A DNA stretch of 64,000 nucleotides from Pseudomonadota bacterium (GTDB lineage Bacteria > Desulfobacterota > Desulfobacteria > Desulfobacterales > Desulfolunaceae): the NCBI GenBank assembly GCA_018818835.1, contig JAHIRD010000024.1, forward strand, positions 1 to 64,000, in the 5' to 3' direction. Below, piece after piece: positions 1 to 64,000 of the stretch (the first letter of the stretch is position 1; every line of letters starts with the position of its first letter). Both the position numbers and the translations under genes were made by a program. Under the pieces are notes generated by a model. That model made no database searches. It saw nothing but the letters and a program-made list of their open reading frames with translations, and had not been told where the DNA came from.

Positions 1-3000
1 GAAATTGCCCCGGAATCCGATGACCCCATCCACCTGCGGCAGATCGGTCCGGCCGGTCAGGGCGTTGTACTCGCTCTGGCTGGCGATCACCGGGATCCGT
101 GTATCAGCAGTATTGTCTCCGATGGAGATCAGGGTACAGATTTGCTCGGCGGCATTGAGCGTCCCGTAAGGCAGTAAGACCGATACCGGTCCGCCGCAAC
201 GATTCCCTGCCGGGGCCCGATCGGAAAACAGAATTATGCCTGAGAGACCTGTGTCCAGTAGAAGGGTCAGTTCACTGCCGTCTTGGGTGTTTAGGGTGAG
301 AAAGTAGGTGCCCGATGCTCCATCATGGGCAAAGGGAATATCTTCCACCGGCAAGGATTCTTCGTATATCTCCGTGCTTGACTCCGGCGTATCTGATACA
401 TTGTAGGCATAAATATCCGAGCCCCCCATGCCGCCGGGACGGCTGGAATGGAACAGGATATTTCGGTTGTTGCCTGTAAAACAGATGCCTTCCTCGTCAA
501 AGGCTGAATTCAGACCCGAGAACATTTCAAAACGCTCTGTGTTCCGGTTGAACACCATGAAATCCCGGTCATAGATTCCCATCTCGGGATTGTGCTGGTT
601 GGTATGATAGGTGATATAGGTGTTGTTGGGGCTGATCACGCCATCCATTTCCCAGGAATCCGAGTTGATCTGGGAAAGGGGGTCCAGGGTATGGGTCAGG
701 ACATTGTAAAGAAAGACACTGGAATCGTAGGTCCCGCCAACATAAGTATCCCGGTCAAAGGTGATGAGGCTGCCATCTTGGTTCAAAACAGGGTCGAATT
801 CCCCATCGGCGGTATTGAGACCCGGAAGATCGATCAGGGTTTCAGTTTGGCGGTCATACAAATAAATATCCGAAGCGCCTTCTCCCCCGCTTCGTTCCGA
901 ACGGAAGGCAATATAACGCCCGTCGGTGCTGAGGGTGGGTGTCCGGTCCAGGGCATCCGAGTTCAGCCCCGGCGTGTCGATAAACACGCGTTCTTCCAGG
1001 TCGTACAGGTAGATATCCCAGTCCCCAACTCCCCCGTCACGGTTGGAATAAAACACCAGGTACCGGCCGTCGCCGGAAAGGGACGGGTCAGCGTCATCAC
1101 CGTCACTGTTCAGATTGGGATAGGTCAGGATGCCCGTCCCGTTTCTCCATAGGTAGATGTCCCAGCCGCCCAGGCCGCCCGGCCGGTTTGACTGGAAGGC
1201 CACAAGATTACCGGTGTCGTCGGCTGTGGGGAACCGGTCGTCGCCAATGGAATTGAGGCCGTTCAGATCCTGGTAGTTGAGGGACTGACCGGGCAGTTTC
1301 TGGTTATATGCCTCCGCCACATTGGGCCGGAACAGCATGAGGATGGTCCCGTCCGGTCCTCCGCTCTGATAATCCGCATAGGAGAAGCCCACCACGTAAT
1401 GCTGCCACCGGTCGATGCCCAGCACAGCCTCATAGGTCACACCCAACTGGCTCAAGGGTGCCACACTGATTTCGGACACCTTGAATTTGGGATAAAGGGT
1501 GACGGTTTTACCGACACCCACCAGATTGAATTCGATCTCATCATCATCCGACAAGTCCCAGGTCCCTGTTACTGTATCGTAACCCAGGGATTTGGCCACC
1601 TGGGTATCCAGAACAAGCTTACTGACCGCGCCGCTATCGAAAAGCACATCCAAGTCGCCGGTGTTGGCTTCCCCGAATCTGCTTTTGGCCCGAAACGGCA
1701 CCTGAAGATCGGCATAACTGGCATCGGCAGGCCGCTCGGGGTCCAAGAAGGTATAGGTCTTGGCCTTGAACACATACTGGGACTTGGCCCTGTCCAGAAC
1801 GGCCATGCGTCCCAGGGAGATGGATGCCGGACCGGATGGGGGCAGATTCAGTTCAAAGATGTTAATGGCAGGTTGGAGCACATTGAGGGGGGCGTCCAGA
1901 AAAACAGCGTCATTACTTATGGACAAACCCTGGGTCCGGCGCAAACCGATGATGCCGTCCGCCTGCTTGGCGGTCAAGGAGGGGTCGCTGCCCGAGGTGG
2001 GCGACGTAACGACCATGATGGTCATGTCCGGATCGGAATACGCTCCGATTCGGATCGATGCCTGGGCCAGGAACCCGGAACGGGTGGTGCTGGCATAACG
2101 TTTGGTCACAGGCGTTGCCGACAACTGGACCGTGGTGTCCACGGCCAGTTTGTCTGCAAACACCAACAGGGCGTCTGACCCGGTATCCACCAGAAGGTTC
2201 AGGGTCTGATTGCCCACGTCAACGGGGATCAGGAACTGGTTGTTGCTTTTGCGCTGAAGGGGGATGGCTGTTTCCGTGCCCTTGTAATAACTGCTGCACC
2301 CCTCATCCGTCAATCCGTTCAGGTCATTGTCCACACTGTCACCGCAGATTTCCTGGGCTCCGGGATAAACAGACGGGTTCGTATCATCCGGGTCGGTGTC
2401 GTTCGCAACATAGCCATCGGGTCGGCTGTATGATGAGATTAAGACAGCCTCATCGCCGTACCCGTCTCCATCTGCATCCCGGTAAAATGTGCGGCTGGCC
2501 GGTATCAGGCTGGTCAGATACTGTCGCCAATTGGTGAGATTGACGATTTCATCATTCACTTCAGGGGGGATATAATAGTCCCCCTTATCAACCCAGACAC
2601 GTCCGCTGGTCAAAGACCCCAGAGGGTGCAGTGTATCATTCTGGGCCTTGGTCCTCAGTGCCGCGTGATCGTTCAAAAACAAGGTCAGGCTTCCAAGGGT
2701 ATCATTGATCCGGAAAAATCCATCCGCCGCCGACTGAACGTCATTGTTCAGTGCATAGGGATAGACACCCCCCAGCCAGAGACCGACAAACGTTTCCCAT
2801 GACCCCTGGCTGAAAAAACTCCGGGCATCGGTAATGAGCCTGTTTCGGACCGTGACCAGAGCGGCCGTATTATGTCCAGCTGTTGCAACCTTGGGAGAGG
2901 TAAACAGGATGTACGCCACATAGCTGTCCAGCCAGTCTGACATTTCATGGTAATGGGCATAAAACACCTCTTCTTCCGAAACGGTCTCTTCAATGGTCGT

Positions 3001-4788
3001 CAGGGCATCCTGTAAAAAGGCATCCGGCGGGGTGCAACCACGTTTAAGCAAACGAAAGGCCACCATGGGCATATAATAATTGCCCTCTGCATCAGCCTGG
3101 CCCAGGATGGTCGGACTGATGTCCGTTTCAATATCCACAGAATGACGGTCATTGTAATCAATAAGCTCTGAAACACTGAGCCCCTCGAAATTTGAATTGC
3201 TTACTTTGTAAAGGGCCTGCATCAATCGGCTTCGAATATTCCAGTATTCGTCATAGGCGTTGACCTGGGCCTGGCTGTACAGCTGGGGATAGAAAACCGC
3301 ATGGGTCAAGCCGTTAACTCCGGTTTTGTCCGTGACCGGCAAGGCCATAAATGAGGCCAGGGCCTTGCTTGAAAGGTGAGCAAGGTAGCTGACACAGGTG
3401 TCTTCATGCCCCTCGAGATTGTTTATGGCCACAAGATTGTCCCCATCATTGAGGAAATCCACCATTTGGCGTAAAAAACCGAAGGCTTTTGCACTGTCGG
3501 TCTGCAGATTGGAAACCGTGAAAGTCGACCCGAGTGTGTAGGACGGGCTGTTGCTGATCGTGCCGATCAACACAGGCGAAAAACCATCCAGCGTGAATGT
3601 CAACCGGTTGTTGGCCTGATCATAGCTGTCCGGATACACATAGGTTTCGATTTTGGTGGCTGAATTAATATGGATCAGAACCGTTTTCAGAGGATCCACA
3701 ATGTCATCGGGTTGAAAGATAAGGGTCACCGGTGCCTTGAGATCTTCGGACAGCCGGATATCAAAGGCCGCCGTGATGGTTATATCTCCTATGCTTGTAC
3801 TTGAAAGACTGCTCAGATCCAGTTCAACAATATCCATAATCGTCAGGGTGCGAAAGGATAAAGGCCCAGGTTGAACCGTCAGATGTCCCATGGTCACGGG
3901 GGTAATATTTCCTGCGGGGAAAGACTGGCTGTAAGTTGTAACGGCCGTGACCGTGTTCACAGGCAGTGTGAGAGAAAGCTCAGTCCCGTCCATGGACACC
4001 AGAAAAACAGCCTGGCCCTGACCTTCGGTCGCGCCCGGTGTGATAGTGATTGCGCCATTGTCCACGACCACGTTTTCAGGGCCGTCAAAGGAGACCACTG
4101 AAACACTGGCTCCTGAGGCCGTCAACTCCGCCGGAAGCGTGATGGACACCTGGGCTCCGGCCACAAACAGAGCGGGCCATTGAACCCTTAGAATTTGACC
4201 CATCAAATTCGCGGTATACAATGGCAGGGTTTCTGTTTCCGAATCCATGAATTTCGCCTTGATCCATACGCCGAGGGCGTCAACCATAGCATTCCCTGTG
4301 GATCGGGGCAGACCTGAACCGGTCAATCGAATGGACTGTTTTACAAAAGAAAGAGGGCTGGCCGTGCTGTCCTTTATGTTTGCCACAAGGCAGGCCGCCT
4401 CGGTATAGGGGCTGATTACCGTAAGATCGGATGAAAACGAATTTCCGGACGCCAGAATATCCGCCCCTGCGATCCAGGACCGGAGAACCCGGCCGTTTAC
4501 CGGATTCGTGGCAGTCAAAACATAGGCATCGGAAGAAAGCAGTTTTGCCCGTTCAACAGACAGGCTGAAGTTGCCGTGCTCATCACAGGTGGCTGTGGAA
4601 AGAATATCATCATCAATACCGTGTTTCATGGCCACCGAGGCGCTGGCGACGTCCTGATCGTTGACACTGCCGGAAACAGTTATGTTTGCCGCAAGATTTG
4701 AACTGCCTCCCCCCCGGCTGCAACCCATCATTAGAAAAAATACCAGTATAAAGGCCGCACCAATCCCTCGTTGTTTAAACCCCTTCAT
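1..4788 (-). CDS. Giant lipoprotein with aspartic-protease-like domains, MopE-type motif and PD40 beta-propeller (C-terminus outside window)
   Basis: The frame is open from an ATG at 4788 to the window edge, at least 1596 residues, so the C-terminus is not seen. The start is followed by a signal peptide with a lipobox (FFLMMGC, Cys near residue 20), so an outer-membrane or surface lipoprotein is expected. In order: a carboxypeptidase-regulatory-like beta domain (about 30-100); a long unassigned region; a MopE-type putative metal-binding segment near 765-800 (DADGDGYGD, then a DPDD and an EICGDSVDND motif); a bilobal pepsin-like unit with DTGS at 868-871 and DSGA at 1051-1054; PD40/TolB-like propeller blades (about 1175-1420, repeated SNRPGG and SDIYLYD motifs); and a further protease-like lobe with DTGLS at 1512. 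A purine-rich run of G precedes the ATG. Domain names are from motif recognition; protease activity is not shown. Confidence 0.85.
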   Translation of the reverse strand, partial: MKGFKQRGIGAAFILVFFLMMGCSRGGGSSNLAANITVSGSVNDQDVASASVAMKHGIDDDILSTATCDEHGNFSLSVERAKLLSSDAYVLTATNPVNGRVLRSWIAGADILASGNSFSSDLTVISPYTEAACLVANIKDSTASPLSFVKQSIRLTGSGLPRSTGNAMVDALGVWIKAKFMDSETETLPLYTANLMGQILRVQWPALFVAGAQVSITLPAELTASGASVSVVSFDGPENVVVDNGAITITPGATEGQGQAVFLVSMDGTELSLTLPVNTVTAVTTYSQSFPAGNITPVTMGHLTVQPGPLSFRTLTIMDIVELDLSSLSSTSIGDITITAAFDIRLSEDLKAPVTLIFQPDDIVDPLKTVLIHINSATKIETYVYPDSYDQANNRLTFTLDGFSPVLIGTISNSPSYTLGSTFTVSNLQTDSAKAFGFLRQMVDFLNDGDNLVAINNLEGHEDTCVSYLAHLSSKALASFMALPVTDKTGVNGLTHAVFYPQLYSQAQVNAYDEYWNIRSRLMQALYKVSNSNFEGLSVSELIDYNDRHSVDIETDISPTILGQADAEGNYYMPMVAFRLLKRGCTPPDAFLQDALTTIEETVSEEEVFYAHYHEMSDWLDSYVAYILFTSPKVATAGHNTAALVTVRNRLITDARSFFSQGSWETFVGLWLGGVYPYALNNDVQSAADGFFRINDTLGSLTLFLNDHAALRTKAQNDTLHPLGSLTSGRVWVDKGDYYIPPEVNDEIVNLTNWRQYLTSLIPASRTFYRDADGDGYGDEAVLISSYSRPDGYVANDTDPDDTNPSVYPGAQEICGDSVDNDLNGLTDEGCSSYYKGTETAIPLQRKSNNQFLIPVDVGNQTLNLLVDTGSDALLVFADKLAVDTTVQLSATPVTKRYASTTRSGFLAQASIRIGAYSDPDMTIMVVTSPTSGSDPSLTAKQADGIIGLRRTQGLSISNDAVFLDAPLNVLQPAINIFELNLPPSGPASISLGRMAVLDRAKSQYVFKAKTYTFLDPERPADASYADLQVPFRAKSRFGEANTGDLDVLFDSGAVSKLVLDTQVAKSLGYDTVTGTWDLSDDDEIEFNLVGVGKTVTLYPKFKVSEISVAPLSQLGVTYEAVLGIDRWQHYVVGFSYADYQSGGPDGTILMLFRPNVAEAYNQKLPGQSLNYQDLNGLNSIGDDRFPTADDTGNLVAFQSNRPGGLGGWDIYLWRNGTGILTYPNLNSDGDDADPSLSGDGRYLVFYSNRDGGVGDWDIYLYDLEERVFIDTPGLNSDALDRTPTLSTDGRYIAFRSERSGGEGASDIYLYDRQTETLIDLPGLNTADGEFDPVLNQDGSLITFDRDTYVGGTYDSSVFLYNVLTHTLDPLSQINSDSWEMDGVISPNNTYITYHTNQHNPEMGIYDRDFMVFNRNTERFEMFSGLNSAFDEEGICFTGNNRNILFHSSRPGGMGGSDIYAYNVSDTPESSTEIYEESLPVEDIPFAHDGASGTYFLTLNTQDGSELTLLLDTGLSGIILFSDRAPAGNRCGGPVSVLLPYGTLNAAEQICTLISIGDNTADTRIPVIASQSEYNALTGRTDLPQVDGVIGFRGNF

Positions 4789-5336
4789 CCCCCCCCCTTT
4801 GCAAGCTCTGAAACAGTGAATTCCCAAAATTAATAATAAAAAAGTCATGGTTGTTTTTTGAACAACAACGGACCTAAAAAATTAAAACCCCCGGTTCAAT
4901 AATATAAAATGGCTTGATAGACGATTGTCTCTTGATAGAACACCCTTTTCTCTTGCGGCAACATAGCACACATTGTTCCGCAATTATGTCAAAAATAAAA
5001 ATCTATGTTCATTTTTGGGAATAGCGTTAATTACTAAAAAAAAACAATATGAAAGGCAAGGGATTGGCAGGAGAACACATCCCTGTGGACAGGCTGAGTC
5101 AGTCACGGGCAGCAAATTCAAACAATGCTCTGATCGTGGGGAAATTCGGAATCGGATGTGCCAACCCTAAATGGAAAAACATGCCACCTATCTAAAATCA
5201 TTTATTGTTTCCCGCAAAATTGTGTATCGCACGATCAAAACGCCATGAATGAGAACGTATTTAATACTGTTCGGCAATAGAGAAAGCAAACTTGAATTAA
5301 TTTTTTACGTTTTTGTCTTTAAAACGATGTGTGAAC
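4789..5336. other. AT-rich intergenic region without a recognisable gene
   Basis: About 550 bases between two minus-strand genes. Short open frames exist but none has a ribosome-binding site or a recognisable product. A 9-base inverted repeat (AAACCGGAT / ATCCGGTTT) spans the last codons of the ATPase gene near 5338-5370 and may end its transcript, although only a short T run follows on the minus strand. The region must also hold the promoter of the giant lipoprotein, which I could not place. Confidence 0.5.
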
Positions 5337-7082
5337 TCAAAACCGGATGGCTATATTCCGTATCCGGTTTATCGCTCCTGAAAGGTCCTGAAGCCTCGGA
5401 CGAGCCAGGAAAAGCTTCGTGTTGGTGTATTTATTTAAACTGTCAAGACCGTCGTCATCCATCAGATCATTGATAGTAAGAGACAGTTTGCTTGGAGACA
5501 TGTGGGCATGGCCAAATCTGTTTCGTGCAAGCAGCAGAGCATGGCCCACAGCTAAGATTTGATCTGAATCCACCAGGCCAGCCAGTTTGGTCAGATCCAG
5601 CGTGGATTCGCCATACTCAAGAATCTTTTCATAACGTCTGAGAGGTTTGATACGAACAGGGATTGTCTTTCCAATTCGTTCAGCCCTGTAGGAGGGATTA
5701 AAATTATCAGGCAAAAGCATGCGCTCGTCTCTAATGACTAACGGGTCACGGGGTCTGGAGGGGGCAGGCATTTTCAGCTCCCTTGCCTGAGTGGTCATGC
5801 AGACAGGCAGATAATCCCGCATGGCAATGACGTGGTCTGCCGCACCGATATAACCGGAACTCCCACCTGTCACGATCAATGTGCTGACACCATGATTTTC
5901 ATATAAGTCCCGAACACGGTCAAACAGGGGGATGATTGTCTCTTCCGGGATCAAACGTCTCATGATGCGGTCCCTGTTCAGAAAATTTGAAGCTGAAGAG
6001 TCCTCGTCAATCAAAAGGAGCCGGGACTCGGAGAGAACCGCTTCGATTATGGCCGCTGCTTCAGATGTACTTCCACTGGCATTGACCGTTACGAACCGTC
6101 GTGTATCAGCACCTCCGGGCACATTTGGTATAAAACCGGATATATCCACGCCATTGACTGAACGGCCATCTTCAGCACATATACAAACAGCACTGGGATC
6201 GGTTGCCACACCTTCGCGCCCGTCTCCGGGGACATGGGGATAGACACTTTTGACAAGGGAGTCCAATAATGTTGATTTTCCGTGAAAACCCCCGCCGATA
6301 AGAGCGGTTACCCCGCAACGTATTCCCAATCCGCGTAATGTCCCAGCATGGGGAAGATCCACCCGCACAGCTAAGTCTTCCGGTGCGAAAAAAGGGACAG
6401 CCCCATGTTTTAATGGCGCTTCAGAAATTCCTGATTCCCTTGGCAGAATGGAGCCGTCAGCAATAAATGCCACGAGGCCATGATCCTTAAGCTTTGCCTG
6501 AAGCAAAAGCATATCCTCGGTACTATCGCAATGTTTGAGCAACCGTTTTTTTTGGTTTGTCAGGGAATGTTTTATAAAATCAATAACACGAGGCAACTCC
6601 AGCATCACCATGTCGCAGGCCTGTTTACCAAGCACACGGTTATCGCGTGATCCCGGAAGACTGATTCTGAAATAAAACTGGACGCCCTCATTGTCAAATT
6701 GGACGATGTTTCTCTCTAAAATCTGAGGAGGAAGATCAATGGGTTGATAGGATCCACTGCCGTGACTGCCACGGTTTGGCCTTGTGTTTTGTTCTACACC
6801 GTCATTAAAAACGCGTAGAATATAATCTTTGACCGCAATCGCTCTGTTTTTGTTTGAAACATCCGAGGGGTCAAGACCCAAATTCATTTGTGTCATCCGG
6901 ACAGAACAGACCGAGGCCGGATATGCTCCAGGGCTGGCCTGAATATGTTCAAACCGGAGATCATAGTCGCTTCTTTGAAACGATATCCCCTGAAGCTGCC
7001 CGTAACTCGCATAGGGTTTTCCGTCAATGCGTGTGAAGAATTCCATCAGATGCTTCATGGCGTGTCTCTGAGTCATAGACAT
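5337..7082 (-). CDS. Predicted ATPase of the ABC class (PF09818-type)
   Basis: This soluble protein of about 580 residues matches the family known as 'predicted ATPase of the ABC class'. Visible motifs are the N-terminal IDGKPYASY segment, a Walker A-like loop (GGGFHGKST, about residue 263-271 from the chosen start), a NASGSTSEA motif, and a Walker B-like LLLIDEDSSASNF. No membrane segments are apparent. The role of the family is not established, so none is assigned. Upstream codons belong to a decayed PrsW reading frame. I chose the ATG at 7082 because AAGGA lies 10 bases before it and because the family's N-terminus begins just before the IDGK motif. A TTG at 7112 extends the frame and is less likely. 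Confidence 0.85.
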   Translation of the reverse strand: MSMTQRHAMKHLMEFFTRIDGKPYASYGQLQGISFQRSDYDLRFEHIQASPGAYPASVCSVRMTQMNLGLDPSDVSNKNRAIAVKDYILRVFNDGVEQNTRPNRGSHGSGSYQPIDLPPQILERNIVQFDNEGVQFYFRISLPGSRDNRVLGKQACDMVMLELPRVIDFIKHSLTNQKKRLLKHCDSTEDMLLLQAKLKDHGLVAFIADGSILPRESGISEAPLKHGAVPFFAPEDLAVRVDLPHAGTLRGLGIRCGVTALIGGGFHGKSTLLDSLVKSVYPHVPGDGREGVATDPSAVCICAEDGRSVNGVDISGFIPNVPGGADTRRFVTVNASGSTSEAAAIIEAVLSESRLLLIDEDSSASNFLNRDRIMRRLIPEETIIPLFDRVRDLYENHGVSTLIVTGGSSGYIGAADHVIAMRDYLPVCMTTQARELKMPAPSRPRDPLVIRDERMLLPDNFNPSYRAERIGKTIPVRIKPLRRYEKILEYGESTLDLTKLAGLVDSDQILAVGHALLLARNRFGHAHMSPSKLSLTINDLMDDDGLDSLNKYTNTKLFLARPRLQDLSGAINRIRNIAIRF

Positions 7083-7413
7083 CGAAAATCCATCCTTCCA
7101 TGGGTTCATCAAATTCCATGTGCCCCATGCAGTAAAACAAAAGGATTAGATATTTAAAACTCTCTTCCGGGATTGCCGCAAGTACAAAGGCCGTGTATGC
7201 CGAATGGGCCTACGGATGATCCGGTATCAACGTCAGCCATGGGTTGAGAATGGCTCCGACAATGAGTATAGGCACAACACTGACAGACCCCAGCAAAAAG
7301 GTCCGGATAACAACAGGTCAGGGCTCGGGGAAACAGTCGCTGTTCCTAAACCAAAAAAGCAGCAATAGGCCTGGTAAGAGGGCTGCCGGAAATGTAAAAT
7401 AGAAAAAATTCAT
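7083..7413 (-). pseudogene. PrsW-family intramembrane protease remnant with two in-frame stops
   Basis: Reading from an ATG at 7413 gives a hydrophobic N-terminus (FPAALLPGLLLLFW), a PEP motif, TGA at 7320-7318, then RTFLLGSVSVVPILIVG, TAG at 7212-7210, then AAIPEESFKYL and EFDEPMEGW. The order, with EExxK followed by a FDEPMDG-like motif, is that of PrsW/YdiL-type membrane proteases. After FDEPMEGWIFDV the similarity ends and the ATPase gene begins in another frame. The remnant therefore has two nonsense codons and has lost its C-terminal half. Confidence 0.75.
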
Positions 7414-7497
7414 GAAATTCCCCTGTCTTTAATTGAGCGGTTCTCTGAAAATACTATCTTGGAATCGTCAAAAAAGAAAGGGGAATTGGGATGGTTT

Positions 7498-8463
7498 TCA
7501 TGGGTTGGGCTTATCGCCTGTGATTAAATGAACATGGCCGAGTCTGTCCATTTCAAAGATCATGGAACCGGCATGCCGGGTGTTGACAGCATGGGGGCAG
7601 ATCCTGGCATAGGGTGTTGTCAGGGGTGATATTTCCTTTATTCCCAGGTTCAAAATGGTGTATTCCGGTTTCATCAACTTGACCGCATCCATGTGGAATC
7701 CCCTGGCCTGGCCATGGTGTGATGCTTTTAAAATCGACGTGTTTTTTATGTCATCGGGACAGTCGGAAACAATTCGGCTCCAGATCTCTTTACTGGCATT
7801 ATTTCCAAGAATCATTTTACTTTTACCATAGCGAATGATCAGAACGCAGCTGGGCAACGCATCACCGTCCCTGGTGGATGAAGACCCACCTGCCGACGGC
7901 TGCGGGCTGATCACCTGGATGTCATAGGCATCGGAAGACTCAATCCTCCCCCCTGAACTGGGTGACTCCAAGCTGATATCAGGCCATGTTCCATGGCTGA
8001 GAAAGGCATAAAATTCCTGATCTTTTCCAAGAATGGGTTCTGACTTACCCGGGGTTTGATTGTTGACCCAGGGGGGAACCCATGCCGATGCAATTCCGAT
8101 ATCCCGGTTAAGCGCCCACAGGCCCGAGAAATAAGTGATATCCGGACGCGAGGAAATAAAACGAAGTCCATGGCGGGCATGGCCGTTTTTATTGATAAGG
8201 GCTTTGATGTATGGGATGGGGTCCGTGATCCGGACAGTGTATCCGGATCGTTTCAACAGGGTTTTGTAATCAATGGCCCCATAGGCATAAAGAAATCGTT
8301 CCCCATTAAATTGCCTTGGATTCCAGGCCTTGACCACATCCATAAGTGTTGCCCAGTCCATTTGTGAAGACCGATTAATATCAACCACTGTCAGACGGCT
8401 TTCCGCGTGTTCGATAATCGCACAGTCCCCCTGGCCGACATTGAGAGCGTGTATTCGAATCAT
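7498..8463 (-). CDS. ComEC/Rec2-like MBL-fold protein with a degenerate metal site
   Basis: This 321-residue cytosolic protein has the layout of ComEC/Rec2-like metallo-beta-lactamase-fold proteins that accompany accessory systems: N-terminal LNVGQGDCAIIEH, a VVDIN strand, and a C-terminal LKASHHG motif (about 246-251). The loop that normally carries HxDxDH reads SRPDITYFSG (about 105-114), keeping only one Asp, and the usual LGGDA reads LGNNA (about 219-223). Most metal ligands are therefore gone while the frame is full length. It is divergent from the restriction-like operon, with a 157-base gap holding a palindrome that could serve both promoters. A non-enzymatic role is inferred. Confidence 0.75.
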   Translation of the reverse strand: MIRIHALNVGQGDCAIIEHAESRLTVVDINRSSQMDWATLMDVVKAWNPRQFNGERFLYAYGAIDYKTLLKRSGYTVRITDPIPYIKALINKNGHARHGLRFISSRPDITYFSGLWALNRDIGIASAWVPPWVNNQTPGKSEPILGKDQEFYAFLSHGTWPDISLESPSSGGRIESSDAYDIQVISPQPSAGGSSSTRDGDALPSCVLIIRYGKSKMILGNNASKEIWSRIVSDCPDDIKNTSILKASHHGQARGFHMDAVKLMKPEYTILNLGIKEISPLTTPYARICPHAVNTRHAGSMIFEMDRLGHVHLITGDKPNP

Positions 8464-8571
8464 AGTCTGCCTTTCTCCTTCCCGCAGGTTTCATGAACGA
8501 TGACTGCCTCAATGCTAAAATGAAGGATCATGGGCAGTCTTGTTTTTTTCAATGTTTATTCGTTTAGGCCA

Positions 8572-8640
8572 TATACTGCATCATTGAAAAAGTGATTGTC
8601 AAGGGAAAATCTCATTTTTATTGCAGTATAATATATACTG
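8572..8640. promoter_or_regulatory. Palindrome and spaced half-site upstream of the restriction-like operon
   Basis: A perfect interrupted palindrome CAGTATA-ATA-TATACTG lies at 8624-8640. A further half-site TATACTGCA lies at 8572-8580, so TGCAGTATA-type half-sites recur within 70 bases. The palindrome contains TATAAT (8627-8632) but no well-spaced -35. The position, 10 bases before the first ATG, fits an operator for a repressor or controller protein. No candidate regulator is evident in the operon. Confidence 0.45.
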
Positions 8641-8650
8641 TGCTAAAAAA

Positions 8651-9235
8651 ATGCATATGAGCACATTAAATACGATTTCAACGATTCAAAGCGGGTTCCA
8701 ATCGCGAACGAACATCAGGCCGGAGGAGGATGGGTCCCATGGTTTGATCCAGATCCGGGATCTCGATCCGGACACGCTGATATTGAAGAATTCAACCATG
8801 ATTCGATTCAATCCGATCCTGTCACGGAAGGACTGGGAACTCAAAGACGGGGACATCCTGTTCATGGCCCGGGGCGGGCGTAACTTTTCTGTGCTGATGC
8901 GAGACATTCCGGGTGGCGTCCTGGCCTCCGGGTGTTTTTTTATCATTCGACTAACATCCCCAAGGGTTCTGCATGACTATCTGTGCTGGTATCTGAACCA
9001 GGAGCCTGTGTCACAATACGTGAAACGAAAGACTGGTCGGGGTGTTCATATGCCTGTGGTCAAACGCTCTGTCCTGGAGGCCATTGATATCCCCATCCCT
9101 TCAAAGGATATCCAAAAAAAGATTATTGAACTCAACAGGCTCATGAACAAAGAGCAGGCTTTGCTTGTGTCTTTGGCAGAAAAACGGAAACAAATGATCA
9201 CCCATGCATGTTTGAATTCGGTGAACCATGAATAA
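8651..9235 (+). CDS. hsdS: Half-size type I restriction specificity subunit (HsdS-like, one target-recognition domain)
   Basis: This product of about 194 residues matches one half of an HsdS subunit. It has a single target-recognition domain (GSHGLIQIRDLDPD, GDILFMARGG, ASGCFFIIR, YLCWYLNQ, GRGVHMPVVKRSVLEAIDIPIPS) followed by one helical conserved region (QKKIIELNRLMNKEQALLVSLAEKR). Classical HsdS is about 400 residues with two such halves; half subunits can act as homodimers on symmetric sites. The frame extends upstream to a TTG at 8621, but that codon lies in the palindrome, so ATG at 8651 (or 8657) is preferred; neither has a clear Shine-Dalgarno. It overlaps hsdM by 8 bases, implying translational coupling. 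Confidence 0.75.
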   Translation: MHMSTLNTISTIQSGFQSRTNIRPEEDGSHGLIQIRDLDPDTLILKNSTMIRFNPILSRKDWELKDGDILFMARGGRNFSVLMRDIPGGVLASGCFFIIRLTSPRVLHDYLCWYLNQEPVSQYVKRKTGRGVHMPVVKRSVLEAIDIPIPSKDIQKKIIELNRLMNKEQALLVSLAEKRKQMITHACLNSVNHE

Positions 9236-10802
9236 CTGTGATCAGAAGACTGTGAGCGAAAAAACCCTCAGCAAATCGAGGCGAAACACTCTGTTCAATG
9301 CAGTTCGAAAGGCAATCGATACATTCCGTTGCGGCCTTGAGCCCAGCCAATTCAGGGATTATATCCTGACCCTTTTGTTTGTGAAATATTTGAGCGATTT
9401 TTACACATCCAAGGTCAGGGAATACAAAAAAAAATACGCAGGGGATACGGTGCGGGTTAACAGAGCCATGAACCTTGAGCGGTTTGTGATACCTGACATT
9501 GATATCCGGGACGATCAGGGTTTGGTGAGAGATCACTTTAAAGCAACCTTTGACAGTCTGTATGAACGACGATACAGGATAAATCTGGGTGAGATAATCA
9601 ATGCGGTGCTGGGACGTCTTGGGGATGCCAATACACATAAGCTCCATGATGTATTTTGTGCCATTGACTTCAATAATGAAGAGATTCTCGGAAAAATCCG
9701 TCAGAGGAACTCCCGATTGAAGAATCTTCTGGAGGATTTGAATCCCCTTGATCTGACAATGGAACCCATGAAGGGCCCGGATGGAATTGGAGCATTTTTT
9801 GAAGATCTGATAGATTATTTTGCATCAAAAGCCGGAAAGAAAATCCGTGGGTTTTACACCCCGGCAACTGTTTCGGAAACCCTTGCACGAATCATGGCAC
9901 CCCGGCCGGGAGATCGAATCTGCGACCCCACATGTGGCTCGGGATCATTGCTGATACGGACAGGCCTCCAGGTCGGATCCCATGACTATTCAATATTTGG
10001 TCAGGAAAAGGGCAGAGGGACCTGGGCTCTGTGCAAAATGAACATGTGCATGCATCAGATGGATTTGGCTCGCATTGAATGGGAAGATACACTCCGGCTT
10101 CCCCTTTTCGTGGATAATGAGACCCTGATGATCTTTGATGTGGTTGTTGCGAATCCCCCGTTTAACATGGATAAATGGGGGCAGGAGATGGCTGAACAAG
10201 ATAAGCACCGACGATTTAAACGGGGCATACCCCCTAAAAGCAAGGGCGATTGGGCCTTTGTTTCACATATGATCGCCATTGCCGAGGAAGGCCGGGGCCG
10301 GGTGGGGGTGATCGTTCCCCATGGCACCTTATTCAGGGGAGGGCAGGAAGGAAAAATCCGGGAAGCCTTAATCAATGAAAACATGCTTGATGCCGTGATC
10401 GGGCTTCCTGCCAACCTGCTTTACGACACGTTAATTCCTTCTGTCGTTCTGATTTTTGATAAAGCCAGATCCTTTCAAGGAAAGGATCCTGTATTATTCA
10501 TGGATGCCAGCATGGATTATGAAAAAAATTTAAACCGGAACCGGCTCAGGCAACAGGACATTGAAAAGATAGTCACCACCTTCCACGGGAAAAGGACCAT
10601 TGACCGGTTTTCTCGGCAGGTGCCTTATGCTGAAATAGCCAACAACGATTTCAATCTGAACATTCCCCTTTATGTGGATAGGATTGACGATGACCATGTG
10701 TACGATATGGGGGCGGTTCAATATGATATTGAAGGCATTAAAGCCACCCTTGTACGGACACAAAAGAAAATAGATAATTATCTAAAGGAGCTTGGGGTTT
10801 AA
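9228..10802 (+). CDS. hsdM: Type I restriction-modification N6-adenine methyltransferase subunit
   Basis: This 524-residue HsdM has an N-terminal helical domain (FRDYILTLLFVKYLSDFY), then the SAM-binding motif DPTCGSGSLL from residue 233 and the catalytic motif NPPF at about 309. Both are intact, so adenine methylation is likely if the subunit meets a functional specificity subunit. Length is normal for the family. It follows the half-size hsdS with an 8-base overlap, an S-M-R order rather than the common M-S-R or R-M-S. HsdR follows after 44 bases to its ATG. Confidence 0.9.
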   Translation: MNNCDQKTVSEKTLSKSRRNTLFNAVRKAIDTFRCGLEPSQFRDYILTLLFVKYLSDFYTSKVREYKKKYAGDTVRVNRAMNLERFVIPDIDIRDDQGLVRDHFKATFDSLYERRYRINLGEIINAVLGRLGDANTHKLHDVFCAIDFNNEEILGKIRQRNSRLKNLLEDLNPLDLTMEPMKGPDGIGAFFEDLIDYFASKAGKKIRGFYTPATVSETLARIMAPRPGDRICDPTCGSGSLLIRTGLQVGSHDYSIFGQEKGRGTWALCKMNMCMHQMDLARIEWEDTLRLPLFVDNETLMIFDVVVANPPFNMDKWGQEMAEQDKHRRFKRGIPPKSKGDWAFVSHMIAIAEEGRGRVGVIVPHGTLFRGGQEGKIREALINENMLDAVIGLPANLLYDTLIPSVVLIFDKARSFQGKDPVLFMDASMDYEKNLNRNRLRQQDIEKIVTTFHGKRTIDRFSRQVPYAEIANNDFNLNIPLYVDRIDDDHVYDMGAVQYDIEGIKATLVRTQKKIDNYLKELGV

Positions 10803-10846
10803 TCCAAGGGCAACCCAGGCACTCGTAATTGGGATTAAGAAACGAA

Positions 10847-13800
10847 ATGGAACATCATTCATACTATGGGCAGGATGCACCTGAATCTGATCTGAACCCG
10901 GAAAAGTCCTGGTCCCAGCTGACGGCATTGCACCTGTTGACCCAGATGGGGTGGGAGTACGTGTCCCCCGAACAATGCCTTGATCTCAGGAACGGTCAGC
11001 TGGATCAGGTACTTCTTGAATCCATTCTGACCGATTTTCTGCGCAGAAAGAGTTCCTATGAATTTAAAGGGTCTGTTCGTCTTTTTACGGAAAATGCAGT
11101 CCAGAGTGCGGTCCAGGCCCTGAAAGGGATCAGGGTCACGGGTGACATTCTTCAGAATTCACAGATGTACGATCTGTTGTGCCTTGGGACCGGCACTCCC
11201 CAGACCGTTGACGGAGATACCCGAAGTTATGTCATGAACTATATTGACTGGCAAGATCCCGAAAACAATCTTTACCATTTCACCCGGGACTTCAGGCTTG
11301 AGTGTCTGGATCACGGGTCACACGTCATTATTGATATCGTTCTTTTTGTCAATGGCATACCCATGTGTGTCATGGCATGCAGGGGTTCTGATGATGATCC
11401 GGTTAATGCGAACCCCATGGATCAGGCCATTGATGCGTTAGGGACATTACAGACCCATGAGCGTATTCCCCAGTTGTTTGTCTACAGTCAGATATTGCTG
11501 GCCTTGAATCGGGACGCGACCCGTTACAGTACAACAGGGACAAAAAAACAATTCTGGACCGTATGGAAAGAAGATGGGATTGATGCATTCATAAACGAAA
11601 TGATTCGTGCTCCCATGGACCTTGGAATGGCCCCTGAACTCATTTCAAGAGTGATGATGAGCAAGACATGGAGAAGCATGGCCGGGCAGAACAGGGACGT
11701 CGTTGAACAGGATCGGGCCCTTTATTCGCTGTGCCGGCCCGGACGATTTCTTGATTTGATATACCGATTTATCCTCTTTGATAAGGGGACGAAAATAATC
11801 GCCCGTTATTCCCAGTTCTTTACGGTCAAGAATTGTATAAATCGTCTCCTTGGCAGACCCAAGGGCAGGCCCCGGGGAGGGACGGTCTTGTATGCCCAGG
11901 GCAGCGGAAAATCCCTGACCATGGTGATGCTTGTCAAATCTCTGTTTCTGCATTCGGATCTTATACATGCCCATGTGGTTCTGGTGACTGATCGGATGGA
12001 TCTTGGGGACACCCTGGGAAGTGCATTGAGAGCCTGCGGTACAGATGTGGAGCAGGTATCCACAGGGAAGCATCTGGTGGCATTGCTCCGGGATCAAGGC
12101 AGGCATGTGATCATGTCACCCATGCATAAATTCGCAAAGGCTCTCTCCAACAGGGCCATCAAACACATATCACGGGATACCCTTGTGATTATGGACGAGG
12201 GACATCACCCTGCCCAGATGATCATGGCCATAAACGGTACCCGTGTGATTGGATTTTCCGGGGTACCTCTGGCACACATGGCTGAACATGATCTTTTCGG
12301 ATATGACAGAGACCTCATACCACCAGCCTATACGCTGAGCCGTGCAGTTGAAGATAAAACAGTGACACCACTTCTTTACGAAGAACGGCATGTTACCCAA
12401 GGTCTTGACGCAAAAAATTTGGAACGCTGGTTTAAAAAAATGACCTCGTGCCTGAACACGACCTGGAAAGATGCGCTGGCAAAAACGTTCATATATGAGC
12501 CAAGCCTTTGCAGGGAATACATGAACATTCGGATGATTGCCTGGGATATCAGCACTCATTTTGCCACAAGGTATCAGGGGACAGGGGGCAAAGGCCAGCT
12601 GGTCACACCGGATAAGGACACAGCTCTTTTATATAAAACGTTTCTGGATGAATTTGGTTTTGTGAATTCAACGGTACTGATTTCACATCCCTGGGAACGG
12701 GAAGGCGAGGATAACCAGGAACCCTCGCAGCAGACATTGCGTTTCTGGGAGGGCATGATGGCCCGGTACGGTTCGGAAAAGAAATATCACTCCCAGGTGG
12801 TCCATGGGTTCCAGCATGAACAATTTCCTGACATCATCATTGTCGTGGATAAGCTTATAACTACATTTCATGCACCTTGCAACGGTGTTCTCTATCTTGC
12901 ACGCGACCTCAAAGAACACACCCTTTTACGGGCCTTGGCCAGGGTGAACCAAGTTTTTCCTGGGAAAGAGTACGGCCTTGTCCTGGATTATCGTGGAGCC
13001 ATTCATGGTCAGAATAAATCATTGGCTTTTAATGGATTCATGGCAGATATTTCCGAAAAAACAGCAGATCTGCCTTTTTTGCATTCATCTGTATGGGAAT
13101 TGTTTTCAGGCATCAATAAATCCAAAGACACCGAAGTCTATGGTGTTTATTTGAGAAATGAACGCCTGAGGCGTACCTTTTACACTCGTTTCGGGCATTA
13201 TGCCCGGGTCCTGGCTCTTGCCTTGTCATCATCGACATTTCTCAGGTCAACACCCGGGAAGACCCTTAACTTATATAAGAAGGATCTTTCATTTTTTCTG
13301 AATTTAAGGGCGGTCCTGTCAAAGAGGTTTCAGGAAAAAAACGATTTTTCCGAGTATGAACCCGTGATTAATAAACTGCTGGATACCCATATAGAGCCTG
13401 GCGGGTCCATGCAGGATTACGAACCACTTCACCTGTTAAATACCGATGAACGGCTCAATGTTTTTGGGGATCAAGGCCTGAGTGATCCATTTAAAGCAGA
13501 TATGATCGCCATGGCAACCCGCAACATTATCCTTGGACACATGGAAAAAGATCCGGCCTTTTATAAAAAATTATCACGGCGTCTCGAAAAGGTCATCTCG
13601 GGGTTTCATGGAAACACAATCAACACAGTCAAGGCCCTTGGGTCGATTAAAGACATCGCGGAAAAAGTTTCAACCCATGTGGATGAAGACCTGCCCCCCG
13701 ATCTTCTGGCTCAGCCCTTGGCCAGACAATTTTACGGATGTCTCAGAGAACCCATGGCTGAATACGCGGGTGGTAACACCCGTACTGGAATTGATGTCGC

Positions 13801-13999
13801 CCTTGAGGTTGAAAAACGGATTTTACCCTTTAAAACCAGAAACTGGAAAACAAACCCCGATGTGATCAACAGAATTCGGAGGGAAATCGATGATATTCTT
13901 TTTGAAATGGTATCCACCCGGAGAATAGAGCTGCCGGTGGAAGAACATGATGCCATTATTGAACGCTGCATAGAGATATCGAAAGAAAATGAAAAATAG
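10847..13999 (+). CDS. hsdR: HsdR-like type I restriction subunit with altered nuclease and helicase motifs
   Basis: This product of 1050 residues aligns in order with HsdR: N-terminal nuclease-like domain, SF2 translocase, C-terminal helical domain. The Walker A loop is intact (AQGSGKS, about 350-356). Other key sites differ from the family consensus. The PD-(D/E)xK core keeps Asp (IDIVLFVNG, about 163), but the ExK positions read ACR (about 177-179). DEAH reads DEGH (about 450-453), TGTP reads SGVP, and the ARVNR motif reads ARVNQ. The frame is uninterrupted, so this is not a simple frameshifted pseudogene. DNA cleavage appears unlikely; DNA binding or ATP-dependent movement remain possible. 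The ATG at 10847 is chosen over TTG at 10829; no strong ribosome site is visible for either. Confidence 0.85.
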   Translation: MEHHSYYGQDAPESDLNPEKSWSQLTALHLLTQMGWEYVSPEQCLDLRNGQLDQVLLESILTDFLRRKSSYEFKGSVRLFTENAVQSAVQALKGIRVTGDILQNSQMYDLLCLGTGTPQTVDGDTRSYVMNYIDWQDPENNLYHFTRDFRLECLDHGSHVIIDIVLFVNGIPMCVMACRGSDDDPVNANPMDQAIDALGTLQTHERIPQLFVYSQILLALNRDATRYSTTGTKKQFWTVWKEDGIDAFINEMIRAPMDLGMAPELISRVMMSKTWRSMAGQNRDVVEQDRALYSLCRPGRFLDLIYRFILFDKGTKIIARYSQFFTVKNCINRLLGRPKGRPRGGTVLYAQGSGKSLTMVMLVKSLFLHSDLIHAHVVLVTDRMDLGDTLGSALRACGTDVEQVSTGKHLVALLRDQGRHVIMSPMHKFAKALSNRAIKHISRDTLVIMDEGHHPAQMIMAINGTRVIGFSGVPLAHMAEHDLFGYDRDLIPPAYTLSRAVEDKTVTPLLYEERHVTQGLDAKNLERWFKKMTSCLNTTWKDALAKTFIYEPSLCREYMNIRMIAWDISTHFATRYQGTGGKGQLVTPDKDTALLYKTFLDEFGFVNSTVLISHPWEREGEDNQEPSQQTLRFWEGMMARYGSEKKYHSQVVHGFQHEQFPDIIIVVDKLITTFHAPCNGVLYLARDLKEHTLLRALARVNQVFPGKEYGLVLDYRGAIHGQNKSLAFNGFMADISEKTADLPFLHSSVWELFSGINKSKDTEVYGVYLRNERLRRTFYTRFGHYARVLALALSSSTFLRSTPGKTLNLYKKDLSFFLNLRAVLSKRFQEKNDFSEYEPVINKLLDTHIEPGGSMQDYEPLHLLNTDERLNVFGDQGLSDPFKADMIAMATRNIILGHMEKDPAFYKKLSRRLEKVISGFHGNTINTVKALGSIKDIAEKVSTHVDEDLPPDLLAQPLARQFYGCLREPMAEYAGGNTRTGIDVALEVEKRILPFKTRNWKTNPDVINRIRREIDDILFEMVSTRRIELPVEEHDAIIERCIEISKENEK

Positions 14000-14325
14000 G
14001 CTTGATGAGTCTTTGACGTTTGAAGCGGTAGGGTCATACTGTGAAAAGGATATTGATTTAAACATACGCCTCGGAAATTCTTTTCTCAAGATATCACCAC
14101 AAGGCATAGGCGGCCACTGAAATCTATATTGGCCTTAACGGCATTTTCCCGAAGAACCATAAAAATACACACTAAAGCCAAGGATCACTGGCGCGATGAA
14201 TGAGAGTCCAGTCCAATGGATCCGTGAGATATTTCCTTGACGAAGACAAAATCACACTTTAATATACACATATTATTTCATAACAACGAGACATATTTTT
14301 CCTCTATTTGAATAACGATAAGCCC
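14000..14325. other. Intergenic region upstream of the MtlD-SIR2 operon
   Basis: About 325 bases with no convincing gene. It holds the promoter annotated at 14237-14265. No terminator hairpin with a T tract follows hsdR, so readthrough from the restriction-like operon into the next operon is possible. Confidence 0.5.
14237..14265 (+). promoter_or_regulatory. Probable sigma-70 promoter of the MtlD-SIR2 operon
   Basis: A -35 box TTGACG (14237-14242) and a -10 box TAATAT (14260-14265) are separated by 17 bases, in AT-rich DNA about 60 bases before the ATG at 14326. This would let the operon be expressed independently of the upstream restriction-like genes. Confidence 0.55.
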
Positions 14326-16701
14326 ATGAAAAAAAAGATTCTAATCATTGGCGCCGGGGCCATTGGAAGAGGCTTTGCAGCCAAGATATTCAGCGACGCG
14401 GGATACACACTGTCATTTGTGGAGAATGACCCCCTTGTGTATGAAGAACTCAAGGCCCGGCATTCTTACATGACAGCCATTGCATCAGGAAACCGTTATG
14501 AAGAGGTCATTATTCATTATGATAAGGTTTTCATTTCAACCATCAAAGCCCAAGAGTATATCAAGGAGTGCGATGCCGTAATTACGGCTGTTGGACCGGA
14601 AAATTGCAAACAGTTGAGTTGCAATTTAAAGAGTGCTAAATGCATATATATCCTTGAAAATGACATTAATATAATAAAAATCATCAAAGAAACATCAGAA
14701 AATCCCAATGTGTTTTTCGGTATACCCGATGTTATTGCATCCAATACCGCCTCCCCTGAGTTGCTAAAAAAAGATTCTTTATGCGTTGTCACTGAAACAG
14801 GCCGCCTTGTTCTTGAAAAAAGTCCCTGTGAGCTGGTTAAAAGCCCTGACATAGACATTGTCGATGAAAAGGAGCTGCTCAAGCACTGGTGGTGTAAATT
14901 TTACATTCACAATGCCCCCCACGCCATAACAGCCTATTTAGGGGCTTTAAAAGACTATGTTTATATCCATCAAGCCATGGCTGACCCCAAAATATCCGGG
15001 GTCGTTATTAATGCCATGAACCTCATGGCAAAGGCCGTGGCAATGGACAACCGTGTTTCCGAAGACCTGGCTGAAGATTATAAAACCAAGGAACTTCTCC
15101 GGTTCAGCAATAACTTGATGTATGACCCGATTTCCAGGGTTGCCCGGGATCCCTTAAGGAAACTGGATTCAAACGAACGACTTATTCAGGCTCTGTTGAT
15201 TGCAAAAAAATATGGCTTGAACACCCAGCCCTTTCTTATGGGCGTTAAGGCTGCCCTGAATTATAAAAAAGGAGTCACCCGGGAGGACAAACGATTTGAG
15301 GATCACATTGAAAAGAAAGGAACGGAAAATTTTGTTGGTGAGATTTGCGAGATTAAGGATAGCTTGAGAGATGAAATTATCGGTACTCAGGTCAATGACA
15401 TTATTCTTAGAAATAAGGTAATTCTGCTCATGGGGGCCGGAGCAAGTTCATTGCTGGGTTTTCCATTGCTTAAGGAATTGCTGGACAATGAAATGAGTGA
15501 ATATCACCCGGAAGAATCGAGTGACCGTTTGCAATGCCGCCGGTGCGTATTCTCAGGCGAAGATCAGATTGAAACAAAAGCCAATCAGGACCTTTTGACG
15601 GCATACGGTCTTGTCAGAGATCTCTGGGAACGCGGTAAAGCCCATGGTGGGTCACTCGAAGAATTAATGGGCCAGCTGATCAGGTATATTCAGGAAACGG
15701 ACAAGCTTAAACAGGACCGGTTTGTCCAGAATATCATCGGCAATTGCTCGGACATGATCGATCCCTTTGTCGATTCGTGCAACAGTGCTCTTTCATTGTG
15801 CTATACCATGCTCGCCAAGTATTATAACCACGAATCAAGCCTTTATAAAAAGGGCATATACACCGAACATGATTTGTATAAAAAAGGCTCGGAGAATTAC
15901 CGGAAAGCCGAGAAAATCATTTCCCTCTTATCAAAACTCGCCGGTTTTAACAAAACCAATGGTGTTGCACAGCCGTTACAATTGTTTACAACAAATTACG
16001 ATACGTTTTTTTATTTTATTTCAGATATCGATAGCCAGGATATCCATATATGTAATTCCATTCCCGAGCCGCCACTGTCCGAAAAAGTGTATCTTTCCCC
16101 GGAGCCGGAGATCATTACCCATGATAAGGTGAACGCAGAAACAAAACAACATGTCGTTGTCCATCGTATGCATGGCTGTGTTGCCTGGTTTATGCATGAA
16201 AAAGACAAAATGCGGCAGATCAAGATGGAAACCCTTGGCGAATTGGACCGTAAGATCGCAGGGCTTGATAAAAAATTTCGTGTCATGGGAAATGTATTCC
16301 TGAACCGAATGGTCATCAAACTGCTTTCGGATAATACCATCCTGGGCAAATATCCATTTACCCAGGAATATGAAGAATTTAACAAATCTCTTAAGGATTC
16401 ATCGGCGCTGATCGTGTGGGGGTTCAGCTTCAGGGATGCTGAAATCGTTCGAAAAATCCAGGAAGCCTGGACCCAAAGCAGGGGGCGATTGAAAATATAC
16501 TACATTGACCCCTACCTCAGCAAAGATAAAGCAACGGATAATATTCGGCGAACACTTGAAACCATTCCCGGACATGGGGGAGACAACAATTTCAGGGTTC
16601 AACGGATTCACTGGTCCGTAAACAATTCAATCGACGTTTTAAAAGATAATATTCTTTCTGCTTTAAACAAATCAAGGATGGTGAACCATGAAACAGAGTA
16701 A
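14326..16701 (+). CDS. Fusion of mannitol-1-phosphate dehydrogenase-like domain with C-terminal SIR2 domain
   Basis: This 791-residue protein has two parts. Residues 1-350 resemble mannitol-1-phosphate 5-dehydrogenase: Rossmann loop GAGAIGRGF (about 14-22), the catalytic Lys-x4-Asn-x2-His pattern (K191, N196, H199) before AITAYLGALKDY, a DPKI segment and RDPLRKL. Residues 355-785 resemble SIR2-type NADases: LMGAGASSLLGFPL (about 369), TTNYD with N557 and D559, MHGCVAW with H616, and WGFSFRDAEI near the C-terminus. Both active sites look intact. Such SIR2 domains deplete NAD in anti-phage systems. I do not know a described fusion of this kind. The ATG at 14326 begins the Rossmann strand directly; a TTG at 14308 adds six residues. 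It overlaps the next gene by 14 bases. Confidence 0.85.
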   Translation: MKKKILIIGAGAIGRGFAAKIFSDAGYTLSFVENDPLVYEELKARHSYMTAIASGNRYEEVIIHYDKVFISTIKAQEYIKECDAVITAVGPENCKQLSCNLKSAKCIYILENDINIIKIIKETSENPNVFFGIPDVIASNTASPELLKKDSLCVVTETGRLVLEKSPCELVKSPDIDIVDEKELLKHWWCKFYIHNAPHAITAYLGALKDYVYIHQAMADPKISGVVINAMNLMAKAVAMDNRVSEDLAEDYKTKELLRFSNNLMYDPISRVARDPLRKLDSNERLIQALLIAKKYGLNTQPFLMGVKAALNYKKGVTREDKRFEDHIEKKGTENFVGEICEIKDSLRDEIIGTQVNDIILRNKVILLMGAGASSLLGFPLLKELLDNEMSEYHPEESSDRLQCRRCVFSGEDQIETKANQDLLTAYGLVRDLWERGKAHGGSLEELMGQLIRYIQETDKLKQDRFVQNIIGNCSDMIDPFVDSCNSALSLCYTMLAKYYNHESSLYKKGIYTEHDLYKKGSENYRKAEKIISLLSKLAGFNKTNGVAQPLQLFTTNYDTFFYFISDIDSQDIHICNSIPEPPLSEKVYLSPEPEIITHDKVNAETKQHVVVHRMHGCVAWFMHEKDKMRQIKMETLGELDRKIAGLDKKFRVMGNVFLNRMVIKLLSDNTILGKYPFTQEYEEFNKSLKDSSALIVWGFSFRDAEIVRKIQEAWTQSRGRLKIYYIDPYLSKDKATDNIRRTLETIPGHGGDNNFRVQRIHWSVNNSIDVLKDNILSALNKSRMVNHETE

Positions 16702-17797
16702 TCCTAAAAATAAGACCCAAAGTCCTTTGAAGGATAGGCCATTGGATGAAAAACAATTGAAAACTCGAATTGAACAATTAGAAAAAGTAAACGAACAATT
16801 CAGGCAGGACAGAGATCTTCTTGATAAAATGCTGCAACAACGAGCTATCTTGCAGCGGGGGGACTATATATCAACAAAACTGGAATCCGCTTCATCCGAT
16901 GACAGCGAAAGTACACCCTGTTCGGATTATAAACTTGTGATTGCAGAGGTTGTTGCCCGGGAATCGGAATTTGACTTTGAAGAAAATGAAGCTGCGAATA
17001 CCGATAAGCCTCTTTTTGTCGAAGATTTTGATTCAGTTTTACTGGATGCCGGAAGTACCATTGAACGGATTGCCCAGCAATTGTTTGAGCACCGAAAATA
17101 TTTGACCATCTTGACGAATAACATGGGGGTGTGGGCCAATTTTTGTGGCACAACCGCTAAAAGCCTGAAAGAATTGCTGGAAGAATTAAAAAAAACAACC
17201 GGAAAAGCCTCACGTGCTCAGAAATACAGTACCAGCCAGAAAATAAGCGAAATTCAGGCGAAAAACGAATTGGTCCTCACCGGGGGACGGTATGCGCAAA
17301 TGTACGATTCCCTCTTGGGCGATCAGACCATCAAGGCCTTTGAAACATTTTCTCCAAGTATTGTGATCATAGGCACCAGTGGTATTATTGCCGATGAAGG
17401 TTTGTTTTGCCATGGGGGAGAGGAGTCCAATGTCAAAAAGCACCTGTGGAACACAAAGACATCAAAGCGCATAATCGCCACATCCAGCGAGAAAATCGGA
17501 AAACGCGATTCACACCGGTTCGGCGACATACAGAAATCAAAATCCTATCTTGATGGAGAAGGTACAGAAACCATATTAATCACCGATCGAAACCGACGCC
17601 TGAACAATGATAATGACTATATCCGGGAATATGAGAAGCTGAAAAAATATTTATATATCATTGAAGTGGAATGCCATAGGGAAGAGGGCGGTGATTATTT
17701 TGCATATTTATATTCTTCAAAATTAAAAGATGATAAACTGTTGAAAAAAATTAAGTTGAAACAATCTAAACCTGAGTTGCTCATGGGCGATGATTAA
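16688..17797 (+). CDS. DeoR-type sugar-phosphate sensor domain protein with N-terminal coiled coil, no HTH
   Basis: This 369-residue protein contains the C-terminal ligand-binding fold of DeoR/GlpR regulators: [15 protein letters not shown] (about 118-132), TILTNN (140-145), LVLTGGRY (195-202), a [11 protein letters not shown] segment, [14 protein letters not shown] (227-240) and an ESNVKK helix. The N-terminus is a charged heptad-like helix ([15 protein letters not shown], about 24-38) where a DeoR helix-turn-helix would sit. An insertion at about 150-190 and a C-terminal extension (290-369) are also unusual. The start has AGGA nine bases upstream and lies inside the end of the MtlD-SIR2 gene, so the two are co-translated. 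A regulatory subunit sensing a phosphorylated sugar is inferred. It overlaps pgi tail to tail by 17 bases. Confidence 0.7.
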
Positions 17798-19451
17798 TCA
17801 GGTTGATCAGGCCATTGGTTGACGCATCATGGCCGTTGGCATGCCCACCTGAATCCAGTTGGTCAAGTATCTTTTGGGACAGTTGTTTCCCGAGTTCAAC
17901 CCCCCACTGGTCAAAACTGAAGATGTTCCAGATGACACCTTGTACAAATATCTTGTGTTCGTACATGGCAATAAGATTACCCAGTGTTCTGGGCGTGAGT
18001 CTATCCAACAGGATTGAGTTGCTTGGCTTATTCCCCTTGAAAACTTTATAGGGAAGAATTTTATTTATCGCCTGTTCATCCATCCCTTTTGACTGTAAAT
18101 CATCTCTGACTTCATGGGCATCTCTGCCACGCATCAGGGCTTCCGACTGGGCCAGAAAATTCGACAGAAGGATATGATGATGATTTCCCACATGATTCAA
18201 AGGTTCCACTGAGGCAATCAATGTTGCCGGAATCAATGGGGTGCCCTGGTGAAGTAATTGGAAAAAGGCGTGTTGACCGTTTGTACCTGGCTCACCCCAG
18301 ACAATGGGGCAGGTGGGATAACTCACCGTGTTTCCGTTTCTGTCCACGCATTTGCCGTTGCTTTCCATGTTGGCCTGCTGAAGATAGGCAGGTAATCTGT
18401 GCAAATACTGATTATACGGAAAAATTGCTTCGGTTTCAGCCTTGAAAAAATTGGTGTACCATATGCCAAGGAGCCCGAGAATCACCGGAATGTTTTGATC
18501 AAAGGGGGCTGCCTGGAAATGTTCATCCATGTCATGGGCGCCTTCTAAAAGCTCCCTGAAATTGTCAAAGCCGATGTAGCAGGCAATGGGAAGGCCGATG
18601 GCAGACCACAAGGAGTAGCGCCCTCCAACAAAATCCCAGAATTTAAACATGTTTTTTTTATCAATGCCAAATGTCGTGACCTCTGCCTCGTTGGTTGAAA
18701 GTGCCACAAAATGCTTTGCAATGTGCCTGTCATCCCTTGCGCTTCGCAGGAACCATTCTCTTGCAGAATATGCATTGGTAATGGTTTCATGGGTCGTAAA
18801 GCTTTTTGAGGCAATCATGAACAGAGTGGTCCGGGGGTCAAGATTTTTCAGTGTTTCCGATAGATGCGCTCCATCAATATTTGATATAAAATGGATATTC
18901 AGGGAATCATGGGCATAAAATTTCAACGCTTCGCAAACCATTTTTGGTCCAAGGTCAGAGCCGCCTATGCCTATATTTACAATATCCTTTATGTTTTCAC
19001 CGGTGTATCCCTTCCATTCCCTGCGTCTGATCTTTTCGGAAAACTCCTTCATAATAGCAAGAACAGCGTGAATGTCTTCCATAACATTCTTTCCATCAAC
19101 GCAGATGGACGTGTTTGAAAAATTTCTAAGGGCGATGTGAAGGACGGAACGATTTTCTGTTTCGTTGATCTTTTCCCCTGAAAACATTGAATCTATGGCT
19201 GCCTTAAGTTGAATTTCTTCAGCCAGTTCCACAAAAAGTTTTATGGTTTCATCGTCGATAATATTTTTTGAGTAATCAAAAAAGAGACCCTTTAAAGGGA
19301 TTGAAAATTTCTTGAATCGCTGACTGTCGTTTTCAAAAAGATGCCTCATATGAACAGCCTGTATCTTTTTGTAATGATGCTCCAGCTTTTTCCATGCCAC
19401 GGTAGATTCAGGATTAATTTTATTCAACATGCACGCTCTTTCAAGAATCAA
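17781..19451 (-). CDS. pgi: Glucose-6-phosphate isomerase
   Basis: This 556-residue cytosolic enzyme interconverts glucose-6-phosphate and fructose-6-phosphate. Both family signatures are visible: [15 protein letters not shown] in the middle, and the C-terminal [13 protein letters not shown]. The substrate-binding [11 protein letters not shown] loop and the [18 protein letters not shown] segment are also present. Length is normal for the large PGI form, with about 20 extra C-terminal residues ([19 protein letters not shown]). It is convergent with the sensor gene, and the two coding ends overlap by 17 bases, so no separate terminator lies between them. Confidence 0.95.
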
Positions 19452-19698
19452 ATTGTCGTAAATGAATGGTACAATGGTAACTAAGCTTATTAGTATATCA
19501 TAATTATGACACTAATTCGTAGTTTATTAACAAAAAAAAATCCCCATGATAAGTCAAAAATATATATTTGATAAAATTATCTTTGCTAAATTGAACGGGG
19601 GCGGTTAAGAACACACCCTTGGGGTTAATCTGCTTGACAAAAAGGAAGGTCTTCTCATAGGTTGTTTTTTTAAATCCTATTACCCAGGAGTGTATCAT

Positions 19699-20187
19699 AT
19701 GCCCAAGGTCTTGTCCTTTGTGGGAACATCCGATTCAGGGAAAACAACCCTTGTTTCAAAACTCATTTCAGAGTTACGAAACCGCGGGATACGTGTTGCT
19801 GTTATCAAACATGCCCATGACGGCTTTGAATTGGACCGAAAAGGATCTGACAGCTTTACCTATCAAGAGGCAGGTGCCCATGGTGTCATGCTGGCTTCCC
19901 CCCAGGGTATAGCCCTGATGAAATCGTCTCCCACGGACGTGGATCTGGATGAACTGATCACGTTTTTTCCGGATGTGGATCTGGTGATCACCGAAGGCTT
20001 TAAAAAAGAGAACAAACCCAAAATCGAAGTATATCGGGCAGGAAGAGACGAGCCCCCCTTGGGGAGTCGTCTGGAAAATCTCATTGCCACGGTGACGGAT
20101 GCCCCAATCCACACGGATCAGCCTGTTTTTCCCACCCAGGACATCCTGGCTCTTGCCGATTTTGTTGTCAAAACCTTTTTATCGTAA
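19699..20187 (+). CDS. mobB: Molybdopterin-guanine dinucleotide biosynthesis protein B
   Basis: This small GTP-binding protein of 162 residues supports attachment of GMP to molybdopterin for molybdo- and tungsto-enzymes. It starts MPKVLSFVGTSDSGKTTL with a clear P-loop, followed by VIKHAHDGFELDRKGSDSF and DLVITEGFK, all typical of MobB. The ATG at 19699 is chosen because AGGAG (19686-19690) precedes it by 8 bases; an upstream GTG falls inside that ribosome site. It is divergent from pgi and its last codons overlap the end of the MCE gene by 9 bases. Confidence 0.92.
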   Translation: MPKVLSFVGTSDSGKTTLVSKLISELRNRGIRVAVIKHAHDGFELDRKGSDSFTYQEAGAHGVMLASPQGIALMKSSPTDVDLDELITFFPDVDLVITEGFKKENKPKIEVYRAGRDEPPLGSRLENLIATVTDAPIHTDQPVFPTQDILALADFVVKTFLS

Positions 20188-21084
20188 TCCTGCATCCACA
20201 GCTTCGCCCTGGGGTTCGGCGGGGATATGGGAACGGATCAGAACATTCTTCTGAAGGGCCTGGACCACATCATCCACGTTTTCCACGGCAGAGCGTATCT
20301 CTCCGATTCCGCTTTTCAGTGAGCGGGTCACAGGCGGGACATCCTGACTGCCTTTTTCAACGTTTGCCAGTATTTTTTTAAGTTCAGCAATGTTTGCCAG
20401 GAGCTCTTCGCCGATTTCATGTATTTTTTCAAGATCGGTCCGGGCCTGATCCACGGCTCCGGGAACCTTGGATGTGGTGAGGACCACATTGTCCATAATT
20501 TTGCCGATCCGTTCTTCCACCTGGGCCAGGGAGTGATTGATACTTGCAAGGGCAGTAAAGAGAGGGCCTTCAGGGTCCTTGATCAGGGCAGTGATATCCG
20601 CAAGATCCTGAACAGCACGAATGACCATTTTGGCGGTTTTTTCAATCTCAAATTCTTTGAGTATGTCCCCGATGGATTTGTTTTCAACCGAAGGAATATT
20701 TCCTTCCTCCTCAAGCAAAGGGGCTTTTTCACTTCCCGGCTTGATGGATATGTATTTTTTCCCGATATAACTGATACCCTCAACACTGGCCGTTGAGTCG
20801 GTTCTGATTCGATTGGCGAATTCCTCGTAAATGGCCATGGACACTTCAACACGGTTTCCGACCAGATTCACCTTTTTGACTTTTCCGATGTCCGCATTGA
20901 AAAGTTTAACCGAAGAATTAAGGTCAAGGTCATAGCTTTCACCAAAGGTGGTGGTGTACATGACATTTTTCCGGAACCAGTCCTTGCCCCGGCCCACCAG
21001 GACCACCATGGACAAAAGAAGAATAAAAACACTGATGACAAAGGTTCCCACCACTTTTTCCATTGTTCTGAATTTTAAAACCAT
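20179..21084 (-). CDS. mlaD: MCE/MlaD-family lipid-binding protein
   Basis: This 301-residue protein has one N-terminal membrane anchor (VVGTFVISVFILLLSMVVLVG), then an MCE domain (FGESYDLDLNSSVKLFNADIGKVKKV, GISYIGKKYISI) and a long helical C-terminal tail typical of periplasmic MCE proteins that contact lipid. It is the last gene of a minus-strand mlaE-ATPase-mlaD operon, three bases after the ATPase-like gene. Phospholipid transport between inner and outer membrane is inferred from the family. Confidence 0.88.
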   Translation of the reverse strand: MVLKFRTMEKVVGTFVISVFILLLSMVVLVGRGKDWFRKNVMYTTTFGESYDLDLNSSVKLFNADIGKVKKVNLVGNRVEVSMAIYEEFANRIRTDSTASVEGISYIGKKYISIKPGSEKAPLLEEEGNIPSVENKSIGDILKEFEIEKTAKMVIRAVQDLADITALIKDPEGPLFTALASINHSLAQVEERIGKIMDNVVLTTSKVPGAVDQARTDLEKIHEIGEELLANIAELKKILANVEKGSQDVPPVTRSLKSGIGEIRSAVENVDDVVQALQKNVLIRSHIPAEPQGEAVDAGLR

Positions 21085-21087
21085 AGG

Positions 21088-21777
21088 CTACCCACTGTGT
21101 GTCTGGGAATCCGAAACAAAAGAGACTCCCCCTTTTTTGATCTCCAGGATGATTCCCGGAAATGCGTTCATAAAATCCTCATCATAGGTCAGGAAAACCA
21201 AGGCCATCCCCGCCTTGATTTCTTCTTTAAGTACTCTGATCAAGGTGCTTTTATAAATAAGGCCTGAAAAATCTTCGGGATTTTCAAAAAGCATGACCCT
21301 TGGTTTCTTTATCAATTCCCGGATAAACATGGCACGTTTGTTATCGGCCAAACCCAAATTAACGGGACGTTCATCAAGCAGAGCTTCAATCCCGAAGTCC
21401 CGGCATAAGTCCAGGGTCTCCTGATCCAGCTTCACGGACAAATCATTTCCAAAATAGACGTTTCCCAGGCTAAGATTATCCCGGATGGACCGATTGCTGA
21501 TCAAGGTGGTGCTTGAGGTAAGATAACCAATATTTTTTTTGGTTTTCAAAAGATTTCTGTAATCTGAAAAATCAAGGGCCCGGCCTTGGAATACATAGGT
21601 CCCCTTTTGGGGATAACTCAATGTGGCAAGGCCTTTGAATAATAAATGAGCATCGTTGGCAGAATCCGACTGGATTGAAACGATATCCCCCTTCCCAATG
21701 CAAAGATGACAAGGGCTGATTCCATGCCCATTTTTTTCAGGGGTCAACACATAATTTTTCAATTCAATCAGAGTCAT
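21088..21777 (-). CDS. MlaF-position ABC ATPase-like protein lacking Walker A and signature motifs
   Basis: This 229-residue protein has the size, context and general pattern of the MlaF ATPase, between an MlaE permease and an MlaD protein. The segment corresponding to Walker A reads IQSDSANDAHLL (about 34-45) with no Gly-rich loop or Lys. The signature region reads NLGLADNKRA in place of LSGGQ. The Walker B position reads RVMLFENPED, with no Asp-Glu pair. The H-loop region reads FLTYDEDF, without His. ATP hydrolysis is therefore doubtful. It either serves as a structural half paired with another ATPase, or the transporter works without this ATPase. The frame is intact. Confidence 0.7.
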   Translation of the reverse strand: MTLIELKNYVLTPEKNGHGISPCHLCIGKGDIVSIQSDSANDAHLLFKGLATLSYPQKGTYVFQGRALDFSDYRNLLKTKKNIGYLTSSTTLISNRSIRDNLSLGNVYFGNDLSVKLDQETLDLCRDFGIEALLDERPVNLGLADNKRAMFIRELIKKPRVMLFENPEDFSGLIYKSTLIRVLKEEIKAGMALVFLTYDEDFMNAFPGIILEIKKGGVSFVSDSQTHSG

Positions 21778-21785
21778 AGTCGGGC

Positions 21786-22583
21786 CTATAGGTAGAAAAC
21801 CCCTGAAATAATGATATTAATCACCATAATCCAGAAAAAACTTTCTACTGCTGTTTTTGAAGCACTCACGGGAATCATGGTGATGATTTTTTTTGTGTTG
21901 AAGCCATGATACAGGCTGATCACGGTTATGGACACCCCAAAGGTCAGAGCCTTAAGCAAGCCGACCACCATATCCGTTGGCGTAATGGCCTTGGCCACAA
22001 GGGGGAGAAAGGACCCCATGGTCACATCTGTGGCCACCCATACAATGGCGTATCCCCCAAAAATGGCTACAATATCAAACACGATAAACAGACAGAGAAC
22101 AGCCGTGGTGATTCCCACAAACCGGGCAAATGATACTATTCTCATGGGATCGACCCCGGACATTTCAAGGGCCTCGATTTCATTGAACACGGTCATGGCA
22201 CTGATCTCAATGGTCACGGCCGTGGCAGATCGAAGAATCACCAGAAGGGCTGTAATAATGGGTCCAAGCTCCCGGACCACCAGAACCACCGTGACCTTGC
22301 CCAGATCAAAATCACCGGACAACTTGGTAAATTGGATGATCAACATGGAACCAACCATCAATGCCAGGGGAATGATCATGGGAAGGGCCTGCACGGCCGT
22401 AAAATAGATCTGCTCCACCACGGCTTTTTTGATCAAGGCACGTCCCTCCACAGGCCGGGTGATGAACAGCTCCATCAATCGGAACGTGAAGGCAAAGATA
22501 TCCAGCAGGTGATTGATAAACTCCAGTGTTTTTCTGCCTGTATACCCAGCTATCGACTTCATAATATGGTAAGAATCGTACAT
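21786..22583 (-). CDS. mlaE: MlaE-family ABC transporter permease
   Basis: This 265-residue inner-membrane permease has several hydrophobic segments and the MlaE-type motifs GPIITALLVILRSATAVTIE and EIEALEMSGVDPMRIV. It is the first gene of the operon; the ATPase-like gene follows after 8 bases. It would carry phospholipid across the inner membrane with the MCE protein. Divergent from the SpoIID gene, with a 190-base AT-rich promoter region between them. Confidence 0.9.
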   Translation of the reverse strand: MYDSYHIMKSIAGYTGRKTLEFINHLLDIFAFTFRLMELFITRPVEGRALIKKAVVEQIYFTAVQALPMIIPLALMVGSMLIIQFTKLSGDFDLGKVTVVLVVRELGPIITALLVILRSATAVTIEISAMTVFNEIEALEMSGVDPMRIVSFARFVGITTAVLCLFIVFDIVAIFGGYAIVWVATDVTMGSFLPLVAKAITPTDMVVGLLKALTFGVSITVISLYHGFNTKKIITMIPVSASKTAVESFFWIMVINIIISGVFYL

Positions 22584-22802
22584 GAACGTGATGTGTGTGC
22601 CCCCCCCCTTTGGCCCGGCCTCCTTTCAAGATATCATGGCCTGACATAATGTGGTTTAGTGTACTTGAAATGAAAGAACAAATCAAAATAATTTTCCCCG
22701 TGGGGCATTTCTAAAAAAACGGGTGTATTTTTTTTGATTCAGTGATACCTAAACATATTCTTTTGCACTGTTTTTTTGTTTTTTAACTATGTTTACACGT
22801 AT

Positions 22803-24395
22803 ATGATGATCATGCCTCAAGGTTTTACAACATACAGATTCAAGGTTTTCCTGATGGCCCTCTGCCTTGGGCTTTTCATTATTCCGGGATCCGCAAGAGC
22901 GATTGATTCCAACGACCCATTTGTGGAAGCCCAGTCCCTTATAGGCGGGGGGAAATACCTTGAAGCCGTGTCCCAGTACCGGAATATTATTGATTCTTCG
23001 GACCGGATAAGCACAAAAGCCAGCGCGCTTTTCTTTATCGCGTTCATCTATGATCTTTATCTTGATCAGCCTGACAGAGCCTTAAAATGCTACGCCGATC
23101 TGATTCGTCTTTATCCCCAAACCCCGGCCGCTTCCGACGCCTTGTTCAACAGCGGCAGCATTCTCTATAAAAACGACCGCTACCTGGAAGCCCGGAAAGC
23201 ATTTCAAGCTTATGTGGATCGTTACCCTCAGGGCATGCGACGTCAATCGGCCATGGCCTGGGCAGAACGTGCCCAACAAGGCATTCGGGTTATTCCCTCA
23301 CGGCCCGAAGCCCTCCCCGTTCTATCGGCCCTTTCACCCAATGTGCGTATTCTTCTGGCCAGAAACAAAGACAAACTGGTTATAGATTCAGATTCAAGAT
23401 TGAGTGTCAGTGATTTAAAGAGTGGACGGCCTCTTTTTAATGGTGAGGGGCCCCTGGTCATAACCCTTCGACAGGGAATGATCTCCGTGAACGCTGGAAA
23501 AGCTGTCAGCCGGGAATGTATGATCAGTGCAAGCCAGGATGTCCTGAGTCTTGATGGTCAGAGATACAGGGGGGCACTGCGTGTTCTGGTCAAACCGTCC
23601 GGCCTTCTGGTGGTGAACCATATATCCATCGAAGACTATCTTTACGGGGTTGTTCCCAAGGAAATGTCCTGGCTATGGGACCCGGAAGCCTTGATGGCCC
23701 AGGCCATTGCCTCACGGACATACGCTCTTTTTATCCGAGAGAAGCAAGGTCTCATTGCCAGCGATTACGACCTTGAGGCAACCACCTCCTCACAGGTTTA
23801 CGGGGGTGTTGCCGTGGAGAAAGAGCAGACCACCCATGCCGTGAACAACACAAAGGGGATGGTGATCACGTTCCGGGGGAAGCTGATCATCTCATATTTC
23901 CACGCCAATAGCGGTGGCTATACGGAAAGTGCTTTGAATGTTTGGGGTGTTGATATCCCCTACCTTAAAAGTGTGCCTGACAGCTTCAGCACCATCCTTC
24001 CGGAAACAGTCTGGGATCACCGGGTGTCTTTCAAAGACCTGTCCAACCTTTTTAATCAATCCCATCCAAACCTGGGCCCCATCCGAAAAATAAAGACAGG
24101 GAAAACATCACGTTCCGGAAGGATTCTTTCGTTCACCCTGGTATCGGACAAAAAACAGATGACCATCTCGGGTAACAATTTTCGTATGACCATCGGGCCA
24201 CGGGAACTTAAAAGCACACGGTTTGACATTTATCCAAACCATCAGGGGTTCTTTTTCAAGGGCACAGGATACGGTCACGGTGTCGGTATGAGCCAATGGG
24301 GGGCCCATCGTATGGCCCAGGCCGGTTACTCATGCAAAGCCATCATTAAAAACTACTACCCAGGTACCGTAATAACAAAGGTCAGCTATCTTTGA
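22803..24395 (+). CDS. Exported TPR and SpoIID/LytB domain protein
   Basis: This protein of about 530 residues starts with a signal peptide ending near GSARA, then tetratricopeptide-like repeats (YLEAVSQYRNI, DRALKCYADLIRLYPQTPAASDALF, YLEARKAFQAYVDRYPQG). The rest is a SpoIID domain: SIEDYLYGVVPKEMSW, AIASRTYALF, YGGVAVEKE, SYFHANSGGYTESA and GYGHGVGMSQWGAHRMA. SpoIID proteins cleave denuded glycan strands as lytic transglycosylases; in Gram-negatives a cell-wall role is inferred. Several in-frame ATGs cluster at 22803-22812; the frame runs back to a TTG at 22776, which is unlikely. Confidence 0.88.
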   Translation: MMIMPQGFTTYRFKVFLMALCLGLFIIPGSARAIDSNDPFVEAQSLIGGGKYLEAVSQYRNIIDSSDRISTKASALFFIAFIYDLYLDQPDRALKCYADLIRLYPQTPAASDALFNSGSILYKNDRYLEARKAFQAYVDRYPQGMRRQSAMAWAERAQQGIRVIPSRPEALPVLSALSPNVRILLARNKDKLVIDSDSRLSVSDLKSGRPLFNGEGPLVITLRQGMISVNAGKAVSRECMISASQDVLSLDGQRYRGALRVLVKPSGLLVVNHISIEDYLYGVVPKEMSWLWDPEALMAQAIASRTYALFIREKQGLIASDYDLEATTSSQVYGGVAVEKEQTTHAVNNTKGMVITFRGKLIISYFHANSGGYTESALNVWGVDIPYLKSVPDSFSTILPETVWDHRVSFKDLSNLFNQSHPNLGPIRKIKTGKTSRSGRILSFTLVSDKKQMTISGNNFRMTIGPRELKSTRFDIYPNHQGFFFKGTGYGHGVGMSQWGAHRMAQAGYSCKAIIKNYYPGTVITKVSYL

Positions 24396-24483
24396 TGGCG
24401 TTGTAAAAAGTCCCATATGCGGCGTTATAGTGGTTTGCCTATGGACCTTTTTCCATAGCCATTCGTCGACTTTTACGAGTTCA
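24394..24483 (+). repeat. MITE-like dispersed element, most complete copy
   Basis: The element begins right at the SpoIID stop codon. The left end GTTGTAAAAAGTC and the right end GACTTTTACGAG are imperfect inverted repeats about 90 bases apart. The right half (24453-24483, CCATAGCCATTCGTCGAC and onward) recurs at 32141-32172 and 36492-36524. The left end recurs at 39083-39101 and 52963-52980. Confidence 0.6.
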
Positions 24484-24652
24484 TAAGTTTTAAATGAATT
24501 CAAACTGGGATTTTGGGTGAATGGCGGGTCATCAATCGCTCATTTTCAATCCCCCCATGGGGACAATTTGAAAAATGGGTAAGCAATTGCTTTCCATTTT
24601 TTTAGAGCATGTTATAATGCATTTCTTTTGAACTTATCCTGCGGGGGGTGGT

Positions 24653-25552
24653 ATGTATCGATTTTGGACCGTTTTATCGGTGGTCATGGTGCTATGCGTG
24701 ACCATGGCTTCGGGTGTTAAAGCTGATCCGGATTATTCCGTGTTTGAAACCCACGAGTGGGGAACAGTGAACTGGTCCATGAGAACGGTTCGTGCCCACA
24801 GCTCCGTGACCCCCCTTGAAAAAACCTCTCCCAGGGATCTGAACAAACAGGACCGGCTGGTTGAATTGGCCAGAAGCCAGGCCAGTTCTAACCTCATCGC
24901 AAGTATTTTATCTCTTCCCCTTGATTCCGAGCGCCTGGCATCCAGTGCCATTGGTTCAAATAGCGATATCATGGATCAGATCAAAGCCATGGTCAACCAG
25001 TCCAGGCTCATTAAAAAAGACTACTTGACGGATGGATCCGTAGAAATGGTCATTGAGATGTCATTTGACGGGGGCTTTTCCCAGCTGCTTCTTCCGGAAG
25101 AAATTCAGCAGATTCAGCCCCTTAAAACCGTAACAGAACGAACTTCCGAAAAAGGTTTAGTTTCCCAGGAGTCCGATCCCAACCCTGACGTTCCGGTGCC
25201 CTTTACCGGACTTATTGTGGATACCCGTGGGCTCACGGTACATCCTGTCCTGTCCCCCATTTTGCTTGACGAAAACGGCCAGGAAGTTTATGGGCCGGCC
25301 TACATCAGTCGGGAATACGCCGTTCAAAATGGACCCGTGTATTATTCCCAAAGCATTAAGGACCCTTTTATCACCCAGAGGGTGGGTGAAAATCCCCTGG
25401 TTGTAACGGGCCTTAAGACCCAGGGCACCTTTCAGGGGGATATCGTCATCAGCAACGCCGACGCATCCAAACTCCATAGTAACTCGGCCCATCTGGTTTT
25501 TTTGAACCACTGCCTGGTGGTGATACTGATCGATTCCGGTACCTCAAAATAA
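24653..25552 (+). CDS. Exported protein with LPP20/FlgT-like domain
   Basis: This 299-residue protein has a Sec signal peptide (MYRFWTVLSVVMVLCVTMASGVKA). The mature part starts with a region resembling LPP20/FlgT N-terminal domains (LVELARSQASSNLIASILSLPLDS). A segment GLIVDTRGLTVHPVLSPILLDENGQEVYG follows, which recurs in uncharacterised periplasmic proteins of Desulfobacterota. No catalytic motif is visible. A ribosome site (GCGGGGGG) lies before the ATG. Function unknown. Confidence 0.75.
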   Translation: MYRFWTVLSVVMVLCVTMASGVKADPDYSVFETHEWGTVNWSMRTVRAHSSVTPLEKTSPRDLNKQDRLVELARSQASSNLIASILSLPLDSERLASSAIGSNSDIMDQIKAMVNQSRLIKKDYLTDGSVEMVIEMSFDGGFSQLLLPEEIQQIQPLKTVTERTSEKGLVSQESDPNPDVPVPFTGLIVDTRGLTVHPVLSPILLDENGQEVYGPAYISREYAVQNGPVYYSQSIKDPFITQRVGENPLVVTGLKTQGTFQGDIVISNADASKLHSNSAHLVFLNHCLVVILIDSGTSK

Positions 25553-25579
25553 AAAAGGCCGGGAAATTGATTCCCAGCC
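25547..25579 (-). terminator. Rho-independent terminator of metK
   Basis: On the minus strand a GC-rich hairpin (GGCTGGGAA / TTCCCGGCC, one mismatch, 5-base loop) is followed by TTTTTTATTT. It lies about 40 bases past the metK stop. The same hairpin could also slow transcripts from the plus strand. Confidence 0.75.
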
Positions 25580-25619
25580 CATTTTACGGATTTGATCTAT
25601 TCGATTTGATTGGGGTGTT

Positions 25620-26789
25620 TTAAAGACCCGCTTTACTCTTCAGGATTTCAACTTTATCTGTATTTTCCCAGGTAAAGCCTATGCCGTCGGTTCGGCCGAA
25701 ATGGCCATAGGATGAGGTGGCCTTGTAGATGGGCCTGAGCAGATCCAGGGTCTGGATAATAGCCGCAGGCCTCAAGTCAAAGACATCTCTGATCAGTTCT
25801 TCAATTTTGCTTTCGGGAATGGTGTTGGTGCCGAAGGTATCAACCAGAACGGATACCGGTTCAGGATAACCAATGGCATAGGCGACCTGGACTTCACATT
25901 CGTATGCCAGACCTGCAGCAACGATGTTCTTGGCCACATAGCGTCCCATGTAGGATGCACTTCGGTCAACCTTTGAGGGATCTTTTCCGGAAAAACAACC
26001 GCCTCCGTGGCTCCCGTGCCCGCCATAGGTATCCACAATAATTTTCCGACCCGTAAGACCGCAGTCACCCATGGGGCCGCCCACAACAAATCGTCCCGTG
26101 GGATTGATCAAAAATTTGGTCTTGTTATCGATCATTTCAGGCGGAATGGCTTTTCGGACCACTTCCTCAATGATCCCTGCCTTAAGGGTTTCATAGGAAA
26201 CATCCGGCGTATGTTGACTGGATACAACAACGGTATCCACGCGTAGGGCCTTTTTATCCACATACTCAATGGTCACCTGGGATTTTCCATCGGGCCTGAG
26301 AAAATTTAACGCACCGCTCTTTCGGACATCCGCAAGGCGTTTGGTCAATTTATGGGCGTATATGGCAGTCATGGGCATCAATTCCGGTGTTTCATTGATG
26401 GCGTAACCGAACATCAGCCCCTGGTCTCCAGCTCCCTGGTCCAAAAACAGGCCTTCGCCCACATTGACTCCCTGGGCAATATCCGGAGACTGACGGCCAA
26501 TGCTGGTGAGCACCGAGCAGGTCTGCCAGTCAAATCCCATATCAGAGGAATCGTACCCGATTTCTTTGATTGTTTCACGAACAATCTGGGGCATATCCAC
26601 ATAACAGTCCGTGGTAATCTCACCGGCTATGAAGGCAAGACCGGTTGTCACCAGTGTTTCGCATGCCACACGGCAGGCTTTATCCTGATCCATAATTGCA
26701 TCCAGGATAGCATCGGAAATCGCATCTGCAACCTTATCCGGGTGCCCTTCCGTAACAGATTCCGAGGTAAAGAAATAATTTGAAGCCAT
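25620..26789 (-). CDS. metK: S-adenosylmethionine synthetase
   Basis: This 389-residue cytosolic enzyme makes S-adenosylmethionine from methionine and ATP. The N-terminus [37 protein letters not shown], the P-loop-like [13 protein letters not shown] and the [17 protein letters not shown] motif are all present. Length is normal. AAGGAG lies 6 bases before the ATG. Only 58 bases separate it from panC, and no SAM riboswitch fold is apparent there. Confidence 0.97.
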
Positions 26790-26847
26790 AATAAACTCCT
26801 TGTCACTCAGTAGTGATTGTTTATAGACACATGACCAAAGGGGATCA

Positions 26848-27693
26848 TCAGGGTTCCAGAATCATGTTGTCAATCAGCCGGGTGTTACCGACCTTAACAG
26901 CCAAGGCAAAAAGAGTCGGCCCCTGAATCATGGGTTTTGATTCCAGACTGACCGGATCACACATCATTAAATAATCAATGCATGTTTCCGGTTGTGATTC
27001 GATGATTTCCCTTGTAGATTGAATAATTACTTCCGTTTCATTCACACCGTTCTTAACAAGTTTCCTTGCATGTTGTAAAGAATAAAACAAACACAGGGCA
27101 GATTGACGCTGGACCTGGCTCAGATAGGCGTTTCTGGAACTCATGGCCAGACCATCTTTTTCTCTGACAATGGCCCCCCCAATAATGTCTATATCCATGT
27201 TCAGATCACAGACCATCTGACGGATAACGGCCAGTTGCTGAAAATCCTTCTCACCAAAGATCGCCACATGGGGTTTCACAATATTGAATAATTTTGTCAC
27301 AACTGTGGCAACACCCCTGAAATGGGTGGGGCGGGATATGCCGCAAAGATAATTCGGAAGTTTTTCAAGACTCACATAGGTCTGATAATTTTCCCCATAC
27401 ATCTGGGCTGCATCAGGCAAAAACACCGCATCCACACCTTCTTTTTCAGCCAGACCCAGATCCCGTTCAATACTTTTCGGATAGGCATCCAGATCTTCCC
27501 CTTGGGCGAACTGGGTGGGATTCACAAAAATGCTCAAAATGAGATCATCCCCTCGATTACGGCCCTCTTTCAACAATGACATATGACCCTGGTGAAGAAA
27601 GCCCATGGTGGGAACAAAGGCAATTTTTTCCCCCGCCAGGCGCCTGGCCTCTGATCGAGCCTGCATTTCCCCAATTTTATTTATAATATCCAC
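26848..27693 (-). CDS. panC: Pantothenate synthetase (pantoate-beta-alanine ligase)
   Basis: This 281-residue enzyme joins pantoate and beta-alanine using ATP. Visible motifs: [15 protein letters not shown] (HxGH nucleotidyltransferase motif), [30 protein letters not shown] and GLAMSSRN. The start is GTG at 27693: AGGAGG on the minus strand lies 8 bases before it and no ATG fits the family N-terminus as well. It precedes metK on the same strand. Confidence 0.96.
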
Positions 27694-27726
27694 AACGGGT
27701 TCCTCCTCATGGGAAGGTGACCTGAG

Positions 27727-28773
27727 TCAGGCCACAGTTTTTGCCGTTATTACCGTATCCGGCCCCAGGCTGTGATCCCCACTGACAAGGATCTCAACTA
27801 TGCCGAACTCCGCTTTTAATACATGAAGATTACAGTTTTTTAAACCCCTGAATTTGGAAATATTTTTTGGATGAACCAAAAAAGTCACAGATGACGCCAT
27901 CCGAAGATATTCCTGTTCAAGGATCACCCGTGCCTTATCAAGAAAAATTCCCGAATAAATCATCTGACCGAATGAGGGATGATAGGGTCCGTCTAAAATT
28001 CCTTTACCCAGCTCCAACCCTTCTTCGGCCTGAAGGCCCATCCGGATCACCGGGATGCCCTTTTCTTTAAATAAAAGGTAGAGGGCTTTGACCTGTTCGA
28101 CACTTTCAGCCAAGCTAAGGGGCTGATATTCAACTTTTTTATGGAGTATGGCCAAGGGACTTTTCTCCAGAACCACCGTGGGATAAATCCGAACAAAATC
28201 AGGTTTCATCGCTGCCATGCGCAAGGCTGTCTCATAGGATTTTTCCTGACTGTCTCCCGGAAGTCCCACCATCATCTGAAGTCCGATCTCATACCCCTTG
28301 TCCCGAAGTAAGGAGACGGCATTTTCTGTGTCTTCGGCCGTATGCCCCCGATGGGACAAAAAAAGGACCTCGTTGTCCATGGACTGGACTCCCAGTTCAA
28401 TGGTTTTCAATGGGAACGGCCTCACCAGGTCCAGGGTATATTGGGTGATCGTGTCTGGACGTGTTGAACAGCGGATACTATGAACCCTCCCCATGTCAAC
28501 ATAATCTCGGGCCAAGGTCAGGTAGGTAAGGATCTCTTGGCGTTCCAGTCCAAGAAAGGTTCCGCCATAATAAGAAATCTGAACCATTCCGCGATGATCG
28601 CTTTTATAGGTCAAATAAGTGTCAATCCGGGTACGTAAGGGTTTTAGATCAAGGCTGTCCTTGTTCACACCGGTGATAGCCGTCTGATTACAGAAAATAC
28701 ATTGGTGAGGGCATCCCTTATGGGGGATGAAAACAGGTATGATAAATGGTTTGAGAAAAGATGTCTCTGTCAT
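27727..28773 (-). CDS. Radical SAM protein of the Elp3-like/YhcC-like type
   Basis: This 348-residue protein carries the radical-SAM cluster motif in GCPHQCIFCNQ near residues 20-28, a YYGGTFLGL motif, RCSTRPDTI and GVQSMDNEVL. A C-terminal radical-SAM extension domain follows (MGLQAEEGLELGKGILDGPYHPSFGQMI). The set is that of Elp3-like proteins lacking an acetyltransferase domain. The substrate is unknown. It lies 18 bases after rnc in a run of minus-strand genes. Confidence 0.85.
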   Translation of the reverse strand: MTETSFLKPFIIPVFIPHKGCPHQCIFCNQTAITGVNKDSLDLKPLRTRIDTYLTYKSDHRGMVQISYYGGTFLGLERQEILTYLTLARDYVDMGRVHSIRCSTRPDTITQYTLDLVRPFPLKTIELGVQSMDNEVLFLSHRGHTAEDTENAVSLLRDKGYEIGLQMMVGLPGDSQEKSYETALRMAAMKPDFVRIYPTVVLEKSPLAILHKKVEYQPLSLAESVEQVKALYLLFKEKGIPVIRMGLQAEEGLELGKGILDGPYHPSFGQMIYSGIFLDKARVILEQEYLRMASSVTFLVHPKNISKFRGLKNCNLHVLKAEFGIVEILVSGDHSLGPDTVITAKTVA

Positions 28774-28791
28774 GGATGGCTCAAGGAGGTT

Positions 28792-29526
28792 CTATCCTGG
28801 AGGAATATCGAAATCTTTTTGAAGAGATCCAAGGGCATTCCCTGCGGCATCCTGCTCTGCCGATTTTTTACTTTTTCCGATGCCATAGGTTTCCAGGTCA
28901 TTGATGGTCAGAAGGACTTTAAAGGTTTTATCATGATCCGGCCCACTTTCATGAACAACCTTATACCGGGGCATGGCTTTCAGATACACCTGGGAAAATT
29001 CCTGGAGCTTGCTTTTTGCATCGTGGCTGATGGAAGGACTGTCAGATTGCTCAATTAAATCGGAAAACTTATCTTCCACAAATTCAAAGGCATTGTTAAA
29101 ACCTCCATCAAGGTAAACCGCCGCAATGAGTGCCTCAAACACGTCCGATAAAATAGAATTCTTTTCCCTGCCATTGGTAAGGTCTTCACCCTTGCCCAGT
29201 TTAATTTCATTGCCCATCTTGATCTCTCGGGCAATCTGGGCCAGTTGGGTTTCATTGACCAGATTGGAGCGCAGTCGGGATAGATCCCCCTCATGCAGGT
29301 CCGGGTAACGGTGCATCAAAAGATGGCCGATGACCAGATTCAAAACAGCGTCTCCCAGAAACTCCAGTCGTTCATTGTCCTGTAGATTCGGGTCTGCCTG
29401 CTCATTCACAAAGGAACTGTGCCTCAGGGCCTGCTCAAGGATATGCTTATCCTTAAAGGTATAATGTATTGTTTCTTCAAACCCAAGATTATCATCATAC
29501 TCATCCATCATCTCACACTCAAACAC
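28792..29526 (-). CDS. rnc: Ribonuclease III
   Basis: This 244-residue double-strand-specific endoribonuclease processes rRNA and structured transcripts. The family signature NERLEFLGDAVL is present, with DVFEALIAAVYLDGG downstream and a C-terminal double-stranded-RNA-binding domain (DAKSKLQEFSQ to GKSKKSAEQDAAGNAL). The listed start is a GTG overlapping the PHP gene by 8 bases; an ATG at 29511 is an equally plausible start with no overlap. Neither has a strong ribosome site. Confidence 0.95.
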   Translation of the reverse strand: MFECEMMDEYDDNLGFEETIHYTFKDKHILEQALRHSSFVNEQADPNLQDNERLEFLGDAVLNLVIGHLLMHRYPDLHEGDLSRLRSNLVNETQLAQIAREIKMGNEIKLGKGEDLTNGREKNSILSDVFEALIAAVYLDGGFNNAFEFVEDKFSDLIEQSDSPSISHDAKSKLQEFSQVYLKAMPRYKVVHESGPDHDKTFKVLLTINDLETYGIGKSKKSAEQDAAGNALGSLQKDFDIPPG

Positions 29527-30391
29527 ACCGGGAGGTGTTTCCGATTATAGCCATGATATCCTGATAAACACGAAAAGGCACGCAAAGCGCACCCTTTCCG
29601 GAGCCCATCCGGATATCTGACTTAAACGAGCCATGAAAATCAGACCCGCCTGTCATTACAAGCCCCATTCTCTCAGCCAACATGCCATATGCACGGGTTT
29701 CTTCAGGACCATGATCCGGATAATACACTTCCAGTCCTTTAAGCCCCATGCGTTTCATCGTTAAAAGCAGCTTCTCCAGAGTTTCCATGCCCATACCAAG
29801 ACTGACCGGATGGGCAAGGACAGGAATACCGCCCGCTTGATTGATCACCTTAAGGGCCTGGGCGCAATCGATTTTGTGTTTTTCAACGTATGCGGGTTTT
29901 CCCTTGGCCAGAAAACGGTCAAATGCTTCCTTGACCGTGGACACATAGCCCTTTTTGATAAGGACCCGTGCCATATGGGGGCGGCCGACCACCTGGCCTC
30001 CGGATTCATCATATACCTCGTCCAGGGTGATATCCATCCCCAACTGGATCAGACGGGTTATAATTTTTGGGTTTCTTTCGTTTCGAGCCTTCCGGATACC
30101 TTGCAATGCCGCGTTCAAATCAGGGTCATCCCGTCGCATACCGTATCCGAGAATGTGAAAACTTCCGGATGTTTCAAATGGCTCAGGGGGATTTGAACTG
30201 ATTTCGACGCCGGAAAGGACATGCAGATCGTCAGGAACGTCATGCCCCATGATAGCCATTGCACCGTCCAGTGTATCGTGATCGGTAATCGCAATGGCTT
30301 TCAGTTTCAAAGACCTGGCTTGTGCGATAATATCTTGTGGGGTCAGAGAACCATCGGAAAATGTGGAATGTATATGAAGGTCTACATTCAC
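29519..30391 (-). CDS. PHP-domain phosphoesterase (TrpH/RNase AM-like)
   Basis: This 290-residue metal-dependent phosphoesterase starts with the PHP motif VDLHIHSTFSDGSLTP. It has ITDHDTLDG, GVEIS, VLAHPVSLG and GGSDFHGSF, giving the full set of metal ligands. Relatives include 3',5'-nucleoside bisphosphate phosphatases and RNase AM, which trims RNA 5' ends. The location directly upstream of rnc fits a role in RNA turnover, though this is inference. Confidence 0.88.
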   Translation of the reverse strand: MNVDLHIHSTFSDGSLTPQDIIAQARSLKLKAIAITDHDTLDGAMAIMGHDVPDDLHVLSGVEISSNPPEPFETSGSFHILGYGMRRDDPDLNAALQGIRKARNERNPKIITRLIQLGMDITLDEVYDESGGQVVGRPHMARVLIKKGYVSTVKEAFDRFLAKGKPAYVEKHKIDCAQALKVINQAGGIPVLAHPVSLGMGMETLEKLLLTMKRMGLKGLEVYYPDHGPEETRAYGMLAERMGLVMTGGSDFHGSFKSDIRMGSGKGALCVPFRVYQDIMAIIGNTSRCV

Positions 30392-30394
30392 TCC

Positions 30395-30757
30395 TTAAAT
30401 TCCAAGAGCTTTTTCCATGGCTTCTTCTTTTGTTTTACAGTCAATGCATTGCGTAGTCACAGGCCGTGCTTTCAGTCGTTCGACAGAAATAAACTCCTCG
30501 CACGTTTCACAGATTCCATAGGAGCCGATTTCGATTCGATCCAAAGCCGATTTGATTTTGTTGATCAGTTTGTGCTCTCTGTCCCTGATTCGAAGCATGA
30601 AGTTCCTGTTTGCCTCATGGGACGCGCGGTCGGTCGGATCCGGAAAATTCTCTTTCTGGGAGGTCATACCCGTTACGGTATTATCCGCCTGTTCGAGAAG
30701 ATCATTAAGTCGACCGGTTAAAAACTCTTTAAAATATTCAAGTGTTTCCTGATCCAT
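30395..30757 (-). CDS. dksA: RNA polymerase-binding DksA/TraR zinc-finger protein
   Basis: This 121-residue protein has an N-terminal coiled coil and a C-terminal zinc finger of four Cys (CETCEEFISVERLKARPVTTQC to CK). It binds RNA polymerase in the secondary channel and works with ppGpp. The start ATG at 30757 has AAGGGG 7 bases upstream; a TTG two codons earlier lies within that spacer. The PHP gene follows after 3 bases, implying co-transcription. Confidence 0.9.
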   Translation of the reverse strand: MDQETLEYFKEFLTGRLNDLLEQADNTVTGMTSQKENFPDPTDRASHEANRNFMLRIRDREHKLINKIKSALDRIEIGSYGICETCEEFISVERLKARPVTTQCIDCKTKEEAMEKALGI

Positions 30758-30763
30758 ACTCAA

Positions 30764-31132
30764 ACCCCTTACGAGTAAGTTTTACAACACGACGCACTGT
30801 TTAAGTGTAAACACAGATTGTAAATATTGTAAAGTAATAAAAATATTATGAACCTGAACCCTTTTCGCGAAACGATAAATACTTTTCTTTATAAAAACAA
30901 AATGTTATCAGGCAGAACCCCAATTTCGTGTTCAGGCTGTTCATGGGGCTGTCACCATTTACGTTCTTAAGGCAGATGCGAGTCGAACATTCAGCCTTAA
31001 ACCAGGTCATGACTGAGACTGATAAGCAACTAAAGATGAAACGGGTAACTCGGATACAAACCATCCCTTGTCACAAGGATATTCTCCAATTTTTGGCAAG
31101 GCATCCATAAAGGTCAATGAACTGAAATGGCA
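30764..31132. other. Intergenic region with no recognised gene
   Basis: About 370 bases between dksA and fabD, both minus strand. Two short opposed open frames (72 and 60 codons) lack ribosome sites and recognisable products. It probably holds the dksA promoter. No terminator hairpin was identified. Confidence 0.4.
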
Positions 31133-32083
31133 TTAAATACCATCTTTGAAAAAAAGTTCAAGACTTTTCATGGTGTTTACTGCATATATTTTTCCTGGGA
31201 AATCGCCTGGCAGGATCTTTTTTAACAGTCCCGAGAGAACATTGCCGGGGCCGACTTCAACAAATTGCTCGACACCCTCATTGATCATGTGCTGCATGGA
31301 TTCATACCATCTGACCGGGCTGCACAACTGATTGAGCATGTTTGTTCTCATGTCTTCCGATGTATCGGCACCCATGGCAGAAACATTGAATATTATTTGT
31401 CGTGCAGGTTTTTCAAAGGGGCACGTATTTAGAACCTCCCCAAACTTATCTTCAGCTCCCTTGATCAATGGGCTGTGCCAGGCGCCACTGACTTTAAGGG
31501 GGATGGCCCGTCCGCCCCTCGTTTTTATTTTTTCACCGGCTTTTTTCACCGAATCGGGATCCCCACTTATCACAATCTGGCTTTCGGTGTTATGGTTCGC
31601 GATGGTCACGCACCGGGGAAAGGACAGGGGGCGTTGGACGTCTGTGACCACCTCCGCCACCTGGTCGTATGAGAGACCCATGACAGCGCTCATGGTTCCT
31701 TTGTGCACGATGGCCTGCTGGTGCATCAACTCTCCCCGTTTATGGACCAGTTTCAAGGTATCCTCCGGGGTAATGACCTCTGCACAACAAAGGGCGCTGA
31801 ATTCCCCAAGGCTGTGGCCGGCTGTTATTTCAGGCATGATCCCTTCTTTCTGAATCGCAAGAAGGCAGGCCAGATTGACCACCGTCACTGCAGGCTGAAG
31901 GATGACGGTTTGCGTGAGATCCTCCATGGGGCCTTTGAAGCACAAACGGGACAGATAGGTTTTCGTCAGATCTTCAGCCATATCAAAAAGCTCACGGACT
32001 TCTTCATATTCCTGATACAATTCAAGTCCCATGCCTATGACCTGGGATCCCTGACCGGGAAACAGAAATGCTGTTTTTTTCAC
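31133..32083 (-). CDS. fabD: Malonyl-CoA:ACP transacylase
   Basis: This 316-residue enzyme loads malonyl groups onto acyl carrier protein for fatty-acid synthesis. FPGQGSQVIGMG at the N-terminus, the nucleophile motif GHSLGEFSAL and the C-terminal EVGPGNVLSGL are all visible. The start is GTG at 32083, with AGGAGG four bases upstream on the minus strand. No other fab genes adjoin it. Confidence 0.95.
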   Translation of the reverse strand: MKKTAFLFPGQGSQVIGMGLELYQEYEEVRELFDMAEDLTKTYLSRLCFKGPMEDLTQTVILQPAVTVVNLACLLAIQKEGIMPEITAGHSLGEFSALCCAEVITPEDTLKLVHKRGELMHQQAIVHKGTMSAVMGLSYDQVAEVVTDVQRPLSFPRCVTIANHNTESQIVISGDPDSVKKAGEKIKTRGGRAIPLKVSGAWHSPLIKGAEDKFGEVLNTCPFEKPARQIIFNVSAMGADTSEDMRTNMLNQLCSPVRWYESMQHMINEGVEQFVEVGPGNVLSGLLKKILPGDFPGKIYAVNTMKSLELFFKDGI

Positions 32084-32140
32084 ATGGCCTCCTGATATAT
32101 ATTTTTCTTAAATAACGGCAGAGTTGTCTTTAGGTATTGA

Positions 32141-32172
32141 TTAACTCGTAAAACGTCGACGGATGGCTATGG
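32141..32172 (-). repeat. Dispersed element, partial copy
   Basis: The minus strand reads CCATAGCCATCCGTCGACG followed by TTTTACGAGTTAA. This matches the right half of the 24453-24483 element with two or three changes. It lies between hemA and fabD. Confidence 0.6.
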
Positions 32173-32195
32173 AACTCGACGCTATCATGTATTGA

Positions 32196-33473
32196 TTAAT
32201 CAGTCCCGTCCAGATTAAACAACACTCTGACCAGGCTGAGGTACACGGATTCATCCCTGTGGCAGCCCCCGTTTTTTAAAAATTGAATGGGATCATGAAG
32301 AATTTTATTTAATAGGGCCTCGCTCATCCGGGCTACGGCCATTTTTTCTTTTTCAGACAGATGCTTTAAGGATGAACCCATGGTTTTTTCAAGTTCCATG
32401 GCCGCCATGGCCTTCATTTTGTCCCGCAGGTCCACAATGGTGGGCACAATATGGAGCCCCTCCATCCATTTTTCGAACCGGATAACCGCTTCATCAACGA
32501 TGCGTTCGGCCTTGATGGCCTCTTTGCTCCTTGTTTCTACATTCCCGTCGATCACACCTTTCAGATCATCAATGTCATAGACATAGCAATTGTTCAGCCG
32601 ATTGATTTCCGGATCGATATCCCGTGGAACAGCGATGTCAATAAAAAAAAGGGCCCGATTACGCCTGGTCCGAATTGCCGATTTAACCATTTCCCTTGAA
32701 ATAACAACCGTGGGGGAACCGGTTGAGCTGATGATGATATCCACAGTCTCAAGGGCCGATGGAATTTCCTCGAACCGGATTGCTTTGCCCGAAAAACGAC
32801 TTGCCAGCTCAACGCCGCGTTCAAAGGTTCTGTTGGCCACGAAAATATCACCCACACGGTTACGGATCAAATGCTCAACAGCCAGTTCAGCCATTTCACC
32901 TGCGCCGACCAGAAGCACGGTCCGGTTTTCAAGATCGCCGAAAATTTTCTTGGCCAATTCGATGGCTGCATAGCTTATGGAAACAGCACTGTCACCTATG
33001 CCTGTTTCCGTCCTCACCCGTTTGGCCACATTGAATGCCCGGTGAAACAGACGATTCAAGATGACTCCCGAGGCTTTTTTCAAGACAGCGGTTCGAAAGG
33101 CTTCCTTGATCTGCCCCAGAATTTGGGGTTCACCGATGACCATGGAGTCCAGGCTGGCAGCCACCCTGAAAATATGCCGCACAGCTTCTTGACCGTGATG
33201 AATATAAAGATTCGTCTCAAAAACATCAAGGGGCGTGTTTTTTACCTGGGAAATGTGCTTCTTTGCAATCTCAACAGCATCTTGGCCATTATCGGCAGTC
33301 ATCAGCACTTCAACGCGATTACAGGTAGAAAAAAGGAGCACTTCCCGTATACCCGGCTGGGCCTTGAGAAACTCAATGGCGCCTGCGCTTTCCTCGCTGT
33401 TGAAGGCCAGTTTCTCCCGTAGCTCCACCGGTGCTGTGGTATGATTCAGACCTGTTAAAACAATATCAAGCAT
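32196..33473 (-). CDS. hemA: Glutamyl-tRNA reductase
   Basis: This 425-residue enzyme starts tetrapyrrole synthesis by reducing glutamyl-tRNA. It has TGLNHTTAPVELREKLAF, the catalytic-Cys motif STCNRVEVL, RVAASLDSMVIGEPQILGQIKEAF, a Rossmann loop LVGAGEMAELA and a C-terminal dimerisation helix. The frame runs back to 33539, but ATG at 33473 (MLDIVLTGLNH) matches the family start and avoids overlap with ccsA. It is the last of a ccsA-hemA unit that supplies haem and siroheme. Confidence 0.95.
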   Translation of the reverse strand: MLDIVLTGLNHTTAPVELREKLAFNSEESAGAIEFLKAQPGIREVLLFSTCNRVEVLMTADNGQDAVEIAKKHISQVKNTPLDVFETNLYIHHGQEAVRHIFRVAASLDSMVIGEPQILGQIKEAFRTAVLKKASGVILNRLFHRAFNVAKRVRTETGIGDSAVSISYAAIELAKKIFGDLENRTVLLVGAGEMAELAVEHLIRNRVGDIFVANRTFERGVELASRFSGKAIRFEEIPSALETVDIIISSTGSPTVVISREMVKSAIRTRRNRALFFIDIAVPRDIDPEINRLNNCYVYDIDDLKGVIDGNVETRSKEAIKAERIVDEAVIRFEKWMEGLHIVPTIVDLRDKMKAMAAMELEKTMGSSLKHLSEKEKMAVARMSEALLNKILHDPIQFLKNGGCHRDESVYLSLVRVLFNLDGTD

Positions 33474-33498
33474 AGCCTTGTGTTCATCACCCTCTCTG

Positions 33499-34347
33499 TC
33501 ATGGCTTATAAGGTATCTGCCACTGGGTAAATCCCCCATGATGGCCGCCCATAAGAAAAGTTACTCCCAAAAAACTGAACATCAGTACGACAAATCCAAT
33601 GATGGCCATGATCGCTGCCCGACGTCCACGCCAACCCACAGCAATCCGCTCATGAAGCAGAGCCGCATAAACCAGCCAGGAAATACCGGACCAGATTTCT
33701 TTGGGGTCCCAGCTTGCGAACCGATGCCAGACCAACTTGGCATAGACCAGACCCACAATAAGACCCACGGTGAATGCCGTAAACCCGATAACGATGCCCG
33801 CGTAGCCTGTGGCATCCAGTTGTTCCAGAGACGGAAGCCGGGAATAGAAAAACCCCCTTTTTTTGGATTTAATCCCATGCTCCTGGATCAGATATAGAAT
33901 GCCGGCCCCACAGGCCATGGCCAGAGATGCCTCACCAATAAACACCGTGATCACATGGACCACAAGCCATACACTCTTGAATAACTCTGCCGCATGGGCC
34001 GGGATTTCAGGAAAATTAAGGGAAATGATATAGACACAAGCCACCAAGGGGGCGGCATAGATACCCATGACTTTGATGCGGTACCGGTATCGGATCCAAA
34101 AATAAACCGCGGCACTTGACCAGGCTGCCATGGACAGGGTCAGCCTGAGATTGTAGACGGGCAGGTAGCCAATGCTCACGCATTCCGTCAGAATAAACAG
34201 GGTATGAAACACAAACCCCCCAGCCATCAGAGCCAGGCCTGCTTTCTGGAGTCCATCCTTTTGTTTGAAAAGATAGACACCATAGAACAGGGTGCTCATC
34301 ACATACAAAACAGCAACAGCTCCATGCAAGGCATCCATATTCATCAT
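33499..34347 (-). CDS. ccsA: Cytochrome c biogenesis CcsA/HemX-like membrane protein
   Basis: This 282-residue protein has about eight hydrophobic segments and the tryptophan-rich haem-handling motif of the family (FASWDPKEIWSGISWLVYA). It lies between hemA and the siroheme gene, an arrangement common in Desulfobacterota. A role in haem handling for c-type cytochromes is supported by the multihaem cytochromes at 48-51 kb. It starts in an ATGA overlap with the upstream gene, with AAGGA just before the ATG. Confidence 0.85.
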   Translation of the reverse strand: MMNMDALHGAVAVLYVMSTLFYGVYLFKQKDGLQKAGLALMAGGFVFHTLFILTECVSIGYLPVYNLRLTLSMAAWSSAAVYFWIRYRYRIKVMGIYAAPLVACVYIISLNFPEIPAHAAELFKSVWLVVHVITVFIGEASLAMACGAGILYLIQEHGIKSKKRGFFYSRLPSLEQLDATGYAGIVIGFTAFTVGLIVGLVYAKLVWHRFASWDPKEIWSGISWLVYAALLHERIAVGWRGRRAAIMAIIGFVVLMFSFLGVTFLMGGHHGGFTQWQIPYKP

Positions 34348-35012
34348 TGTTCCTTATGACCGTATAGGTCTTCATGGCTGAATCCCGGGCCGAGGACGGC
34401 CTGAAGCAGATCGTGAACAGCCTCCTGATTTTTTTCTTTCAGCATCTCTAAAAGTTTACTCCCGATCAGTTGCTCAAAAAGTCTTTTATGGGCCTGGGGA
34501 TCATGGGCCTCAGCCAGAAGTTTTTTTCGGATTATACCCATTAACGCCAAAAAATCCGCATACTCCTGGCCGAACTGTTCCGATAAATCCTTCCGGAGTT
34601 TTTTTGCAAAGGCCGGGCTGGTTCCAGCCGTTGATATGGCAATGGTCAGATCGCCTCGTTCAACAAGGGACGGCAGAATAAAATCCGACTCCTCGGGTAA
34701 ATCGGCACTATTGCATAAAATACCTCTTTGTTCAGCATCCCCTGCGATTCGTTGATTCAAGCTCATGTTGTTGGTTGCACAAAACACAAGAAACATACCC
34801 TCAAGGTCCTGGGGGTCATAGTCCCTGATTTCTAAAACAATTTTATTTGCCCCGGCCATGGATTGCAAACCATCTGATATATCCGGACTGATCACCGTCA
34901 CGGACGCACCGCACCGAAAAAGGGTTTCCGCCTTCCGTGTGCCCACGGACCCCCCGCCGATGACCAGGCATTGTCGGCCCTTGATGTTCAGGCAAACCGG
35001 ATAATATTTCAT
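34344..35012 (-). CDS. Precorrin-2 dehydrogenase/sirohydrochlorin ferrochelatase-like protein (Met8/CysG N-terminal type)
   Basis: This 222-residue protein has YYPVCLNIKGRQCLVIGGGSVGTRKAETL (NAD-binding Rossmann segment), LVFCATNN, CNSADLPEESDFILPSLVERGDLTIAISTAGTSPA and a helical C-terminus. It oxidises precorrin-2 to sirohydrochlorin, the path to siroheme needed by dissimilatory sulfite reductase in sulfate reducers. The CysG methyltransferase domain is absent, as expected for the separate enzyme. It overlaps ccsA by 4 bases. Confidence 0.92.
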   Translation of the reverse strand: MKYYPVCLNIKGRQCLVIGGGSVGTRKAETLFRCGASVTVISPDISDGLQSMAGANKIVLEIRDYDPQDLEGMFLVFCATNNMSLNQRIAGDAEQRGILCNSADLPEESDFILPSLVERGDLTIAISTAGTSPAFAKKLRKDLSEQFGQEYADFLALMGIIRKKLLAEAHDPQAHKRLFEQLIGSKLLEMLKEKNQEAVHDLLQAVLGPGFSHEDLYGHKEQ

Positions 35013-35082
35013 CGTTCGGCACCCGAAAAGATGTTAACATCCGTCATACGTACCCCATGGAACGGACCCCGCTTGTTAAAAA

Positions 35083-35467
35083 TTAAAGCCGTATTTTCAT
35101 TAAATCATCGGCTAAAAATAGTTTTCCATCATATGTTTTACGGCATTGTTTTGCAATATCTGTTTTGTCGCATTCCGGATAAAAATGAGTCAGAATAAGG
35201 GTCTTCACCGCTGCACGGCTGGCCATACGCCCGGCAAGGGAGGGTGATAAGTGTTTATCTCGTTTCAAGAAGGCGCCTCATGGTTCCTGGGCCAAGATCA
35301 AAAAGAAGCTTATCATCTCCTAAGTCAAGCAGAATTGAGCAGGAACTCCTTTCCAGGGACGGAACCGATGTCCCTGAACCCAGGATGGTCAGCTCGAATC
35401 GTGTGTTTTCAGAAACCATGGTCTCTCCCCATTCTGTTTTTTTCCCCTCTGTTTTTTTCCCCATCAC
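35083..35467 (-). pseudogene. MBL-fold hydrolase (RNase Z-like) with internal deletion and frameshift
   Basis: Reading 35467-35255 gives an N-terminus typical of RNase Z-like metallo-beta-lactamases: LTILGSGTSVPSLERSSCSILL and KLLFDLGPGTMRRLLE. It is then joined, in another frame, to the family's C-terminus at 35268-35083: HLSPSLAGRMASRAAVKTLILTHFYPE and GKLFLADDLMKIRL. The central part with the HxHxDH zinc site, about 120-150 codons, is missing. The gene is dead by deletion. Confidence 0.8.
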
Positions 35468-35570
35468 CCGGGTCTTTTCCCGGATAGAAAAGGGGCTGGA
35501 TAAATACAGTCAACTATCTGTATTTTTGCAAAAAAAATTGTTTTATGCAGTTGTTTTGCCGGGATTTTTC

Positions 35571-35602
35571 CCCATAAAAATGAGCGATTCATCCTATAGA
35601 CA
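35571..35602 (+). repeat. 32-base direct repeat, copy A
   Basis: CCCATAAAAATGAGCGATTC and the following ATCCTATAGACA match copy B at 35820-35851 in 28 of 32 positions. Each copy is followed by a strong plus-strand hairpin with a T tract, after about 120 and 70 bases respectively. Confidence 0.65.
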
Positions 35603-35722
35603 ATCCCCATGCAAATTTTATATATTAGACCCACTCCCCCTCCCTCAAATATTATGTCCATAATATTTGAACGTAGTAAAAATCGAGCCATTTAAAAGCT
35701 TACCTTAGATTGTTCTAATTCA

Positions 35723-35750
35723 GGCGGCCTCCGGGCCGCCCAGCTTTTTT
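35723..35750 (+). terminator. Rho-independent terminator, no upstream gene on this strand
   Basis: GGCGGCC and GGCCGCC form a 7-base GC stem with a 4-base loop, then CAGC and six T. There is no plus-strand coding gene for several kilobases upstream, so it may end a small RNA that contains repeat copy A. Confidence 0.6.
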
Positions 35751-35819
35751 AGGAACTGTATCATGCGAAAGCCCTCTCTTTACCCTTTAAAAAAAACCCA
35801 GTGATGCTCAGGAAAAACA

Positions 35820-35851
35820 CCCATAAAAATGAAGGATTCATCCCATGGACA
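35820..35851 (+). repeat. 32-base direct repeat, copy B
   Basis: CCCATAAAAATGAAGGATTC and the following ATCCCATGGACA match copy A at 35571-35602 in 28 of 32 positions. Confidence 0.65.
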
Positions 35852-35919
35852 GGGGCGTGATCTTTTTTTATACTTAAACCAGATTTTCCCCTTATCTATC
35901 GCATCCCCTACCGTTTGTT

Positions 35920-35950
35920 AGGCGACTCGCAATGAGTCGCCTATTTTTTT
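35920..35950 (+). terminator. Second rho-independent terminator, no upstream gene on this strand
   Basis: A perfect 9-base stem AGGCGACTC / GAGTCGCCT with a 5-base loop is followed by ATTTTTTT. It points along the plus strand, towards the end of trmL, which is on the minus strand. It may end a small RNA containing repeat copy B. Confidence 0.7.
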
Positions 35951-35960
35951 GCACGGTGCA

Positions 35961-36476
35961 TCACCCACAGGCAGGGTTCTCTGGTGGACATAAGCGGCAC
36001 GGACCGTATCCCCTCAAGCTTTCATAAAGAGCGATGCCCACAGCTGTTGAAAGGTTCAGGCAGCGGATTTCCCGGGTCATGGGAATATGGTAAATATCCC
36101 GGTTGAATCGTTCCAGGACATCGGGCAAAAGCCCCTTGGTCTCTGAACCGAAGACAAGAAACATACGTTTTTTTTTGGGCATGTCCCACACTGATTTTTC
36201 CCCAAGCTTTGCAAACAGAGCCACCTCGTCTTCGTTTGGTTTCATGGCGGATATCAACGATTCAAAATCATCCCATATCTTCAACCTGACCTTCGGCCAA
36301 TAGTCGAGTCCGGCACGTTTGACTTCCCGGCTGCCCAGGGAAAAGCCTATGGGCTTGACCAAATGAAGGCAGGCCCCGGCACCCAGACAGGTCCGTCCAA
36401 TATTGCCTGTGTTCCAATGGACTTCCGGTCCCACCAGAATCACATGGCGCTCCATTTCCCCCTTGTCCTGATCCAT
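35961..36476 (-). CDS. trmL: tRNA (cytidine(34)-2'-O)-methyltransferase, SPOUT family
   Basis: This protein of about 170 residues has the SPOUT knot motifs VGPEVHWNTGNIGRTC, FLVFGSETKGLLP and IRCLNLSTAVGIALYESL. It methylates the ribose of the wobble base in some leucine tRNAs. The frame extends to 36524, but the first codons translate the dispersed repeat at 36492-36524. ATG at 36476 is preferred because AAGGA lies 7 bases upstream; ATG at 36455 is an alternative. Confidence 0.9.
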   Translation of the reverse strand: MDQDKGEMERHVILVGPEVHWNTGNIGRTCLGAGACLHLVKPIGFSLGSREVKRAGLDYWPKVRLKIWDDFESLISAMKPNEDEVALFAKLGEKSVWDMPKKKRMFLVFGSETKGLLPDVLERFNRDIYHIPMTREIRCLNLSTAVGIALYESLRGYGPCRLCPPENPACG

Positions 36477-36491
36477 GCCACCATCCTTTTT

Positions 36492-36524
36492 CCATAGGCA
36501 TCCGTCGACTTTTTGCGAGTTCAA
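36492..36524 (+). repeat. Dispersed element, partial copy upstream of trmL
   Basis: CCATAGGCATCCGTCGACTT followed by TTTGCGAGTTCAA matches the right half of the 24394-24483 element. It sits just upstream of the chosen trmL start and creates a spurious N-terminal extension in the open frame. Confidence 0.6.
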
Positions 36525-36736
36525 TAATGAAGGTCATTTTATCATCAGGCCATCGTCATGCCCGTTCTTTTTCTTTCGGCCTTGAAAAATGAATGGCCAT
36601 TCTTATCATAAAAAAGGAGTTTATCATATTGACTTATCATGGGCAGGGGGTTTACTTATCTATGATGACCTTTGAAACGGGGATTCCATATGACAGAATC
36701 CCGTGATCATACTTTTATCGATACGAGGCTCTTATC

Positions 36737-37576
36737 ATGGTTATTGATTTTCACACACATATTTTCCCCAAGGAAATCATCGAACGCAGAGACCGATTTT
36801 TCACCGGAGAAGCCGCATTCAAACTTTTGTACGATTCACCCAAGTCCAAGATGGTGGCCGCCGATGACCTCATCCGGGTTATGGATGAGGAAGGGGTCGA
36901 TAAATCAGTGGTTTTCGGCTTTCCCTGGATTAAATCAGACACCTTTAAACTGAACAACGACTGCATTGCGGATGCGGTGGCCAAATACCCGAACCGCCTG
37001 ATCGGCATGGGATGCTTTGATCTCAGCAGCCCGGAGGTTGAAAACGAGACACTGCGCTGTCTGGATGCAGGCCTCACCGGTATCGGAGAGCTGGCTTTTT
37101 ACGAATCAGGCATTGATGCCGATGCCCTTGATAAAATGATTCCGGTAATGGACCTGTGCCGGGCCCGGAATTTTCCGGTGCTGATTCACACCAATGAACC
37201 CGTGGGGCACATGTATCCAGGGAAAACCCCCATTTCCCTTTCCCAGATCTACAATCTGGCCAAGGCCTTTCCTGACAATAAAATCGTCCTGGCCCATTGG
37301 GGCGGAGGAATTTTCTTTTACAATCTATTGAAACGGGATGCCAAGGATGTTTTGAAAAACATCTACTACGACACAGCCGCTTCACCCTTTTTATATGACC
37401 CGTCCATTTACCCGGCGGCCAAGTCACTTGCAGGGCTTGATAAAATCCTCTTTGGAAGCGATTACCCCTTGCTCAGGCCCTCTCGGTATTACAAGGACAT
37501 GGACGCCTCGGGCATTTCACGCGCGGATATGGACGAGATGCTCGGTAACAATGCCGCCCGTCTTCTGGGTTTATAG
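36737..37576 (+). CDS. Amidohydrolase-2 family TIM-barrel hydrolase
   Basis: This 279-residue protein shows metal ligands in their family positions: DFHTHIFP at the start, VLIHTNEP, VLAHWGGG and FGSDYPLL near the C-terminus. Members hydrolyse or decarboxylate ring or amide substrates; the substrate here is unknown. It stands alone on the plus strand between minus-strand neighbours. No strong ribosome site was seen. Confidence 0.88.
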   Translation: MVIDFHTHIFPKEIIERRDRFFTGEAAFKLLYDSPKSKMVAADDLIRVMDEEGVDKSVVFGFPWIKSDTFKLNNDCIADAVAKYPNRLIGMGCFDLSSPEVENETLRCLDAGLTGIGELAFYESGIDADALDKMIPVMDLCRARNFPVLIHTNEPVGHMYPGKTPISLSQIYNLAKAFPDNKIVLAHWGGGIFFYNLLKRDAKDVLKNIYYDTAASPFLYDPSIYPAAKSLAGLDKILFGSDYPLLRPSRYYKDMDASGISRADMDEMLGNNAARLLGL

Positions 37577-37740
37577 CCGCTTTCCCCGGCACCGGAGCCA
37601 CGCGCAGCTCCGGTGCCGGAAAACCTGATTTCAACCGTCCACCTGGGAACATAGTTTTTCTAACCACCCGTTCGCTATGCTCACTGAAGGACACGGAGAA
37701 GGGCAAAAGATTATCCCTGTTTAACCAAGTCTGGATGGCA

Positions 37741-39060
37741 TTACATGCCAGTCCCGGTTTTCCGGATGTCTTGAAACACATGATGCGACTGGATAAACGC
37801 ATTGACGGCGTTAAGCCCAGAGGACATGGCTATTCCCGAGCCGCTTTTTTCCCTTGCCCAGTCCTGGTGGGCCAGGATGGAACCTGCCGCAAATACATTA
37901 TCAAAGATGATGTCCCCATGGTCATTTATGGGCCGTTGAAAGGAATCGGTTTCGATACCGGCCTTGTTGATGGCATGGCCTTGGTCATCGAAAAATAGTT
38001 TTTGAAACCAGGTGCTTCGGCCTTCCGGTTGCACTACCGGGAAATTGAACACGGCTTCTTTGATTTTTTGTCTGTCTGCAACAAGACCTTTTCCCATGAA
38101 CCGTCCGCTTGAAAGAACGATCCCTTTGGCCAGAATGGTTTTGGTCAGACAATCTGTGGACAGGCGAATAAAAAACTCGCCTGTGTTGTTTCGTGATAGT
38201 GAATCGATCTTAAAATTGCTTAACCGGACTCGACCTTTTTTATCAAGACCTTGCTCAAAGGCCTCTTTTAGTCTAAGACCCGGAACACTGGGAGGCAGAC
38301 ATGGGATTTCAAAAACCGGTATCCCCAGCTTGTGCTCCATATCGCGAAGCGCTTCCGTTGAATGATGAACACCCAGAATGGGTGGGAGTCCGACTGCTTT
38401 TTCACCGTTTAAATGGGGCCGAATGATGTTTGCAAATAAAGCGCGGTTTTTTTCACTATCCAGTGCCCTGGCCAGATGTTCGCATGTCTTTTCACCGGGG
38501 CGGCTAAAGGGGAAATCCAGGGTGACGGCATTTAAGCCGGGCCATGTGCCGCTCAAGGTTTCCTTGATCTGGGTTGCACTGAATTCACGAAGTCCGTTCA
38601 CACCCACAAAAAGGACGGGCCATTTTTTTTTGAGGGCCTGAACAGAGGCTTGCATGGACAAGGGAATCATATAGGAGCGTTTCAGGGTGCCTATGGATGT
38701 GGCCACATCGGAATTTTTTTCGGCCAGATCCTCATAAAAAAGGCCCTGGGCAGCCAAAAATGTCTTTACCTCATGGAACGCCGTTCGGATCGTTTGTTTA
38801 TGGATTTTTGCATAGGGGTGCTTGGGGTTTGTTTTTTTTAAATAGTCCATGGCATCCCAGGGATCGGATGCGTTCGATGATGCCTGTGCAGGGTTGACGC
38901 AAAGAAGATCCAAAAGGCCGCTGTGGAAGCCAAGGGGATAGCTTTTACCCACCTGGCAGACGCGAAGCCCTCTGTTCACCGCAAAAAGTGCGGATGACAT
39001 CCCGGCAAGGCCTTCTCCAATGATAAAAAGATCGCATGCAACATCAGGGGTGGTTGTCAT
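37741..39060 (-). CDS. glpB: Anaerobic glycerol-3-phosphate dehydrogenase subunit B
   Basis: This 439-residue flavoprotein begins CDLFIIGEGLAGMSSALFA (FAD dinucleotide-binding loop, GEGLAG) followed by GFHSGLLDLLCVNP, which is typical of GlpB. The C-terminus has a second FAD segment (FDNVFAAGSILAHQDW and SGIAMSSGLNA). GlpB works with GlpA to oxidise glycerol-3-phosphate to dihydroxyacetone phosphate at the membrane. It follows glpA by 39 bases, with AGGAGG before its ATG. No glpC follows, unlike the glpABC operon of enterics. Confidence 0.88.
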   Translation of the reverse strand: MTTTPDVACDLFIIGEGLAGMSSALFAVNRGLRVCQVGKSYPLGFHSGLLDLLCVNPAQASSNASDPWDAMDYLKKTNPKHPYAKIHKQTIRTAFHEVKTFLAAQGLFYEDLAEKNSDVATSIGTLKRSYMIPLSMQASVQALKKKWPVLFVGVNGLREFSATQIKETLSGTWPGLNAVTLDFPFSRPGEKTCEHLARALDSEKNRALFANIIRPHLNGEKAVGLPPILGVHHSTEALRDMEHKLGIPVFEIPCLPPSVPGLRLKEAFEQGLDKKGRVRLSNFKIDSLSRNNTGEFFIRLSTDCLTKTILAKGIVLSSGRFMGKGLVADRQKIKEAVFNFPVVQPEGRSTWFQKLFFDDQGHAINKAGIETDSFQRPINDHGDIIFDNVFAAGSILAHQDWAREKSGSGIAMSSGLNAVNAFIQSHHVFQDIRKTGTGM

Positions 39061-39082
39061 CGCGTTGGCTCTCCTCCTATGG

Positions 39083-39101
39083 GTCTTTTTATGACGCCAT
39101 T
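39083..39101 (+). repeat. Short dispersed motif at the glpA 3' end
   Basis: CTTTTTATGACGCCATTAA matches the reverse of the left end of the 24394 element and the copy at 52963-52980. It abuts the glpA stop codon. Confidence 0.45.
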
Positions 39102-40677
39102 AATTTTGTTCAAGATTAAACAAGCCGCACTGAACAGCTTCCTGAAGCTCAATTTGCGCCAGAGTCGGACCCATGATAACGGTTCGTATGCCTTTAAACC
39201 GACTCTGGATAAAGTCTTTCATATGGCAAAGGCCCATGGTGCGGTTCAGCCATTTTTTCGTGTAAAGATGGGCTGTCACACGAAAAACACAGAAGGCACC
39301 CTGGCATGGCCCCTTACCCAACCGGCTTCTCAAGCCCAGAGAAACAAGGGAAAAGGGTTGGCCTTCATCGGTCATTGATTGGGAAAGTTCGTCGATGATG
39401 CGTGTTGAAATCATCTCGCATTCACAAAGAAGAACCTCGTGTGAATCTGTTTTTTGAAACCAATGTTTTGGGGATGCGCCGGGTGTGGTCCATCGGCATT
39501 CGGGTGCATGCTCAAGGGGAATGTCACGGGTCCGGCAGGGTTGTGAAATCCCCAAGTGAACGCAAACGAGATCCGATGTTTTTTCTGCCATCAATCGGCA
39601 TGTGGTGAGTTTGCCCCCGGTAATGGTCATAAAATTTCCCACCCCGTCCAGGGAATGGTCGATCAGGCTGAATCCCCGGGATAAAACCCTGTCCCCATTT
39701 TCTCCGCTTTTCCCCACGAGAGGCCTGACCCCGGCATAGGCTCTGATGTACCGTTCGGTCCGTAGTTTTGGTATCAGCTTGCTCCCTTCGTCAATGATCA
39801 TGTCCGTTTCAGGGACTGTGGGGCACACATCGTCCGGGTTTGAGATACGGAGTGATGTTGTCCCCAAAATGGACACCGTTCCGCCAGGGACAATGATGTC
39901 TGCATCGCCGGGTGGTCTCAATCGATTCACCACCCTGTGTGCGATGCGTTGCCCTGTCACAAGAAGGGTGCCTTTGGAATACGTCATGGGAATATTTACA
40001 CCGGCCTTGTGTCCAACCTGAGCGGCCCAGGCACCTGCCGCATTGACAACCATGTCCGTTTCAATGTTAAACATTTCCCCGGTGAGATTGTTTTCAAGGC
40101 TTGCGGAAACGATGTTTCCGTTCACAAGCCCAAAGGACAAAATCCGTGAATGATAAAACACCAAGGCCCCGGCATGTGTGGCGTTTTTTATATTCTGCTG
40201 GGATAATCCAAAGGGATCGATTGAGGCGTCGTTGACACGATATGCGGCGATGATGTCGCCTGAAAGGTAGGGTTCCAGTTCTCTGGCATGGTCAAGGGAA
40301 ATTTTTTCAGCCAGGATCTTGGCCTTTGAACAATAATGCGGAAAATCCGCAATGAAATTTTCATCATCACCTTTGACTGCAACAAACAGCCCGCCTGTGT
40401 TTTCAATGCATTGGGGCAATGTTTGTTTCAGGATTTCCGATTCAATCCGGCATTCCAACGCTGCCTCCGGATCTGAAACGGCATATCTGGCGCCGCTGTG
40501 CAAAAGGCCATGGTTGGCCCCGGAAGCCCCGGCGTTCATGTCCTTGCTTTCAACGAGAACACAATGTATGCCCCTTAAGGTCAGATCACGTAAAACGGAG
40601 GTCCCTGTGACACCTCCACCCACAATCAGTACCTGTGTTTTGAATTTTTTTCTCATAGTGATATCGCCGATGTTCAT
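39100..40677 (-). CDS. glpA: Anaerobic glycerol-3-phosphate dehydrogenase subunit A
   Basis: This 525-residue protein has the FAD-binding loop VLIVGGGVTGTSVLRDL, GASGANHGLLHSGARYA, a DAAD-like FAD oxidase body, GVRPLVG and GGKLTTCRLMAEKT. A C-terminal BFD-type [2Fe-2S] domain follows (LLCECE then GPCQGAFC). It is the catalytic subunit oxidising glycerol-3-phosphate anaerobically. The gene is first in a glpA-glpB operon; a broken deoR copy lies upstream on the opposite strand. Confidence 0.93.
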   Translation of the reverse strand: MNIGDITMRKKFKTQVLIVGGGVTGTSVLRDLTLRGIHCVLVESKDMNAGASGANHGLLHSGARYAVSDPEAALECRIESEILKQTLPQCIENTGGLFVAVKGDDENFIADFPHYCSKAKILAEKISLDHARELEPYLSGDIIAAYRVNDASIDPFGLSQQNIKNATHAGALVFYHSRILSFGLVNGNIVSASLENNLTGEMFNIETDMVVNAAGAWAAQVGHKAGVNIPMTYSKGTLLVTGQRIAHRVVNRLRPPGDADIIVPGGTVSILGTTSLRISNPDDVCPTVPETDMIIDEGSKLIPKLRTERYIRAYAGVRPLVGKSGENGDRVLSRGFSLIDHSLDGVGNFMTITGGKLTTCRLMAEKTSDLVCVHLGISQPCRTRDIPLEHAPECRWTTPGASPKHWFQKTDSHEVLLCECEMISTRIIDELSQSMTDEGQPFSLVSLGLRSRLGKGPCQGAFCVFRVTAHLYTKKWLNRTMGLCHMKDFIQSRFKGIRTVIMGPTLAQIELQEAVQCGLFNLEQN

Positions 40678-40734
40678 TTTTGCTCGTTGAAAAATGCTAA
40701 ATTACCACATCCTGATCATAAAACAACATTAAAT

Positions 40735-41200
40735 TTCATTTATGGGCATTTTTTATTTCCTGAATGATGCTATATGCGCCATAAGTTCCAGGGACTCCTT
40801 GGTATGCCACCTTATGTATAAAACATTTAATGAATAATTTTAGATATATAAACAATAGACACGATTAAAACATAATGTGTTTTCACAAACAAACAATAAT
40901 GTTCGTATTTTTCTATCCTCCAATCTTGCCTTTATATTATGAAGAAAAAATTAGGATCGCCGAAAAATTTTCAGGCCTTGTTTCCAACCCTGCCTCCGTT
41001 TTTTTGAATATTCAGGCCGCAACCGAGGACGTGCCGGGGTTTCTTAAGCGAACAAAAAAGCTGTCTCAGGGTTATCACCAACCCGAGTACATGCCGGGGG
41101 ATAAAGATTATTTTGAGGGCATTGTTGCAGGTGGACTTATCCGAAGCAAAGACATGTGTATCACCGGATAAGCCACCATTGACTTAAAGTTGACTTCGGC
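40735..41200 (+). pseudogene. Truncated duplicate of the deoR gene and its upstream region
   Basis: 40735-40931 is a diverged copy of 43388-43577, the leader of the intact deoR gene. The copy then jumps about 385 bases, losing the start and the DNA-binding domain, and continues with EEKIRIAEKFSG, FLNIQAATEDV and IVAGGLIRSKDM (about 40932-41170). These match the intact gene at 43978-44203. It has a stop right after CITG, a 15-base deletion, and ends in the 9-base tandem repeat. Confidence 0.85.
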
Positions 41201-41205
41201 TCCAG

Positions 41206-41259
41206 GGATCCAGGGGATCCAGGGGATCCAGGGGATCCAGGGGATCCAGGGGATCCAGG
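41206..41259. repeat. 9-bp tandem repeat GGATCCAGG, six units
   Basis: GGATCC recurs at 41206, 41215, 41224, 41233, 41242 and 41251, an exact 9-base period. A single further unit with the same GGGACAG flank lies at 41293-41301. In one minus-strand frame it reads Pro-Trp-Ile repeatedly, but that frame is not a gene. Confidence 0.9.
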
Positions 41260-41453
41260 GGACAGTCAAATAGTGTGGCCGGTCAAGGTCGTGGATCCAG
41301 GGGACAGGCAACTTATACATAATTTCCACTTTAACAGTTTAGTTGTTTCTAACTAAATGTCCACTATGTATGATTTTTTTTACATTTGCATGCCCGCACA
41401 AACCAAACTGTTTGCCAAAAAAATGTGTCATGGATCACGTGAGTTATAAGACG

Positions 41454-42881
41454 TTATTCATGTTCGTTAATGATAGGTTTTTCGATTAAGGCTTCATGGA
41501 GTAGACAGATGGCTGTGTCAAAAAAATTTTCCTCGATGACAAACTGAATATTCACATTCCGCAGGCATTTGTGCACCGTTAACACGGGGATGTCATTCTC
41601 CTCAAGGGTACTGACCGCTTTTGATAAAATCTTGGGAAAGGACATGTTGTTTCCGATAACAGATACCAGGGCGACTTTTTTGACCATGATTTCTGCTGAT
41701 GTGAATTCTTTTTGGATAGATGACGTGATCCTTTTAATCATATCAAGAGGTTCAGCCACATAATGGGTGATGGTATTTGCATTGGTATCTTTTGCAATAT
41801 ACCTGATTTTATTTTGAACAAAATGTTTCATCAACCTGACATCATGGTCATACCGGCCCATCATGTCCTGGTCACGGCATTCGATGGCCATCACACCCTT
41901 TCTTCCGGTGATGATTTCAACCCTGGCATAATCGCTTTTGTATTCTTCTTTAATAATCGTTCCGGGATGATCAGGTTCAAAAGCATTCCGAACACGTAAG
42001 GGAATGCCGCTTTGTCTCATTCCTTTTGCCGCTTTGGGGTGAATGGCTTCCATGCCCAGATCCGATAACTGATCTGCAACATCGTAGTTGGTTTGTCCGA
42101 TGGTGACCACTTTATCTTCACCAATAATTTTGGGGTCTCCACTGCTCAAATGAAATTCTTTGTGAATGACCCCTTCACATGCTTTGGTCAGGACAGCAAT
42201 TTTGCTGAAAGTGATTTCACTATACCCTCTGTCGTAGGAGTCCATGATCCCTTCGCGGCACTGGGTGTATCCGGTGACTATGGGGAGCTCTTTTGAATAG
42301 TCAATATTGGCAAAATGATGTATAATTTTTTCGTCAAACGAATAGTTTTCCGTTTCCAGCCAGCCGGTCAGATCGATAAACCGTGCATTGATCCCCATGG
42401 ATTTGAGAATTGAATATGTATTATAGGCGCTATGGGCTTCACCAATGGCACTTAACATTTCACGAACCGTCATCAAATGTTCTTCAAGTTGAAAATGCCC
42501 ATAGGAGCATAATCGTGTTAAATCCAGCAGACAGCTACGGACACCTTCTATGCGTTCTTTCACAAATCGATCTGCAAACAACAGGTCAAGGCCCAAAGGT
42601 TCCAGTTGTGCGTTGATTTTACACATGGAATCCCCCACATTGGATATGGCGTCCCCCCAGGTCCAGGATGAATCCGTGCTTGCAAAGAGAGCATAAACAC
42701 CTGATTTATTTGTTTTTTTATGCTCAAGAAGCTTGTCGGTTATGCCGCCGTAAGCCGAAACCACAATAATTCGATTATAAAGATCTTCTTCTTTACGCTG
42801 ACCCACAAGTATATTGTCAAGGGCATCTTTAAAACGGGACATGGTTGTCCCCCCTATTTTTTCAACTGTATGCTTTCCCAT
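41454..42881 (-). CDS. Aspartokinase of the ectoine-associated type
   Basis: This 475-residue kinase phosphorylates aspartate. It starts HTVEKIGGTTMSRF, with VVSAYGGITDKLLEHKK, CSYGHFQLEEHLM, GYTQCREGIMDSYDRGYSEITF, IHKEFHLSSGDP and GMEAIHPKAAK. These features recall the specialised Ask_Ect enzymes of ectoine gene clusters, from memory of that family, rather than LysC. Two C-terminal ACT-like regions follow. No ectABC genes are in the window. It is flanked by the two deoR copies. AAAGG lies 10 bases before the ATG. Confidence 0.85.
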   Translation of the reverse strand: MGKHTVEKIGGTTMSRFKDALDNILVGQRKEEDLYNRIIVVSAYGGITDKLLEHKKTNKSGVYALFASTDSSWTWGDAISNVGDSMCKINAQLEPLGLDLLFADRFVKERIEGVRSCLLDLTRLCSYGHFQLEEHLMTVREMLSAIGEAHSAYNTYSILKSMGINARFIDLTGWLETENYSFDEKIIHHFANIDYSKELPIVTGYTQCREGIMDSYDRGYSEITFSKIAVLTKACEGVIHKEFHLSSGDPKIIGEDKVVTIGQTNYDVADQLSDLGMEAIHPKAAKGMRQSGIPLRVRNAFEPDHPGTIIKEEYKSDYARVEIITGRKGVMAIECRDQDMMGRYDHDVRLMKHFVQNKIRYIAKDTNANTITHYVAEPLDMIKRITSSIQKEFTSAEIMVKKVALVSVIGNNMSFPKILSKAVSTLEENDIPVLTVHKCLRNVNIQFVIEENFFDTAICLLHEALIEKPIINEHE

Positions 42882-43721
42882 GCGTTCGGTACCTTTCTAA
42901 TGAATTAAATATATCATTGCCCAACTCGAATGATGTATCGAATCAAACATTCATTATTTCTAATCGTTTTGATTTTTGTCAATCAAGATATATAGATATA
43001 AATCTGAAATATTTGTGTTTAATAAATTTCTATACGTGCTTTAAATCTAAAAATTTTGAATTATCCTTACATAAAATACTGAATACGTATTGCTAAAATA
43101 AAATCGATAAATAATTAAAGTATAAATAACTATTTAATTTACAAGGTATTATATATTAAACATACCCCAAAATAAATCGAATAAAACCATTTAAGATCCT
43201 ATTGATATCATAAATCTACATTCAATACAATGTTACAATATATTACATTATTTATCCTTTATTAACAAATAGATAAGCTATGACTGTATTCACATTCAGT
43301 CGTAATTAATAGCAATAAAATAAATACTTCATATCTATAATACCTGCTAAAATGTGATTCAGGATTTCTGATTCAATCCAGGATTAAATGTCATTTAGGC
43401 GCATTTTATGTCCTAAATGATGCTATACGCATAAGCCATTCCAATCAAATCCTTGGCCTGACATGGTATATATAAATTGGTTGTTGAATTATTTCAAATA
43501 TATAAACAAAAGGTATGATTAAAGATAGGGGTTCCCACAAGCAAACAATAATATGTGTAGTTTTTTATCCTCCAATCTTGCCTTGTCAGATGATCGGACC
43601 AATGGTAATAACCATCTATCTGAAATACGTTTGAAAACCTTGGTTATAAGTAAGAATCAGACCCAAACGATTATAGCGGCGCGTTTTTAACCAAGCGGCC
43701 CGCCGGAGACCTTACGCGTTC
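42882..43721. other. Very AT-rich intergenic region, promoter area of deoR
   Basis: About 840 bases. The part at 42900-43340 is strikingly AT-rich with no usable open frame. The part at 43388-43577 is the segment duplicated at 40735-40931 upstream of glpA. No gene, RNA or terminator was recognised. Confidence 0.5.
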
Positions 43722-44513
43722 ATGGTTAATGACAAGATGCACAATGATGAGAATCTGATGCCCGCAAGGCATAAACGGATTATTGAAACGGTTTCAAATC
43801 AGGGATTTGTTGCCGTAGATTCTCTGGCCAAACAGTTTTCCGTGACGGCCCAGACCATCAGGCGGGACATTAGAACTCTCCAGAAATTAGGATTCATTCA
43901 AAAATTTCATGGTGGGATCTGTGCCGCCTCAACCGTTCAGAACATTGCTTATCAAACCCGAAAAAATCTGTATTCTGAAGAAAAAATCAGGATCGCTGAA
44001 AAACTTTCAGGCTTTATTCCCAACCATGCCTCCATTTTTTTAAATATTGGAACCTCCACCGAGGAAGTGGCGCGGGTTCTTAAACGAACAAAAAAAGGTC
44101 TACGGGTTATCACCAATAATCTGAATGTCGCATATATGTTAGGGGATAAAGACGATTTCGAGGTGATTGTTGCCGGAGGCCTTATTCGAAGCAAGGACAT
44201 GGGTATCACTGGTGAATCCACCATCGACTTTATCCGCCAGTTCAAAGTGGATTTCGGGGTCATTGGCGTGAGCGGCATTGATGTGGATGGAACGCTTCTG
44301 GACTTTGATTATAATGAAGTCAGAATTTCCCGTGAAATCATCATCAATTCGCGAAACGTTTTTCTGGTAACGGATAAAAGTAAATTCGGACGGAATGCCC
44401 TGGTAAGGCTTGGCAACCTCTCGGAAATTGATATTGTTTTTACAGATTCGGAACCCCCGGAAGCTTACCGCCAGGCCATGATCGCATCAGAAACCAAACT
44501 GGTTGTGGCCTGA
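43722..44513 (+). CDS. DeoR/GlpR-family transcriptional regulator
   Basis: This 263-residue protein has an N-terminal DeoR helix-turn-helix (RHKRIIETVSNQGFVAVDSLAKQF, TAQTIRRDIRTLQKLG) and a C-terminal sugar-phosphate sensor (FLNIGTSTEEVARVL, VITNNLNVA, VAGGLIRSKDMGITG, VIGVSGIDVDGTLLDFDYNE, DKSKFGRNA). By its partial copy next to glpA it is a likely repressor of glycerol-3-phosphate genes. ATGs at 43737 and 43758 are alternative starts. OYE-like reductase follows after 18 bases. Confidence 0.9.
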   Translation: MVNDKMHNDENLMPARHKRIIETVSNQGFVAVDSLAKQFSVTAQTIRRDIRTLQKLGFIQKFHGGICAASTVQNIAYQTRKNLYSEEKIRIAEKLSGFIPNHASIFLNIGTSTEEVARVLKRTKKGLRVITNNLNVAYMLGDKDDFEVIVAGGLIRSKDMGITGESTIDFIRQFKVDFGVIGVSGIDVDGTLLDFDYNEVRISREIIINSRNVFLVTDKSKFGRNALVRLGNLSEIDIVFTDSEPPEAYRQAMIASETKLVVA

Positions 44514-44531
44514 CCACAAAAGGGGGAACAC

Positions 44532-45731
44532 ATGGATATAGCCGAATCCCTATTATTTACTCCAGGGAAGATAGGCCAGTTAAGTATAAACAACAGATTT
44601 GTTCGTTCCGCTACATATGAAAACACTGCCAATTCAGATGGAAGTATTACGGAAGATTATTTAAAGATATACCGGACCCTGTCAAAAGGGAATATCGGGC
44701 TGATCATCTCCGGCATGATATTTACAAGCATTGATGGAAAAAGTTATTCTCGTCAGGCAGGTCTCCATTCGGATCATGTGATTCAAAGCTATTCACATTT
44801 GACAGATATGATCCATGAGAACGAATCAAAAATTTTCGCTCAGTTGTGCCACGGGGGCAGACAGACCCAAGTTCAGGGTTTAAGCCCAAGGGCACCGTCT
44901 GTCAGCAGACCGGATCTCATCTACAAAATTTTCCCCAGGTCAATGAATCATAAAGAGATTGTACATGTCATCAAAACATTTGGGGATTCGGCAAAACGGG
45001 CAAAACATGCTGGGTTTGATGGGATTCAGATACATGCGGCTCATGGATATCTGATCAGTGAATTTCTATCTCCTTTTTTTAATTCCCGTAATGATGAATG
45101 GGGTGGCAGCTCAGAAAAACGGTTTCGTTTGTTAAAAGAAGTCTTTGAATCGGTCAGAGACGCGGTGGGCACGTCGTATCCGGTGACCGTAAAAATTAAT
45201 ATTCAAGACTACACGCCCAAAACGGGTCTGTCTTTGGAAGAATCCATTGAGCATATTAAACGACTTGTGGATTTGGGCATTGATGGGGTTGAAATTTCTT
45301 GCGGCACCCTGTCCTTTTCAATGTTCAATCAGTCCCGTGGAAATGTTCCGGTCCAAGCCTTTGCCAAAACAATGCCTTTACCTTTTCGTCCCTTTACTCG
45401 TCTTTTGCTTAGATCGGTCTACCCGGAAATAAAATTTCGATTTTATGAAAATTACAACCTTTGGGCAAGCAAAGACATTAAGCCGATCATGGGTGACACC
45501 CCATTGATATTGGTGGGGGGCCTTCGAAGCTATCATGCACTGGAAGACATATTAAACAGGAACGAAGCCGATTTCGTCTCCATGTGTCGACCGTTTATAC
45601 GCCAGCCTCTTTTTGTTAAAAACTGGAGTGAAGGCAATGTTAAGCCCCTAACTTGCACAAACTGCAACAATTGCCTGGGAGGCATAGCCCTCCATGAACA
45701 ATTAAGATGCAATCGGAATCGTGTTTTTTAA
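44532..45731 (+). CDS. NADH:flavin oxidoreductase, old yellow enzyme family
   Basis: This 399-residue FMN TIM-barrel protein has FVRSATYENTANSDG, IFAQLCHGGRQ, AKHAGFDGIQIHAAHGYLISEFLSPFFNSR and NDEWGGSSEKRFRL, all typical of the family. The C-terminus has a Cys cluster (LTCTNCNNCLGGIAL). The NADH-binding and second FAD domains of 2,4-dienoyl-CoA-reductase-like members are absent. AAGGGGG lies before the ATG. Likely co-transcribed with deoR. Substrate unknown. Confidence 0.9.
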   Translation: MDIAESLLFTPGKIGQLSINNRFVRSATYENTANSDGSITEDYLKIYRTLSKGNIGLIISGMIFTSIDGKSYSRQAGLHSDHVIQSYSHLTDMIHENESKIFAQLCHGGRQTQVQGLSPRAPSVSRPDLIYKIFPRSMNHKEIVHVIKTFGDSAKRAKHAGFDGIQIHAAHGYLISEFLSPFFNSRNDEWGGSSEKRFRLLKEVFESVRDAVGTSYPVTVKINIQDYTPKTGLSLEESIEHIKRLVDLGIDGVEISCGTLSFSMFNQSRGNVPVQAFAKTMPLPFRPFTRLLLRSVYPEIKFRFYENYNLWASKDIKPIMGDTPLILVGGLRSYHALEDILNRNEADFVSMCRPFIRQPLFVKNWSEGNVKPLTCTNCNNCLGGIALHEQLRCNRNRVF

Positions 45732-45922
45732 TCAGCATGGGAACATCGTTTTTTCTTTGTTATATTTATGCCTTATGGCCAGGAAAAAAGGCAATATTGG
45801 CAAGCTATGGTCCGTTGCCAAGGGGGCTTTGGGATTGAAGCCGTAAATCGCAGAACAAGCATCTGTGAAAAACACGATGAACCCCAGCTTCACCGGGTAA
45901 AAAACGGCCCATTTTTTTGTCA

Positions 45923-46495
45923 CTACCCCATGACCTTCTGGGCCGCATCAACTGCCTGGGCCATGATAAGGTCATTTTTTTCGATCTCGCCGGGTTCGTC
46001 GACTCCGCATGCCCGGATCAGGATGTTGTTTTTAAAACCCATGGCATTCAGGAAAAATTCATATTTTGGATAAATATCATTGAAAAAGGATGGATCATCC
46101 TGGCCCTGGGTCTGAATGAACACCGCCTGTTTTCCGGGCTTCAAGCGGCTTGGCTTGGGATTTGTCATAAAATCGGGAACAAAAAAGGAATATGTCCTGT
46201 CAAAAAACATTTTCATCTGGGCTGTCATATCGCCAAAATACACAGGCGTGGCAAGAACAAGCACGTCCGAATCATGTATCGTATCAAGGACTTGGCTGAG
46301 ATCGTCTTTCAGGATGCAATGATCTTTTTTTGTCTTGCAGCCCATGCAGGCCTGACACCCTTTAAAATTCATGGCGTTTAAGGAAAACCGGCTGGTTTTC
46401 GCTCCCAGCTCTTCGGCTTTTGACAGAAATGCATTGGTCAGCACGGCGCTATTCCCTTTTTTTCTGGGACTACCATAAAGAGCGATGATGTTCAT
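45923..46495 (-). CDS. Flavodoxin-fold NADPH-dependent FMN reductase
   Basis: This 190-residue protein has the FMN phosphate loop YGSPRKKGNSAVLTNAF, a Cys-containing FKGCQACMGCKTKKDHCILKDDL segment, VLATPVYFGDMTAQMKMFFDR and a flavodoxin-like C-terminus. The Cys motif is typical of the iron-sulfur-flavoprotein-like NAD(P)H:FMN reductases. AAGGAA lies before the ATG. The gene is alone on the minus strand. Partner unknown. Confidence 0.88.
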   Translation of the reverse strand: MNIIALYGSPRKKGNSAVLTNAFLSKAEELGAKTSRFSLNAMNFKGCQACMGCKTKKDHCILKDDLSQVLDTIHDSDVLVLATPVYFGDMTAQMKMFFDRTYSFFVPDFMTNPKPSRLKPGKQAVFIQTQGQDDPSFFNDIYPKYEFFLNAMGFKNNILIRACGVDEPGEIEKNDLIMAQAVDAAQKVMG

Positions 46496-46756
46496 TTTAT
46501 TCCTTCCTTGCGGCTTAAAGTTTTATAGTTCGACAACATTCGAATTAATATATGAACAATGTCTCCTTTGTCAAATGATTTTACAATAAAAACCCCATAT
46601 GACGTTTGTCTTTTTTGGTATGCCAATTGTTGTTTTTAGTTGCTGCTTTTCACGATCCTCTGCGCTCTGCCGGTGAATACTGCATACAATAAAATATTAT
46701 TGATTTATCATAGTCGAAAATCGTGGACTGGCACGAGAATCCCCGGCTACGTCATT

Positions 46757-48226
46757 TTAGCCTTCTTTGCTTTCGCTTGGGGTAAACGTGGACGGGACGA
46801 TTCCTTTAAATGAATAGGCCATAAGATTCGGCCTTGGTTTGACTTGCCGAGTCAGCCAGGCTGATTTGTGGGGAGTGATCATGGCATAAGGCATGATCCA
46901 GATCAGGGCGAAAAACCAGAAAAATCCGTAAGCATATGACCAGAATGCGCTAAAGCTGCTGTGCTTCCATCCATAGAATCCGGCAGGAATGCTTGAAAAG
47001 ATGACGATACTGACCAGTGTATTGGTCCCGAAATGAACCGGCTGCCAGAAAATCAAACCCCAGGTCACAAAAATAAATAGTGGGGTCAAGATAAGCGCCC
47101 GTAAACAAAGAAGAAGATTGATCCGTGTTTGCATAAGGCAGTCCTTTCGAAAGGGCTTAAAAGCAAATCGGCTCATGGCGATGCTTTCACGGATATTGCT
47201 TCGACTCCAGCGGAGATACATTTTACACAGATTCGAATATGTGGTGGGGACTTCGGTGTAAACCACAGCATTTTTCTGAAACAGGACATCGTACCCCTCT
47301 CTCAGGATCAAATTCGTCATGGCCCGATCTTCACCGATTTTTGCGGGTTGGCCAAAGAATGTCTGGTCAAGCCATTCTTTAACGACCGTCATCAGAATAT
47401 CCCGGCGATAGGCGGAAAGGGCGCCGGGTGTGCACATGACCGTCTTGACCATGCTTTGGCTGGTCCGCATGAATTCAAAGCTGAAAACAAAAATCACGTC
47501 GAGCATTCGGGGGATTATGCCTTTATGGCAATTGAGTATGCGGATATTTCCGGCAATGGCCCCTGTCCTGGGACTGATCACAAAGGGACTGGTCAGATTC
47601 CGGAGTGTATCGGCGTTGACCATGGAATCACTGTCAACTGTGACCAGTATTGAGCCTGTACTTTTTTTGAACCCGCAAGACAGCGCACAACGTTTTCCCC
47701 GGTTTTTCAAAAGCCTGATGGCCTGAACGCGGCCACCCAGTTCCTGTTTTGCTTTTTGGATCCATCCCCAGGTGTCATCCTGGCTTCCGTCATCCACGGC
47801 AATAATTTGAAGTTTATTTTTGGGATAATTGCTGGCCGCAAGACTCTTCAGGGTGTCCATGACCTGGCGGCCTTCATTGAAGGCAGGCACAACCACCGTA
47901 CAGGTGGGGAGCTCATCATCGCTGACACTTTGAACCGGTTTGTAGCGGATAACCAGACTTATGCGCCAGATTATTTCCAGGATCATCACGATGAAACAGG
48001 CTATAGATAGAAAATACAAAGGCCTGCCCCAGGGCATGTCCATCATTTTTTCCCATATCGCCTCATTCCATTTCAAATGAAACCATCCGGTCACACAAGC
48101 GATGCCTGCACATAAAACGATGATGTACTTGTAGTATTTATTCTCTGAATCCGTGATTATTCGATTCGAAGAAAGATCTGATACGCCGTTTTCGTTCAAT
48201 ATCCGAGGTAAAATGTATGCGTCCAT
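46757..48226 (-). CDS. Membrane-bound family 2 glycosyltransferase (NodC/hyaluronan-synthase-like)
   Basis: This 489-residue protein has two N-terminal membrane segments, a GT-A domain (VVPAFNEGRQV, AVDDGSQDDTW, TVDSDSMV, GEDRAMTN) and MYLRWSRSNIRES in place of the QxxRW product-binding motif. Several C-terminal membrane segments follow. It probably polymerises and exports a polysaccharide from UDP-sugars. No partner exopolysaccharide genes are adjacent. AAGG lies about 10 bases before the ATG. Confidence 0.85.
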   Translation of the reverse strand: MDAYILPRILNENGVSDLSSNRIITDSENKYYKYIIVLCAGIACVTGWFHLKWNEAIWEKMMDMPWGRPLYFLSIACFIVMILEIIWRISLVIRYKPVQSVSDDELPTCTVVVPAFNEGRQVMDTLKSLAASNYPKNKLQIIAVDDGSQDDTWGWIQKAKQELGGRVQAIRLLKNRGKRCALSCGFKKSTGSILVTVDSDSMVNADTLRNLTSPFVISPRTGAIAGNIRILNCHKGIIPRMLDVIFVFSFEFMRTSQSMVKTVMCTPGALSAYRRDILMTVVKEWLDQTFFGQPAKIGEDRAMTNLILREGYDVLFQKNAVVYTEVPTTYSNLCKMYLRWSRSNIRESIAMSRFAFKPFRKDCLMQTRINLLLCLRALILTPLFIFVTWGLIFWQPVHFGTNTLVSIVIFSSIPAGFYGWKHSSFSAFWSYAYGFFWFFALIWIMPYAMITPHKSAWLTRQVKPRPNLMAYSFKGIVPSTFTPSESKEG

Positions 48227-48571
48227 GTATCGTTGACCTTGCTCATATGTTATTAAAAAACAATGACTTTATAAAGTCGTAAAAAATTGACGAATTAGTA
48301 TACGCATCTTTTTACCGTTTGCAAGAGTTGTTTTTGACAGGGAGACAAACAATAAAAATAAATTTTATAGTTTTTGGGCTGTGAATGAGCCAATTTTTTT
48401 GGCGTTTTAATCTTGAGAGGCTCGCCGTTCATGCAGCTTACGATGCTAAAAATGGAGGCCTTGAGTAGAAAATAGCAGATTGGATAAAAAAGATCCGTTC
48501 ACGGGGTAAGTCATACACGTCCCCAGTCCAGAGTCTGGGGACGGTGCATCATCGTTATGGCGGTCCTGTAT
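48227..48571. other. Intergenic region with a palindrome
   Basis: About 345 bases between minus-strand genes. The inverted repeat GTCCCCAG / CTGGGGAC (48519-48526 and 48535-48542, 8-base loop) lies about 30 bases past the cytochrome gene stop, with no immediate T tract. It may be a terminator or a dispersed palindrome. No gene was found. Confidence 0.4.
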
Positions 48572-50002
48572 TTACCAGCTTTCAGATCCATGGCAATCAT
48601 TGATGCTGCATGACCGGGTGGACGGATAATAGACGCCACTGGATAAAGACACATCCCGAACCGCATTGATATGGGCTGTTTTGTTGATAATGATGTTTGA
48701 GCTGTTAATTATGGTTTGGTGACAACTGGAACACCGGACGGCTTCTTCCAGGTGTTTGCTGTGCTCACCTGAAAGAGATCCGTAATTGGTATAGTACCCG
48801 TGGCAGGAGACACAGGACAGGTTGGTCGACGATGTCCACAAAACGGATCCGCTGACCGTTCTGCCGTTTCCATGGCAATACAGGCTGCTGCATGTGGCGG
48901 TTGAAGAACTATAGACAGCACCTGTTCCGGAAGGGGGGGTGAACATAAGCTCTGCACCGGTCACACCATCCATATGGCCGGCATCATCCCAGGCAGAAGG
49001 GACAACATGGCAGACAGTGCAATCCCAGGCCGTATGGGATGGACTTTCCATAAGATGGGCCGTGTGAGCCCCAACGGCCTTGATTGAAACAGAGGTCTGT
49101 CCCAGGAGGCCATAGGGCGGTGCCCCGCTCGTGTTGTCCAGTCCGCCGTGGCAATAGGTACAATCTGTGCGCCAGGACTCGCCACCCGCATGGCATGAAT
49201 CGCAGGAAAGCCCGGATGTCCCACCCCCGAGATCACTCCCATGACAGGTTTTACACCCCTCGGGAGCATCGAAAAAGGCATACCCGTGGATCGTGGCATC
49301 TGCCCATCCTGTCGGGTGAGGATTGTCCGAAGATTCAATAAAGCCGTTAATATGCTGGCTACTAAGAATGTTGATTTCCCCACTCATCGTGACAGTACCT
49401 GAATGGCAGGTGTAACATTGATTATTGGTTTCATGGGGAGGTGGCGGAGGTGTCCCGTGACAGGACCCGCAAGCCGTTTGTGAAGAATCAACTACGGTCC
49501 AGGCGGGGCTTGTCACTATGCCGCCACTTAAGCTTGAACCATGGCAGTAAACCGAAGAACATCGGGCATTTGTCCTGTCCCATGTCGGGGTGGATCCATT
49601 GGATGAGGCAAGGGCGCTCCATATTATTTCAGCAGGGGACGGGTCCTGGTGACCGGGCTGATCCACCGTTGCAGGAACCGTATGGCAGCTTTCACAGGGA
49701 AGGGCCGCCCTTATAGCGCCGCCAGTGAGGTGAATTTGATGGGCTCCCACAGCGATGTCCGTTGTCAGGTCGGACCCGGAAAGGGACCGGGGTGGCGCCG
49801 CGTTGTCCGAACTTCCATGGCAAATCGAACATTCGCCCCTGGTGCTAATCTCCTCGGGCAAGCCATCAGGAAGAGGGGAGGTACAACTCGAAAATATGAA
49901 TAGGGCAACCAGTAGGGCAACACCTTTTAAAGAGAAGGCACGTTGGTCGGAAAAGATCGTCCGGATTGAATACTGATTCCATGTTTTTGAGTTGATTTTC
50001 AT
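48572..50002 (-). CDS. Multihaem c-type cytochrome lipoprotein with CxxCH and CxxxxCH sites
   Basis: This protein of about 476 residues carries 13 haem-binding motifs by my count: 10 CxxCH (such as CSICH, CESCH, CGSCH, CYTCH) and 3 CxxxxCH (CSSVYCH, CSSLYCH, CSINDCH). A hydrophobic N-terminus ends in a lipobox-like FIFSSC, suggesting an outer-membrane lipoprotein. Such proteins in Geobacter and relatives carry electrons outside the cell. ATG at 50002 is chosen because the frame further upstream overlaps the 11-haem gene; AAGGA is 11 bases before it. Last gene of a porin-cytochrome-like operon. Confidence 0.9.
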   Translation of the reverse strand: MKINSKTWNQYSIRTIFSDQRAFSLKGVALLVALFIFSSCTSPLPDGLPEEISTRGECSICHGSSDNAAPPRSLSGSDLTTDIAVGAHQIHLTGGAIRAALPCESCHTVPATVDQPGHQDPSPAEIIWSALASSNGSTPTWDRTNARCSSVYCHGSSLSGGIVTSPAWTVVDSSQTACGSCHGTPPPPPHETNNQCYTCHSGTVTMSGEINILSSQHINGFIESSDNPHPTGWADATIHGYAFFDAPEGCKTCHGSDLGGGTSGLSCDSCHAGGESWRTDCTYCHGGLDNTSGAPPYGLLGQTSVSIKAVGAHTAHLMESPSHTAWDCTVCHVVPSAWDDAGHMDGVTGAELMFTPPSGTGAVYSSSTATCSSLYCHGNGRTVSGSVLWTSSTNLSCVSCHGYYTNYGSLSGEHSKHLEEAVRCSSCHQTIINSSNIIINKTAHINAVRDVSLSSGVYYPSTRSCSINDCHGSESW

Positions 50003-50052
50003 ACAATTCGTCTTCCTTACATCCCTGTGGTTCATGATCTTGTGCCCCTCGG

Positions 50053-50865
50053 TTATGGCGTGTGGCAGGACGCGCACCAGGACGTATTGTGACACACGGA
50101 ACATTTTCCCCGTTCGTTGACCCCTCCACCGGGTATGGCATAGCCGTGGGTATAGCGAAAGGCCCCCTTATGGTTCATGGGTTTTGTTTCCCTGTGGCAC
50201 TGAATGCAAAAACTTTCCCTGTGACATGTTCTGCAGGATCTGTTTTCAATGGCAGCTTTTAAGCCATGGCCCCGTAATCGGAAAAAACCTGAATGGCTTT
50301 TGGGTTTCATGGTTTGATGACACCGGGTGCATGAGGGCTCCCCATGGCAGGTTCCGCAGTCCTTTCCATGGGTGATTCGATCCGGGATAGTGCCGGTTTT
50401 AATCCCATGGGTTTTAAGCCAGGCCCCCTGATGGTATCCTGGAGTAAACGATTCAGGGTGACAATCTCTGCATCCCGCAGTCACGCCCATGGTTGTGTGA
50501 CATCGATTGCAAAAAACAAATTCAGGAATATTCGGAGAGCGTGTTTCCCGGATTTCATGGCAGATATCACAGTCTGTTTTTTCATGGGATTTATGGTGAA
50601 ACCTAACATGATCCGGAATTTTTTTCTGGCCATGGCGGCTCACTCGCTCTTCCGGTGAATTGTCATGGCAGTCCGAGCAGATTTCGGCCAGGGGCATGGA
50701 GGGTTCGGATGTCTTTTTAACCATGGCATGGCAGTCAAGGCAGGTATGTTCCTCAATGTGACTTTTATGGGGAAAAAAGGTCGTGTTTTTTTCGTCAGCC
50801 ATGGCGCTTTGGTGAAAAAAGATGATCACCACGACTAAGAATATATGTTTTGTTTTCATGGTCAT
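50053..50865 (-). CDS. Periplasmic multihaem c-type cytochrome, 11 CxxCH motifs
   Basis: This protein of about 270 residues has a Sec signal peptide (KHIFLVVVIIFFHQSAMA) and 11 CxxCH motifs by my count (CLDCH, CSDCH, CDICH, CNRCH, CRDCH, CGTCH, CTRCH, CRTCH, CIQCH, CSVCH, CASCH), with many further His residues as distal ligands. It probably relays electrons in the periplasm. ATG at 50865 gives a typical signal peptide; the frame also has an ATG at 50883. It is between a truncated porin-like gene and the 13-haem lipoprotein. Confidence 0.92.
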   Translation of the reverse strand: MTMKTKHIFLVVVIIFFHQSAMADEKNTTFFPHKSHIEEHTCLDCHAMVKKTSEPSMPLAEICSDCHDNSPEERVSRHGQKKIPDHVRFHHKSHEKTDCDICHEIRETRSPNIPEFVFCNRCHTTMGVTAGCRDCHPESFTPGYHQGAWLKTHGIKTGTIPDRITHGKDCGTCHGEPSCTRCHQTMKPKSHSGFFRLRGHGLKAAIENRSCRTCHRESFCIQCHRETKPMNHKGAFRYTHGYAIPGGGVNERGKCSVCHNTSWCASCHTP

Positions 50866-50899
50866 TCCTGAAACATCAGTCATATCGATTTGATTTGTT

Positions 50900-51304
50900 T
50901 TAAAACTGCCAGTCTGCCGTTATGACAAGACGATGTTCATACTGGTCATAGATAAATCCATGGACTTCACCATAGGCATTCCAGATGGAACCATCATCCA
51001 CACGGCCCCCTATGTTTTCATACACATCCCCTGAAAATGCAAAATCAAGGCTGCTCAGACTCTTGGGTTCAAAGATCAGGTCCATGGACTGGTACAGGGA
51101 GTGGAAGGTGCTTGAATCATTCGAATCATGACGCAGCCGATACTTAAGGGCAACGTGGCCCGAAAGGGCATTGTGTCCGTCAGTATCATCCCCTCCGGCA
51201 ATGTATGCAGGGCTAATTCCGGGAGACACCAATCCCTCAACCAACAAAAACAGAAGCCCCATGATTAAAAGGATTTCATGGGAGATGTTTACATAGATTT
51301 TCAT
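50900..51304 (-). CDS. Shortened outer-membrane beta-barrel-like protein
   Basis: This 134-residue protein has an N-terminal hydrophobic segment, then alternating beta-strand-like stretches (GHVALKYRLRHD, SMDLIFEP, LDFAFSGDVYENIGG, HRLVITADWQF) and ends in Phe as outer-membrane barrels do. It is too short for a normal electron-conduit porin of several hundred residues. It sits where such a porin would stand, first in an operon with two multihaem cytochromes. An internal in-frame deletion of a larger porin is the likely origin. It could instead be a small functional protein. Confidence 0.6.
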   Translation of the reverse strand: MKIYVNISHEILLIMGLLFLLVEGLVSPGISPAYIAGGDDTDGHNALSGHVALKYRLRHDSNDSSTFHSLYQSMDLIFEPKSLSSLDFAFSGDVYENIGGRVDDGSIWNAYGEVHGFIYDQYEHRLVITADWQF

Positions 51305-51690
51305 TTTTTTGTTATGCAGTCAACGGAAACTGTCTCCTGGAATTATTATTTATTAAATAAACGGCTTACGGGTTTATATTATGGGGATAAGAGCGCATTT
51401 TATCGCTAATAAAATTGACGTACGAACGGTGACATTATTTGTATAATCCGACATCATACACGGGTTCGTATGGGCTGTAAATTACGAATATAAAATAATA
51501 TTTTAATATATCTGGCTTTTACGGTTCCCCTGTGCTAAATAATAGGTCCTTAATAATCGACACCTTCCGGTTAGGTGTCTGCTGCAGCGTGGTTGATTCC
51601 TTCCTTTTCAGTCACAATCCGAGCAATATCATTGTTTTCAGCCTGGACCGGCCCCAATGTTTTGGGTGGGCAAAATCAGGATTTATTTAT
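51305..51690. other. Intergenic region upstream of the DEAD-box helicase
   Basis: About 385 bases between divergent genes. A TATAAT at about 51445-51450 is preceded by TTGACG, but the spacing is 21 bases, which is too wide for a confident promoter. A transcript starting near there would have a leader of over 200 bases, as is common for cold-regulated helicase genes. Leader structure was not resolved. Confidence 0.35.
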
Positions 51691-52923
51691 ATGTCATTTG
51701 AAACACTTGGCCTTCGAACCGAACTTTTGCGTGCGGTTTCGGATGAAGGCTATACATGCCCCACTCCTATTCAAGCCCAGGCCATTCCCATGGTTCTGGA
51801 AGGACGGGACATTCTCGCCGGCTCCCAGACTGGAACCGGTAAAACCGCATCCTTTGCACTGCCTATTCTCCAGAAGTTAGGACAGAGTAAATCAAGAAAT
51901 CCCAAACCCCGTGCATTGATTTTAACTCCGACCCGCGAGTTGGCTGCCCAGGTGGAGGAAAGTTTTCGATCCTATGGTAAACATCTGAATCTGCGCACAG
52001 CGGTTATTTTCGGTGGTGTGGGTATTCATCCCCAAATCGGCCAGTTTCGCCGGGGCGTTGATATTGTTGTCGCAACTCCGGGTCGGCTTCTGGACCATGC
52101 CGGTCAGCGAACCGTGGACCTTTCCCAGGTTGAAATCCTTGTCCTTGACGAAGGTGACCGAATGCTGGATATGGGGTTTATCCGTGATATCCGACGCATC
52201 ATTGCGCTGCTACCCAAAAAACGTCAGAATATGCTGTTTTCCGCAACCTATTCCGATGACATAAAAAAGCTGTCAGATACCCTTCTGGTAAACCCTGTCC
52301 GACTTGAGGTCACTCCCCGGAATACCACGGTGAAAACCATCACCCAGAAGGTGTATACCGTGGCAAGCTCCCGGAAACGCGAATTGCTTTCCAGCCTGAT
52401 CCGTGAGGGAAAATGGAATCAGGTTCTGGTTTTTACCCGGACCAAGCACGGCGCAAATAAATTGACCAAACAACTGTTGAGCGACGGTGTCAGTGCTGCC
52501 GCCATCCATGGAAACAAGAGTCAGGCCGCTCGCACCAGGGCTCTGGCTGATTTCAAAGCCGGCGAAATCCGCACCCTCATTGCAACGGACATCGCAGCCC
52601 GTGGTCTGGATATCAACCTCCTTCCCCATGTGGTGAATTACGAATTGCCCAATGTCCCCGAGGATTATGTTCACCGAATCGGTCGAACAGGACGTGCCGG
52701 TGCCAATGGCATCGCACTCTCCCTGGTGTGTGCGGAGGAACAGAAGATGCTGAACAGTATCCAGCATCTTCTTAAGCAGAAAATTGAGGTGGAAGAGATT
52801 CCGGGATTTCAGAAAGAAATCCGTTTACCTCAATCCCCCCGGGTTCCCCAAACCAGGCAGCCCCAGGACCGTATGAAAAAACAAGCCTCATTCTGGAAAT
52901 CGTCCCCAGGACGGCGGGCATAA
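51691..52923 (+). CDS. DEAD-box ATP-dependent RNA helicase (RhlE-like)
   Basis: This 410-residue helicase has MSFETLGL (Q-motif region), [54 protein letters not shown] (DEGD in place of DEAD), [20 protein letters not shown] and [10 protein letters not shown]. Motif II reads DEGD, a rare variation. The rest is intact. The ATG at 51691 starts the family N-terminus; the open frame to 51532 adds unrelated residues. A terminator follows. Confidence 0.93.
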
Positions 52924-52934
52924 GAACCAATCTC

Positions 52935-52968
52935 AGCGGCGCGGCTTGTCCGCGTCGCTGCTGCTTTT
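52935..52968 (+). terminator. Rho-independent terminator of the DEAD-box helicase gene
   Basis: AGCGGCGCGG and CCGCGTCGCT form a 10-base stem with one G-U pair and a 5-base loop. GCTGC and five T follow. The stop codon is 12 bases upstream. Confidence 0.75.
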
Positions 52969-53672
52969 TACGACGCCATCACCCGCTTTTTACTTTTTTA
53001 TACCCAAATAAATTCCGAACTAAAAATGGCATAAGACCCATGGGACGTATGAAGATTTAAACGTCCAACACCCAAGAATTTGGAACAGGTGTTCATACCA
53101 GAGGCCTCCAAAATGGGATTCTCCCTTGGATTTTTAATCATTAGAATCCTCTACCGCCCTCAACCTGTAGGAACAATCTCCCCGGGGTTGCCATTTTTCG
53201 AACATCAATACATTTCATTGAGTTGACAAACATATCTATCCAATATACGGCCAAACCCATTTGTGTCATCATTCAGGCTGGGAAGCTGGTCACCAGATGC
53301 ATATTTTTTTGTGCTCTTCGTGTTCTTCAGCAACCAACAGGAGCGGGAGGTTCGGTAAAATGTATGCGCCCAAGCCCGAGTATGGAAACGAGTGTGGCTC
53401 ATTCTGTGAACGCATACGGAAAATTATCTGTTGGGTAAGCATACTTGCTATAAAGATTGTATATCACGTCTCTATTTGTTATGAATAAACACGTCATCGT
53501 CATGATTATTTTGTTTAACACCTGACAAAATAGTGATTATTTAGTAAACATCGCCTTGTGATAATACCGATAAAGACGGTAGCTGCACAGGGTACCTGTT
53601 GTGGTGGACACAACATCACATAAAATTCCTTTTGAAAACATCGCGCCTTACTGATTCTGGTTATTTTATTTT

Positions 53673-53702
53673 TTGTTATAGGATATATCGTAAGAGTATA
53701 AT
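53673..53702 (+). promoter_or_regulatory. Probable sigma-70 promoter of the sensor-kinase operon
   Basis: TTGTTA (53673-53678) and a perfect TATAAT (53697-53702) are separated by 18 bases. The ATG of the first kinase is 50 bases further downstream. Confidence 0.5.
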
Positions 53703-53752
53703 CCACAGATAAACACTCACACCTTGATTTTTATCGGGGCGAAGAGAGGCCC

Positions 53753-56700
53753 ATGGGACATCTTCGAAAAGCAATCACCGGCCTGACCATGTGTTTGTGT
53801 CTTTTTTGCCTAAGTGTTAACTCCGGTGCCAGCCAGAACAAAGGCCCCCTTCGCGTTCGGGTCGGAGCCTATGAAAACCCACCGAAAGTGTTCACGGTAA
53901 GCGATGGCACGGTCATTGGCATTTATCCGGATATTCTGAACATCATTGCTGAAAAAGAAAACTGGAAACTGGAATTCATCCACGGAACCTGGGAAGAGTG
54001 CCTTCATCGCTTAAAAGACAATTCCATTGATGTGATGGTGGATGTGGCTTTTTCCAAAGAACGCGAAAAGGAATATGATTTCAATGAGGAAACGGTTTTT
54101 GTAAACTGGGGAGCGCTTTATACCCGGCATGGATTTCAGGCCGATTCTTTTCCCGATCTCAAAGGCAGGACCATTGCCGTCATGAAAGGCAGTATCCACA
54201 CCGACGGAGAGCAAGGCATCAAGGCCATTTTAAACCAATTCGATATCCCCTGCACCTTTATAGAGGTGGAAGATTATAAAACTGTTTTCAATTTGGTTGC
54301 AAGCGGTAAGGCCGATGCCGGGGTTGTCAATCGCCTGTTCGGGACCCTGAATGCCGAGGACAGCAAGCTTGTCCGATCCAATATTATTTTTAACCCCCAA
54401 CATTTAAAATTTGCCTTTCCAAAACAGGCCAGCTTGACCCCCTATCTCATAGAGTGCATTGATCGACAGCTCAAGCCCTTAAAAGACAACCCCTCAAGCG
54501 GTTTTCACGCTGTGTTGTCCAATTATTTTTCGGGCATGACCGGCACCCCGAGACTTAAGTGTTTTGCAGACGATTTTCCCAAAATCACCTTAACACCGGA
54601 AGAAGCCCTCTGGGTCAAGGAACATCCCCTGATCCGTCTGGGTTTTGATCCTGGATTCTCTCCCTTTGAATTTGTTTCACAAAATGGGAATTATGCCGGA
54701 ATTGCAGCCGATTATGTCCGGTTGATTTCACTGATGACAGGGATCCGTTTTGAGCCTGAAACAGGGCTTTCCTGGAGTGAGGCTGTTGAAAAAGCAAAAC
54801 ATAAACAGATCGATGTTCTTCCCTGTGTGGGGATCAGTCAAGAGAGGAAGGAGTTTTTCGAGTTTTCCCAGCCCTACCTTGTCTTTCCCCGTGTGATCAT
54901 TACCCGGACAGATTCACCGATTCATTCCTTTGACGATTTAAAGGCCAAAACGCTTGCTGTTCAGATCAACAGCTCACACATGGACTATGTCAGGGAAAAG
55001 ACAACGCTTAAACCTGTTTTTTTTGATACCTTCGAAGATGCCCTTATATCTGTTTCACGGGGTCAGACTGATTCTGCCATGGGCAATCTTGCTGTATCCA
55101 CCGACACCATTTCCAGGCTGAACCTGACGAATCTGAAAATTGCAGTCCATGCTGAAGGAGGGATGTCGCCTCTGGCCTTTGCCGTTCGCAAGGACTGGCC
55201 TGTTTTAACATCATTGCTCGATAAAAGCCTTGCCGCCATCCCGGAGAATGAGCGTTCGAACATAATTCAAAAATGGGTTCCCATCCATCTGGTGCAGAGT
55301 TCATTTCCCGAATCGCCCCTTCTGATCCCCTTGACAGAAAAAGAAAAATCCTTTCTGATCAACCACCCCCGGATTCGAGTGGGGATCGACCCGGACTATC
55401 CGCCCTTTGAATGGCGTGATTCCAGGGGACAGCACCAGGGAATCAGTGCGGATTTCATCAATCGCCTTGAAAAACAGCTGGGGATTACCCTGGATGTGGC
55501 CCCCGCATTAACCTGGACCCAAGTACTTGAGGCTGCAAGGAATCGCTCCATTGATCTGGTGGCCTGCGTGTCCGAGACCCCGTCCCGAAAAGAATATCTG
55601 GACTTTACCCAGCCCTATCTGTCCTTTCCCATTGTTATTATAACAAAAACAAAGGAATCATTTATCAGCAGCCTTAAAGATCTTAACGGAAAAACAGTGT
55701 CAGTGGTCCGGGGATATGCGGCCCAGGAGTCCATTGAAAAAAGTTATCCGGGAATCAGGCTCTTACTTGCTAAAACTCCCCAGGAAGGCCTGGAGCAGGT
55801 TTCAACCGGCAAATCGGAAGCATGTATTGAAAACCTTGCTGTGGCTGTTTATCTGATGCAGAAACACAATATAAGTAATCTGAAGGTCGCGGCCCCTGCC
55901 ACAGGCATTGCAAGCACAGATTTCTCCATGGGGGTGAGATCGGACTGGCCTGAACTGACCTCGATTCTCACCAAGGCACTTCAATCGATTCCACCGGAAG
56001 AGCAGAACGCCATATCCAGCAAATGGATGAGTCTCCGATTCGAGCATGTGGTCAAATGGCAACGTGTTTTGAAATTATTTGGTGGCCTTTCAGCGGCTGC
56101 CCTGATTGTCTTTTCCTTTATTTTATACTGGAACCGGAAGCTCGCGCAGGAAATAGCGTTTCGAAAACAGATAGAAATTCAATTGAAAGACGCAAAAAAC
56201 GAGGCGGAACAGGCAAACAGGGCCAAGAGCATTTTTCTTGCCAATATGAGCCATGAAATCCGGACACCCATGAACGCCATTCTCGGATATTCCCAGTTGC
56301 TGCAGCAGCCCATGTTGACAGAGGAACATGAAAAAAGCGTAGACATCATTATCCGGAGCGGAGAGCATCTTCTTCACCTGATCAACGATATCCTTGAAAT
56401 GTCAAAAATTGAAGCCGGTCGCCTTCAGTTTCATCCCACGGTTTTTGATCTCCACGCCCTTTTGAATGACATCCGGATGATGTTTAATGTCAGGGTTATG
56501 GCCAAGGGTCTGGGTCTGGAATTTTCAAAAACAGATGCCGTTCCAAGATACATCACAGCTGACGAAGGAAAACTCCGGCAGATTCTGATCAATCTTCTGG
56601 GGAATGCTGTAAAATTCACAGATGTTGGCCAGGTGTCACTGGCTGTGGATGCACATAAACGCCCTGAAGACATGGAACATAAATTTGAAAACCGCATCAC

Positions 56701-57634
56701 CCTGGAATTTGAGGTCAAGGACACGGGGCTGGGAATGGCCCATGAAGAAATCAAAACCATCTTTATCAGTTTTGAACAAACCCCTAGTGGGAAAACCAGA
56801 GAAGGGACGGGCCTTGGCCTTGCCATCTGCCGGGAATACCTTCAGTTTATGGGCGGTGATGTTCGTGTTGAAAGTGAACCCGGTAAAGGGAGCTTGTTTT
56901 ACGTTTCCCTGCCGGTATGCGAAGGTATTTTGGCAGATCTTGAAGCAAAAAATACCGTTCCCAGGGTTAAACATCTGGCATCGGGCCAGCCGAGTTACCG
57001 CATCCTCGTGGTGGATGACAAGGAATCCAACCGGGGTATTCTTATAAAAATTCTCGGGCGGGTAGGTTTTGAGGTTAAAGAAGCTGTAAATGGCCAGGAA
57101 TGCATGACCCTGTTTAAATCCTGGCAGCCCCATCTGATTTTAATGGACATCCGTATGCCTGTGATGGATGGCATCAAAGCATCGGAACTCATCAAAGCCT
57201 CCGAAAGAGGCAAAGACACGGTGATCATCGCTGTGAGTGCAAGTGCCCTTGAAGAAGAGAGAATAAGGATACTGGAATGCGGCGCCGATGCGTTTATCCG
57301 TAAACCATACAAAGAAAGCGTGATTCTCGAAGAGATTAAAAACAGCCTGAAGGTCATCTATGTATACGAAAATGAGCTTACGGAAAAAGAGACCACGGGC
57401 TTAAATCTGACGCCCCAGATGCTTAAGCACCTTCCGGATACGCTTGTCTCTGGTATTTTTAAAGCCACCGAAGGGGGTTATCATGATGCGCTCCTTGAAT
57501 TAATCGCAAAGGTTGACGCAATTGATCACGAAATCGGCCGGTCTTTATACCAGCTGGCCATGGATTACGAATACGATCAGTTGCTTTCCTTATGTGCCGG
57601 TCCCGGCACCTTGTCCAACGAGGAAACATCTTAA
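53753..57634 (+). CDS. Hybrid histidine kinase with three periplasmic solute-binding domains (BvgS-like)
   Basis: This 1293-residue inner-membrane sensor has a signal peptide, then three tandem SBP_bac_3 domains (about 33-270, 278-510 and 525-765). Each has a similar start: VRVGAYENPP, IRLGFDPGFSPFEF and IRVGIDPDYPPFEW. A membrane segment lies at about 775-795 (VLKLFGGLSAAALIVFSFILYW). There is no HAMP or PAS domain. HisKA follows with phospho-acceptor His834 (NMSHEIRTPMNAILGY), then HATPase (INLLGNAVKFT, GTGLGLAICREYL), a receiver with Asp1132 (LILMDIRMPVMDG) and a short helical tail resembling C-terminal segments of similar kinases. BvgS has two such periplasmic domains. The ligand is probably an amino acid or small organic acid (inference). 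Confidence 0.92.
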   Translation: MGHLRKAITGLTMCLCLFCLSVNSGASQNKGPLRVRVGAYENPPKVFTVSDGTVIGIYPDILNIIAEKENWKLEFIHGTWEECLHRLKDNSIDVMVDVAFSKEREKEYDFNEETVFVNWGALYTRHGFQADSFPDLKGRTIAVMKGSIHTDGEQGIKAILNQFDIPCTFIEVEDYKTVFNLVASGKADAGVVNRLFGTLNAEDSKLVRSNIIFNPQHLKFAFPKQASLTPYLIECIDRQLKPLKDNPSSGFHAVLSNYFSGMTGTPRLKCFADDFPKITLTPEEALWVKEHPLIRLGFDPGFSPFEFVSQNGNYAGIAADYVRLISLMTGIRFEPETGLSWSEAVEKAKHKQIDVLPCVGISQERKEFFEFSQPYLVFPRVIITRTDSPIHSFDDLKAKTLAVQINSSHMDYVREKTTLKPVFFDTFEDALISVSRGQTDSAMGNLAVSTDTISRLNLTNLKIAVHAEGGMSPLAFAVRKDWPVLTSLLDKSLAAIPENERSNIIQKWVPIHLVQSSFPESPLLIPLTEKEKSFLINHPRIRVGIDPDYPPFEWRDSRGQHQGISADFINRLEKQLGITLDVAPALTWTQVLEAARNRSIDLVACVSETPSRKEYLDFTQPYLSFPIVIITKTKESFISSLKDLNGKTVSVVRGYAAQESIEKSYPGIRLLLAKTPQEGLEQVSTGKSEACIENLAVAVYLMQKHNISNLKVAAPATGIASTDFSMGVRSDWPELTSILTKALQSIPPEEQNAISSKWMSLRFEHVVKWQRVLKLFGGLSAAALIVFSFILYWNRKLAQEIAFRKQIEIQLKDAKNEAEQANRAKSIFLANMSHEIRTPMNAILGYSQLLQQPMLTEEHEKSVDIIIRSGEHLLHLINDILEMSKIEAGRLQFHPTVFDLHALLNDIRMMFNVRVMAKGLGLEFSKTDAVPRYITADEGKLRQILINLLGNAVKFTDVGQVSLAVDAHKRPEDMEHKFENRITLEFEVKDTGLGMAHEEIKTIFISFEQTPSGKTREGTGLGLAICREYLQFMGGDVRVESEPGKGSLFYVSLPVCEGILADLEAKNTVPRVKHLASGQPSYRILVVDDKESNRGILIKILGRVGFEVKEAVNGQECMTLFKSWQPHLILMDIRMPVMDGIKASELIKASERGKDTVIIAVSASALEEERIRILECGADAFIRKPYKESVILEEIKNSLKVIYVYENELTEKETTGLNLTPQMLKHLPDTLVSGIFKATEGGYHDALLELIAKVDAIDHEIGRSLYQLAMDYEYDQLLSLCAGPGTLSNEETS

Positions 57635-57650
57635 ACAGGAGTCAATGATT

Positions 57651-58940
57651 ATGGACATGACTGCAACGTTTTCAAACCATGGGGGAACCATCATGGTTGT
57701 GGATGACAAGCCCTCCAACCTGAAGCTCCTTGGAAAGATGTTGCGGGAAAAGGGCTATGTTGTCAGGATTTTCCCCAAAGGTGAACTGGCTTTGAAATCC
57801 GCCATCATTGATCCGCCGGATGTGATTCTTCTCGACATCAACATGCCTGAAATCGATGGCTTCGAAGTGTGCAGGCAATTGAAAGAAAATGAAAAAACTC
57901 AAGAACTCCCGGTGATTTTCATCAGTGCCCTGACCGATACCCATGACAAGATCAAAGCCTTTAAACTTGGCGGCGTGGACTATATCACCAAACCCTTTCA
58001 AATTGAAGAAGTCCATGCCCGTGTGGCTCTGCAGCTTTCCTTAAAGCGCATCAAAACAGCCCTTGAAGAAAAAAACACGGTTCTTGAAAAAACCCTCCGT
58101 GATCTTCAAATAGCCCAGCAGCAGCTGATCATGTCCGAAAAAATGGCAGCCCTCGGCATTCTCGTGGCCGGCATCGCCCATGAAATTAACAACCCTGTCA
58201 ATTTCATTAAAACAGGAATTATGGGATTGCAACAGGACATCTTTGATCTTAAAAAACTCTTGAACGCATACGAACGATGCACGGTAAAATGCCCGGACCA
58301 CATGTTTGGCCAACAGATCACAGCTCTAAAAGAAGAGATTGATTACCCGCTGTTGTCAAACGAAATCCCCGAACTTGTCAAAAATATCCTGGAAGGGGTC
58401 CGGCGTACCGAACAAATCATCAACAGTATGAGAACCTATTCACGAATGGACGATGTGAAACGTGAAAAAACCGATATTCACAAACTGATTGACGCCGCCC
58501 TGGTGATCCTTAATAACCGATGTAAAAATCAGATTATAATCAAAAGATACGATCAGCCACTTCCGGGACTTTATGTTCATCCCGGCAAGCTGATTCAAGT
58601 CCTGATCAATATTATCTCCAACGCCATTGATGCTCTTCTGGAAAATGATTTACCTGTTCAGCCAACCCTTACTATTAAAACAAGCCAAACATCCCGGGAG
58701 GGAAGAGATTATGGTGTCATTGAAATCTCTGACAATGGACCCGGAATTCCCAAAGAAAATCTAAGCCGTATCTTTGACCCGTTCTTTACAACCAAAGACG
58801 TGGGCCATGGAACCGGACTCGGCCTTTCCATCAGTATCGGAATCATGAAAGATCATCACGGAACCATTGACGTGAAAAGCTCCGATAACAAAGAAACCGT
58901 TTTTTCAATCTTACTCCCTCTTGAGCAGGAGGTTTTATGA
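57651..58940 (+). CDS. Receiver-histidine kinase protein
   Basis: This protein of about 430 residues starts with a receiver domain ([40 protein letters not shown]), then a coiled coil ([23 protein letters not shown]). A kinase follows: [18 protein letters not shown] with phospho-acceptor His, [15 protein letters not shown], and [18 protein letters not shown]. No membrane segment. AGGAG lies 9 bases before the ATG at 57651; ATG at 57645 is only 3 bases away from it. It follows the BvgS-like kinase by 16 bases and overlaps the next gene by 4 bases. Confidence 0.9.
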
Positions 58941-60883
58941 ACACCCCGGGAAAATTTCAGAAAGCGCAGATTCTATATGTGGATGATGAAGAGGAAAACC
59001 TGCATAATTTCAAAGCGATGTTCCGTCGTGATTATGACATCCACATTGCATCATCCGCCCATGAAGGTTTGGAAATCCTTAAAACACAGGATATTCAAGT
59101 CCTGATCACAGACCAGAGAATGCCCGGCATGGCAGGGACCGATCTTCTTGAAATTGCAGCGGAAGAATTCCCCAATACCCGGCGCTTTATCTTAACCGCC
59201 TTCAGTGATTTCCCCCCCCTGGTTCAAGCCATTAACAAAGGCCGTCTCCAAGGTTATTTCTCAAAACCCATTGACAAGGACTTTATCTGTTCACGCATCA
59301 ATGAAGAGCTTAAAAATTATTACCTTGAGCTTCAAAATAACGAACTTCTGGATAAGGTTCAACAAAGCGAACAGTTTCTCAATGCCATCATCGAAAATAT
59401 CCCGGATATGATTTTTGTGAAGGACGCCGAAAATTTAAGATTTGTAAGGTTCAACATGGCCGGTGAAGACCTGATCGGTTACACCCGGGATGAACTCTTG
59501 GGTAAAACAGACTATGATTTCTTCTCCTCTGAAAAAGCAAATTTTTTTGTCAGTAAAGACAGAGAGGCCTTACACAGCAAACAACTTGTAGATATCAAAG
59601 AAGAAACCATCAATACCAGGCTCAAGGGATTGCGTATTCTCCATACCAAAAAAATTCCCATTCTTGATGAGCACGGGAAACCCGTCTATCTGCTGGGCGT
59701 GTCAAGGGATATCACCGAGCAACGAAACCTTGAAGCAAAACTTCGTCATGTCCAGAAAATGGAATCCATAGGGACCCTTGCCGGGGGAATTGCCCATGAT
59801 TTTAACAACATCCTTTCCGCCATCATGGGTTACACCGAACTGGCGGTCATGGATGCCGACAAGGGAAACATTCCGACAAACTACCTCCGGCAAATTGATT
59901 CAGCCGGAAAAAGAGCCCGTGATCTGGTCAAGCAGATTCTGACATTCGCCCGTAAATCAGAAGAACAAACCATCCCTGTCCAGATGTCGACCATCGCTGA
60001 GGAGGCATTGAAACTCATCCGTTCATCCATCCCCACCACCATTGAAATCCGAAAGCATATTGAGAGAGAATCCGTCATCATGGGGAACCCTGTCCAGATT
60101 CATCAGATTTTTATGAATCTGCTCACCAATGCCGCCCATGCCATGGAAGATCAGGGTGGCATTCTTGAAGTGGGCCTGATCAAGGTGATACTGGATGAGG
60201 ATACCTGCTCCCAACTTAATGGATTCACACCTGGAATTTATTTAAAAATCACAATTGCGGATTCGGGAGTCGGCATATCGCCCGATATATTGAAATTGAT
60301 TTTCGAGCCCTATTTCACCACCAAAGGCCCGTCGGAAGGCACGGGCATGGGCCTTGCCATTGTCCACGGCATCGTTGAGTCTTTCGGGGGCAAGATCTCT
60401 GTTGAAAGTGAGCTTGACAAAGGGACGGTCTTTACCCTGTTTTTTCCTGTGGTCCCCCAAACCATTGAACCCGAATTTTCTGAAGAGTCCGAATTACTTT
60501 CCGGCCATGAACGGATTCTTTTTGTGGATGATGAAACAACCATTGCCACCATGGCTGAAGAAATCTTGATGCGTATGGGATACTCTGTCACGACCACATC
60601 CAGTAGCAGAGACGCCATTGATTTATTTACGAAAAACCCCATGGCTTTTGACCTGGTGATCACCGACATGACCATGCCTGATATCACCGGTGATATCCTT
60701 TCAGCCAAAATGATTGCCTTACGACCGGATATCCCGATCATCCTCTGCACAGGGTTCAATCGGAAAATTTCAGATGAAAAAGCACGTGAGCTCGGAATAA
60801 AAGCCTTTCTCTACAAGCCCGTTACACTGAAAGATCTATCCATGACCATACGTAAGGTGCTTGATGAATCTCCTCAGGTATAG
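58937..60883 (+). CDS. Receiver-PAS-histidine kinase-receiver hybrid protein
   Basis: This 648-residue soluble protein has an N-terminal receiver (ILYVDDEEENLHNFKAMF, VLITDQRMPGMAGTD, GYFSKPID). A PAS domain follows (about 147-260, AIIENIPDMIFVKDAENLRF, GYTRDELLGKTDYDFF). Next are an HDFNNIL-type kinase (GTLAGGIAHDFNNILSAIMGY, MNLLTNAAHAMED, GTGMGLAIVHGIVESFGG) and a C-terminal receiver (ILFVDDETTIATMAEEIL, LVITDMTMPDITG). The ATG overlaps the upstream stop by 4 bases. With its neighbours it forms a phosphorelay with no DNA-binding or enzymatic output in the window. Confidence 0.92.
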   Translation: MNTPGKFQKAQILYVDDEEENLHNFKAMFRRDYDIHIASSAHEGLEILKTQDIQVLITDQRMPGMAGTDLLEIAAEEFPNTRRFILTAFSDFPPLVQAINKGRLQGYFSKPIDKDFICSRINEELKNYYLELQNNELLDKVQQSEQFLNAIIENIPDMIFVKDAENLRFVRFNMAGEDLIGYTRDELLGKTDYDFFSSEKANFFVSKDREALHSKQLVDIKEETINTRLKGLRILHTKKIPILDEHGKPVYLLGVSRDITEQRNLEAKLRHVQKMESIGTLAGGIAHDFNNILSAIMGYTELAVMDADKGNIPTNYLRQIDSAGKRARDLVKQILTFARKSEEQTIPVQMSTIAEEALKLIRSSIPTTIEIRKHIERESVIMGNPVQIHQIFMNLLTNAAHAMEDQGGILEVGLIKVILDEDTCSQLNGFTPGIYLKITIADSGVGISPDILKLIFEPYFTTKGPSEGTGMGLAIVHGIVESFGGKISVESELDKGTVFTLFFPVVPQTIEPEFSEESELLSGHERILFVDDETTIATMAEEILMRMGYSVTTTSSSRDAIDLFTKNPMAFDLVITDMTMPDITGDILSAKMIALRPDIPIILCTGFNRKISDEKARELGIKAFLYKPVTLKDLSMTIRKVLDESPQV

Positions 60884-61255
60884 CGAATAAATGCATGGCT
60901 CCAGCTATGCCTCTGGAGGCAAGATCCTGTGAACGAGGCAGCAAAGCCTCCCAAAAACAATTCTCTATAGGTCCCATGGGTCTTATAAGTCCCATAAGAC
61001 CTATGGGACTCTATGACTTATGTCATTTTATCTCGTCTTTATCCGGGTATTATTTCAGGCCACGTGACTCGTTTCCAAGCCAACCCACTTGCGTGTCGGA
61101 GAGCCGCCGGAGGATTGTTCCTGAAATTCAGCATTTTGGGTGGACCCTTTTACAAAAGTGTCGTAGCATAGTGATTCTGCCGTGATGGGGCATGATCAAT
61201 GGCGTTTGTCACGCGCGGCCCGACCTTATTGAGTGATCCAACATGGAGGTGATTT
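60884..61255. other. Intergenic region with inverted repeats
   Basis: About 370 bases. It holds the 16-base-arm inverted repeat and two small GC hairpins (around 60910-60925 and 60935-60952). No gene was found. The promoter of the following MBL gene was not identified. Confidence 0.4.
60971..61009. repeat. Long inverted repeat (16-base arms)
   Basis: GTCCCATGGGTCTTAT and ATAAGACCTATGGGAC pair in 15 of 16 positions around a 7-base loop. No T tract follows on either strand, so a simple terminator is unlikely. It is about 90 bases after the kinase stop. Confidence 0.7.
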
Positions 61256-62002
61256 TTGGGCACATATAAAATCCATCCCATGGTCATGGGAACCAAGGTG
61301 TTTGACAAAAGCATGATGACCTATCAGCACAACAATGGCGTGACATTCACCATTCCGATATACTGCTGGTATATAGAAGGCGGGGATAAAAAAATTCTGG
61401 TGGACACCGGTGAAATGAGTCCCATCCAGTCCGAAGATCGTGAAAAGGCCATCGGAGGAAAGATCCGAACCTTTGAACAGGGGCTGTCCCAATGGGGTCT
61501 CACACCGGACGATATCGACATTATCATCCACACCCATCTGCACAACGACCACTGTGAAAACGATTACAAATGCATAAATGCAGAGATCTACGTTCATGAG
61601 AAGGAACTTGAGCACATCCATGACCCTCACCCGCTGGATTACCGTTACCTGGAAGATTATATCGACGATGTGGAGGAAAACGGACAACTGCGAATTATAA
61701 CAGGTGATACCGATATCGTGCCGGGTATCCGCGTAATTCATACTCCGGTTCACACCGAAGGCGGTCTGACCGTTCTTATTGATACCCCATCAGGCAAAGC
61801 GGCCATCACAGGGTTCTGTGTGATCAATGAGAATTTCAATCCGCCCAAAGAGATCAAAGCCATGGAAATGGAGGTGATCCCCCCCGGGACCCATGTGAAT
61901 GTGTATGATGCTTATGATATCATGATCAAGGTCCGCAATATGGCCGACATCCTGATCCCGCTCCATGAACCGGCCTTTGCCTCGGTTGCGACCATCGAAT
62001 AA
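61256..62002 (+). CDS. MBL-fold metallohydrolase, N-acyl-homoserine-lactonase-like
   Basis: This 248-residue protein has the zinc motif HTHLHNDHC (about 93-101), LVDTGE before it, TPVHTEGG, and a late HEPAF segment. The usual GD metal-bridging Asp position reads TGFCV. The overall layout is like AHL lactonases, but the substrate is unknown. The start is TTG at 61256: GGAGGT lies five bases upstream and no ATG precedes the conserved region as well. TrmO follows after 17 bases, so the two are likely co-transcribed. Confidence 0.82.
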   Translation: MGTYKIHPMVMGTKVFDKSMMTYQHNNGVTFTIPIYCWYIEGGDKKILVDTGEMSPIQSEDREKAIGGKIRTFEQGLSQWGLTPDDIDIIIHTHLHNDHCENDYKCINAEIYVHEKELEHIHDPHPLDYRYLEDYIDDVEENGQLRIITGDTDIVPGIRVIHTPVHTEGGLTVLIDTPSGKAAITGFCVINENFNPPKEIKAMEMEVIPPGTHVNVYDAYDIMIKVRNMADILIPLHEPAFASVATIE

Positions 62003-62019
62003 CACAGGAGAGTAACATC

Positions 62020-62445
62020 ATGACCGTGGAAGTCAAAGCCATTGGATATGTGAGGACCGATGCGAAAACCGTACCCCGGCACTGGTCCGTGTCCGATGTC
62101 CAGGGCGATCTTGACATTTTACCAGACTATGCAGCCGGGCTAAAGGATATCACGGTGGGAGAGTCCATCGTGGTTCTGTTTCATTTTCATCTGAGCCCTG
62201 AATTCAGATCGGACAACATGTTTCAGACGCCCCCAAACCGGCAGGAGCCACGAGGTGTTTTCAGCATCTGCTCCCCCATCCGCCCCAACCCCATCGGCAT
62301 GAGCGTGGTCACGGTTCTTGCCAAGCAGGGCGGACGCATCAGGGTCCAAGGCATCGACATGATCAACGGCACCCCCATCCTGGATATCAAGCCATTGATC
62401 ACCGATCACCGTGATTGCCCCAGTTCTATGCCGTCAGACAACTAA
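62020..62445 (+). CDS. trmO: tRNA (N6-threonylcarbamoyladenosine(37)-N6)-methyltransferase TrmO
   Basis: This 141-residue protein of the TsaA/TrmO family has VKAIGYVRTD at its N-terminus, the RPNPIGMSVVTVL motif and GTPILDIKPLI near the end. It adds a methyl group to t6A in threonine tRNAs, using S-adenosylmethionine. AGGAG lies before the ATG. The usual FSTRSPxRPNPIG motif reads FSICSPIRPNPIG here. Confidence 0.88.
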   Translation: MTVEVKAIGYVRTDAKTVPRHWSVSDVQGDLDILPDYAAGLKDITVGESIVVLFHFHLSPEFRSDNMFQTPPNRQEPRGVFSICSPIRPNPIGMSVVTVLAKQGGRIRVQGIDMINGTPILDIKPLITDHRDCPSSMPSDN

Positions 62446-62454
62446 TCGGATAGT

Positions 62455-62470
62455 GTCGCATTGTTGCGAC
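62455..62470 (+). terminator. Weak hairpin after trmO
   Basis: GTCGCA and TGCGAC form a 6-base stem with a 4-base loop; a T-containing stretch begins about 12 bases later. It may be a terminator, but the T tract is displaced. Confidence 0.35.
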
Positions 62471-62668
62471 TCTGCGCTCATTTTAACGTGCTTTTTTGCA
62501 CCCCTACCCATTTTGCCCCAAGAAATTAATATTTTCATATACTCATAATTCCCTTAAATTAATAGTGATTTATACCTTCCGTTCATTGCTTGTCCTGGTG
62601 GTATGCAACTTGCTGCTTAAATGACCGGTATTGTCCCTGAACAATCCATGAGAAAGGAGTTTACTATA

Positions 62669-63208
62669 ATGAAGGTGGCTATAAGTTCCACTGGAAAAGA
62701 TTTAAATGCTCAAATTGATTCGCGTTTTGGCCGATGTGCCTGTTTTATCATAGTGGACACTGACGATATGAGCTTTGAACACTATGAAAATGAGTATGCC
62801 TCACTGAGTGGCGGAGTTGGAATCCAGGCAGCTGGTTTTCTTTCATCCAAAGGTGTAGAAGCTGTTTTGACAGGCCAATGCGGCCCGAATGCCATGAAAA
62901 TCTTTGACGCGGCAGGCATGGATGTCTTTGCAGGAATCACGGGAACAGTTCACGACGCCATTGAACGATTTAAATCAAAGGATCTGACCCTAACCACAAA
63001 ACCCACCGTGTCGGAAAAAGACGGTTTATCAGCAAGGAACGGGGCTGAAACCATCTCTAAACAACCCATGGGACGGTGTCAGGGTGGCTCAGGTCGTGGC
63101 ATGGGCATGGGTGGCGGCATGGGCATGGGTCGAGGCATGGGTCGAGGAATGGGACGAGGCGGAGGTAAAGGGGGCGGAGGAGGCGGTGGTCTGGGTGCAG
63201 GTCGCTGA
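62669..63208 (+). CDS. NifX/NafY-family dinitrogenase cofactor-like protein with Gly/Met/Arg-rich tail
   Basis: This 179-residue protein has the NifX/NafY-type domain of cofactor-carrying proteins: MKVAISSTGKDLNAQIDSRFGRC, GGVGIQAAGFLSSKGVEAVLTG and GPNAMKIFDAAG. The C-terminal third (from about 135) is low complexity, built of GMG, GRGMGRG and GGGG units. AGGAG precedes the ATG at 62669 by 9 bases; an ATG further up would add residues that do not match the family. Related stand-alone proteins with such tails occur in anaerobes; the cofactor carried is unknown. Confidence 0.88.
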   Translation: MKVAISSTGKDLNAQIDSRFGRCACFIIVDTDDMSFEHYENEYASLSGGVGIQAAGFLSSKGVEAVLTGQCGPNAMKIFDAAGMDVFAGITGTVHDAIERFKSKDLTLTTKPTVSEKDGLSARNGAETISKQPMGRCQGGSGRGMGMGGGMGMGRGMGRGMGRGGGKGGGGGGGLGAGR

Positions 63209-63281
63209 ATCACGCCAACGCCGTCAGGAATATAAATAAGTTCAGGCCTTAAACACAGACCAAAAGGATGAAATCAGAACC

Positions 63282-63716
63282 ATGGGACGTTTAGATGATT
63301 TTGTGGATAATTTACAGAAACAAATTTTTAATGAAGCCAAAGATGCCTATGGTGAAAAAGGATTTGAACGCTGGCGTTCTCCTCGCTATCAGGGCCGCAT
63401 GACTGATTCCGATGCCCATTCCCGCGTCAGAGGAGAATGTGGTGATAGCATGGAAATTTACCTGAAATTTGAGAATAACCGGGTCAAAGAAGCATCTTAT
63501 TTTACAGACGGTTGCGCATCTAGTGCGATCTGCGGCTCTTTTGCAGTCGAGCTCACATTGGGTAAAGATCCCGATGCCTTGACAGATATTTCCGGTGATG
63601 CAGTTCTCAAAAAAATTGGACGCCTCCCCAAAGAGGAGCTGCATTGTGCAGACCTTGCATCAGCGGCAGTCCAGGAAGCGTTAAGCGACTATATGAAAAA
63701 ACACCTCGGCAAATAG
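63282..63716 (+). CDS. NifU N-terminal-like iron-sulfur cluster scaffold
   Basis: This 144-residue protein has the scaffold motifs RGECGDSMEIYLKF, TDGCASSAICGSFAVELTLG and a third Cys in KEELHCADLASAAVQEAL. These are the three conserved Cys of IscU/NifU. AAGGA lies before the ATG. It follows the NifX-like gene by 73 bases and precedes metF by 21. Confidence 0.9.
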   Translation: MGRLDDFVDNLQKQIFNEAKDAYGEKGFERWRSPRYQGRMTDSDAHSRVRGECGDSMEIYLKFENNRVKEASYFTDGCASSAICGSFAVELTLGKDPDALTDISGDAVLKKIGRLPKEELHCADLASAAVQEALSDYMKKHLGK

Positions 63717-63737
63717 GGCTATACCAGGAGGATTTTA

Positions 63738-64000
63738 ATGCGCGTAACCCACTTATATGACCAAAAAAAGCCTGTGATTTCAATGGAGTTTTTTCCACCC
63801 AGAAATGAAAAGGCAAAACAGTCTTTTGGTAAAATTATTGATGAACTGGCAGAACTCAAGCCGGATTATATGTCCGTCTACACCGTTAAAATGGTCACCA
63901 TGCTTTCCAGAATCTGTGGGACAAGCATCAGCAAAAATCTCCAACTCAGGCTTGATTCCGTGAATGCAGACGATAAAGAGGCTGTTTTAAAACTGGGTAT
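63738..64000 (+). CDS. metF: Methylenetetrahydrofolate reductase, N-terminal part
   Basis: The gene runs off the window after about 87 residues. The N-terminus (THLYDQKKPVISMEFFPPRN, then an ELKPDYMSV segment) is that of MetF, which reduces methylene-THF to methyl-THF. After PDYMSV the family usually has a Gly-rich GAGGST-type motif. Here the reading is YTVKMVTMLSRICGTSISKN and does not match, so a deletion, chimera or divergent form is possible. AGGAGG lies 6-7 bases before the ATG. Confidence 0.65.
   Translation, partial: MRVTHLYDQKKPVISMEFFPPRNEKAKQSFGKIIDELAELKPDYMSVYTVKMVTMLSRICGTSISKNLQLRLDSVNADDKEAVLKLG

Follow-up and report, generated by a model that had tools for sequence, protein, structure and literature searches.

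HsdR is usually discussed as a cutter, with a motor in the service of cutting. The question raised by the window (the whole 64,000-nucleotide stretch of DNA that was analysed) is why an hsdR gene should remain open over its full length with the nuclease residues and several helicase motifs replaced. The earlier note had offered either a different function or a very recent loss of selection. As judged from the sequence, restriction has almost certainly been lost in the window operon, and the data support the retention of the hsdR frame under selection. The explanation we favour, at about even odds, is that the full-length product was kept under selection for most of its divergence, probably in a role other than cutting.

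The hsdR gene, its operon and its relatives

The hsdR frame, found as an open reading frame and assigned by profiles and alignment, lies on the forward strand and runs without interruption from the ATG at 10847 to the stop at 13999 (an in-frame TTG at 10829 is also present upstream), in agreement with the 1050 stop-free codons reported before. The 1050-residue product, which lacks the nuclease E and K and is altered in motifs III, V and VI, matches HSDR_N (Pfam, 84.2 bits with a cut-off of 25.1), SWI2_SNF2 and T1R_D3-like domains. With the NCBIfam hsdR model it scores 276, below the cut-off of 284.55, and the C-terminal helical domain T1RH-like_C gives 21 bits, under the cut-off of 26.8; the invariant sites of that region are better kept. 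The top Foldseek match of the predicted structure is 2w00 (the EcoR124I HsdR fold family); the model is mediocre (pLDDT 65.7, pTM 0.40) and was used for strand placement only. The gene encodes an R subunit and belongs to a Type I restriction-modification operon of Desulfobacterales (half-length HsdS, HsdM, HsdR). The family is ordinary and the state is unusual; the observation is real, with one item (motif II, below) corrected.

hsdR is the last gene of the operon. The first encodes S-prime, a half-length HsdS-like protein of 204 residues with one recognition domain (8621–9235, forward strand, from ORF and profiles; the start is likely ATG 8651 or 8657), and its 3' end overlaps the start of hsdM by 8 bases. 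HsdM (524 residues, 9228–10802, forward strand, from profiles and alignment) has the SAM motif DPTCGSG and the catalytic motif NPPF intact, and differs at 30 of 151 family-invariant sites (20%; the worst outgroup shows 14%, scored on a different set of 178 sites). The 44-base gap between hsdM and hsdR (10803–10846, forward strand) holds no good Shine-Dalgarno sequence for hsdR, while the relatives have one. The usual order in most relatives is S-prime, HsdM, accessory genes, full-length HsdS, HsdR and YgjP. Neither YgjP nor a full-length, two-domain HsdS is found at the window locus, although most relatives have both, and the single-domain S-prime stands alone. Their absence does not by itself mean decay, because similar layouts occur at L069 (HsdM and HsdR 69 bases apart, motifs intact) and L065 (hsdS stretch divided into two frames). 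In an engineered system, a half-length HsdS can work as a dimer, and together with HsdM forms an active methylase that restricts once HsdR is supplied (PMC6158711).

A half-length, single-domain HsdS-like gene directly 5' of hsdM is kept across this Type I clade, mostly beside a full-length HsdS (window 8621–9235; L032, L033, L035–L040, L061–L065, L068–L070, L072, L073, L076, L077). The gene divergent to S-prime differs among relatives. In the window it is metallo-beta-lactamase-fold-like (7498–8463, reverse strand), with homologues equally placed in L061 and L064; a DncV-like nucleotidyltransferase (L072:3295–4239) and an ERCC4-nuclease-like frame (L069:8852–9535) are found elsewhere, all three being recognised by eye. 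Downstream of hsdR, a 797-residue frame (14308–16701) joins mannitol-1-phosphate dehydrogenase-like domains to a C-terminal SIR2-like domain, which weakly matches an anti-phage SIR2 family, and is followed by a DeoR-type sensor-domain protein (16688–17797).

The source genome comprises 6.75 Mb in 334 contigs. The window HsdR is present there in a single copy, and there are two further Type I-like loci (contigs C254 and C156), each with R, M and S genes of its own. Scanning 84,980 species genomes twice, together with ~780 sampled genomes of the phylum and order, viral contigs and plasmid DNA, gave no relative above ~52% identity. Most relatives that carry a name in public records are MAGs of Desulfobacterales, and the ~20 closest, 48–52% identical, have intact helicase motifs.

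Constraint on the frame and the question of decay

In the window HsdR, 34 of the 143 sites that are invariant in 35 other HsdRs are changed (24%), against at most 6.4% in every other homologue, scored by leave-one-out; the motif changes are not due to chance. Since the closest relatives otherwise keep the motifs intact, the constraint on this copy is altered. Its end branch is ~1.7–1.9 long, compared to a median near 0.19 for the relatives (~9-fold), and AU tests tolerate several positions for it within the clade. The genome may be evolving fast overall; no acceleration is seen in S-prime of the same operon, which counts against this. PGI was tried as a control for a fast genome and was unusable, as the hits mix PGI types (63% for one genome and 38–40% for the rest). 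The wear is uneven: changes are rarer at the two ends (the first 99 and the last 310 residues) than within residues 100–740 (7/72 versus 55/204, p = 0.003), the domain boundaries and contrasts having been picked after the counts were inspected.

The S, M and R frames are all open, and the GC pattern by coding position is normal. When all clade-invariant changes are taken as neutral, simulated drift to the observed number of them gives ~11.7 expected stops in HsdR and ~5.4 in HsdM (~17 together), with none observed; with the neutral share at a quarter of the changes or lower, zero stops in HsdR alone would have P ~0.06. For the window branch, a codon model rejects omega = 1 in HsdR (2dlnL 98) as well as in HsdM (2dlnL 55); saturated dS makes the omega value itself unobtainable. 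Synonymous sites are saturated against the relatives, and weak present-day selection is beyond the reach of dN/dS here. The window hsdR has probably not been dead DNA for most of its history. Of the choice offered by the earlier note, the retained frame is borne out and a different function is what we infer from it. A very recent onset of neutrality is in poor agreement with the data, since a frame with this many motif changes should have gained stops, and since omega = 1 is rejected on the branch.

A slow decay is a serious rival, close behind retention, and we hold it to be somewhat short of an even chance. Here the operon would be dying after the loss of the full-length HsdS, with selection on HsdM and HsdR long relaxed though not absent, the open frame being partly luck and the protein having no present function. 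The long end branch is in accordance with such a course, as is the modest surprise of zero HsdR stops if few of the changes were neutral. The wear of HsdM, the missing hsdS and YgjP and the poor hsdR Shine-Dalgarno sequence also speak for decay and against retention; the operon would moreover be dispensable, as the genome has two more Type I-like systems. Against decay stand the absence of stops from all three genes and the rejection of omega = 1. The only clearly broken relative (L067, G654:C46) has also decayed in the ordinary way, with an in-frame TAG in hsdR, a short hsdM and intact helicase motifs.

Motor motifs and the nuclease site

The helicase features, placed by alignment, all lie on the forward strand. 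The Walker A core GSGKS (residues 352–356, 11900–11914) is intact, as noted earlier, with the preceding WHT changed to LYA (W348L, H349Y, T350A), and the Ia-like VTDR is also intact. Motif II reads DEGH (12194–12205) and is followed by R454H and an in-frame deletion of 6 residues. The earlier note counted DEGH as an alteration; the alignment rejects this, as DEGH is the norm of the clade, found in all the closest relatives and in L012, L034 and L088, with DESH, DEAH or DECH in other homologues. Its readings of motifs III and VI were correct: SGVP replaces TGTP in the former (12257–12268; T471S, T473V), and RALARVNQ replaces QAIARVNR in the latter (12929–12952; Q695R, R702Q), with loss of R702, presumably the second arginine of the motif. 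In motif V, TTFHAP is found in place of TGFDAP (12860–12877; G673T, D675H). The joint loss of motifs III, V and VI is confined to the window among the homologues compared; the sole other odd motif III in a close relative is FTGTA in L076. Since these three motifs and their surroundings are altered, the ATP-driven motor of the window HsdR is very probably dead. A divergent motor that still hydrolyses ATP with a tolerant motif set and no nuclease seems improbable to us. In its favour are the intact Walker A, motif II and Ia-like sequences and a putative precedent in two nuclease-dead relatives (L072 and L073, below), but the six substitutions in motifs III, V and VI strike residues kept in nearly all the other homologues examined.

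In a phmmer search against the PDB, IIDIVLFVNGIPMCVMACRG of the window HsdR pairs with a 20-residue stretch of EcoR124I, with D163, A177 and R179 equivalent to D151, E165 and K167, respectively. The conserved acidic residue of the PD-ExK site is kept (D163, 11333–11335, forward strand), with an additional change beside it (P162I), and E-x-K is replaced by A177-C178-R179 (codons GCA TGC AGG, 11375–11383, forward strand), which confirms the change to ACR described previously. In the predicted model D163 lies inside the strand 159–168 and residue 177 directly follows the strand 171–176. Nearly all relatives have D...ECK in these columns, no other ExK fits, and among ~50 distinct genome-locus HsdRs and the readable viral-contig homologues, ExK is missing only in the window, L072 and L073. 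With E changed to A and K to R (E177A, K179R), we infer that the nuclease site is dead. An artefact of assembly, frameshift or column assignment, with the real ExK elsewhere, is hardly credible even for a 334-contig assembly, as the columns are the same with EcoR124I and ~50 homologues (alignment excludes a misassigned column), the substitutions are scattered, the gaps are in frame and the frame is open.

A proposed non-cutting subunit and its comparison with known systems

In the clade relatives with a readable stretch, ECK is present in all but two. The HsdR of L072 (L072:8079–11294; MAG SURF_4, Desulfobacteraceae according to its record) has ACR and that of L073 (L073:341–3553) has TCR, both with intact helicase motifs. 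Their operons are full, with a nearly unchanged HsdM, S-prime and a full-length HsdS, and their lost invariant sites cluster in the first 260 residues when compared with the motor (11/62 versus 8/160, p = 0.0055; this contrast, too, was picked after the counts were inspected). As to whether relatives share the changes, raised in the earlier note, the A/T-x-R motif is shared with these two, while the helicase motifs are otherwise intact in the closest relatives and no close relative has the motor-dead state. A Lentisphaerae MAG (L088) has an HsdR 68% identical to that of L072, which suggests inter-phylum transfer or misbinning.

The EcoR124I variants E165A, E165H and K167A lose most or all restriction and retain translocation (PMC2602864), so nuclease-only loss is viable, and translocation without cleavage is expected of L072 and L073. 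From their motifs, the loss of the nuclease with retention of the protein appears to have occurred naturally in the HsdR family. In a narrow search of open-access full text, no naturally occurring HsdR was found to combine a dead nuclease with an intact motor; this speaks weakly for novelty. A common descent of the A-x-R motif is possible. The motif codons agree between the window, L072 and L073 (ATG, then GCA/GCG/ACG, respectively, then TGC AGG), one quick tree groups the three with a support of 63, and the shared unique residues are slightly enriched (5/24). With the motif columns removed, AU tests (p 0.457 and 0.225) neither reject nor show common descent. The window copy may descend from a form like that of L072 and L073, or its nuclease may have been lost independently.

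If the protein was retained in a non-cutting role, loss of the nuclease would probably have preceded that of the motor, by analogy with L072 and L073, where the motor is still present. Because the full-length product was kept over most of the divergence, a service without cutting is probable. In the simplest case the part of HsdR would be structural or regulatory: its C-terminal region, which is the better preserved, would attach it to HsdM, and the complex, with the half-length HsdS as third member, would methylate at most. That Type I systems pass stepwise to non-cutting forms, from a nuclease-free, sequence-directed translocase (L072, L073) to a motor-free structural or regulatory HsdR of a methylase (the window), is a more doubtful proposal, which we consider unlikely. 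Nuclease-less HsdRs that bear a motor, and one apparently without both whose frame is kept, would show that a role other than restriction can be selected; methylation-linked regulation and a roadblock are candidates for such roles of Type I complexes. The operons of L072 and L073 make a role of this kind open to ATPase, translocation and plating assays.

Compared with intact Desulfobacterales Type I systems of its clade, such as L062, L061, L063 and L070, the window has the same order of S-prime, HsdM and HsdR, and an HsdR 50–52% identical over its full length that also has DEGH, but it does not keep their ECK, FTGTP, (T/V)GFDAP and QAIARVNR. Most intact systems of the clade also have the full-length HsdS and YgjP, which the window is without. 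L072 and L073 have in common with it the A-x-R or T-x-R motif with the D kept; however, the window differs from them in the helicase motifs, intact in both, in HsdM, hardly changed there, and in the full-length HsdS. EcoR124I HsdR belongs to the same fold family and has the same catalytic columns at ~14% identity in structural alignment, and its E165 and K167 variants, unlike the window HsdR, are laboratory single-site mutants with an intact motor.
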